A program made the translations under genes and the position numbers. The notes below the pieces were generated by a model, which made no database searches, was not told where the DNA came from, and was given only the letters and a program-made list of their open reading frames with translations. A DNA stretch of 35,918 bases, from the NCBI GenBank assembly GCA_902521005.1, contig CABYPZ010000011.1, positions 1 to 35,918 of the forward strand, read 5' to 3'. This document shows, piece after piece, positions 1-35,918 of this stretch; position 1 is the first letter of the stretch; the number at the start of each line of letters is the position of its first letter. Origin of the DNA: an uncultured Pelagibacteraceae bacterium. Its GTDB lineage: Bacteria; Pseudomonadota; Alphaproteobacteria; Pelagibacterales; Pelagibacteraceae.

Positions 1-281
1 GCTTTATGTGGATTATTTCCTTGCTTAGGCATTTGTATAATTTGTTTTTCTCCAAGAATTCTTGCAACTCTTGTGGTTGGTTGAGCACCTTGACTTAGCC
101 AATACTTAACTCTTTCTAATTGCAAACCTATTCTATCCTCTTTTTCCTTAGGTAATAAAGGGTTATAAAATCCTAATTTTTCTATAAACCTTCCATCTCT
201 TGCAAATCTACTGTCCGCAACAACAATTTTATATACAGGTCTTTTTTTTGTTCCACCCATAGATAATCTTAGTTTTAACAT
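1..281 (-). CDS. rpsP: 30S ribosomal protein S16 (partial, runs off left edge)
   Basis: The reverse strand from an ATG at 281 encodes an N-terminus starting [20 protein letters not shown], followed by a segment with FYNPL and [11 protein letters not shown]. This is the standard S16 pattern, a small-subunit protein needed for 30S assembly. About 93 residues are visible and the gene continues beyond the window. It starts 14 bases after the ffh stop on the same strand, matching the conserved ffh-rpsP-rimM-trmD-rplS order of alphaproteobacteria, so it is probably cotranscribed with ffh. Identification is firm; the C-terminus cannot be seen. Confidence 0.96.
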
Positions 282-295
282 TTTTTCTCCTTTGT

Positions 296-1654
296 TTATT
301 TTAATTGATTAAAAAGTTCTGGAGGTATTCCTTTATCAGTCATACCTTTCAAGTTTCCTTTTGACATTTTTTTCATCATGTCAGACATCATTTTAAATTG
401 TTTTAACAATTTATTGATAGTGGCTACATCTGTACCAGAGCCATTAGCAATTCTTTTTCTTCTAGAACCATCTATAATTTTAGGATTTTCTCTTTCTTTT
501 TTTGTCATTGATAAAATTATTGCTTCATTCTGAGATATAATAGTTTCGTCTATTCCAGATTGATCCATTTGTTTTTTTACTTTAGATACTCCTGGCATTA
601 ATGACATGATACCTTCTATACCTCCCATTTTTTTCATTTGTCTCAATTGAGTTAAGTAATCATTCATGGAGAAACTTCCTTTTTTTAAATTTTCCTCAGT
701 TTTTTTTATATTTTCTTCACTTAAATCTTGAGTAGCTTTCTCAACAAGAGAAACAACATCTCCCATTCCAAGTATTCTATTTGCAATTCTATCAGGATGA
801 AAAACCTCAAAATTTTCTGTTTTTTCCCCAACTCCTAAAAATTTAATTGGAACATTGGATACATATTTCATACTTACAGCAGCTCCACCTCTTGCGTCTC
901 CATCTGCTCTAGTTAAGATTATACCGGTTAGATTAACTGTATTTTTAAATTCTTTTGCAACTTCTGCAGCTACTTGACCTGTTAAAGAATCTGCTACTAA
1001 AAATGTTTCAGTAGGTTTAATAATACTTTCAATTTGCTTAATTTCACTCATCATTTGTAGATCAATTTGTGTTCTTCCAGCTGTATCGAATAAAATAATA
1101 TCTGCTCCATTTAAGTTTGCTGCACTAATTGCTCTTCTACAAATATCAGCTGGTAATTGACCTTCTATTATTGGAAGAGTTAAAATATTATTTTTTTCAC
1201 CAAGAGACTTGAGCTGTTCTTGAGCGGCTGGTCTATAAATATCAAGACTGACCATCATGATTTTCTTTTTTTTATTATTTTCTAAAAATTTTGCTAATTT
1301 AGCTGTGGTAGTTGTTTTACCAGAACCTTGTAAACCCACTAACATCATTGGGACTGGTGGTACTGCGTTTAAATTAATTTCTTCATTTTTTTCACCTAAC
1401 AACTTTACAAGTTCATCATAAACTACTTTTACAACCATCTGACCTGGTGATGTAGATCTTACAATTTCTGTACCAAGTGCTTTGGGTTTTACATTTTCAA
1501 CAAATTGCTTAGCAACTTCTAAGGTTACATCAGCCTCTAGCAAAGCCTGCCTAATGCCTCTCAGTCCCTCATCAACTTGCTTTTCATCAAGAGAAGGTGC
1601 TTTTTTTAATGAAGAAAAAACTTCTTCAAATTTATTTGTCAAATTTTCAAACAT
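296..1654 (-). CDS. ffh: Signal recognition particle protein Ffh (SRP54)
   Basis: SRP GTPase that binds signal sequences on ribosomes and delivers nascent membrane proteins to FtsY. The 452 residues show a helical N domain (about 1-95), a G domain with P-loop GLQGSGKT (107-114), DTAGR (190-194) and TRADGD (248-253), and a methionine-rich M domain from about residue 325 that would bind SRP RNA and signal peptides. The length is normal for the family. It is followed by rpsP 14 bases later. Its upstream region carries a compact hairpin-rich RNA (1661-1760), which suggests regulation through a structured 5' leader. Its receptor gene ftsY lies about 1 kb away on the opposite strand. Confidence 0.98.
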
Positions 1655-1660
1655 AATTTT

Positions 1661-1760
1661 ATTCCAACAGCAAAAGCACCAGTGGGCGAACCCTCGCTGA
1701 CTGGTGTCGATCTCTTTGTTGCCAAAGACACCGCAAATTGCTTATTTTGCGGAAACTGCC
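1661..1760 (-). promoter_or_regulatory. Structured 5' leader RNA of ffh (three hairpins)
   Basis: Read on the minus strand, the ffh leader forms three consecutive hairpins. The first is CCGCAAA/TTTGCGG (1731-1752). The second is CTTTG-GCAA-CAAAG, a GNRA tetraloop, nested inside GTGTC/GACAC. The third is CACCAGT/ACTGGTG with an inner GCGA/TCGC (about 1678-1707). The region is clearly more GC-rich than its surroundings. A candidate cis-regulatory RNA upstream of the SRP protein gene has been described in Candidatus Pelagibacter ubique by comparative genomics, and this is very probably that motif. The last hairpin ends about 20 bases before the ffh start codon, so it could control ribosome access. 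The ligand or effector is unknown. Confidence 0.75.
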
Positions 1761-1765
1761 ATAAA

Positions 1766-1774
1766 CTATAATAG
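1766..1774. promoter_or_regulatory. Possible shared -10 region of divergent ffh and dapF promoters
   Basis: The near-palindrome CTATAATAG reads TATAAT on the plus strand, about 40 bases before dapF, and TATTAT on the minus strand just upstream of the ffh leader. A TTGACT lies at 1785-1790 on the minus strand, but its spacing to this box is short, so no convincing -35 is assigned. This is a weak inference from base pattern and position. Confidence 0.3.
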
Positions 1775-1812
1775 AGGTTCAAAAAGTCAATAAATAAGTT
1801 AAATATTATTAT

Positions 1813-2637
1813 ATGGAATTGAAAGCTTATAAAATGGATGGTTTAGGAAATGATTTTGTCATTATTGATAGAAGAAAAGATGATGTAAATCTCTCAAAAG
1901 AAGAAATAATAAAAATAGGTAATAGAAATAATATTGGATTTGATCAAATCATATTTATTGAAAAAGAAATCAAAGGTGCCTTTCCAATAACTATTTATAA
2001 TCCTGATGGCATTGAAGTAGGTGCGTGTGGAAATGGAAGTAGATGTGTCGCTTTTTTAATTTCAAAAGAAAATAATCAAAATTTAATTAAATTAAGTGCT
2101 GAAAAAAAAATATTACAGGCAGAAATTTTAAGTGAAAAAATAGTTAAAATAAATATGGGTTTTCCGGAATTTGAAGATTGGAATAAAATTCCTTTAAAAA
2201 GTGAAGAATTAAATCCTAAAATTTTAGAATTAGATTTTTTAAAAAAAGAATATGGCATGGGGTTTTGTGTAAATGTTGGAAATCCACATGTTGTTTTCTT
2301 TGTTGAAGATTGTTCAAAAATAGATATTAAAAATATAGGACCAAAAATTGAAAGCCATAACTATTTTCCTGAAAGAGTTAATGTTACTTTTGCTCAAATC
2401 ATCGATAATAAAAATATTAAAGTAAATGTTTGGGAAAGAGGCGCTGGACAAACAAAAGCTTGTGGGACTGCCGCATGCGCAACAGTTGTTGCTGGATACC
2501 AAAAAAAATTGACAAATAATAATTGTAATATTCATTTTAAGGAAGGTAACCTTAGTATTGATTATGATAGAAGTGATGGTCAAATTTATATGACTGGACC
2601 TGTATCTGATATAAAAGAGATAACATTAAAAATTTAA
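1813..2637 (+). CDS. dapF: Diaminopimelate epimerase
   Basis: Cytoplasmic, cofactor-independent enzyme that converts LL- to meso-diaminopimelate for lysine and peptidoglycan synthesis. The 274-residue protein has the two catalytic cysteine motifs, ACGNGSRC with Cys72 and KACGTAAC with Cys217, plus the N-terminal KMDGLGNDF typical of the family. Length is normal. The stop overlaps the ftsY start in TAATG (one shared base), indicating translational coupling. The dapF-ftsY arrangement occurs in other alphaproteobacteria. Transcription runs divergently from ffh. Confidence 0.98.
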   Translation: MELKAYKMDGLGNDFVIIDRRKDDVNLSKEEIIKIGNRNNIGFDQIIFIEKEIKGAFPITIYNPDGIEVGACGNGSRCVAFLISKENNQNLIKLSAEKKILQAEILSEKIVKINMGFPEFEDWNKIPLKSEELNPKILELDFLKKEYGMGFCVNVGNPHVVFFVEDCSKIDIKNIGPKIESHNYFPERVNVTFAQIIDNKNIKVNVWERGAGQTKACGTAACATVVAGYQKKLTNNNCNIHFKEGNLSIDYDRSDGQIYMTGPVSDIKEITLKI

Positions 2638-3554
2638 TGGGAATTTTTGATAAATTTAAAACAGGATTTCAAAAAAGTGCTTCTGCGCTTAAGTCTGGAT
2701 TAAAAGAGATAATTGTTAAAAAAGAGATAGACGACAAAACACTAGATGAAATTGAAGATTTTTTAATTCAATGTGATGTGGGTGTGGAAGCATCTGAGGA
2801 AATTAAAAATATAATTGCTGAAAAAAAAATTGACCCAAGCAAGAATAAAGCTGATGAAATTAATTTAATTCTTAAAAATTATATATTAGATTTAATGTCT
2901 CCCTTAGAAAACCAGAATTTTTTTAAAAATAAGACAGATTTGAATGCTATTCTTGTATCGGGAGTAAATGGTGTAGGAAAAACTACTACTATTGGAAAAA
3001 TTGGTAAAATTTTAAAATCTAATGGAAATAAAGTTATTTTTTCTGCATCTGATACTTTTAGGGCCGCTGCAATTGAACAATTAGAAAATTGGGCTAAAAA
3101 AATTGATATAGAAATTATCAAATCTTCACAAGGTTCTGATCCTGCATCTGTTGCGTATAAAGCTATCGATGAAGCTATAAAAAGAAAATTTTCTCATGTA
3201 TTAATAGATACTGCTGGAAGATTGCAAAATAAAAAAAACTTGATGGAAGAATATAAAAAAATTGCAAATGTTACAAAAAAAATTGATCCAAACGCTCCTC
3301 ACGAAGTATTATTAATTCTTGATGCAACATCGGGTCAAAATGTAATAAATCAAGTTGAAGAATTTAACAAAATCATTCCAATTACAGGGTTAATTATGAC
3401 AAAGTTAGATGGAACTGCTAAGGGAGGAATATTAATAGCAGTAGCAAAAAAATATAAACTTCCAATTATTGCTCTTGGACTTGGAGAAAAAGAGGATGAT
3501 CTTCAAATATTTAATGCTGAGAAGTTTGCAGAAGCCTTTGTTGAAATTAGTTAA
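2637..3554 (+). CDS. ftsY: Signal recognition particle receptor FtsY
   Basis: Membrane-associated SRP GTPase that docks the Ffh-ribosome complex at the translocon. The 305-residue protein lacks the long acidic N-terminal A domain of E. coli FtsY and begins almost directly with the N domain, as is common in reduced alphaproteobacterial genomes. The G domain shows GVNGVGKT (109-116), DTAGRLQNK (from 191) and TKLDGTAKGG (from 255). It is coupled to dapF by TAATG. Its last 8 bases overlap the 3' end of the convergent unknown gene, so no terminator fits between them. Confidence 0.98.
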   Translation: MGIFDKFKTGFQKSASALKSGLKEIIVKKEIDDKTLDEIEDFLIQCDVGVEASEEIKNIIAEKKIDPSKNKADEINLILKNYILDLMSPLENQNFFKNKTDLNAILVSGVNGVGKTTTIGKIGKILKSNGNKVIFSASDTFRAAAIEQLENWAKKIDIEIIKSSQGSDPASVAYKAIDEAIKRKFSHVLIDTAGRLQNKKNLMEEYKKIANVTKKIDPNAPHEVLLILDATSGQNVINQVEEFNKIIPITGLIMTKLDGTAKGGILIAVAKKYKLPIIALGLGEKEDDLQIFNAEKFAEAFVEIS

Positions 3555-4107
3555 TCAAATTATTTGAAATCAAGGGTTTATAATAGTTACAATTATATGT
3601 TTCTTTCAAACTAAAATAACCACATTTTTTCGCTATAGATGAAATAATAAATTCTAATTTATTTTTTTCATCATATTTTTTTAAATTTCTTTTAGAAATA
3701 TCAAAAACTAAATTTGCATTTATATTTTTAATTGCGCTTACCATTATGAGAGTATTGTTGTCATTCAATAAATAATATGCAAAATCTTCAGGGAAAACTG
3801 GAAAATCATAATTTTCAATTATTTTTTTTGCACTTGATGGAAACCAATCATAGGAAATGAGCGATTCATCAGTCTTGGTATGATGATTATAAATATATAA
3901 GTCTTGAGGGAAATCGGTAATATAATTATATTCTTCTCCTCTTGCTAAAATAGCTTTTTGTCGAGTTTTAAAATAAAGAGTAAATTTTTCATTATGTGAT
4001 GCCATTTTCCCAATATAGAAAAAATCTTCTTTATCAATATCATTTTGTTCTGCATGCAAATTAGTGGAAATTAAAATTATAATTAAAAATATTATAAATC
4101 TTTTCAT
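3547..4107 (-). CDS. Unknown exported protein, 186 aa
   Basis: I do not recognise this family. The N-terminus (MKRFIIFLIIILISTNLHAEQ) is a clear Sec signal peptide with probable cleavage after LHA, giving a mature periplasmic protein of roughly 165 residues. It is rich in aromatic and charged residues and has two cysteines near the C-terminus (about 162 and 168) that could form a disulfide. No catalytic motif is visible. It is the last gene of the long minus-strand run, 50 bases after the alpha/beta hydrolase, and its end overlaps ftsY by 8 bases tail to tail. The start is supported by the signal peptide beginning immediately after the ATG. Confidence 0.8.
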   Translation of the reverse strand: MKRFIIFLIIILISTNLHAEQNDIDKEDFFYIGKMASHNEKFTLYFKTRQKAILARGEEYNYITDFPQDLYIYNHHTKTDESLISYDWFPSSAKKIIENYDFPVFPEDFAYYLLNDNNTLIMVSAIKNINANLVFDISKRNLKKYDEKNKLEFIISSIAKKCGYFSLKETYNCNYYKPLISNNLIN

Positions 4108-4157
4108 AATATTTATAATATTTCTTAAATAAGAAGACTATTTGTTTAGAATGTGTC

Positions 4158-4973
4158 TTAATTTAAACTAAGAATAAATTTATCAATTGTATTTATTAAT
4201 TCTTGATTAAATTCCATCATATGATCATCATATTTTGGAAAATAGGAATATTTTGGTTCATTAGCCAATTCAAATATCTTTTTACCCATATAAAATGGAA
4301 CTATTTTGTCTTCTTCACCATGCATTACTAATATGGGTGATTTAATTTTTTTAATTTTTTTATTACTTTCATATTTATCTTTTAAAAGAAGTTTAATTGG
4401 AAATATTGGATATTTGGATGCTCCCGCATCTACCATTGATGTAAATGGAGATTCTAAAATAATACCAGCAAAATTTTTGTTTTGAGCGACTTCGGTTGCA
4501 ATTCCTGTTCCTAAAGACTCACCATAAATAATTATATTTTTATCTTCAATTCCTTTTTCATTTAACCACTTAATTGCTCCTTTTGCATCTTTATACAGAC
4601 CTTGTTCAGTTGGTTTGCCCTGATTTCCACTAAATCCTCTCCAAGCCAATAATAAAAAATTTACATTCATGTCTTTAAACTTATTAATTTTATGAATTCT
4701 ATTTTCTAAGGCCCCTGCATTTCCATGAAAATATAAAATTGTTTTAAAATTCTTAATATCTTTTTTATGAAACCAGGCTAGTAAATTTAGATTATCTTCT
4801 GTATTAATTTTTACTTTTTCAATTTTAACTTTCAGATCGTCACCAAAATAATTATTTTCAACAGGATGATAAAGTAAACTTCTTTGTGAAAGAAAAAGAA
4901 TTAATGAAATAGTTAAATAAATTAATATTAATGTTATTAAAAAAATTGAAAACATTTTTATTCTTTTAGGCAT
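4158..4973 (-). CDS. Membrane-anchored alpha/beta hydrolase (BEM46/ABHD13-like)
   Basis: Serine hydrolase of the alpha/beta fold; the substrate is unknown. The 271-residue protein begins with one hydrophobic helix (about 7-29) that probably anchors it in the inner membrane with the catalytic domain outside. The triad is readable as Ser143 in YGESLGTG, Asp212 in HGEEDKIVP and His241 in DDHMMEF. An oxyanion segment YFHGNAG lies near residue 81. The start overlaps the end of the EamA transporter gene by 8 bases, so the two are cotranscribed. The family includes lipases and esterases, but no specific activity can be assigned. Confidence 0.9.
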   Translation of the reverse strand: MPKRIKMFSIFLITLILIYLTISLILFLSQRSLLYHPVENNYFGDDLKVKIEKVKINTEDNLNLLAWFHKKDIKNFKTILYFHGNAGALENRIHKINKFKDMNVNFLLLAWRGFSGNQGKPTEQGLYKDAKGAIKWLNEKGIEDKNIIIYGESLGTGIATEVAQNKNFAGIILESPFTSMVDAGASKYPIFPIKLLLKDKYESNKKIKKIKSPILVMHGEEDKIVPFYMGKKIFELANEPKYSYFPKYDDHMMEFNQELINTIDKFILSLN

Positions 4974-5868
4974 TTTTAATTTTTTTCTTTACTAAAAATA
5001 TTCCAATAAATACTAGAATGGTACCAATATAATGAAATAACTCTAATTTCTCTTGAAATAGAAATATGCCGTAGAATGCACCATAAACCGTAAATAAATA
5101 TAAAGTAAAGCCAGTTGTTGATGCACCTAAATATTTTTGTGTTAATGTATATAAACTAAAAGCAATTATACCTGGTGAAATCGCAGCAAAGGAAACCCAA
5201 AATAGAAAATTATTATCAAAATTAGTTTTTAATAAAAAATTTTCTTCTAAAATATAGAATGGCAAAAGACTTAAAGCACCAAAAAATGCAATTAGAGTAA
5301 ATCTTGGAAAAACTGCTAATTCTGATTTCCAATAAAAAAGATATATAGAATAAAGAGCCCAGCCAATAGCAGCTCCTAACATCCATAAATCTCCCATAGT
5401 AAATTTAAGGTTTATTAAAAAAGAAATATCCCCTTTAATTATAATAATAAATACACCTATTAAACATGATATAAGACCAATAATTTTTAAATAATTTATC
5501 TTTTCTCTAAAAAATAAGGATGAAATTAAAATTATAAAAATCGGAGATGATGTATAAATTATGCCCATATTAACTATGGTAGTTGTCTTACCTGCTAAAA
5601 ATGGGAATGCTCCACAAACTCCACAGCCCATTGCTCCAAGAAAAAAAAGTTTAAAAAACTCTTTTTTAATTACTCGAAGTTTATCTTTTAAAAAATAAAA
5701 ATTAAAAATTAATAATATTATAAATACTAATGTCCATCTCCAAAATGCTAATGAAATAGGGGGCACATATTCTACACCACCTCTTGCAACAATTAAATTA
5801 CTTGCCATAAAAATTGGTTGAATTAATAATAGTGCTAAAGCTAATGGGCTATTTGAACTTTTACTCAA
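4966..5868 (-). CDS. EamA-family drug/metabolite transporter
   Basis: Inner-membrane permease of the DMT superfamily, a family that mostly exports or exchanges small metabolites. The 300-residue protein is almost entirely hydrophobic, with about ten predicted helices arranged as two EamA repeats (about 10-145 and 160-293), the usual length and topology. The substrate cannot be told from sequence. It follows the 58-residue membrane protein by 11 bases and overlaps the downstream hydrolase by 8, so it is the third gene after the amidase in the same run. It could export a product of the neighbouring pathway, but that is inference. Confidence 0.92.
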   Translation of the reverse strand: MSKSSNSPLALALLLIQPIFMASNLIVARGGVEYVPPISLAFWRWTLVFIILLIFNFYFLKDKLRVIKKEFFKLFFLGAMGCGVCGAFPFLAGKTTTIVNMGIIYTSSPIFIILISSLFFREKINYLKIIGLISCLIGVFIIIIKGDISFLINLKFTMGDLWMLGAAIGWALYSIYLFYWKSELAVFPRFTLIAFFGALSLLPFYILEENFLLKTNFDNNFLFWVSFAAISPGIIAFSLYTLTQKYLGASTTGFTLYLFTVYGAFYGIFLFQEKLELFHYIGTILVFIGIFLVKKKIKNA

Positions 5869-5879
5869 GATTCTTGAAA

Positions 5880-6056
5880 TTATTTTTTATCGAAAAATGC
5901 TTCAAAGACCATCATAAAAATTGCTATACCCATTAAAATATAAACAGGTAATACGTCGAAAAAACCTATCATCGATGATCTGGTTAATGTAAATGCAAGA
6001 CCAACTAAAAAAGCTATTGCAAGTAAACATCCTAGAAATGTTGTAAGTTTTTGCAT
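5880..6056 (-). CDS. Small two-helix membrane protein, 58 aa
   Basis: A short open frame on the minus strand runs from ATG at 6056 to TAA at 5880 and encodes 58 residues starting MQKLTTFLGCLLAIAFLVGL and ending FFDKK. Two hydrophobic segments (about 5-24 and 34-53) are joined by a short polar loop with Thr-Arg-Ser-Ser, suggesting a hairpin in the inner membrane. It lies exactly between two genes, one base after the amidase stop and 11 bases before the transporter start, with no room for anything else. That tight packing supports it as a real gene. Function is unknown; it may be an accessory subunit or simply a small membrane protein. Confidence 0.75.
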   Translation of the reverse strand: MQKLTTFLGCLLAIAFLVGLAFTLTRSSMIGFFDVLPVYILMGIAIFMMVFEAFFDKK

Positions 6057-6057
6057 T

Positions 6058-7383
6058 TTAATTATTACATTCCTTTTCTAACCAATTAGCAACCCCTAAA
6101 AATCTATGATCATCATAAAGATTACCTACTAATTGTACTCCTAATGGCAAATTATTTTCTCCTTGTAGTACAGGAAGGGATATACAAGGTAAGCCTAGAT
6201 AAGACCATACTTTATTAAATTCAGCAGTTCCTGTACTCTTTAAACCTTTTGGAGCAACACCAGGACTAGAAGGGGACAATACTCCATGATAATCCTCAAA
6301 AACTTCTTGATATGATTCTAAGCTTCTTTTTTTAAAATCAACTGCCTCTGTATATTCTTTTGCTGAATGCTTGTTACCTTTTGCTATAGCTGTTTGCATA
6401 TATTTAGATAATTTTTTTTTATATTTTTTATAATACAATGCAAAATTATTAGCTAAATCTGTTTCATGAATAATTTGATGATACTGATGTATTTCTTTAA
6501 AATATGAAGGTGTATCAAATACTTCTATATTTTTAAATGACTTAATAAAATATTCAAATGACTCCCTAGATTTTTTATCAATTATTTTCCAATAATCTGA
6601 CTTATAAAAAATAAATTTTGGTTCAAACAATGGTCCTTTTTTTGTTTCTTCCAACATATTTTCAGCTGAATAATAAATGGTAGCTGGATCATGACGATCT
6701 TTTTTAATTAAAACCTTTGCTAATAATGCTACATCTTCGACTTTTCTTCCAAACATACCTATATGATCAAGTATATATGAAGTTTTCAAAACACCATTTC
6801 TTGAAATTAGACCATAACTTGGTTTATAACCTACAACACCACAGTAAGAAGCAGGTCTAATAACTGATCCACCTGTTTGTGATCCAATTGAAAGTGGGGT
6901 CATAAATGAAGCAACAGAAGCTGCGGATCCACTTGAAGAACCACCTGGAGTTCGAGAATAATCGTGAGGGTTTGTAGTTTTTGGTGGTCCAAGATATGCC
7001 AATTCAGATGTAGCTGTTTTGCCCATAACAATTGCCCCTGCTGAATGTAAAAGTTCAACTATCTCAGCATTTTGTGAATAAGATTTACCTTTTCTTATCG
7101 GTGTTCCACATTCGGTTGGCATATCTACAGTTCCAATTATATCTTTAATAGCCACAGGAACTCCATGAAGTGAGCCAACTGTTTTTCCAGATTTTCTATG
7201 CTCATCAGCATCAGCTGCTTTCTCTAATAAAATTTTTTTATCAAAGTGCGCCCAAGCTTTTACATCTTTTTCAAATTTATTTATTCTTTCAATATATTTT
7301 TCACAAATCTCAACAGAGGTTAATTGACCCTCTTTAATTTTTAAGGCTATTTCCTCAACACTTAACGAAAATATATCAATCAT
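6058..7383 (-). CDS. Amidase (amidase-signature family, GatA-like)
   Basis: Amide hydrolase using a Ser-cisSer-Lys triad. The 441-residue protein shows Lys80 in VPVAIKD, the glycine/serine signature TPGGSSSGSAAS with cis-Ser149, and the nucleophile Ser173 in SQTGGSVIRPA, at the 24-residue spacing usual in this family. It is unlikely to be GatA of the tRNA amidotransferase, because gatC and gatB are absent and it sits 6 bases after the TRAP large subunit, inside a transport operon. The substrate may therefore be something the TRAP system brings in, or a related amide; this is inference. There is no signal peptide, so it is cytoplasmic. Confidence 0.92.
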   Translation of the reverse strand: MIDIFSLSVEEIALKIKEGQLTSVEICEKYIERINKFEKDVKAWAHFDKKILLEKAADADEHRKSGKTVGSLHGVPVAIKDIIGTVDMPTECGTPIRKGKSYSQNAEIVELLHSAGAIVMGKTATSELAYLGPPKTTNPHDYSRTPGGSSSGSAASVASFMTPLSIGSQTGGSVIRPASYCGVVGYKPSYGLISRNGVLKTSYILDHIGMFGRKVEDVALLAKVLIKKDRHDPATIYYSAENMLEETKKGPLFEPKFIFYKSDYWKIIDKKSRESFEYFIKSFKNIEVFDTPSYFKEIHQYHQIIHETDLANNFALYYKKYKKKLSKYMQTAIAKGNKHSAKEYTEAVDFKKRSLESYQEVFEDYHGVLSPSSPGVAPKGLKSTGTAEFNKVWSYLGLPCISLPVLQGENNLPLGVQLVGNLYDDHRFLGVANWLEKECNN

Positions 7384-7389
7384 TTTTTT

Positions 7390-8751
7390 TTAGTCAGCGA
7401 ACAATACTTCTGGCAACCATAAAGCAATACCAGGAAACATATACATTAAAAACATTCCAAAAATAACTATGGCTAAAAATGGCATGATGCCTCTAAATAT
7501 CTCCATTAGTTCAACATTTGTTTTTTGAACACCTTTTAAATAATAGGCAGACATTGCCATAGGTGGAGTTAGAAACGAGGTCTGTAAGTTTAAAGCAATT
7601 AACATAGCAAAGAAATATGGATTAACCTGAAATATTTCAAGCAATGGTAAAAAAATTGGCACAAATATAATTAAAATTTCTGTCCACTCTAAAGGCCATC
7701 CTAAAAGGAAAATTATAATTTGAGTTATAACCAAAAATTGCCAAGTAGTTATATTTATAGATGTGAAGAAATGTTCAAATACCTCATGTCCTCCTAAATA
7801 AGAAAAGACAGAGGAAAAAGTCCAAGATCCAATAAACAACCACATAATCATTGCAGTAGTTTTTGCTGTTAAAAACACAGACTCTTTAAAGTTTTGCCAT
7901 TTTAAAGTTTTATAAAACCAAGATAATAATATTGCACCAAATGCTCCTGCTGCCGCTGCTTCGGCTGGAGTAGCAATTCCTGCTAAAATTGTTCCAAGAA
8001 CTAACATTATTAATCCAAATAAAGGAACAAATGAAACCAATACCTCTTTTAAAATTTCTGCTCTCGGTGGAATATCCTCTGCTGGAGGTCTTGGAGCTAT
8101 AGAAGGATTAAGCCATGCTCTAAAAACTGCATAAGCAATATACAATCCTGCTAACATCAATCCTGGAAAAATTGCGGCTGCAAATAATCTTAAAGGTGAT
8201 AATTGAGCAATTACAGAATAGACAATCAACATAATGCTTGGAGGAATTAAAATTCCTAAACATCCACCACTGCAAATTATTCCTGATGCAAATTTTTTGT
8301 CATATCCAGCTTTGACCATTGCTGGCCAAGCCAGTAAACCCATCAAAGTTACCACAGCTCCTATAATTCCTGTTGCAGTGGAAAATAAGGCACAAGTTAT
8401 TAGAGCTGCTACAGCCATAGATGCTGGCAATTTATGTGCTGCAAGTCTAATAGCAAAAAATAATTTTGCTACAATTCCCGCACGCTCAACTAAATATCCC
8501 ATAAATAAGAAAAGCGGAACTGCTGTGAGCACATTGTTATCCATTACTGTATAAGTATTTTTAACAAATAAAGAAAATATTCTATTATCAAAAAGATGAT
8601 CCATTAAAACTGGATCATAATAAGCATAGTAACCAAAACCTATTCCCATAGCCATTAAAGTGAACGCTATTGGAAAACCTAACAACACTGAAAATAAAAA
8701 TACTCCCATCATTAAAATTGCTACTTCTGGATTGGTAAGACTAAATAACAT
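7390..8751 (-). CDS. TRAP transporter large permease subunit (DctM type)
   Basis: Large membrane subunit of a tripartite ATP-independent periplasmic transporter, the sodium-coupled translocation channel. The 453-residue protein is polytopic with about twelve helices and the DctM features GVFLFSVLLGFPIAF near the start, GGCLGILIPPSIMLIVY in the middle and TPPMAMSAYYL near the C-terminus. The length fits the family. It overlaps the small subunit gene by 11 bases, which implies coupled translation, and is followed 6 bases later by the amidase. Its partner binding protein lies upstream of the small subunit. Confidence 0.96.
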   Translation of the reverse strand: MLFSLTNPEVAILMMGVFLFSVLLGFPIAFTLMAMGIGFGYYAYYDPVLMDHLFDNRIFSLFVKNTYTVMDNNVLTAVPLFLFMGYLVERAGIVAKLFFAIRLAAHKLPASMAVAALITCALFSTATGIIGAVVTLMGLLAWPAMVKAGYDKKFASGIICSGGCLGILIPPSIMLIVYSVIAQLSPLRLFAAAIFPGLMLAGLYIAYAVFRAWLNPSIAPRPPAEDIPPRAEILKEVLVSFVPLFGLIMLVLGTILAGIATPAEAAAAGAFGAILLSWFYKTLKWQNFKESVFLTAKTTAMIMWLFIGSWTFSSVFSYLGGHEVFEHFFTSINITTWQFLVITQIIIFLLGWPLEWTEILIIFVPIFLPLLEIFQVNPYFFAMLIALNLQTSFLTPPMAMSAYYLKGVQKTNVELMEIFRGIMPFLAIVIFGMFLMYMFPGIALWLPEVLFAD

Positions 8752-9328
8752 TTTTTTTATCTTCCTCTTGTGATGTTCTCATTAACATTTCATCTGTTTC
8801 CTCTGCAACTACCATTCTCGAAGGCCATTTTCCAGATTTGATACAAATAATAGATCTAAATACTTCACCTACTCCCTGAATAACTAACATGACGCCTGCA
8901 GCAGGTATCATAGATTTTACCATATAAATTTGAATTTGAGCAGGACTACTCCAACTAGTTTCTTTTATTTTCCAAGCCTGAGCAGCATATTCATATCCAT
9001 AAAATGCTAAGGCTATAACTCCTGGAAAGAAGAAAATGAAATAAAGCACTAAATCTATCCATGCTTGCGTTCTTTGACTAAACAATCTGTAAATTACATC
9101 ACCTCTGACATGAGCTTCTGTTGCTAGACAATACGCACCTGACATCATTAATATAGCTCCGTACATTTGCATACTAAAATCAAAATTCCATAAAGTTGGT
9201 TTATTAAATGCGTATGCCATTACTACTTCATAAACAGTTCCTCCCATTAAAATAACAATACACCATGAAAAAGCTTTTCCCATTGATGTACTCAGTGTAT
9301 CTGCAAATCTAATGTAAGATGACATCAT
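8741..9328 (-). CDS. TRAP transporter small permease subunit (DctQ type)
   Basis: Small membrane subunit that pairs with the DctM-type channel. The 195-residue protein has four hydrophobic segments (about 18-38, 53-73, 92-112 and 134-155) and the characteristic ATEAHVRGDVIY segment after the second helix. A charged cytoplasmic tail of about 35 residues follows the last helix, so it is slightly longer than minimal DctQ proteins. Its start is separated from the binding-protein gene by 77 bases containing a terminator-like hairpin (9355-9383). Expression of this subunit is therefore likely to depend on read-through or on a separate weak promoter. Confidence 0.94.
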   Translation of the reverse strand: MMSSYIRFADTLSTSMGKAFSWCIVILMGGTVYEVVMAYAFNKPTLWNFDFSMQMYGAILMMSGAYCLATEAHVRGDVIYRLFSQRTQAWIDLVLYFIFFFPGVIALAFYGYEYAAQAWKIKETSWSSPAQIQIYMVKSMIPAAGVMLVIQGVGEVFRSIICIKSGKWPSRMVVAEETDEMLMRTSQEEDKKNVI

Positions 9329-9354
9329 AATTCTAAAGTATAATAAATTTGAGC

Positions 9355-9383
9355 AAAAAAAAAGGGGGTTTTTAAACCCCCTT
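9355..9383 (-). terminator. Intrinsic terminator after the TRAP binding-protein gene
   Basis: On the minus strand a GGGGGTT/AACCCCC stem closed by a TAAA loop is followed directly by nine T residues (plus-strand A run at 9355-9363). It lies 23 bases after the stop of the binding-protein gene and before the small permease subunit. This is a textbook rho-independent terminator in a genome region where such structures are otherwise not seen. It would leave more transcript for the binding protein than for the permease. Confidence 0.85.
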
Positions 9384-9405
9384 AATTTTAATCTTTAAAA
9401 GCTAA

Positions 9406-10560
9406 TTAAATTTTAACTTTTGCAATTGGACCAAACTCATTTTCATAAGCTAATTTGTAGTTCGGTTGATTCATCAACAGATACTTCATAGTTCTCTTAG
9501 CATATGCTTTTTGAGAGTCGATTATTTTCTTGAAGAAAGGATCTTTCCCAGAAAACTCTGCAACTATTTTATCCCATCCTTTTAGCTGTTCAGCTAAGAT
9601 GGCGTCAGATGTTTGGTATACATTTACCTTATGCTCATTCATCAATTTAGCTAAGTCAGCTGAATATCTAACTAAAGCCTTAAAGTAGTTATCAGAGTTT
9701 GCAGCGTAAGCAGCATTTCTCAAGATAGCTTGATGAGCAGGTGAAAGGCTATTGTATCTTTTCTTGTTCACTGGTATCTCAAACATTTCTTGAGATTGGT
9801 GAAAACTACCAAGATGATAGTGTTTAGATACGTCTTGCATTCCAAACTGTGAATCTGAAGTTGGGTTGTTGAACTCTGCAGCATCAATCAAACCAGTTTT
9901 CATTGCTGGTTGGATTTCTCCACCTGGTAATTGTCTTACTACCATTCCCATTGCAGTTAAAACGTTAGTCGCTAAACCAACAGTTCTATATTTCATTCCT
10001 TTAACGTCAGAAACTTTTGTTACGTTCTTTTTAAACCAACCAAATGGTTGTGCTGGCATAGGCATATGAAAGAATCCAACATAATCGAATCCAACAGAAG
10101 CAACTGCTTCTTCATATAATTTTCTTCCTCCACCATATTCCATCCATCCCATAACTTCTTGGGATGACATTCCATATGAAGGACCAGTTCCAAAAAGTGA
10201 AGCTGCAGGATTTTTACCATACCAATATGCTGTCACCCAGTGACCCATATCTAAGTTACCATCACTTACTGCTGCTCCGATTTCAGAAGTTTTAACAACT
10301 GCACCTACTGGCTGAAGATCAATTTTTAGTGATCCACCAGACATGTCGCTAACCATTTTTGCATAGTCTCCTGCCATTTCAAAAAAGATGTTAGCGCCTG
10401 ATGGCCAAGCTGCTTGCATCTTTAAAGTGACTGGAGCACCAAAAGCAACATTTGGCATAGCTACAGCTGTTGCTGCTGCCGCACCTGTTACTGCTGCTGC
10501 TTTAAAGAACTTACGTCTTGAAGGTGTTTTTCCCTTCTTAAGATTTTTATCTTTAATCAT
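9406..10560 (-). CDS. TRAP transporter periplasmic substrate-binding protein (DctP/TakP-like)
   Basis: High-affinity receptor that hands its ligand to the TRAP permease. The 384-residue precursor has a twin-arginine signal (SRRKFFK from residue 14, hydrophobic stretch to about 40, likely cleavage after AFGA), so it should be exported folded by Tat. The segment GMKYRTVG carries the conserved ligand-binding arginine region. The motif AAEFNNPTSDSQFGM resembles the TakP/lactate-binding group, whose known ligands are 2-oxo acids or calcium lactate. Neighbouring 2-hydroxy-acid oxidoreductases agree with that ligand class. A strong Shine-Dalgarno AGAGAGGAAA precedes the ATG. A terminator follows the gene. 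Confidence 0.94.
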   Translation of the reverse strand: MIKDKNLKKGKTPSRRKFFKAAAVTGAAAATAVAMPNVAFGAPVTLKMQAAWPSGANIFFEMAGDYAKMVSDMSGGSLKIDLQPVGAVVKTSEIGAAVSDGNLDMGHWVTAYWYGKNPAASLFGTGPSYGMSSQEVMGWMEYGGGRKLYEEAVASVGFDYVGFFHMPMPAQPFGWFKKNVTKVSDVKGMKYRTVGLATNVLTAMGMVVRQLPGGEIQPAMKTGLIDAAEFNNPTSDSQFGMQDVSKHYHLGSFHQSQEMFEIPVNKKRYNSLSPAHQAILRNAAYAANSDNYFKALVRYSADLAKLMNEHKVNVYQTSDAILAEQLKGWDKIVAEFSGKDPFFKKIIDSQKAYAKRTMKYLLMNQPNYKLAYENEFGPIAKVKI

Positions 10561-10671
10561 TATTATTTCCTCTCTTATTTAGTTATAACTTCTATAATTT
10601 AAGCATAAATGATTATTAGAGTCATTAAAAAAAGACCATTTTGAACTTCAATCTGAGATTGTAAGATATTA
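10561..10671 (-). promoter_or_regulatory. Leader of the TRAP binding-protein gene with strong ribosome-binding site
   Basis: These 111 bases separate the 2-hydroxyacid dehydrogenase stop from the binding-protein start, one of the longest gaps in this minus-strand run. AGAGAGGAAA at 10566-10575 (minus strand) lies five bases before the ATG and is unusually close to the Shine-Dalgarno consensus. The rest is AT-rich; a promoter is likely here, but I cannot assign convincing -35 and -10 boxes. No terminator-like hairpin is visible. Confidence 0.5.
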
Positions 10672-11625
10672 TTAATTAACTTTATTTTTACAATTACCTG
10701 TTTTGAAATACTCTTCAATATTATCTATTGCTAAATTTGCCATTGCAGTTCTAGTCTCTTTAGTCGCACTACCTAAATGAGGTAGAATGAAAGCTTGTTT
10801 ATATTTTAGATATCCAGGATTTAAATTTGGTTCTCCTTTATAAACATCAAGACCAACAGCATATACTTTTCTTCTTTCAAGAGCATCAATCAGAGCTTCA
10901 TCATCTACAATGTCACCTCTAGCTACATTGGTTACTACAGCTCCTTTTGGTAGATATTCTAAAGTTTCTTTATTTATAAGATTTATAGTTTCGTTTGATG
11001 CAGGACAACAAACTGATAATACATCAGAGACTGACATTAAACTTTTAAGAGTATCATGATAAGTTGCACCATTATCATTATCGGGGCTAAGTTTTGATCT
11101 GTTATGATAATGTATAATCATGCCTAGTGATTTTGCTATACGAGCAATTTTTTGTCCAATTCTTCCCATTCCTAAAATTCCTAATCTTGCTCCAGTTAGT
11201 TGCTTGCCTATTAAATAATCTGCTGACCATTTCCAATTACAGTCTTTTGCACCTTGAATACCTTCTGGAACTCTTCTACATGCACCTAAAATCAATAATA
11301 TCCCAATTTCTGCTGTTGCATCAGTTAATACATCAGGTGTATTTGTAACTGCTATCCCTCTTTTCTTTGCAGCTTCTAAATCAATATTACCAAAACCTAC
11401 TGCAAAGTTTGAAATAATTTTTATACTTTCCGGTAATTTATTTATTGTTTCAGCGTCCATTTTATCTGTTAATGAACTAAGTATACCATCACAACCTTGG
11501 CTCATTTCAATTACATTATTTTGTGAATATAATTCATCGTTACTATTTAAATTTGCATCAAACATTTTTGAAGCTTTTTCTTCACATTCTTTGAGTAGTT
11601 TTCTTGTAACTAAAATTTTTTTCAT
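10672..11625 (-). CDS. D-isomer-specific 2-hydroxyacid dehydrogenase (glyoxylate/hydroxypyruvate reductase-like)
   Basis: NAD(P)-dependent enzyme interconverting 2-oxo acids and D-2-hydroxy acids. The 317-residue protein has the Rossmann motif LGILGMGRIGQ (from 148) and the catalytic trio Arg236 in NVARGDIVD, Glu265 in KGEP and His283 in LPHLGSAT, the family order. The closest functional classes are glyoxylate, hydroxypyruvate or D-lactate reductases; sequence alone does not choose. It begins 8 bases after the stop of the FAD-linked dehydrogenase, in one operon with other 2-hydroxy-acid enzymes and just before the TRAP genes. Confidence 0.93.
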   Translation of the reverse strand: MKKILVTRKLLKECEEKASKMFDANLNSNDELYSQNNVIEMSQGCDGILSSLTDKMDAETINKLPESIKIISNFAVGFGNIDLEAAKKRGIAVTNTPDVLTDATAEIGILLILGACRRVPEGIQGAKDCNWKWSADYLIGKQLTGARLGILGMGRIGQKIARIAKSLGMIIHYHNRSKLSPDNDNGATYHDTLKSLMSVSDVLSVCCPASNETINLINKETLEYLPKGAVVTNVARGDIVDDEALIDALERRKVYAVGLDVYKGEPNLNPGYLKYKQAFILPHLGSATKETRTAMANLAIDNIEEYFKTGNCKNKVN

Positions 11626-11633
11626 ATTAATTA

Positions 11634-13010
11634 TTAATTTAAATCAAAAATCTTCCCAGGATTCATAATATTATTTGGATCTATTGTTCTTTTAATTGAT
11701 TTCATAACAGGAATATTATCAGGATGTTCCTCTAGAAGGTATTCTTTTTTATGGAGTCCCACACCATGTTCACCTGTGATTGTTCCATTTAATTCTAATC
11801 CTTTTTTAATTAACAAATCGTTAAATTCTCTTATTTTTTTATACATCTCTTTTTTTGCTGGATCGTAAGGTAAAACCACATGAAAATTTCCATCACCTAA
11901 ATGGCCCACCATTGGAGCTCTAAGTCCAAATTTTTTTGCTTGTTCTTCTGCAAAATTTACACATTCAGTTATGTTTGAAATAGGAACGCATATGTCTGTT
12001 GAATAAACTCTTCCATTTTTAATTAAAGCTTTCACTGAATAGTACACATCCCATCTTGCTTGCCAAAGTTTGTTCCTATCTTCTAAATCTTTAGCCCACT
12101 TAAAAGAACTGCCATTGTTATCTTTTGATATTTCCTCTACAATTTTAATATTCTCATTGTTAGATGACTCAGATCCATGAAATTCAAAAAATAATGTTGG
12201 CACTGCTTCAACATCTTTCAATTTTGAATAATTAATACTAATTCCCATTTGATCTTTATTAAGCATCTCAATTCTTGCAATTGGAACGCCATATTGAATA
12301 ACTTGTTGGGCAGTTTGAACTGCATTTTCTAAAGTCGGAAAATGACATACTGCAGCCATTATACTCTCTGGTATAGGAGATAATCTCAATTGAACTTCAG
12401 TGATTATACCCAACGTACCTTCTGAACCAATAAACAGATTTGTTAGATTATAACCTGCAGAAGTTTTTTTAGTTCTGCTACCAGTATTTATAATATCACC
12501 ATTAGGCAAGACAACTGTAAGACCTGAGATTACAGTTTTCATAGTTCCATATTTAACAGCCATTGTCCCAGAAGCAGAAGTTGCAGCCATACCTCCTATA
12601 GCAGCATTTGCACCAGGGTCGATTGGGAAAAAAACTCCATCTTCTCTTAAATAATCATTTATTTGTTCTTTCGTGACGCACGCTTGAACTCTGCAATCAA
12701 AATCCTCAACATTCACACTTAAAACTTTATTCATTTTTTCTAAAGATATAGTTATGCCATTTTCATTGCCTACTACGTTTCCCTCAAGTGAAGTTCCAGT
12801 TCCAAAAGGAACTACAGGCATTTTATATTTATTGCAGATCTTTAAAATTTTAGAAACTTCTTCATTACTTTCTGGAAACACCACAGCTTGTGACAAAATT
12901 GGATCGTATGTATCTTCACCTCTAGCATAATTTGCTCTTGTGGATTCTGATAATGATATTCTATCTTTTAAAAACTCTTTAAGCTCTGATTGACAAGTAG
13001 CATTAAACAT
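11634..13010 (-). CDS. FAD-linked 2-hydroxy-acid dehydrogenase (GlcD/D-lactate dehydrogenase family)
   Basis: Flavoprotein that oxidises glycolate, D-lactate or a similar D-2-hydroxy acid to the 2-oxo acid and passes electrons to the respiratory chain. The 458-residue protein has the PCMH-type FAD-binding segment VVPFGTGTSLEGNVVG (about 66-81) and, near the C-terminus, the HLGDGNFH and TGEHGVGLHKKEYL motifs of the FAD-oxidase C domain. It is full length for GlcD or DLD. No GlcE or GlcF partners are next to it, so it resembles a stand-alone D-lactate dehydrogenase more than a glycolate oxidase complex. It lies 36 bases after the aminotransferase gene. Confidence 0.93.
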   Translation of the reverse strand: MFNATCQSELKEFLKDRISLSESTRANYARGEDTYDPILSQAVVFPESNEEVSKILKICNKYKMPVVPFGTGTSLEGNVVGNENGITISLEKMNKVLSVNVEDFDCRVQACVTKEQINDYLREDGVFFPIDPGANAAIGGMAATSASGTMAVKYGTMKTVISGLTVVLPNGDIINTGSRTKKTSAGYNLTNLFIGSEGTLGIITEVQLRLSPIPESIMAAVCHFPTLENAVQTAQQVIQYGVPIARIEMLNKDQMGISINYSKLKDVEAVPTLFFEFHGSESSNNENIKIVEEISKDNNGSSFKWAKDLEDRNKLWQARWDVYYSVKALIKNGRVYSTDICVPISNITECVNFAEEQAKKFGLRAPMVGHLGDGNFHVVLPYDPAKKEMYKKIREFNDLLIKKGLELNGTITGEHGVGLHKKEYLLEEHPDNIPVMKSIKRTIDPNNIMNPGKIFDLN

Positions 13011-13046
13011 AAGATTTATTATATCAGGCTTATTTAAAAAATAAAC

Positions 13047-14210
13047 TTAACCAAGCATTTTTTTTATGTTCTCAAGTGCTTGTGAAATGTTATCTCTAGA
13101 CGCTGCAAAACTAAATCTTACATAATCTTGACAACTCTTACCAAAAGCTGTCCCTGGAACTATTGCAACGCCTGCCTCATGCATAGCTTTTTTGCAAAAT
13201 TCAGCACCATTCATTCCTGTCCCAATTACTTTAGGAAATGCATAAAAGGCACCTCCGGGTAAACTACATTCTACACCAGGTAAACTATTTAATCCCTCAT
13301 GTATAAGTTTTCTTCTTGCTGTAAATTTTTCCATCATTTCATGAATTGAATCGTCTGGACCATCTAAAGCAGCTATCCCTGCGAATTGTGCGGCAGCATT
13401 AACACATGAAACACTATTGATTAATAATTTATTTACATGTTCAACTAAGTTTTCTGGCCAAAAACTCCATCCTAATCTCCATCCTGTCATTGAGTAAGCT
13501 TTACTCCAACCTTCAAGTACAATTAATCTATCCCTTAATTCTGGATAATGAAAAAATGATGGCATTTCTTTTCCATCAAAAATTTGTCTACTATAAATTT
13601 CATCACTTAATATAGTCACATGAGGATATTTTTTTAGACCTTCTGCCAACTTATCAATTTCTGGTTTGTCAACGAAACTTCCTGTAGGATTGTTTGGATT
13701 TATCAAAATTAATAATCTAGTTTTATCTGTAATCAAAGGAAGAATTTTATCTGCACTAAATTTTAAATCTTTATCTTCAGTTAAATCATACGGTACTGCA
13801 GTTGAACCTGTATAATTGATCATTGACTCATAAATTGGAAAAGCTGGAGTTGGATGAATTATTTCTGCACCTGGCTCACCAAAACATTGAATAGCATAAC
13901 TCATGGTTGGTTTTCCACCAGGCATAATTAATATTCTCTCAAAACCCACATCAGCATTATAACGTTTTTTAATCCATCTTGTTACAGCTTGCCTACACTC
14001 AGGTATCCCATTTGACATTACATAACCGTGGTGGCCATCATCTAATGCTTTTTTTGCTGCATCAACTACATGCTTTGGTGTTTTAAAATCTGGTTGCCCT
14101 AAACCTAAATGTATCATTGGTTTGCCTTGAGCCTCTAACTTTTTAGCTTCAGCAAGTACGCTAAAAGCTGTTTCTGTACCTAATCTATTTAAGCTTTGTG
14201 CTAATTTCAT
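13047..14210 (-). CDS. Class I/II pyridoxal-phosphate aminotransferase
   Basis: PLP-dependent transaminase of fold type I, similar to aspartate/alanine-type aminotransferases. The 387-residue protein shows the NPNNPTG motif (171-177), the PLP lysine Lys237 in EGWSKAYSMTGWRLGW, and a C-terminal YVRFSFA segment with the substrate carboxylate-binding arginine (about 369). Placed between 2-hydroxy-acid oxidising enzymes, it could amidate the resulting 2-oxo acid into an amino acid (for example glyoxylate to glycine or pyruvate to alanine), but the substrate is inferred only from context. It begins 12 bases after the upstream oxidase stop. Confidence 0.92.
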   Translation of the reverse strand: MKLAQSLNRLGTETAFSVLAEAKKLEAQGKPMIHLGLGQPDFKTPKHVVDAAKKALDDGHHGYVMSNGIPECRQAVTRWIKKRYNADVGFERILIMPGGKPTMSYAIQCFGEPGAEIIHPTPAFPIYESMINYTGSTAVPYDLTEDKDLKFSADKILPLITDKTRLLILINPNNPTGSFVDKPEIDKLAEGLKKYPHVTILSDEIYSRQIFDGKEMPSFFHYPELRDRLIVLEGWSKAYSMTGWRLGWSFWPENLVEHVNKLLINSVSCVNAAAQFAGIAALDGPDDSIHEMMEKFTARRKLIHEGLNSLPGVECSLPGGAFYAFPKVIGTGMNGAEFCKKAMHEAGVAIVPGTAFGKSCQDYVRFSFAASRDNISQALENIKKMLG

Positions 14211-14222
14211 TATTTCTCCAAT

Positions 14223-15374
14223 TTATTTTCTATAAATTAATTTTGAACTATTTAATTCTTTTAAATTTTTACATCCCATCAATACCATATTTCTATGAAT
14301 TTCATCATGCATATTTTGCAATAGACGTTCAACACCTTGTTGACCACCTGCGGCTAAAGAAAACAGGAACATTTTGCCAAAACTACATGCCTTTGCTCCT
14401 GCAGCAATAGCTTTTATGACATGAGTGCCTCTTCTTACTCCTCCATCTAATATAATTTCTAATTTATCACCGACTGCATCTGAGATTGCTTTAACCTGAT
14501 CAAAAGGAGATCTTGATCCATCAAGTTGCCTTCCACCATGATTTGAAACCATAATAGCTGTGCAACCAATATCAATGGCTCTTTTTGCATCTTCGATAGA
14601 CATAACTCCTTTAAGCGCAAAGGGCCCATTCCACTTTTTTGCGCAATACTCAGCATCCTTCCATCCCATAGCAGGGTCATATTGTTCGTTAATATATTCG
14701 ATAACTGACTTAGATATATTTGTACCCTTATCTGTTTTTTTTTTAACATTTGATAATTCAAATTTTTTTCCAGTTAGATAGTTAAACACCCATCCAGGTC
14801 TCATTGCAAAACTTATGAGGCTTTGTAATGTTAGCTTTGGTGGAGTAGTAAATCCTGTTCTATGATCTTTCTCTCTATTTCCAGCAACCAAAGTGTCTAC
14901 TGTTAAACACATTGCATCGAAACCAGATCTTCTTGACCTTTCAATTAAATCATCCGAAATTGATCGGTCTTTATGAACATATAGTTGAAATAATTTCGGA
15001 CCGCTTGAAATATTAGATACTTCTTCAATGGTATTATTTCCCATTGAAGACATACTATAAAAAGTTCCAAACTTTTCAGCTGCTCTTGCTGAAGCTTTAT
15101 CTCCGTCAGGATGGTAAAGTCTTTGCATAGCTGCAGGGGAAAGAAAAATTGGCATATCAATTTTTTTTCCAAATAAAGTTGTAGATAAGTCTGGTTTACC
15201 AACACTTGCAAGGACATTTGGAACTAAGTCACAATCATCAAAAGAGTCTGTATTTCTTCTTAAAGTAGATTCATCATCTGCACCACCATCAATATAATGA
15301 AATATTGGTGAGGGTAATTTTTTTTTTGCTAGTTTTCTAAAATCACTAAAATTATGGCAGTCTTTTAAGTTCAT
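14223..15374 (-). CDS. FMN-dependent alpha-hydroxy-acid dehydrogenase, copy 1 (LldD/glycolate oxidase family)
   Basis: Flavoprotein oxidising L-2-hydroxy acids such as L-lactate or glycolate. The 383-residue protein keeps the family active site: Tyr27 in FHYIDG, Tyr132 in QLYVHKD, Asp160 in LTVDT, Lys255 in ALKGVMS, and His279 with Arg282 in SNHGGRQLDG. The FMN phosphate loop reads LDGGVRRGTH (from 309), nearly canonical. It is a tandem duplicate of the next gene upstream, and its first 84 coding bases or so are almost identical to the copy. The gene follows the paralogue by 14 bases and precedes the aminotransferase by 12. Confidence 0.94.
   Translation of the reverse strand: MNLKDCHNFSDFRKLAKKKLPSPIFHYIDGGADDESTLRRNTDSFDDCDLVPNVLASVGKPDLSTTLFGKKIDMPIFLSPAAMQRLYHPDGDKASARAAEKFGTFYSMSSMGNNTIEEVSNISSGPKLFQLYVHKDRSISDDLIERSRRSGFDAMCLTVDTLVAGNREKDHRTGFTTPPKLTLQSLISFAMRPGWVFNYLTGKKFELSNVKKKTDKGTNISKSVIEYINEQYDPAMGWKDAEYCAKKWNGPFALKGVMSIEDAKRAIDIGCTAIMVSNHGGRQLDGSRSPFDQVKAISDAVGDKLEIILDGGVRRGTHVIKAIAAGAKACSFGKMFLFSLAAGGQQGVERLLQNMHDEIHRNMVLMGCKNLKELNSSKLIYRK
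15284..15367. repeat. 84-base tract shared with 16447-16530 (copy 1 side)
   Basis: This stretch covers the 5' coding end of the first FMN oxidase gene. It matches 16447-16530 without gaps and with about four differences in 84 by eye, far closer than the rest of the two genes. The differences I see are silent or give a single Lys/Gln change. It is either a recent gene-conversion tract or an unusually constrained 5' end. Confidence 0.7.
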
Positions 15375-15388
15375 ATAAAAAGAAAAAT

Positions 15389-16537
15389 TTATCTAAATCT
15401 TAAATTATTTCTATTTAAATCAGATATACTTTTACATCCCATCAACTTCATATCTCTAACTAGTTCAGACTTATACTTCTCCATAGCTCTTTCAACACCA
15501 GCTTGTCCTCCAGCTGCTAGAGCATAAAGATATAGTCTGCCTCCTGAGCATGCTTTTGCACCTAATGATAATGCTTTGAGCATATGAGTTCCTCGATGAA
15601 TTCCACCTTCGCAAATTACATCTAGCTTATCACCGACTGCATCAACAATTTCAGCTAGTTGATCGAAAGGAGATCTTGAACCATCTAATTGTCTTCCACC
15701 ATGATTTGAAACCATTATACCTGTGCATCCAATATCAACTGCTCTCTTAGCATCATCTACACTCATTACTCCCTTCAATGCAAAATGACCACCCCATTTA
15801 GAACAAAGATTTTCAGCATCTTTCCAATTCATAGATTGGTCTAACATTGTAGAAAAATAGTCTCCAATAGTAGAATTAGTACTTGTACCCATTTTAACAA
15901 AATCTTGTAGATGAGGTAATTCAAACTTACCTTTTGTCAAATAATTAATTCCCCACATTGGTTTTGAGGCAAAACTAAATAAACTTGATAATGTTAGTTT
16001 AGGAGGAGATGTAAAACCAGTTCTTAAATCTCTTTCTCTATTGCCACCTGTTATGGTATCAACTGTTAAAGCCATTACATCAAATTTTGCTGCTTTTGCT
16101 CTCTCAAGACAAGAGTCATTTAAACCTCTATCTTTATGAAAATAAAACTGAAACATTTTAGGAGTATCAATCATAGAAGATATTTCCTCTACACTTACTG
16201 TTGCTAAAGCTGATACACCAAACATGGTATTATATTTTTGTGCAGCCTTACCTACGGCTCTTTCACCATCGTAATGAAATAATCTTTGAAGTGCAGTTGG
16301 CGCAAGATAAAAAGGTAAATCTAATTTTTTTCCAAATATTGTAGTTGATAAATCGACACTCTCGACTCCTCTTAAAACATTTGGAACTAAATCAACATCA
16401 TCAAAGGCACTGGTATTTCTTGCATAAGTAGTTTCATCATCTGCGGCACCATCAATATAATGAAATATTGGTGAGGGCAATTTTTGTTTTGCTAGTTTTC
16501 TAAAATCACTAAAATTATGACAATCTTTTAATCTCAT
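15389..16537 (-). CDS. FMN-dependent alpha-hydroxy-acid dehydrogenase, copy 2 (LldD/glycolate oxidase family)
   Basis: Paralogue of the downstream oxidase, 382 residues, aligning over its full length. Catalytic residues are kept: Tyr27, Tyr132 in QFYFHKD, Asp160, Lys255, His279 and Arg282. The FMN phosphate loop departs from the family, reading CEGGIHRGTH (from 309) instead of LDGGVRRGTD/H, with Glu310 for Asp and His314 for Arg. The region around residues 107-115 (FGVSALATV versus YSMSSMGNN in copy 1), near the substrate pocket, also differs. This suggests a different substrate or weaker flavin binding, not a redundant copy. It starts 8 bases after the PagL-like gene. Confidence 0.93.
   Translation of the reverse strand: MRLKDCHNFSDFRKLAKQKLPSPIFHYIDGAADDETTYARNTSAFDDVDLVPNVLRGVESVDLSTTIFGKKLDLPFYLAPTALQRLFHYDGERAVGKAAQKYNTMFGVSALATVSVEEISSMIDTPKMFQFYFHKDRGLNDSCLERAKAAKFDVMALTVDTITGGNRERDLRTGFTSPPKLTLSSLFSFASKPMWGINYLTKGKFELPHLQDFVKMGTSTNSTIGDYFSTMLDQSMNWKDAENLCSKWGGHFALKGVMSVDDAKRAVDIGCTGIMVSNHGGRQLDGSRSPFDQLAEIVDAVGDKLDVICEGGIHRGTHMLKALSLGAKACSGGRLYLYALAAGGQAGVERAMEKYKSELVRDMKLMGCKSISDLNRNNLRFR
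16447..16530. repeat. 84-base tract shared with 15284-15367 (copy 2 side)
   Basis: This is the partner of the tract at 15284-15367, in the same position and orientation within the second FMN oxidase gene. Direct orientation at a distance of about 1.16 kb makes deletion or conversion by recombination possible. Confidence 0.7.
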
Positions 16538-16545
16538 ATCTAAGT

Positions 16546-17061
16546 TTAGAATTTTTTGAAAAAATTGAAAATGTAACTATTAGCCCCAGGGTTTTTACTA
16601 CCTAAACTAGCATTAGATACATGATTATAAGAAAATCCAAATTTAGTATCTGCTGAAGTATTAATTGAAAATTGAACTTCAGTCTTAAATTCAATGACAT
16701 GTCCCAAATCTTTTCCATCTCCTTCATGATATAATCCTGGCGTAAAAGAAGGTGTAAAATCTAAATCGCCTAAATTATAATGTGCTTGAATTCCTGTATA
16801 TAAATAAGCTGCCTGATTTTCAGTTAAGAAAAAACCTGTGACTGGTGAAATTTCCCCCAGTACACTTTCTCTAATCAAATTTTCATTTTGATGTTGCAAA
16901 CCGAACAATAAAGCTCTTTGACCATCATCACTAAAGTCAAACATACCAGAATAAAAGTTAATTTCATTATCATTTATATTCTCATCTGATATTGATGGAC
17001 TTATTAAAATAAAAGAAAAAATAAAATAAATAGTAATTTTTAATTTTTTTGTCATATGCAT
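16546..17061 (-). CDS. PagL-like outer membrane protein (acyloxyacyl hydrolase / lipid A 3-O-deacylase family)
   Basis: Small outer-membrane beta-barrel related to PagL, which removes an ester-linked acyl chain from lipid A. The 171-residue precursor has an N-terminal signal peptide (to about residue 25, ISPSISDEN). Alternating amphipathic strands follow, with a C-terminal strand ending in Phe, typical for barrel insertion. The PagL signature appears as NHVSNAS with His147 and Ser149, followed by KNPGANSY. The acidic third residue expected about 12 positions after the serine appears to be Asn161, so activity is uncertain. Two ATGs lie close together at the start (MHM). The gene begins 3 bases after ccmH. 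Confidence 0.78.
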   Translation of the reverse strand: MHMTKKLKITIYFIFSFILISPSISDENINDNEINFYSGMFDFSDDGQRALLFGLQHQNENLIRESVLGEISPVTGFFLTENQAAYLYTGIQAHYNLGDLDFTPSFTPGLYHEGDGKDLGHVIEFKTEVQFSINTSADTKFGFSYNHVSNASLGSKNPGANSYIFNFFKKF

Positions 17062-17064
17062 TCT

Positions 17065-17442
17065 TTATTTTTTATGCTCATTAATAAACACTTTTTTGTA
17101 AATTAATAGACCTCCAAATACAAACAAAATCAATGGAAATACCCACAACAGTAAATTTTTTTTATTAAACTCTGGGTCGTAAACAATCCACTCACCATAA
17201 AGTGTCTTAAGATAATCATAAATCTCATCTTCAGACTCTCCTTCTTGAAGTTTATTTTTTATTAACATTTTAATTGTTAATGCAAAATCAGATTGGGAGT
17301 CATAAACAGATTGCCCTTGGCATATCAAACATCTTAAATTTTTAGATATCTTATCAACATCCTGATTTGCTTGAACATGTGAGGTGATATTAAAAATATA
17401 CAAAAAAAAAAATATAATAAAAAATATTTTAAAGATTTTCAT
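17065..17442 (-). CDS. ccmH: Cytochrome c maturation protein CcmH
   Basis: Periplasmic thiol-disulfide protein that keeps apocytochrome c haem-binding cysteines reduced and works with CcmF and CcmG. The 125-residue precursor has a signal peptide (about 1-25), the redox motif LRCLICQGQSV with Cys38 and Cys41, and one C-terminal membrane helix (about 97-118). It corresponds to the short, N-terminal type of CcmH without the TPR domain, so a separate CcmI would be expected, but none is next to it. Its start overlaps ccmG by 14 bases. Confidence 0.95.
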   Translation of the reverse strand: MKIFKIFFIIFFFLYIFNITSHVQANQDVDKISKNLRCLICQGQSVYDSQSDFALTIKMLIKNKLQEGESEDEIYDYLKTLYGEWIVYDPEFNKKNLLLWVFPLILFVFGGLLIYKKVFINEHKK

Positions 17443-17959
17443 TTATTATTTCAAATAATTCAGTAACATTTTCTTGATTTAAAGGACCAACATATCTTTT
17501 TAATATTTTATAATTTCTATTTACTAAATATGTTTCTGGTACTCCGTAAGCTCCAAGAGAAACTGATATCAAACCATTTTTATCAACTATAATTGTATCA
17601 TATGGATTCCCAAGCTCATTTAAAAATTTAATAGAATTTTTCTTTTTATCTTTATAATTAATCCCAATTAAATTTAGTTTCTTTTTATCCTGGAGATAAA
17701 TTAAAATTGGGTGTTCATCTCTGCAAGGTAAGCACCAGGATGCCCAAATATTAATTAATGAGTAATCTGAACTCTGAATTAATTCATAAGCGTTAATTTT
17801 TTGATTAGAAAATAATTCTCTACTTTCAAAATTAGATATCTCAGTATTGGTGACTTTATTTGGAGAGTAAATGTTTGACTTATTTAATCCAAAAAAAAAT
17901 ATAATAAAAATAAACAATAGTGAAGAAAATATTAAAATAAATTTAATTTGTTTATTCAT
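17429..17959 (-). CDS. ccmG: Cytochrome c maturation thioredoxin CcmG (DsbE)
   Basis: Membrane-anchored periplasmic thioredoxin that reduces CcmH or apocytochrome c. The 176-residue protein has one N-terminal membrane helix (about 7-24) and a thioredoxin domain with WASWCLPCRDEHP, catalytic Cys76 and Cys79. A conserved cis-proline segment YGVPETYLV follows near residue 140, with GVPET being the CcmG hallmark. It overlaps ccmF by 8 bases and ccmH by 14, so all three are made from one transcript with coupled translation. Confidence 0.96.
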   Translation of the reverse strand: MNKQIKFILIFSSLLFIFIIFFFGLNKSNIYSPNKVTNTEISNFESRELFSNQKINAYELIQSSDYSLINIWASWCLPCRDEHPILIYLQDKKKLNLIGINYKDKKKNSIKFLNELGNPYDTIIVDKNGLISVSLGAYGVPETYLVNRNYKILKRYVGPLNQENVTELFEIINENL

Positions 17960-19829
17960 ATTTTTTTTTAAAAAGACTTACTAAACCCCCAAGGGCAATC
18001 AAAATTGTAGACATCCAAATCCAAATCATAAAAGGTTTTGTTTGGTATCTAACATTAAAAATTTCTTCTCCTTTTATTAAATTCATCACTATAAATTTGT
18101 CTGCAAATGCTGAAGTAATAATATCTGCTTCACTTGTAAGAATATTTGGTTCATTATATATCCTAACTTCAGGAAACATAGATACTGAGCTATTATTATT
18201 AACAATTTCAAAATTAGCAACTAGAGACTTGTAGTTATCTTTTTCAAATGTTTTAAGATTTAAAAATTTAATACTTTCATTCTTATATTTGAGCTCTTCT
18301 CCAACTTTCATGTTAGCTGAAAATTCATTAGAAAATATAGAATTAAACAAAATACTTAATATAAATAAACTAAATCCAAAATGAGAGATTGATTGTGCAA
18401 TAAGTAATTTTTTTCTAAATAAATCTTTAACTGTTATTAAAAACAAATAAATTGCAGATCCACCAAATATTGTAGAAATTAATATACTTAAAGACGTATC
18501 TTTAATTATAAAGTAAGATAAAGATAAACAAATTATAAATAAAAATATTCTTAAATAATTAATTTTTTTAAAATTATCCTTTATCCATCTAAAATTTGGT
18601 CCAATAGACATAAAAATCAAGAAAGGTATTAAAAAAGGGATTAAAAGTTTGTTATAAAAAGGTGGTCCAATAGATATCTTTTCATTAATTAAAACTTCTA
18701 TGAAAATTGGATAAATTGTTCCTATCAAAACTACTGATAAAAAATACATCATAAACCAGTTGTTAACTAAAATTGAAGTTTCTTTACTAAAGACGTGTAT
18801 TTGATTTTGAGCATTTTTATCATTTTCCTGATAACTAAAAAATAATATCACAGATAAAAAAATAAGAATAAATAGAAATGTCAGTATAAATATTCCTCTT
18901 TCAGGATCATTTGCAAAAGTATGAACAGAATTTAATATACCAGATCTTACTAAAAATGTTCCACTCATACTAAAAGTGAATGTTGCAATTGATAATATCA
19001 TTGTCCATGATTTTAAAAGGTCACGTTTTTCAAGTACAGTTAAAGTATGTAAAAGTGCAGTTAAACATAACCAAGGTATCAGAGAAACATTTTCAACTGG
19101 GTCCCAAAACCAAAAACCTCCCCAACCTAATTCGTAGTAAGCCCAAATTGATCCAAGTAAAATTCCAATAGTTAAAAAAACCCATGTTAACAATGTCCAT
19201 TTTTTAACATGTTTTGCCCAATCAGAATTAACATTTTTATTTACTAATGATGATAAAGATGCAGAAAATATAATGGAAGTACCCACATATCCCAAATATA
19301 ATATAGGTGGATGAATAGCCAAAGCAGGATCTTGTAAAATCGGATTTAGACCCAATCCTTCTTTAGGTACTGGCATTAAAAGATTAAATGGATTTGAAGT
19401 TAAAATTAAAAATAAAAAAAAACCAGTGATGATTAGTTGTTGAAAAAATATTGTTAAATATCTGTATTTAATTGGTTGTTTTTTTGAAAAAATTACAAAT
19501 AAAAAAATAAACAAAGTAAGTACTAACAACCACAGTAATAAACTCCCTTCATGGTTTCCCCAAGACCCTGAAATTTTGTAGAAAATAGGCTTTGTTGTGT
19601 GAGAATTATTATAAACCGTTTCATTACTAAAATCAGAGATCAAAAAACAATAAATTAAAGATACAAAACTTAAAAAAACACTAAATAGTTGGATAGACAT
19701 CACAGATAATAAATTTGACCCTATGATCAATTTTGTTTTTTTAAACGAATTAAGTGAGTAAAAAAGTAAAAATGACGAGATAGCAAAACCTAACAAAAGA
19801 GAATAATATCCTATTTGACTTGCAATCAA
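17952..19829 (-). CDS. ccmF: Cytochrome c haem lyase subunit CcmF
   Basis: Large polytopic membrane protein that takes haem from CcmE and attaches it to apocytochrome c. The 625-residue protein has many hydrophobic helices and the tryptophan-rich haem-handling WWD motif [20 protein letters not shown] (from about 234). [14 protein letters not shown] segment near 88 and the [11 protein letters not shown] segment near 181 supply conserved histidines. The length is close to that of other CcmF proteins. It overlaps ccmE by 4 bases and ccmG by 8. Confidence 0.97.
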
Positions 19830-20251
19830 TTTTTTTCCTCCAACGCCTCTTTAACTTCGGGTGGCATGTAGTTCTCATCATGTTTTGCTAATATTTTTTT
19901 TGCTTTTAAGTAACTTCTATCATTTAGAAAGCCTTCTGCTACAACTCCTTTACCCTCTCCAAATAAGTTCGGAATAGCACCTGAATAAATAACATTTATT
20001 TCATTTTTAAAATCAGTAATTACAAAATTTACAGTATTTTGACTCATTTGAATTGAGTTTTTCTTCACCATTCCACCAACTCTTATCTTTTTATTGTTAT
20101 CAATTTCATTTAAGCTTTTTATTTCTGATGGTGAAATAAAATATACAACATTTTCTTCTAGAGATTTTAAAATTAAAAAAACAGAAAGAATTAATATTAA
20201 AAATATTGATGATAAAAAAATAAATCTTAACTTAACCTTTTTACCATACAT
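19826..20251 (-). CDS. ccmE: Haem chaperone CcmE
   Basis: Periplasmic membrane-anchored chaperone that covalently binds haem and carries it from CcmC to CcmF. The 141-residue protein has one N-terminal membrane helix (about 9-29), an OB-fold beta domain, and the haem-attachment motif [11 protein letters not shown] with His124 and Tyr128. It lies 11 bases after ccmD and its end overlaps ccmF by 4 bases. Confidence 0.96.
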
Positions 20252-20262
20252 GAATAGTAATA

Positions 20263-20496
20263 TTAAATTTTTGAAGTAGAATTAATTTCTAATATTCCTT
20301 TGTATGTTTCCTGGGCGCTAGCAGTTTTCTTTTTTTCTGGATTTAAAGTTTGAAATTTTTCATCAAACTTGGATTGTTCTCTGACCAACTGAGCTTTTAT
20401 AATTATATATAAAGATCCAAAACACATAAAAGTAAATAAAAATGAAGACCAAACATATATACCATAGCCATTCATCAAGATAATTTCGTTTATCAT
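20263..20496 (-). CDS. ccmD: Haem exporter protein CcmD
   Basis: Small membrane protein that helps release haem-loaded CcmE from the CcmABC complex. The ORF encodes 77 residues with one membrane helix (about 12-34) and a charged tail. The segment [12 protein letters not shown] is the typical CcmD start, so translation could also begin at the internal Met8. The upstream ATG overlaps the ccmC stop by 4 bases (ATGA), which favours the longer form. Position between ccmC and ccmE confirms the assignment despite poor sequence conservation in this family. The C-terminal tail is somewhat longer than usual. Confidence 0.88.
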
Positions 20497-21200
20497 AATC
20501 TATCTAATCCTTTATTTTTTATCTTTATCAGTTCTGTATTATATTTCATCAAAAAAATCAGAAGTGAAAATAGTGCAAATGCCGCAGTCATTAAAGCTAA
20601 GGGTATCAACATAGTGTGGTGTATAGATGTTTTTTCAAATACACTTACTGATGCTGGCTGATGTAAAGTTGACCACCAATCAACTGAATATTTAACTATA
20701 GGTAAATTTACTGCACCTATAAGTGCAATAAATGAAGTGACTTTATTAACTTTTTCTGTGTCCTGATAAATCCTCCAAGCAATAATATAAATAAAATAAA
20801 ATAAACACAATATTAACATTGATGTAATCCTTGCATCCCATGCCCACCATGTTCCCCAGGTTGGTTTACCCCATATTGAACCTGTAACCAAAGCTATTAT
20901 ACTAAATACTAATCCCGATGGTGCTAAACTTTTTGCAATTAATATTGATGGTTTATTTTTAAAAAATAATATTAAAAAAGATAATATCGCAATTGAAGAA
21001 AATATTCCAAGAGATATCCACGCTGATGGAACGTGAACATACATTATTCTAACAGAATGACTTTGTAGATAGTCCTCTGGAGAAAGAATTAAAGCTTCAA
21101 TTAACCCAATAAAAACAATTATAAAAAATAAACCACGAACATACTTTGTTGCTTTTGATGTAATTACAAATATTTTATTAGGTTCAAAATTTTTTAACAT
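20493..21200 (-). CDS. ccmC: Haem handling protein CcmC
   Basis: Polytopic membrane protein that loads haem onto CcmE. The 235-residue protein has six membrane segments and the WWD signature WGTWWAWDARITS (from about 115), with flanking conserved histidines in YVHVPSAW (about 56) and LHQPAS (about 181). It is the first ccm gene here; ccmA and ccmB, which normally precede it, are not in the window. It has a leader of roughly 110 bases containing a stable stem-loop (21257-21311) and a good -10 box. Confidence 0.96.
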   Translation of the reverse strand: MLKNFEPNKIFVITSKATKYVRGLFFIIVFIGLIEALILSPEDYLQSHSVRIMYVHVPSAWISLGIFSSIAILSFLILFFKNKPSILIAKSLAPSGLVFSIIALVTGSIWGKPTWGTWWAWDARITSMLILCLFYFIYIIAWRIYQDTEKVNKVTSFIALIGAVNLPIVKYSVDWWSTLHQPASVSVFEKTSIHHTMLIPLALMTAAFALFSLLIFLMKYNTELIKIKNKGLDRL

Positions 21201-21256
21201 TTTAGAAGTTATATATATTAAAAAATTAAATTGTTTATATTTTTTGATTAAATTCC

Positions 21257-21311
21257 GATCAAGAATACTTTAGAGGGAGATAAATAAGGGAATTTATTAG
21301 TATCCTTGATC
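21257..21311 (-). promoter_or_regulatory. Stem-loop in the predicted 5' leader of the ccm operon
   Basis: On the minus strand GATCAAGGATACT pairs with AGTATTCTTGATC across a 29-base loop, giving a 13-base-pair stem. Its only non-Watson-Crick position is a G-U pair as minus-strand RNA, but an A-C mismatch as plus-strand RNA, so the structure favours the minus strand. Inside the loop AATAA and TTATT can pair around ATTCCC. The stem would begin within a few bases of the transcript start predicted from the -10 box at 21322-21327. Function is unknown. Confidence 0.6.
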
Positions 21312-21321
21312 AGATATACTA

Positions 21322-21327
21322 ATTATA
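21322..21327 (-). promoter_or_regulatory. Candidate -10 box for the ccm operon
   Basis: The minus strand reads AAGTATAATTAG, a perfect TATAAT, about 120 bases before the ccmC start in the 180-base gap after hspQ. At the 16-18 base spacing upstream there is no recognisable -35 (CAAACT or AAACTT). The assignment rests on the -10 match and on its position just before the leader hairpin. Confidence 0.45.
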
Positions 21328-21380
21328 CTTGTAAGATATGTCTAAGTTTGGTGTTAATTGTGTTAGAATATTGACTGCTA

Positions 21381-21701
21381 TTAGTTAGATGGTTTAAAAT
21401 AGGTAGAGCCCTTTTTCCCTGAAAAAATCTCATTTATTAAAGGATGTTTTATTGGTTCATCAGAATCATCCACTAATAAATTTTGTTCAGACACATACGC
21501 CTCGTATGTTACCTCCTCATTCTCAGCTAGAAGATGGTAAAAAGGCTGGTCCTTTCTTGGTCTTACGTTTTTCGGTATTGATTGGTACCATTCCTCAGAG
21601 TTATTAAATTCAAAATCAACATCGTAAATAACACCTCTAAAATCGAAATGTTTATGCTTTACAATATCTCCAATTGAAAATTTTGCTTTTTGAATACTCA
21701 C
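21381..21701 (-). CDS. hspQ: Heat shock protein HspQ (YccV-like)
   Basis: Small protein related to E. coli HspQ, which binds hemimethylated oriC DNA and also acts as a specificity factor for Lon protease. The 106-residue protein matches the family over its length: FSIGDIVKHKHFDFRGVIYDVD near the start, then RPRKDQPFYHLLAENEE and YVSEQNLL. The start is GTG at 21701; no in-frame ATG gives a better fit. It is divergent from yciB with 78 bases between, and 180 bases upstream of ccmC, so it is probably a separate transcript. Confidence 0.92.
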   Translation of the reverse strand: MSIQKAKFSIGDIVKHKHFDFRGVIYDVDFEFNNSEEWYQSIPKNVRPRKDQPFYHLLAENEEVTYEAYVSEQNLLVDDSDEPIKHPLINEIFSGKKGSTYFKPSN

Positions 21702-21779
21702 GATTGTAAATATGGGTATTTAGAAGAAAAAATCAATAAAAAAAATATTAAAGTTTAGTAATTATGTTAATATGTCCTA

Positions 21780-22331
21780 GTGAATAAATCTTTTATCAAA
21801 TTTATCACCGATTTTGGGCCACTGTTAGTTTTTTTTACTTTTTATTATAAAAGTGAAAAAAGTTTAACTGTAGCTATACCTCCATTTATAGTTGCAACTA
21901 TAATTGCTCTAGTAATTGTTTGGTTTTTAGAAAAGAAAATACCAATGGTTCCTTTATTAGGAGGAATATTTATAACTTTATTTGGTGGATTAACGATATA
22001 TTTTGATAATCCAATTTTTATATATATTAAACCAACTATAATAAACATTTTGTTTGGAATTGGATTATTAGTTGGTAAATTTTTTACAGATGAACCTTTA
22101 TTAAAAAAAATGTTGGGTAAATCATTGTCATTATCAGATGAGGGTTGGAAAATTTTAAATTTACGATGGGTTTATTTTTTCTTTGGATTGGCTATATTGA
22201 ATGAAATAGTTTGGAGGACCCAAACTGAGGAATTTTGGGTAAATTTTAAAGTTTGGGGTATTTTGCCTATAACTATTATTTTTACAGCATTTCAATTATC
22301 TATAATAACAAAATTTAAATTAAATGACTAA
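21780..22331 (+). CDS. yciB: Inner membrane septation protein A homologue (YciB/IspZ)
   Basis: Polytopic inner-membrane protein implicated in cell-envelope integrity and septation. The 183-residue protein has about five membrane helices and family landmarks: ITDFGPLLVFF at the N-terminus, FGGLTIYFDNPIFIYIKPTI in the middle, and LNLRWVYFFFGLAILNEIVWR toward the end. The start is GTG at 21780; the nearest upstream ATG runs into a stop at once. The stop overlaps the next gene by 8 bases, coupling the two. Confidence 0.93.
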   Translation: MNKSFIKFITDFGPLLVFFTFYYKSEKSLTVAIPPFIVATIIALVIVWFLEKKIPMVPLLGGIFITLFGGLTIYFDNPIFIYIKPTIINILFGIGLLVGKFFTDEPLLKKMLGKSLSLSDEGWKILNLRWVYFFFGLAILNEIVWRTQTEEFWVNFKVWGILPITIIFTAFQLSIITKFKLND

Positions 22332-22662
22332 CAACCTTAAATTAGTTGTCAATAATGTTTACTTAGATCAAAACCAAAAATTTTTTTTTGAAAAAAAAGA
22401 GTTAAAAATAATATTAGATTTGTATGCAAAAATGGTTTCTGAAGGATCTTGGAAAGATTATGGATTAAATATTTCAAGTAAACAAGTAGGTTTTAGTGTC
22501 TTCAAAAATGCAACTGAAAATGCAAAATATCAAATATGTAAAAACTTTAAGCCAAACAATAAAAACTTAAAATATCTTGTTACAGACTCAAAAGGAAAAA
22601 TACTGAAAAATTCTGATAATTTAGAAAATCTTCTTAGAAATATAAAATGGAAAAAATTGTGA
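22324..22662 (+). CDS. DUF2794 family protein
   Basis: This 112-residue protein belongs to a small conserved alphaproteobacterial family of unknown function. Matching segments are FFEKKELKIILDLYAKMVSEG, then WKDYGLNI, then FSVFKNATENAKYQI; the family typically reads as an RRELxxILxLYGxMVxxGxWRDYA pattern followed by AxFSVFRRAxExPLYxI. No signal peptide or membrane segment is present, so it is cytoplasmic. It overlaps yciB by 8 bases and ends 2 bases before the convergent Bax-inhibitor gene. It is useful as a lineage marker; no activity is known to me. Confidence 0.88.
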   Translation: MTNNLKLVVNNVYLDQNQKFFFEKKELKIILDLYAKMVSEGSWKDYGLNISSKQVGFSVFKNATENAKYQICKNFKPNNKNLKYLVTDSKGKILKNSDNLENLLRNIKWKKL

Positions 22663-22664
22663 AT

Positions 22665-23423
22665 TTATCTTCTTTGACCAAATAATCTTAATAACATGAT
22701 AAACAAATTTATAAAATCTAGATATAATGTTAATGCACCCATAACAGCTTTTTTACCCATTAACTCACCTGTATCAGATGCAGCATACATATTTTTAATT
22801 TTCTGTGTGTCATAAGCAGTTAAACCTACAAAAATTAAAACCCCTAAAATTGAAATAATAAAATACATCATCGTTGACTTCATAAAAATGTTTACTACTG
22901 AAGCAATAATAATACCTATTAAACCCATCATTAAAAAAGATCCCATTTTTGTTAGATCTCTTTTAGTTGTATAGCCATATATACTCATCGCACCAAATGT
23001 TGCAGATGTTATAAAAAAAACTCTAGCCACACTTACACCCGTGTAAACTAAAAGTATCCACGACAAAGAAAGCCCCATAAGAGCTGCAAATATCCAAAAA
23101 ACAGATTGTGCTTTTGCAGCACTCATCTTGTTAATTCCAAAGCTCATGTAAAAAACAATTCCAAGTGGGGCAAGCATTACTACCCATTTTAATCCTGAAA
23201 AAAATAGCGCGTTACCAAAACTCGTGAAACCAGAAATAGCACCTGATGCATCAGTAACAACAGACATCTTAAAAGACAACATTGCAATTATTCCAGTTAA
23301 AAGCACTCCTGTTGCCATATAATTATAAACTTTTAACATGTAGGCTCTTAAGCCTTCATCCATTACTACAGTTTTTTTAGCTGTAGAGGATCTATTCAAG
23401 ATATTGTCTCTATTAAATTCCAT
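22665..23423 (-). CDS. Bax inhibitor-1/YccA family membrane protein
   Basis: Seven-helix inner-membrane protein of the BI-1 family, whose bacterial members act as pH-sensitive calcium leak channels or interact with FtsH. The 252-residue protein has a charged N-terminus with an alphaproteobacterial-style MDEGLRAYMLKVYNYMATGVL segment (about 21-41), seven hydrophobic helices, and the C-terminal LTAYDTQKIKNMY with the conserved Asp near the pore, then LYLDFINLFIMLLRLFG. Length is normal. It stands alone between convergent DUF2794 and divergent aldo/keto reductase genes. Confidence 0.95.
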   Translation of the reverse strand: MEFNRDNILNRSSTAKKTVVMDEGLRAYMLKVYNYMATGVLLTGIIAMLSFKMSVVTDASGAISGFTSFGNALFFSGLKWVVMLAPLGIVFYMSFGINKMSAAKAQSVFWIFAALMGLSLSWILLVYTGVSVARVFFITSATFGAMSIYGYTTKRDLTKMGSFLMMGLIGIIIASVVNIFMKSTMMYFIISILGVLIFVGLTAYDTQKIKNMYAASDTGELMGKKAVMGALTLYLDFINLFIMLLRLFGQRR

Positions 23424-23493
23424 TAATTATATATAATAATATTTTATAATATTTTCAAGGACTCAAAATATATATAACAAATACTTAATTAAT

Positions 23494-24534
23494 ATGAACT
23501 ATAAAAAGCTTGGTAATACAGATTTAGACGTCAGTACTATATGTTTGGGAACAATGACTTGGGGTGAACAAAACACTCAAAATGAGGGTTTTGAACAAAT
23601 GGATTTTGCTTTGGGTGAAGGTGTAAATTTTTGGGATACTGCAGAACTTTATGCAATACCACCCAAAAAAAATACATACGGTAAAACTGAGGAGATTATT
23701 GGAAACTGGTTTGAAAAAACAAAAAAAAGAAATGAGGTAATTTTAGCTACAAAAATTGCAGGGCCTGGATTAGACTGGATAAGAGACGGTGAATATCAAT
23801 ATAATAAAAAAAATATAACTGATGCAGTAAATCAAAGTTTAAAAAGATTAAAAACTGATTTTATAGATTTATATCAATTACACTGGCCAGAGAGAAAAAC
23901 TAATTACTTTGGGAGACTGGGTTACGTTCATAAAGAACAGGATGAAAACTGGAATGATTTCGAAAATATATTAAAGATTTTTGAAGATTTAATTAAAGAT
24001 GGTAAAATTAGGTACATAGGTATTTCAAATGAAACTGCATGGGGTTTGTCAAAATTTTTGGAAATATCTAAAATTAAAAATTTACCTAGAATGATGTCAG
24101 TTCAAAATCCTTATAATTTATTAAATAGGACTTATGAGGTAGGTTTAGCTGAAATATCAATAAGAGAGCAAAGTGGCTTGCTCGCTTACTCTCCATTAGC
24201 TTTTGGATATTTAACTGGAAAATATAGAAATGGACAATTACCAGATAAATCAAGAATGAAATTATTTGGAAATTTTTTTCCAAGATACCAAACTGAAACT
24301 GGTAAAAAGGCTACAGAACAATATTATAATATTGCAAAAAAACATGAATTAGACTTTGCACAAATGAGCTTAAAGTTTTGTGAATTGCAACCGTTTGTAA
24401 CGAGTGTGATTATTGGCGCAACAACAATGGATCAGTTGAAAACTGATATAGAAAGTGTAAATGTAGATCTAAATGAAGAAATTTTAAAAGAAATTAATGA
24501 AATTCAAAAAATTAATCCAAATCCATGTCCTTAA
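23494..24534 (+). CDS. Aldo/keto reductase (Tas-like)
   Basis: NADP(H)-dependent oxidoreductase with a TIM-barrel fold. The 346-residue protein has the catalytic tetrad Asp48 and Tyr53 in FWDTAELY, Lys87 in LATKIAG and His130 in YQLHWPER. The C-terminal cofactor segment reads SVIIGATTMDQL. Length and the LHWPERKTNYFGRLGY insertion resemble E. coli Tas. The physiological substrate is unknown. The last 10 bases overlap the IalB-like gene, suggesting coexpression with it and argG. Confidence 0.93.
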   Translation: MNYKKLGNTDLDVSTICLGTMTWGEQNTQNEGFEQMDFALGEGVNFWDTAELYAIPPKKNTYGKTEEIIGNWFEKTKKRNEVILATKIAGPGLDWIRDGEYQYNKKNITDAVNQSLKRLKTDFIDLYQLHWPERKTNYFGRLGYVHKEQDENWNDFENILKIFEDLIKDGKIRYIGISNETAWGLSKFLEISKIKNLPRMMSVQNPYNLLNRTYEVGLAEISIREQSGLLAYSPLAFGYLTGKYRNGQLPDKSRMKLFGNFFPRYQTETGKKATEQYYNIAKKHELDFAQMSLKFCELQPFVTSVIIGATTMDQLKTDIESVNVDLNEEILKEINEIQKINPNPCP

Positions 24535-25034
24535 TTAAAAAATTTAAAATTTTATTTATAGTAATATTTTCTTTAACAAATTCCGCTTATAGTGGAGAGC
24601 TCAAAAAAGTTGGTAAGTTTAAAGATTGGGAAGTAGTTAAATTGAATAATAATAGTGAAATTATTTGTTATGCACAAACAAAACCTGTTCTTCAATCGCC
24701 CAAATCAAAACAGAGAGAAGCGAGACTATTTGTTTCTTTTAGACCAAATGACAAAATTTCTGATGAGATAAGTATAACATCTGGATACGAGTTTAATAAC
24801 CAAAATTCTGTTTTAGCAACTTCAGGTAAATCAAAATATAAATTTGATATTACCCAAGACAATTTTGCATGGATTGCTAGCAATAAAATAGAAAAGAAAA
24901 TGATTAAAACTATGAAGAGGGGATCAAGAATTATGATTACAGGATATAATCAATCAGGATCTCAAACAATTGATCACTATTCACTATTAGGTTTTACAAA
25001 AGCTTACAATGCAGCAAAAAAGAGTTGCACTTAA
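24525..25034 (+). CDS. IalB-family exported protein
   Basis: Periplasmic protein of the invasion-associated locus B family, widespread in alphaproteobacteria, most of which are not pathogens; its role is unclear. The 169-residue precursor has a signal peptide (about 1-22, ending NSAYS), then the typical VGKFKDWEVV segment and a cysteine (about 48) that could pair with the C-terminal Cys168 in KKSCT. No enzyme motif is visible. The start lies inside the end of the aldo/keto reductase gene, and argG begins 8 bases after its stop. Confidence 0.85.
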   Translation: MSLIKKFKILFIVIFSLTNSAYSGELKKVGKFKDWEVVKLNNNSEIICYAQTKPVLQSPKSKQREARLFVSFRPNDKISDEISITSGYEFNNQNSVLATSGKSKYKFDITQDNFAWIASNKIEKKMIKTMKRGSRIMITGYNQSGSQTIDHYSLLGFTKAYNAAKKSCT

Positions 25035-25042
25035 TTAAATAA

Positions 25043-26227
25043 ATGAAATCCAATAAAAGAATTGTTTTAGCTTATTCGGGCGGCTTGGACACGTCAATAA
25101 TTCTTAAATGGCTTCAAGAAAATTATAATGCAGAGGTAATTTGTTATACTGCTGATATTGGTCAAGAAATTGACAAAAAAAAAATAATTAAAAATGCGAA
25201 AAAACTTGGTGTCAAAAAAATAATTATAAAAGATTTAAAGAATATATTTGTAAAAGACTATGTTTACCCAATGATAAGAGGTCATGCTATTTATGAAGGT
25301 ATTTATTTGTTAGGTACATCAATCGCTAGACCTTTGATAGCAAAAGACCAAATTAGAGTTGCTAAAAAATTTAAAGCTTATGCTGTATCTCATGGATCAA
25401 CTGGTAAAGGAAATGACCAGGTAAGATTTGAACTTGGATATCATTACTTTGGTTCAAAAATAAAAATTATAGCTCCTTGGAGAATTTGGAAATTAAAATC
25501 TAGAACTGACTTAATAAGATATGCAAATAAACATGGGATACCTATTCCAAAAGATAAAAAAGGTGCGCCTCCTTTTTCAGTTGATGATAATTTGTTTCAT
25601 ACTTCAACTGAAGGTAAAGTATTAGAGAATCCAGAAAATTCTGCTCCTGAGTCTATTTTTCAAAGAACTACTTCACCTGAAAAAGCACCTAACAAGCCAA
25701 CATTTTTAACAATAAATTTTAAAAAAGGTGATCCAATAGGAGTAAATGGAAAAAATATGAGTCCAACAAAATTATTAGAAAAATTAAATATGCTTGCGGG
25801 TAAGAATGGAATTGGAAGAGTAGATTTAGTTGAAAATAGATTTTTAGGAATAAAATCAAGAGGTGTATATGAAACACCTGGTGGAACAATTTTAATTAAT
25901 GCCCATAGAGCTATTGAATCTGTAACTTTAGATAAACAAACAATGCATAAAAAAGATGCAATTATGCCTAGATATGCAGAATTAATTTACAATGGATATT
26001 GGTATTCAAAAGAGAGATTTAAATTACAAAAGATTGTAGATTTGAAAAGAAATAAGGTTAATGGGTCTGTAAAACTAAAATTATATAAAGGTAATATTAC
26101 TATTCAATCTAGAATTACAAATAGTAATGCTTATTCAATGAAAAAAGTTTCATTTGAGGAAAATAAAACTTTCATCAAGTCTAATGTTGAGAGATTTATT
26201 AATTTTCACAAAAAAAAATTAAAATAA
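25043..26227 (+). CDS. argG: Argininosuccinate synthase
   Basis: Cytoplasmic ATP-dependent ligase joining citrulline and aspartate in arginine synthesis. The 394-residue protein has the PP-loop YSGGLDTS (11-18), the SHGSTGKGNDQVRFELG segment (about 115-131) that binds ATP and substrate, and GVYETPGGT toward the C-terminus, all canonical. Length is normal. It starts 8 bases after the IalB-like gene and ends 6 bases before the photolyase-like gene. No other arginine gene is present here. Confidence 0.98.
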   Translation: MKSNKRIVLAYSGGLDTSIILKWLQENYNAEVICYTADIGQEIDKKKIIKNAKKLGVKKIIIKDLKNIFVKDYVYPMIRGHAIYEGIYLLGTSIARPLIAKDQIRVAKKFKAYAVSHGSTGKGNDQVRFELGYHYFGSKIKIIAPWRIWKLKSRTDLIRYANKHGIPIPKDKKGAPPFSVDDNLFHTSTEGKVLENPENSAPESIFQRTTSPEKAPNKPTFLTINFKKGDPIGVNGKNMSPTKLLEKLNMLAGKNGIGRVDLVENRFLGIKSRGVYETPGGTILINAHRAIESVTLDKQTMHKKDAIMPRYAELIYNGYWYSKERFKLQKIVDLKRNKVNGSVKLKLYKGNITIQSRITNSNAYSMKKVSFEENKTFIKSNVERFINFHKKKLK

Positions 26228-26233
26228 TTTAAA

Positions 26234-27379
26234 ATGAATTTTCAACCATCGAGGGCTTATGCCATTGAACAGCTGGAGAATTTTATAAATAATGGTTTGG
26301 TTGATTATTCTAGAGCTAGAAATTTTGACTTCGGCCCAAATAATAGATCAAATATCTCATGCCTTTCTCCATACATATCTCATGGAGTTATCACAGAATT
26401 AGAAGTAATCAAAAAATCATTAAATAAATTCTCATTCTCTAAAAATGAAAAATTTATTCAGGAAGTTTTATGGAGGACATATTGGAAAGGTTGGTTAGAA
26501 TTGAGACCTTCAGTTTGGACAGATTATTTAAAAGAACTCAAAAAAATTAATGAAGAATTTAAAGATAATTCTAATTATAAAAATGCTATTGAAGGAAATA
26601 CCAACGTAGAATGTTTCAATGAATGGGTTAGGGAGTTAAAGGAAAAGAATTATTTACACAATCATGCGAGAATGTGGTTTGCAAGTATTTGGATTTTTAC
26701 ATTAAATTTGCCTTGGCAACTAGGAGCAGAATTTTTTATGAAACATCTATACGATGGAGATAGCGCAGCTAATACTCTAGGATGGAGATGGGTTGCAGGA
26801 ATTCAAACAAAAGGTAAAAATTATCTTGCAAGTGAATGGAATATAAAAAAATTTACTAATAATAGGTTTAATAATATAAAACTAAATGAAAATGCTCCTC
26901 CAAAAATAAGTGGCAAAACTTATTCTGCAGCAAAATTTGAATTCAATAATCCTCAAAATTTTGAGGAAAAAGATCTTCTTATTTTTGAAAATAATTTATC
27001 TTTTGAAATAAGTAATTTTAATAATCAGAAATTTAAAAAAATTATCTTAGTTTTAAATAAAAATGAAAATCGTTCAATAAGGCTTAGTGAAAAAGTAATG
27101 AAATTTAAGTTTCAATTAATTGAGGATCAAAAAAAAAGATTAGAAAAAAAATCAATTAGCTGTGAAGTTATTGATGTTAGTGAAATTAAAAATTTGGACG
27201 AAAACTTTTATAGTTTATATCCTACAGTTGGAGAAAACTTAGATTATATAAATTCAAATGGTCTTAAAATAGAATTTTTATTTAGGAAACTTGATCAATT
27301 TTCTTGGCAATATTGTAATAAAGGATTTTTTAATTTTAAAAATTATATCCCAAAGATAATTACAACTTTTAATTCATAA
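26234..27379 (+). CDS. Photolyase-like flavoprotein with FAD domain first
   Basis: The 381-residue protein opens directly with the photolyase/cryptochrome FAD-binding helical domain and lacks the usual N-terminal alpha/beta domain. Diagnostic segments are CLSPYISHG (43-51), EVLWRTYWKGW (77-87), HNHARMWFASIW (142-153) and DGDSAANTLGWRW (174-186), which correspond to flavin-pocket elements. After about residue 245 a different region follows with alternating strands and helices (DLLIFENNLS, FKKIILVLN, a long helix, then VGENLDYIN). It may be the antenna-type domain moved to the C-terminus. DNA repair or light sensing is possible. It starts 6 bases after argG. Confidence 0.82.
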   Translation: MNFQPSRAYAIEQLENFINNGLVDYSRARNFDFGPNNRSNISCLSPYISHGVITELEVIKKSLNKFSFSKNEKFIQEVLWRTYWKGWLELRPSVWTDYLKELKKINEEFKDNSNYKNAIEGNTNVECFNEWVRELKEKNYLHNHARMWFASIWIFTLNLPWQLGAEFFMKHLYDGDSAANTLGWRWVAGIQTKGKNYLASEWNIKKFTNNRFNNIKLNENAPPKISGKTYSAAKFEFNNPQNFEEKDLLIFENNLSFEISNFNNQKFKKIILVLNKNENRSIRLSEKVMKFKFQLIEDQKKRLEKKSISCEVIDVSEIKNLDENFYSLYPTVGENLDYINSNGLKIEFLFRKLDQFSWQYCNKGFFNFKNYIPKIITTFNS

Positions 27380-28093
27380 AAGTTTTTTAAAATTTTTATA
27401 AAGAATTTTAGAATAATTGTTCATATCAGCCATATTATCTTTGGCTGATTGATTAAACTTTTCTAAAGCATTATGTCCTAGTTGTTCTTCTAAAGTTTTT
27501 TTATACTCTGGTACGCAGCCCCATTCATTGACTGTTGTATCTTTTATTTCGATATGAAATTGAATTCCGTATGCATGATTTTGATATTTAAATATCTGGT
27601 ATTTAGTAACTGGTGATGAAGCTATTAAAGTAACATCTTTATTGTTTTCAATTTCTTGCACTTCATACGAGTGCCACTGCAAACTTTTAATTTTATCAGG
27701 AAATTTTGAAAATAAATTATCTTTCTGTTTCTCTTTAGTAAAATTTATATCCATTATACCAATTTCTGCTGGATTTGATTTATTTACCTTACCACCCACA
27801 ACTTCACCTAATAACTGACAACCTAAACAAAAACCTAAATAAGGTTTTTTTAAATCTACTACAAATTGTTTAATCTTTTTTTTTTCTTCTATTAACCAAG
27901 GATATTCTTTTTCCATGTATGTATCCATAGGGCCACCCATACAAAACATTCCATCAAATTTACTAATATCATTAGGGATTTTTTCTCCCTCATCTAGCTC
28001 TATGGTGGTAAGATTAATTCCATCAGCCAACATTAAATCTTTAATATAACCCGGATCTTCAATTTTAATATGTTGTAATACAATTATGTTCAC
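27374..28093 (-). CDS. Class I glutamine amidotransferase domain protein (GMP synthase-like)
   Basis: Stand-alone GATase1 of the GuaA-like subgroup that hydrolyses glutamine or acts on a related gamma-glutamyl compound. The 239-residue protein has the nucleophile elbow GFCLGCQLL with Cys89 and the catalytic pair His180 and Glu182 in GIQFHIEIK. The oxyanion segment MGGPMDTY lies near residue 52. No synthetase domain is attached. It follows the DUF2256 gene by only 5 bases, so it is probably cotranscribed with the cryptochrome-family gene, and its end overlaps the convergent photolyase-like gene by 6 bases. The physiological substrate is unknown. Confidence 0.9.
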   Translation of the reverse strand: MNIIVLQHIKIEDPGYIKDLMLADGINLTTIELDEGEKIPNDISKFDGMFCMGGPMDTYMEKEYPWLIEEKKKIKQFVVDLKKPYLGFCLGCQLLGEVVGGKVNKSNPAEIGIMDINFTKEKQKDNLFSKFPDKIKSLQWHSYEVQEIENNKDVTLIASSPVTKYQIFKYQNHAYGIQFHIEIKDTTVNEWGCVPEYKKTLEEQLGHNALEKFNQSAKDNMADMNNYSKILYKNFKKLL

Positions 28094-28098
28094 TAAAA

Positions 28099-28227
28099 TT
28101 AACTTAGCTTAGAACACCTTTTAGAACAATATTTAACTCTATCCCAATTAAGCTTCCACTTCTTTCGCCAAACAAAAGGTCTTTTACAAACAGGACAAAT
28201 TTTAGAAGGAAGATTTTCTTTTTTCAC
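28099..28227 (-). CDS. DUF2256 zinc-ribbon protein, 42 aa
   Basis: A very short frame on the minus strand runs from GTG at 28227 to TAA at 28099. The product has [14 protein letters not shown] and then YCSKRC, a CxxC plus CxxxC arrangement that should bind one zinc ion, as in the DUF2256 family. The GTG shares one base with the stop of the upstream cryptochrome-family gene (TAGTG), so it is translated by coupling. As I recall, this family is often found next to cryptochrome/photolyase-family genes, which fits here. The role is unknown; the many Lys, Arg and Trp residues would suit nucleic-acid contact. Confidence 0.88.
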
Positions 28228-29717
28228 TAAATAGTATTTTGTTTAATAAATTTATCAGCTTCAGATAAAATTAATTTTTTTCTATCTTTTTTCATTTTAT
28301 CAAAGATATGAACCATCATAGATAATCTAGGATTTTTTGAAAAAAATTTTCTATTTCGATCAATAAATCTCCAATATAATCCATCCATTGTGTTACACCA
28401 ATCACCTTTTTTAAAATCCATCATTTTCATAAAATAACTTGAACCACATATATATGGTTTAGTTGCAAAGATTCCTCCATCGCTAAATAAACCCATGCCA
28501 TAAACATTTGGAACCATTACCCAATCTGAAGAATCTACAAACATCTCCATAAACCATTTATAAACAATAGTTGGTTTAATTTCACAAAGGTTCATAATGT
28601 TTGATAAAATCATCAATCTTTCAATATGATGTGACCATCCATAATTTAAAGCATTTTTAATTGCATAATCTAATGGTGGTAAGCCTGTTGTTCCTTCATA
28701 CCAAGAGTTGTTCATTTTTCTATTTTGTTTAAAGAAATTTTTTGACTCCATTTCATCAGAATAGCTTTGATACACTCCTCTCATAAACTCTCTCCATCCA
28801 ATTACTTGGCGAATGTATCCCTCTAAAGAATTAAGTCGTATTTTTTTTATTTTATGAAAGTCTAAAATTTTTTGAATAATAAATTCAGGAGTTATTAATC
28901 CTAAATTAATATAGGGACTTAAAGCACTATGAAACAAAATATTATTATTTTGATTAACTGCATCCTCATAATCACCAAATAAATTTGATTTTTCTTTTAT
29001 AAAGAAGTTTAAAATTTTAACTACATCCTCATATTCTGTTGCAAACCAGAAATTATCTGTACTACCTGGGTGATCTTTAAATAATTTTTCTATAATGGGT
29101 TTTAATTTTTTAGTATGATTAGTTTCATTTATCTTTGGAAACTTTGGTATGGAAATATCTTTAGGCAATTTATTTCTATTATCTTCGTCAAAGCTCCATT
29201 TTCCTCCAACTGGATTTCCATCTGAACCCATAAGTATTCCTAATTTTTTACGAGTCTCTTTATAAAAAGTCGCCATAAAAGGTTTTTTAGATTTTTCTAA
29301 ATAAGTTTTAAAATCTTTTCTAGAATTTAAAAACATTGGAGTTTGAATAATATTCCATTGAATTTTTTCTTTTTTTAAAAATTGAGAAAGTTTTTTTTCA
29401 AAAAATTTGTCCTCAACCTCAAAGCTTGAAATTTCTTTTATTTTTTTCTGGTTAATTATTTTTTTCAATTTTTTTAAATAATCTTCTTTAAATTCTTTGT
29501 CCTCAATACTTTGATAATTTAATTTAAATTTATTCTTTCTAAGTTTGTCTGCGTGGGAGCGCATTGATGATAGAAATAATAGTATTTTTTGCTTATGATG
29601 CTTCTCGTAAGTACATAAACCTAGATCTTCCGCCATAAAAAAGAGGTGATCATTTTTGAAGCGGTTTAGGTATTTTGGTGGAAATAACTGATTTCCAAGT
29701 ATAAAAAATAACTTCAT
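28227..29717 (-). CDS. Cryptochrome/photolyase-family protein (PhrB/CryB-related)
   Basis: The 496-residue protein matches the bacterial cryptochrome-photolyase (FeS-BCP) group. An N-terminal alpha/beta domain begins FFILGNQL, and the flavin domain shows [10 protein letters not shown] (265-274), [10 protein letters not shown] (315-324), [12 protein letters not shown] (360-371), LPNxxGM-like [15 protein letters not shown] (401-415) and GLYWRF. Family members such as PhrB repair (6-4) photoproducts and carry a 4Fe-4S cluster. Here most cluster cysteines appear absent: Pro347-Pro348 and a KKGD segment stand where cysteines are expected. It is divergent from the SDR gene with only 28 bases between, and coupled to the DUF2256 gene. 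Confidence 0.88.
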
Positions 29718-29745
29718 ATATTTTACTATAACTTAAAAAATATTT

Positions 29746-30459
29746 ATGTCAGGAAAGTTTATAATATTTGGTGCCACAGGGTCAATCGGTTCAAGTTTAG
29801 CTGAACAGATGAAGACAGCTGGTAATGATAATGTTCATCTTGTTTCAAGAAACCAGAGTGAAGTTGAGTCAATTGCAAGCAAATATGGGTTTTCTTTTAC
29901 CGTAGCTGATGTTTTAGAAGAAGGATTTATATCAAAAGTAAAAAACGATTTAGAAGATACTGTGGGAATAGCTTATTGTGTAGGATCCATAGATCTTAAA
30001 CCATTTAAAATGGTTACGGAAAACGATTTTAATAAATGCATGAAATTAAATCTATATTCAGCAGTCGAAGCAATTAAAGGCTATCAAGAAAGTTTAAAAA
30101 AAAATAAAGGTTCAGTGGTATTATTTTCTACAGCTGCTGTTCATCGTGGATTTACAAATCATTCTATCATTGCATCTGCAAAAGCTGCAGTTGAAGGATT
30201 GGCAATTAGTTTAGCAGCTGAATTTGCTCCAAATATCAGAGTAAATTGTATAGCTCCAAGTTTAACAAATTCAAAAATCGCTCAACCAATGCTTAAAAAC
30301 ACTGCAATTGCAGAAGGTATTGCAAAAGCACATCCATTAAAGAGAATTGGTGAAGGAAAAGATTCTGCTTCTCTAGCAAAATTTTTACTTTCTAGTGATA
30401 GTTCGTGGATAACTGGACAAGTTATTGCTGTAGATGGTGGAAGATCTAAGCTAGCCTAA
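29746..30459 (+). CDS. Short-chain dehydrogenase/reductase family protein, atypical active site
   Basis: Rossmann-fold SDR protein of 237 residues with the nucleotide-binding start FGATGSIGSS (8-17) and the C-terminal GQVIAVDGG segment normal for classical SDRs. In the active-site region, FSTAAVHRGFTNHSIIASAKAA, Ser128 and Lys146 are kept but the usual catalytic Tyr of YxxxK is Ile142. It may be a non-canonical reductase or a binding protein. SDR genes are common neighbours of photolyase genes in light-responsive clusters of other bacteria, which matches the divergent arrangement here. It starts 28 bases from the photolyase-family gene. Confidence 0.88.
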   Translation: MSGKFIIFGATGSIGSSLAEQMKTAGNDNVHLVSRNQSEVESIASKYGFSFTVADVLEEGFISKVKNDLEDTVGIAYCVGSIDLKPFKMVTENDFNKCMKLNLYSAVEAIKGYQESLKKNKGSVVLFSTAAVHRGFTNHSIIASAKAAVEGLAISLAAEFAPNIRVNCIAPSLTNSKIAQPMLKNTAIAEGIAKAHPLKRIGEGKDSASLAKFLLSSDSSWITGQVIAVDGGRSKLA

Positions 30460-30474
30460 GTTATTATTTCTTTA

Positions 30475-31536
30475 ATGAAAAAAATTATTCTAGTCTTTTT
30501 TTTATTAATAAAACCATCTTTAATATTTGCAGAAGATTATAATTTAAAAGAACTTATAAGTTTAAAGTCTCCCTGGGGATCAACATTTATCAATAATGAA
30601 GAATTAATTATTACTGAAAAAGGTGGAAGTATTAAAATTGTAAATGTTGTCAATAACAGCTTAATTGAGGTTGATCATAATTTAAATTTTAGAGAACATG
30701 GACAGGGTGGATTGCTTGATATTATTTATAAGGATAATTTTTTATGGATTTCATACACTGAAAAAAGGGGGGATTGGGAAACAAGTACTTCAATTGCTAA
30801 AGCAAAATTGAATAAAGAAAAATTAATATTTAAAAATATTTTCCAAGCTAACCCACCAATAGAGTCTCGTTATCATTTTGGATCAAGGTTAGCTATTAAA
30901 GATAATTATCTTTTCGCTTCAATGGGAGAAAGAGGTGAGGGAATGATTGCCCAAGATCCTTCTAAACATCCTGGAAGCATTATTAGAATCCATCTTGATG
31001 GAACTATTCCAAAGGACAATCCAAAATTTGAAGGAAAAAATGATTGGTTACCTGAAATTTATCAAATAGGTATTCGTAATCCTCAAGGGCTAACTCTCTC
31101 TGAATTGGATGGAAATATCTATATGAGTAATCATGGAGCAAAAGGAGGTGATTGGTTTGGACAAGTTAAAAAAGGCGAAAATTATGGATGGAAAATTTTA
31201 GGTTGGGGTGGGACTAATTATTCTGGATCACCAATAGGGCCAAAATGGATGCCGGGATATACTAAAGCTATTAAATATTGGGTGCCATCAATAGCTACAA
31301 GTGCAATAACAATTTATAACGGTAAAGAATTTAGGGAGTGGAAAGGTCATGCTTTGATTACTTCATTAAAAGATAAATCTCTAAGAAAACTTAATTTCAA
31401 TGATTTATCAAATGTTGAAGAAGAAATAATTTTTAAAGAAAAAATTGGTAGGATAAGGGATATTCAGGTTCACCCAGTGAGTGGAAAATTATATTTTTTA
31501 AGCGAAAATAGTTTGTGGTTAATGGAAAAAAATTAA
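30475..31536 (+). CDS. PQQ-dependent sugar dehydrogenase family protein (glucose/sorbosone dehydrogenase-like)
   Basis: Soluble periplasmic six-bladed beta-propeller protein of the GSDH family, which oxidises aldose sugars with PQQ. The 353-residue precursor has a signal peptide (about 1-19, ending LIFA). Family segments follow: GQGGLLDI (about 78), YHFGSRLAI, SMGERGEG, IYQIGIRNPQGL (about 198) and ENYGWKILGWGGTNYSG (about 236). Whether the cell makes PQQ cannot be told here. It lies 15 bases after the SDR gene and overlaps the end of folD by 4 bases, tail to tail. Confidence 0.9.
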   Translation: MKKIILVFFLLIKPSLIFAEDYNLKELISLKSPWGSTFINNEELIITEKGGSIKIVNVVNNSLIEVDHNLNFREHGQGGLLDIIYKDNFLWISYTEKRGDWETSTSIAKAKLNKEKLIFKNIFQANPPIESRYHFGSRLAIKDNYLFASMGERGEGMIAQDPSKHPGSIIRIHLDGTIPKDNPKFEGKNDWLPEIYQIGIRNPQGLTLSELDGNIYMSNHGAKGGDWFGQVKKGENYGWKILGWGGTNYSGSPIGPKWMPGYTKAIKYWVPSIATSAITIYNGKEFREWKGHALITSLKDKSLRKLNFNDLSNVEEEIIFKEKIGRIRDIQVHPVSGKLYFLSENSLWLMEKN

Positions 31537-32381
31537 TTATTTTGAGTTCTTTTAAAACATTCAATAGTATTTTTTAACAAGCAAGCAATAGTCATAGGGC
31601 CAACGCCTCCTGGTACAGGTGTTAAAGCCTTTGCAACTTTTGAAACTTCGTCAAAAGCTACATCACCCACAATTCCTTTTTCAGTTTTGTTGATGCCTAC
31701 GTCAATTACTATTGCGTCTTTTTTAACCCAGTCACCTTTTACAAGTTCAGTAATGCCAACTGCAGCAACTATAATATCAGCAGCTAAACATTCAGCTTTC
31801 AAATTTTTTGTTTTTGAATGTGTAATTGTTACAGTACAATCCTCTTGTAATAGAAGTTGCGCCATAGCCTTTCCATTTAAATTTGACCTACCAATCATAA
31901 CTGCTTTTTTTCCAGTTAAATTAGGTTCTACATTTTTTATTAATAAATAGCATCCAAGAGGAGTACAAGGTATAGACCCTTGGTATCCTGAAGAAAGGTT
32001 TCCCACATTCATAGGATGAAGTCCATCCACATCTTTATGTGGAGAAATTGTTTCAATTACTTTTTGTTTGTCTATATGTTTTGGTAATGGTAATTGAACT
32101 AAGATTCCAGATACCGTATCATCTTTATTAAGCTCCTTAATTTTTTCTAAAACTATTTTTTCCTCTACACTTTCTGGATATTTAATAACCTCAGATTTTA
32201 AACCCACTTCTTTTGCAGATTTTTCTTTATTACGAACATAAATTTGGCTTGGTGCCATTTCACCAATTAAAATAACAGTAAGGCCCGGAACTTTTTTAAA
32301 ATTGTTTTTTAATCCTAAAACTTCTTGTTTTAGTTCTTCTCTTAATTTTGCTGCTTCTTTTTTTCCATCTATTAAAATCAT
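31533..32381 (-). CDS. folD: Bifunctional methylenetetrahydrofolate dehydrogenase/cyclohydrolase
   Basis: Cytoplasmic one-carbon enzyme that converts 5,10-methylene-THF through methenyl-THF to 10-formyl-THF using NADP. The 282-residue protein has YVRNKEKSAKEVG with the catalytic lysine (about 56), VQLPLPKHID (about 96), the cofactor loop GRSNLNGKAMAQLL and the C-terminal PGGVGPMTIACL. In the cofactor loop Asn-Gly-Lys-Ala replaces the common VGKP, a mild variation. It lies 9 bases after the YggT gene on the same strand. SAR11 cells rely heavily on one-carbon oxidation, so this is a core gene. Confidence 0.97.
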   Translation of the reverse strand: MILIDGKKEAAKLREELKQEVLGLKNNFKKVPGLTVILIGEMAPSQIYVRNKEKSAKEVGLKSEVIKYPESVEEKIVLEKIKELNKDDTVSGILVQLPLPKHIDKQKVIETISPHKDVDGLHPMNVGNLSSGYQGSIPCTPLGCYLLIKNVEPNLTGKKAVMIGRSNLNGKAMAQLLLQEDCTVTITHSKTKNLKAECLAADIIVAAVGITELVKGDWVKKDAIVIDVGINKTEKGIVGDVAFDEVSKVAKALTPVPGGVGPMTIACLLKNTIECFKRTQNN

Positions 32382-32390
32382 ATAGGGCTC

Positions 32391-32681
32391 TTAAAAAATT
32401 AATGGTGCTATGTAAAGCTTCATACACATTTCTATGAACCATATCAACAAGAGAAGAATGATTGGTGAAATATCAAAAGCACCTAAATTAGGAAGAAATC
32501 TTCTAATTCGATTTAAAAATGGATCTGTTAATCTGTAAGTAAACTCTAAAATTGAGTAAACAAATCTATTTGAGGTGTTTAAAATATTAAAGGCTATTAG
32601 CCAACTTATTACAACATTTGCAATAACTACATAAGAATAAAGTTTTAAGAGTTGTAAAATTAAATAGAATATTGCAATCAT
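32391..32681 (-). CDS. YggT-family membrane protein
   Basis: Small inner-membrane protein of the YggT (YlmG) family, 96 residues with two hydrophobic segments. The family core is visible as VISWLIAFNILNTSNRFVYSI and then LTDPFLNRIRRFLPNLGAFDISPIILLLLI, where the DPxLxxIRRxxPxxGxxDxSP pattern is diagnostic. Homologues influence membrane or nucleoid organisation, but the biochemical role is not settled. It overlaps the MscS gene by 4 bases and precedes folD by 9, so these are cotranscribed. Confidence 0.93.
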   Translation of the reverse strand: MIAIFYLILQLLKLYSYVVIANVVISWLIAFNILNTSNRFVYSILEFTYRLTDPFLNRIRRFLPNLGAFDISPIILLLLIWFIEMCMKLYIAPLIF

Positions 32682-33763
32682 TTCTTCTCAACATAGATTG
32701 ATTGGCTAGGAAATGCAAAAGAGGCATTGTTTTTTTCTACAATATTTTTTATTTCTATTGCTAATCTTTCTTTTACTTCTAACCAATTTTCCCAACTATC
32801 AGAATTTGTAAAACATCTTACATACATATCAATGGAACTGTCTGAAAATTTATCTACTCTCACAGCGTAACCAATTTTAGTGTTAAAATCTTCATGTGAT
32901 TTAATATAGTTTTCAATTTGGTCTCTTATTATTTTAAGTTGTTCAACAGTTGTATCGTATTGTAAAGTTATCACCCAACTGATAATCCAATTAGTAGTTT
33001 GACTAACATTTATTACAGCATTTTCTGCAAACTGGAAATTAGGAATTATCGCTAGTGATTTATCAAATTTTCTTATAGTTGTTGATCTAAAACCAATTCT
33101 TTCAACTATACCTTCTATTATTCCTTCAACTAAAATCCAATCTCCCATCTTAAATCTTTTTTCTACTAAAACTAATATTCCCGATATTAAGTTTTTAAAT
33201 AAATCTTGCGCTCCTAATGCAACGGCAACACCAAAAAGACCTAGTCCAGCGATTATTGGTCCTATTTTAATTCCCCAAAGCTCTAGAACTGCTGCGGCAC
33301 CTAAAATAAAAATCAGTATTTTTAAAGATTTAATAATCCAACCAACAAGTTCTCTAGTTAAAATTTTACCTAGTCCACTTAAAATATAAGATATTGGTTC
33401 AATGATTTGATGAATTATCCAAAAAAGAAGAATTGTAATTAATGTTCTATTTATATTATCAACAAAGCTTCTAGTATCTTCAGAAAAAGACATATAGTAA
33501 CTTGCAATAAAAAAACCTAAAACAATTGGTAAAAACCTGGCAGGTCCTACCATTGCACTTACAAATGTATCATCTAATTTATTTGTAGTTCTTTTAGAAA
33601 TTATTTCTAATTTTCTTATAATAAGTTTACTAATCAGACCTCTAAATATTAAGAAGATTAAAAATATCCCTAAACCAATTAAAATCTCAAATATATCAAC
33701 TCCTAAAATCCCTCTATCCCAAACTGATAAAAATAAACTTTTAAAATTAGCAAATAATTCCAT
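32678..33763 (-). CDS. Mechanosensitive ion channel of the MscS family
   Basis: Inner-membrane channel that opens under membrane tension to release solutes on osmotic downshift. The 361-residue protein has an N-terminal set of helices (about 24-44, 73-90, 105-125 and 140-165), then the pore helix and beta domain IIAGLGLFGVAVALGAQDLFKNLISG (about 167-192) followed by KRFKMGDWILVEG, the MscS signature. The C-terminal alpha/beta vestibule follows. It is larger than E. coli MscS because of extra N-terminal helices. It lies 2 bases after hemD, in a run hemC-hemD-mscS-yggT-folD. Confidence 0.95.
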   Translation of the reverse strand: MELFANFKSLFLSVWDRGILGVDIFEILIGLGIFLIFLIFRGLISKLIIRKLEIISKRTTNKLDDTFVSAMVGPARFLPIVLGFFIASYYMSFSEDTRSFVDNINRTLITILLFWIIHQIIEPISYILSGLGKILTRELVGWIIKSLKILIFILGAAAVLELWGIKIGPIIAGLGLFGVAVALGAQDLFKNLISGILVLVEKRFKMGDWILVEGIIEGIVERIGFRSTTIRKFDKSLAIIPNFQFAENAVINVSQTTNWIISWVITLQYDTTVEQLKIIRDQIENYIKSHEDFNTKIGYAVRVDKFSDSSIDMYVRCFTNSDSWENWLEVKERLAIEIKNIVEKNNASFAFPSQSIYVEKK

Positions 33764-33765
33764 AA

Positions 33766-34464
33766 CTAAATTTTATATAGCAAATATTCCTCTTCACCAG
33801 CATTAAATATAAAGATTTTTTTCCATTTAATATTGTTAAGAACTGAGGATATTTTTTCACTCATACACATCAGGTTAGTATTCATCCAGATGTCAGTTAA
33901 ATTATAAATTTTCATTAAATTTAAGAAACTGAGTGCACTATTTTGTGAATATATATAAACAATGTCAGGTATATTGTTTTTTAAATCTTCTATAAATTTT
34001 TCATCAATATTATTAATTGGCTTTGCAGTATAATTCACAATCCTTTTTACATCATATCCTAAAGATTTTAATTCTTTATCAAGATCCTTTGAAATTATTT
34101 CTCCACTTATATAAAGAATTTTTCCATCAGATGAATTAAAATTTCTAAGTATTATCTCTTTTAAATTTCTTACATTGCCTTCAGCTGTAATTATATTTTG
34201 AAAACCTAGGCTTAAAGCTTTGTTTTCTGTAGCTGTACCTACACAAAAACAATAAATATTTTTATCAACTTCTTTTGTATTTAAAAATTTTAAACTATTA
34301 GCACTTGTAAAAATAAGTGCTTTATAATCTTTAAAGTTAATATTCTCATGTTCTATTCTTTGAATTTCAATAACTGGCATATATGATACTTTATGACCTA
34401 AATCATTAAACTTTAAAATTAAATCTTTGCTATCATCTAGGGATCGTGTGAATAAAATATGCAT
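33766..34464 (-). CDS. hemD: Uroporphyrinogen-III synthase
   Basis: Cytoplasmic enzyme that closes hydroxymethylbilane to uroporphyrinogen III in haem, sirohaem and B12 synthesis. The 232-residue protein starts with the typical ILFTRSLDDS segment and has two similar alpha/beta halves: ALIFTSANSLKFL near residue 49 and VYIYSQNSALSFL near 168, each matching the FTSxNaV-type element. Sequence conservation in this family is always low. Position one base after hemC makes the assignment secure. Confidence 0.92.
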   Translation of the reverse strand: MHILFTRSLDDSKDLILKFNDLGHKVSYMPVIEIQRIEHENINFKDYKALIFTSANSLKFLNTKEVDKNIYCFCVGTATENKALSLGFQNIITAEGNVRNLKEIILRNFNSSDGKILYISGEIISKDLDKELKSLGYDVKRIVNYTAKPINNIDEKFIEDLKNNIPDIVYIYSQNSALSFLNLMKIYNLTDIWMNTNLMCMSEKISSVLNNIKWKKIFIFNAGEEEYLLYKI

Positions 34465-34465
34465 T

Positions 34466-35389
34466 TTATTTTTTATAATTACCTTTTGATTGTCTCTTTA
34501 AATTCTCACCTACTTCTAAACCTAATTCATTTGCTTGACTAATATTTTTTGAAGATTTAACGTAATATCTTTCATTTCCATCTAAAGAAAAAAGTTCAGC
34601 TTTTAATTCTATAGTATCATTTTTTATACTTGAATATACTCCAATTGCTGTTTCACAATCTCCATCTAAAACCTTTAAAACACTTCTTTCAGATTGAACA
34701 CTAAAATATGTTTGCTTGTGATTTATTTTGTTTAATAAAATTTTTATAAAATTATCATCTACTTTAGACTGAAGAGCAATTACACCTTGTCCAGCACTTG
34801 GTAACATCTCATCTACAGAAAATATATGTGAAACATAACTATCTAAATCAAGAGAAAAAATTCCAGCACTTGCTAAGACCGTGGCATCATATAAATCTTC
34901 CCTGACTTTATTAATTCTAGTATCTACATTTCCTCTTATTAATTTATAACTTAAATCTTTTCTTAATTGTTTTAATTGAAATTCTCTTCTAAATGAAGAG
35001 GTACCAATTATTGAATTAGGTTTTAAATTTTCAAATCTCATTTTATCTTTTGAAATTAATACTTCACGAGCATCATTTCTTTTCAAAAAGGAGTTTGTAA
35101 TAAGACCATTCGTTTCTTGTGAAGGCATGTCCTTTAGCGCATGAATTGCAATACTTATTTTGTCATCAAGCAATTCATCTTCGATCTGTTTAGAAAAAAG
35201 TCCTTTACCACCTATTTCAGACAATCTTACTTTTTGATTTTTATCACCAGCAGTTTTAATTGTTTTTATTTCAACTTCATTGATATTGAATTCTGTTGCA
35301 AATTTTAAAATTTCCTGTCGAGCTTTTTTGGCATAAATAAGTGCTAATTTGCTTCCTCTTGATCCTATAATAATTTTTTTGCTTTTCAT
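34466..35389 (-). CDS. hemC: Hydroxymethylbilane synthase (porphobilinogen deaminase)
   Basis: Polymerises four porphobilinogen units to hydroxymethylbilane on a covalent dipyrromethane cofactor. The 307-residue protein has IGSRGSKLALI at the start, the catalytic Asp87 in HALKDMPS, the arginine-rich GTSSFRREFQL (about 129-139) and Cys245 in LDGDCETAIG, the cofactor attachment site. Length is normal. Order hemC then hemD, with tsaD divergent, is conserved in alphaproteobacteria. Supplying haem precursors, it complements the ccm genes elsewhere in the window. Confidence 0.97.
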   Translation of the reverse strand: MKSKKIIIGSRGSKLALIYAKKARQEILKFATEFNINEVEIKTIKTAGDKNQKVRLSEIGGKGLFSKQIEDELLDDKISIAIHALKDMPSQETNGLITNSFLKRNDAREVLISKDKMRFENLKPNSIIGTSSFRREFQLKQLRKDLSYKLIRGNVDTRINKVREDLYDATVLASAGIFSLDLDSYVSHIFSVDEMLPSAGQGVIALQSKVDDNFIKILLNKINHKQTYFSVQSERSVLKVLDGDCETAIGVYSSIKNDTIELKAELFSLDGNERYYVKSSKNISQANELGLEVGENLKRQSKGNYKK

Positions 35390-35445
35390 TTAATTAATTT
35401 ATACTCCATATTTAAATTGAGAATTAAAAATTATTAAAAATAAAT

Positions 35446-35918
35446 ATGTCAAAAAAACCTGTAATTCTTGGAATTGAGTCTAGCTGTGATGAAACTGCTG
35501 TTGCAATAATTAGAGAAAAAAGCGATGGAAGAGCAGAAATTCTCTCAAATATTATCTCAAGCCAAGTTGATGTTCATAAAGAGTTTGGTGGTGTTGTTCC
35601 TGAATTAGCAGCAAGATCACACATTGAAAAAATTGATATCATCGCTCAAAAAGCGTTGGAGGTAAGTAATATAAAATTAGAAGATGTTGATGCTGTTGCA
35701 GCAACTGCTGGCCCAGGTTTAATTGTATGTTTATCTGTTGGATTAAATTTTGCAAAAGCAATTTCAGCATCAATAAAAAAACCTTTTATTGCTGTTAACC
35801 ATCTTGAAGGTCATGCTTTAAGCCCAAAATTAAATTCAGATATTGAATACCCTTATTTATTATTATTAATATCTGGAGGTCATAGTCAATACTTGCTGGT
35901 TGAAGGATTAGGAAAATA
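35446..35918 (+). CDS. tsaD: tRNA N6-adenosine threonylcarbamoyltransferase TsaD (partial, runs off right edge)
   Basis: Catalytic subunit of the t6A37 tRNA modification machinery. About 157 residues are visible from ATG at 35446: [16 protein letters not shown] near the start, then [16 protein letters not shown], and the metal-binding [11 protein letters not shown] followed by [16 protein letters not shown]. These are the canonical TsaD/Gcp segments. The remainder lies outside the window. It is divergent from hemC, with 56 AT-rich bases between the two starts that must hold both promoters. Confidence 0.96.

Follow-up and report, generated by a model that had tools for sequence, protein, structure and literature searches.

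A reversed-order NewPHL-type photolyase of Pelagibacteraceae with a possibly antenna-derived C-terminal domain

The locus and its neighbours

The window examined here is the whole 35,918-nucleotide stretch of DNA from an uncultured Pelagibacteraceae bacterium. It carries a NewPHL-type photolyase gene (26234–27379, forward strand), recognized from the ORF list, its orthologues and a tree. The gene begins with ATG and encodes a protein of 381 amino acids. Its start lies 6 bp past the end of the ORF of argG (25043–26227, forward strand; PF00764), the upstream neighbour, which specifies argininosuccinate synthase. On the other side a class-I glutamine amidotransferase gene (27374–28093, reverse strand; PF00117) is convergent with the photolyase gene and overlaps it by 6 bp. 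A second photolyase gene follows (28227–29717, reverse strand; PF04244 and PF03441), which belongs to the DPRP or prokaryotic (6-4) type. Among 80 fetched Pelagibacteraceae loci, where counts are limited by the locus ends, argG lies upstream in 78, the amidotransferase gene is found in 38 and the DPRP-type gene in 68.

The initial annotation described the photolyase-like protein as fused into an argG operon. The gene is a separate ORF, and its association with argG is one of gene order only. The gap between argG and the photolyase gene amounts to about 900 bp in 48 of the 80 loci, so that 'argG operon' is a loose description. The longest ORF in this gap is 150–154 amino acids long. It is absent from the window, and the two examples inspected from the 48 loci (out of L061–L140) contain hydrophobic stretches.

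The DPRP-type photolyase of the window is missing all four Fe-S cysteines, which are kept in 22 of 26 aligned homologues. Further DPRP homologues without these cysteines are L182, L183 and L184. The protein resembles the Fe-S-less subgroup M, with PromaPL, as characterized in one report (PMC9178010).

Domain layout and predicted structure

The 381-residue protein has its FAD domain first and an alpha/beta domain last, with no antenna domain in front. The N-terminal FAD-binding catalytic domain comprises residues 1–223 (26234–26902, forward strand), as defined by Pfam and by VIA-align superposition on 1iqr. The Pfam family FAD_binding_7 (PF03441) covers residues 74–198 with an E-value of 4.7e-18. 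A linker of about residues 224–243 (26903–26962, forward strand) follows; the model has neither helix nor strand at 208–246, and the fold match ends near 223. The C-terminal Z-domain, residues 244–381 (26963–27376, forward strand), is an antenna-like alpha/beta domain according to the models, an isolated-domain fold search and a profile bridge described below. A flavin-binding helical domain had been anticipated at residues 1–240; its nature and leading position hold, and its last part belongs to the linker. The order of domains is thus reversed relative to classical photolyases, as had been proposed.

Sequence searches recognize the first of these domains only. The antenna domain PF00875 was not found by Pfam anywhere in the protein, which therefore lacks the N-terminal antenna that marks class I. 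The last 144 residues gave no Pfam match above the cut-off; Transketolase_C was considered for this part and rejected (13.6 and 15.5 bits against a cut-off of 25.9). Sequence relatives in the PDB are photolyases and cryptochromes, and their alignment is confined to the first 210–225 residues or so. In a PDB profile search yielding 49 sequences, the best aligned range never went beyond profile position 224; no solved NewPHL is therefore recognized by sequence.

A full-length AlphaFold model was built from the window protein and 69 Pelagibacteraceae orthologues (mean pLDDT 90.1, pTM 0.91). All elements up to residue 207 are helical, and a beta-alpha arrangement extends from 247 to 379, with strands at 247–250, 270–274, 310–314, 325–329 and 346–350. 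Comparison of both halves with solved photolyases, a check similar to one suggested at the outset, gave a match for each. Residues 1–223 superpose on 1iqr with a VIA-align Z of 16.1 (208 aligned, rmsd 2.5). A separate model of the last 144 residues (pLDDT 83.4, pTM 0.76) likewise shows a five-strand alpha/beta domain. The top nine VIA-align rows for this isolated domain all belong to the prokaryotic (6-4) photolyase family (Z 7.6–8.9), one of them being the cryptochrome CryB. The best is 8ijy (Z 8.9, 108 aligned, rmsd 2.7, model 8–116 on chain 2–126), followed by 7ykn (8.5), 3zxs (8.5), 8a1h (8.5), 4dja (7.9), 9hnk (7.8), 6dd6 (7.7), 5lfa (7.7) and 9q8f (7.6). Clean antenna matches, which end at chain residue 126–131, are found in four of the nine (8ijy, 7ykn, 3zxs and 9hnk); the remaining five extend further into the chain. 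The first unrelated row is Can2 (Z 7.1), and a universal stress protein (USP) scores 6.7; the photolyase 5kcm (6.9) falls below Can2. Rows within one Z unit count as tied, and Can2 ties with the lower photolyase rows; a Z below 8 may reflect a common arrangement, and Z exceeds 8 only in the first four listed rows. Foldseek returned no match for the isolated domain at E ≤ 0.001; its first row is unrelated (1vhy), and photolyases occupy ranks 2, 3 and 6. The predicted models thus support, ties included, a C-terminal domain that is antenna-like in fold and in strand order. This agrees with what the initial annotation had surmised from the letters for the last 140 residues or so, including the chain order of the fold.

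Active site, tryptophans and phylogeny

Residues were counted over 54 rows picked by profile score rather than by motif, with E. coli Phr as the reference. We take the roles of the compared Phr residues in CPD contact, FAD binding and the tryptophan relay to be those commonly assigned to them. All 54 rows keep E274, W277, N341, M345, D372, D374, N378, R344 and Y222, and W384 is kept in 52. The two exceptions, L053 and L054, are NewPHL relatives with glutamine in place of this CPD-contacting tryptophan. The relay tryptophans W382 and W359 are likewise present throughout (54 of 54). At the W306 column, which aligns loosely, tryptophan occurs in none of the 54 rows, whereas all 18 class I rows have it. 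These figures agree with a previous count, made on 49 rows that had passed a motif filter. Cysteine is found in at least half of 49 rows at a single column (C127, 32 of 49). No four-cysteine Fe-S set exists among them, which separates the family from the Fe-S type represented by Phr4/5 and Phr6.

A tree of the FAD domain was computed from 49 NewPHL, 19 class I, 26 DPRP and 6 FAD-only rows. The NewPHL rows group in a single clade (SH-aLRT 99), separate from the class I, DPRP and FAD-only proteins; the search was a quick one with a long-branch warning, and its deeper joins are not used here. The FAD-only proteins constitute a separate branch, and the cysteine motif is present in only some of them.

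Distribution of the reversed-order gene

Each of the 80 best matches kept from named genomes bears the title Pelagibacteraceae or Candidatus Pelagibacter, which places the window in SAR11. A search for proteins of like domain order had been suggested at the outset: 69 Pelagibacteraceae orthologues, aligned at 67–83% identity, share this order, as do others in the alphaproteobacterial class. Some match to the protein exists in 50 of the 61 genomes searched, its own included. The full-length protein is encoded in 25 of the 61 (again with its own), and two more hold a partial copy at a contig end. At class level, a photolyase-type match with E ≤ 0.001 is present in 172 of 288 alphaproteobacterial genomes. 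The NewPHL family set was defined as the 24 best of these matches (>230 bits, own genome included), and the C-terminal part was inspected in 18 of the 24. Across the phylum, matches reach E ≤ 1e-40 in 34 of 397 genomes, and 32 of these lie in the Alphaproteobacteria; the other two, G086 and G694 (<165 bits), are of the FAD-only type. Plasmid sequences contributed 132 records with a match, six of which span 80% of the protein or more. One of the six, from Ruegeria sp. TM1040, is 32.5% identical to the SAR11 protein and is annotated only as 'FAD-binding domain-containing protein'. Among viral contigs, ten pattern matches yielded no relatives by tblastn.

The genome of the window (G000), which is 86% complete, shows only two photolyase-family genes, both inside the window, and no PF00875 antenna domain was detected in this assembly. 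A class I-like match (ORF of 475–489 amino acids) is found in addition to the NewPHL gene in five of the six genus genomes that are at least 90% complete. The sixth (G022) has the class I-like match only. A replacement of class I by NewPHL in SAR11 is accordingly not proposed here.

Relation to known photolyases

The SAR11 protein is an ordinary member of the already described NewPHL class and fits it in every feature tested. It combines an N-terminal FAD domain with a short C-terminal alpha/beta Z-domain, a CPD-type site, a tryptophan dyad and the lack of Fe-S cysteines. The assignment relies on architecture, residues and alphaproteobacterial kin, the experimentally tested NewPHLs (A8LJA9, M7YZC8) being compared by description only. 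NewPHL was reportedly introduced by Emmerich et al. in 2020 (NAR 48:12845) for reversed-order photolyases of Dinoroseobacter shibae and Methylobacterium mesophilicum. The swapped order is therefore not new: two papers give the same FAD-first, Z-domain-last topology for NewPHL/Phr7 (PMC9426592, PMC13274461). The Phr7 of Prochlorococcus is presented with an N-terminal FAD domain, a C-terminal Z-domain and no Fe-S cysteines in one of them (PMC9426592), and a tryptophan dyad is given for D. shibae NewPHL in a third (PMC8948257). With the NewPHLs of D. shibae and M. mesophilicum and with Phr7, the protein shares domain order, absence of Fe-S cysteines, tryptophan dyad and alphaproteobacterial or marine hosts. 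No difference in kind was found in this comparison by description, and what is added is a member from SAR11. The papers listed on Pelagibacter or SAR11 and photolyase included nothing about NewPHL by title or abstract opening, and the SAR11 member is not thereby claimed to be unreported.

Other photolyases share parts of this plan. In the Phr4/Phr5 pair and the Phr6 fusion, the FAD domain likewise comes first and the photolyase (antenna) domain second; this reversed order is reported from marine Synechococcus, Cyanobium and Nostoc (PMC9426592). They are said there to have Fe-S cysteines and to be encoded by two genes or, for Phr6, by one fused gene with a recognized photolyase domain, whereas the SAR11 protein lacks both an Fe-S set and a Pfam-recognized domain at its C-terminal end. 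Class I CPD photolyases such as E. coli Phr have the FAD domain and CPD active site in common with it but possess an N-terminal antenna domain and the third relay tryptophan (W306). Among the solved folds found, the N-terminal antenna of the prokaryotic (6-4) photolyases (PhrB, SePhrB, CryB and Vibrio FeS-BCP) is most like the Z-domain. Unlike the SAR11 protein, these enzymes are built antenna-then-FAD, act on (6-4) lesions rather than CPDs and mostly contain an Fe-S cluster.

Descent of the C-terminal domain

When aligned directly with class I antenna profiles by hhalign, the Z-domain gave no signal (probability <1%), and scores as high arose in 2 and in 21 of 60 shuffles; a further direct profile comparison reached 2.0% over 27 columns. 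The match to the DPRP domain is collinear and weak as support for an antenna origin. With the 49-sequence set, P is 0.01 over 113 columns, and none of 100 shuffles scores as high. With 23 sequences, P is 5e-4 and 1.5e-3 for seed L046 and 0.015 and 0.029 for the window seed, with 0, 0, 1 and 1 of 60 shuffles as high.

An intermediate is provided by small antenna-like ORFs that follow FAD-only photolyase genes. The profile of these Phr5-like proteins is built from six sequences only. It matches class I antennas with a probability of 94.5% (P 7.7e-8, 103 columns) and the 49-sequence Z profile with 75.3% (P 2.5e-5, 102 columns), and in each case 0 of 100 column shuffles score as high. Against the 23-sequence Z profile the probability is 63.7% with the L046 seed and only 12.9% with the window seed (P 0.0022, 53 columns); against DPRP it is 16%. 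The controls FolD and ArgG score 0.3–0.4%; USP, a control with the HUP-like fold in common, reaches 25% over 45 columns. The chain from Z-domain to Phr5-like proteins to antenna supports common descent, and the profiles suggest a link of moderate strength between the Z-domain and Phr5-like proteins and so antenna domains.

These data bear on the choice, left open by the initial annotation, between a permutation and replacement by an unrelated domain. Under replacement, the C-terminal part would be a Rossmann-like or HUP-like domain, for example of the USP or CARF type, standing in for the antenna, and the order would not be permuted. The chance-level hhalign comparison with class I antennas, the weak Foldseek E-values headed by 1vhy and the Z-scores of Can2 and USP, which differ by less than 1 from those of photolyase rows and of which that of Can2 exceeds 5kcm, all fit this explanation. 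It is set against the nine leading fold rows, all from the prokaryotic (6-4) photolyase family, and against the Phr5-like bridge, which reaches both the Z profile and class I antennas while FolD and ArgG stay under 0.5% and USP reaches 25% over 45 columns. Because of these fold ranks and the profile bridge, a swap of domain order is likelier than unrelated replacement; the case is moderate rather than conclusive, and we consider replacement improbable.

Two other explanations fare worse. That the protein is a cryptochrome-like light sensor with its repair activity lost is very unlikely in view of the CPD-contacting residues kept across the NewPHL family, and characterized relatives with the same FAD-first layout are reported as repair enzymes in two papers (PMC13274461, PMC9426592). 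A truncated class I photolyase or an assembly artefact joined to foreign sequence would account for the missing upstream antenna domain. It is refuted by conservation: 24 other genomes have a full-length match free of internal stops, and such matches also occur at 80 named loci, with conserved gene order. The reading that we regard as very likely is thus a NewPHL-type CPD photolyase with a two-tryptophan relay, whose C-terminal domain is a shortened antenna moved to the other chain end.

How such a move came about can be addressed only tentatively. The photolyase architecture may have been assembled more than once from two separate genes, with NewPHL arising where a stand-alone antenna and a FAD-only photolyase were fused FAD-first; the Z-domain would then be an eroded antenna, retained to cover the flavin site. 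We hold this to be a possible but rather doubtful scenario; instead of such a fusion, an ancestor with the antenna in front may have undergone a true permutation. A FAD-only photolyase gene is found in 8 of 288 alphaproteobacterial genomes. A small antenna-like ORF directly follows it in five of the eight and in G694, from another class of the same phylum. At L309, L312–L315 and L317, the FAD-only gene and the antenna-like ORF together resemble a two-gene reversed photolyase like cyanobacterial phr4/phr5.

Proposed function and mechanism

The conserved residues make light-driven CPD repair the most likely function of the NewPHL-type protein. By analogy with characterized relatives, its substrate is probably CPDs in single-stranded DNA. 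The following steps would be involved. (i) The N-terminal helical domain would bind FAD, given its conserved residues. (ii) Reduced FAD would be excited by blue or near-UV light, as in established photolyase chemistry. (iii) An electron would pass from excited FAD to a cyclobutane pyrimidine dimer presumably held by E77, W80, N143, M147 and W186. (iv) By the same chemistry, the dimer would split and the electron return to FAD. W184 and W161 may serve as a relay of two tryptophans in the photoreduction of FAD; the third one present in classical photolyases is gone. The C-terminal domain would be a shortened antenna domain relocated to the opposite chain end, with antenna-pigment binding putative. 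Its role is said, in the founding study of NewPHL, to be that of closing off the FAD site.

Implications

The new contribution of this analysis is evidence for the Z-domain of NewPHL as antenna-derived. With Phr5-like proteins as a bridge between Z-domain and classical antennas, a relic-antenna origin of the NewPHL C-terminal domain becomes a testable question, and one that bears on which architecture arose first in the photolyase family. A further contribution is the frequent nearness of a DPRP-type photolyase gene, Fe-S cysteine-less in the window, to the NewPHL gene. SAR11 bacteria are among the most abundant cells of the sunlit ocean. Since the NewPHL gene occurs widely among Pelagibacteraceae, in most cases close to another photolyase gene, enzymes of the reversed order seem to belong to their usual equipment for UV repair.
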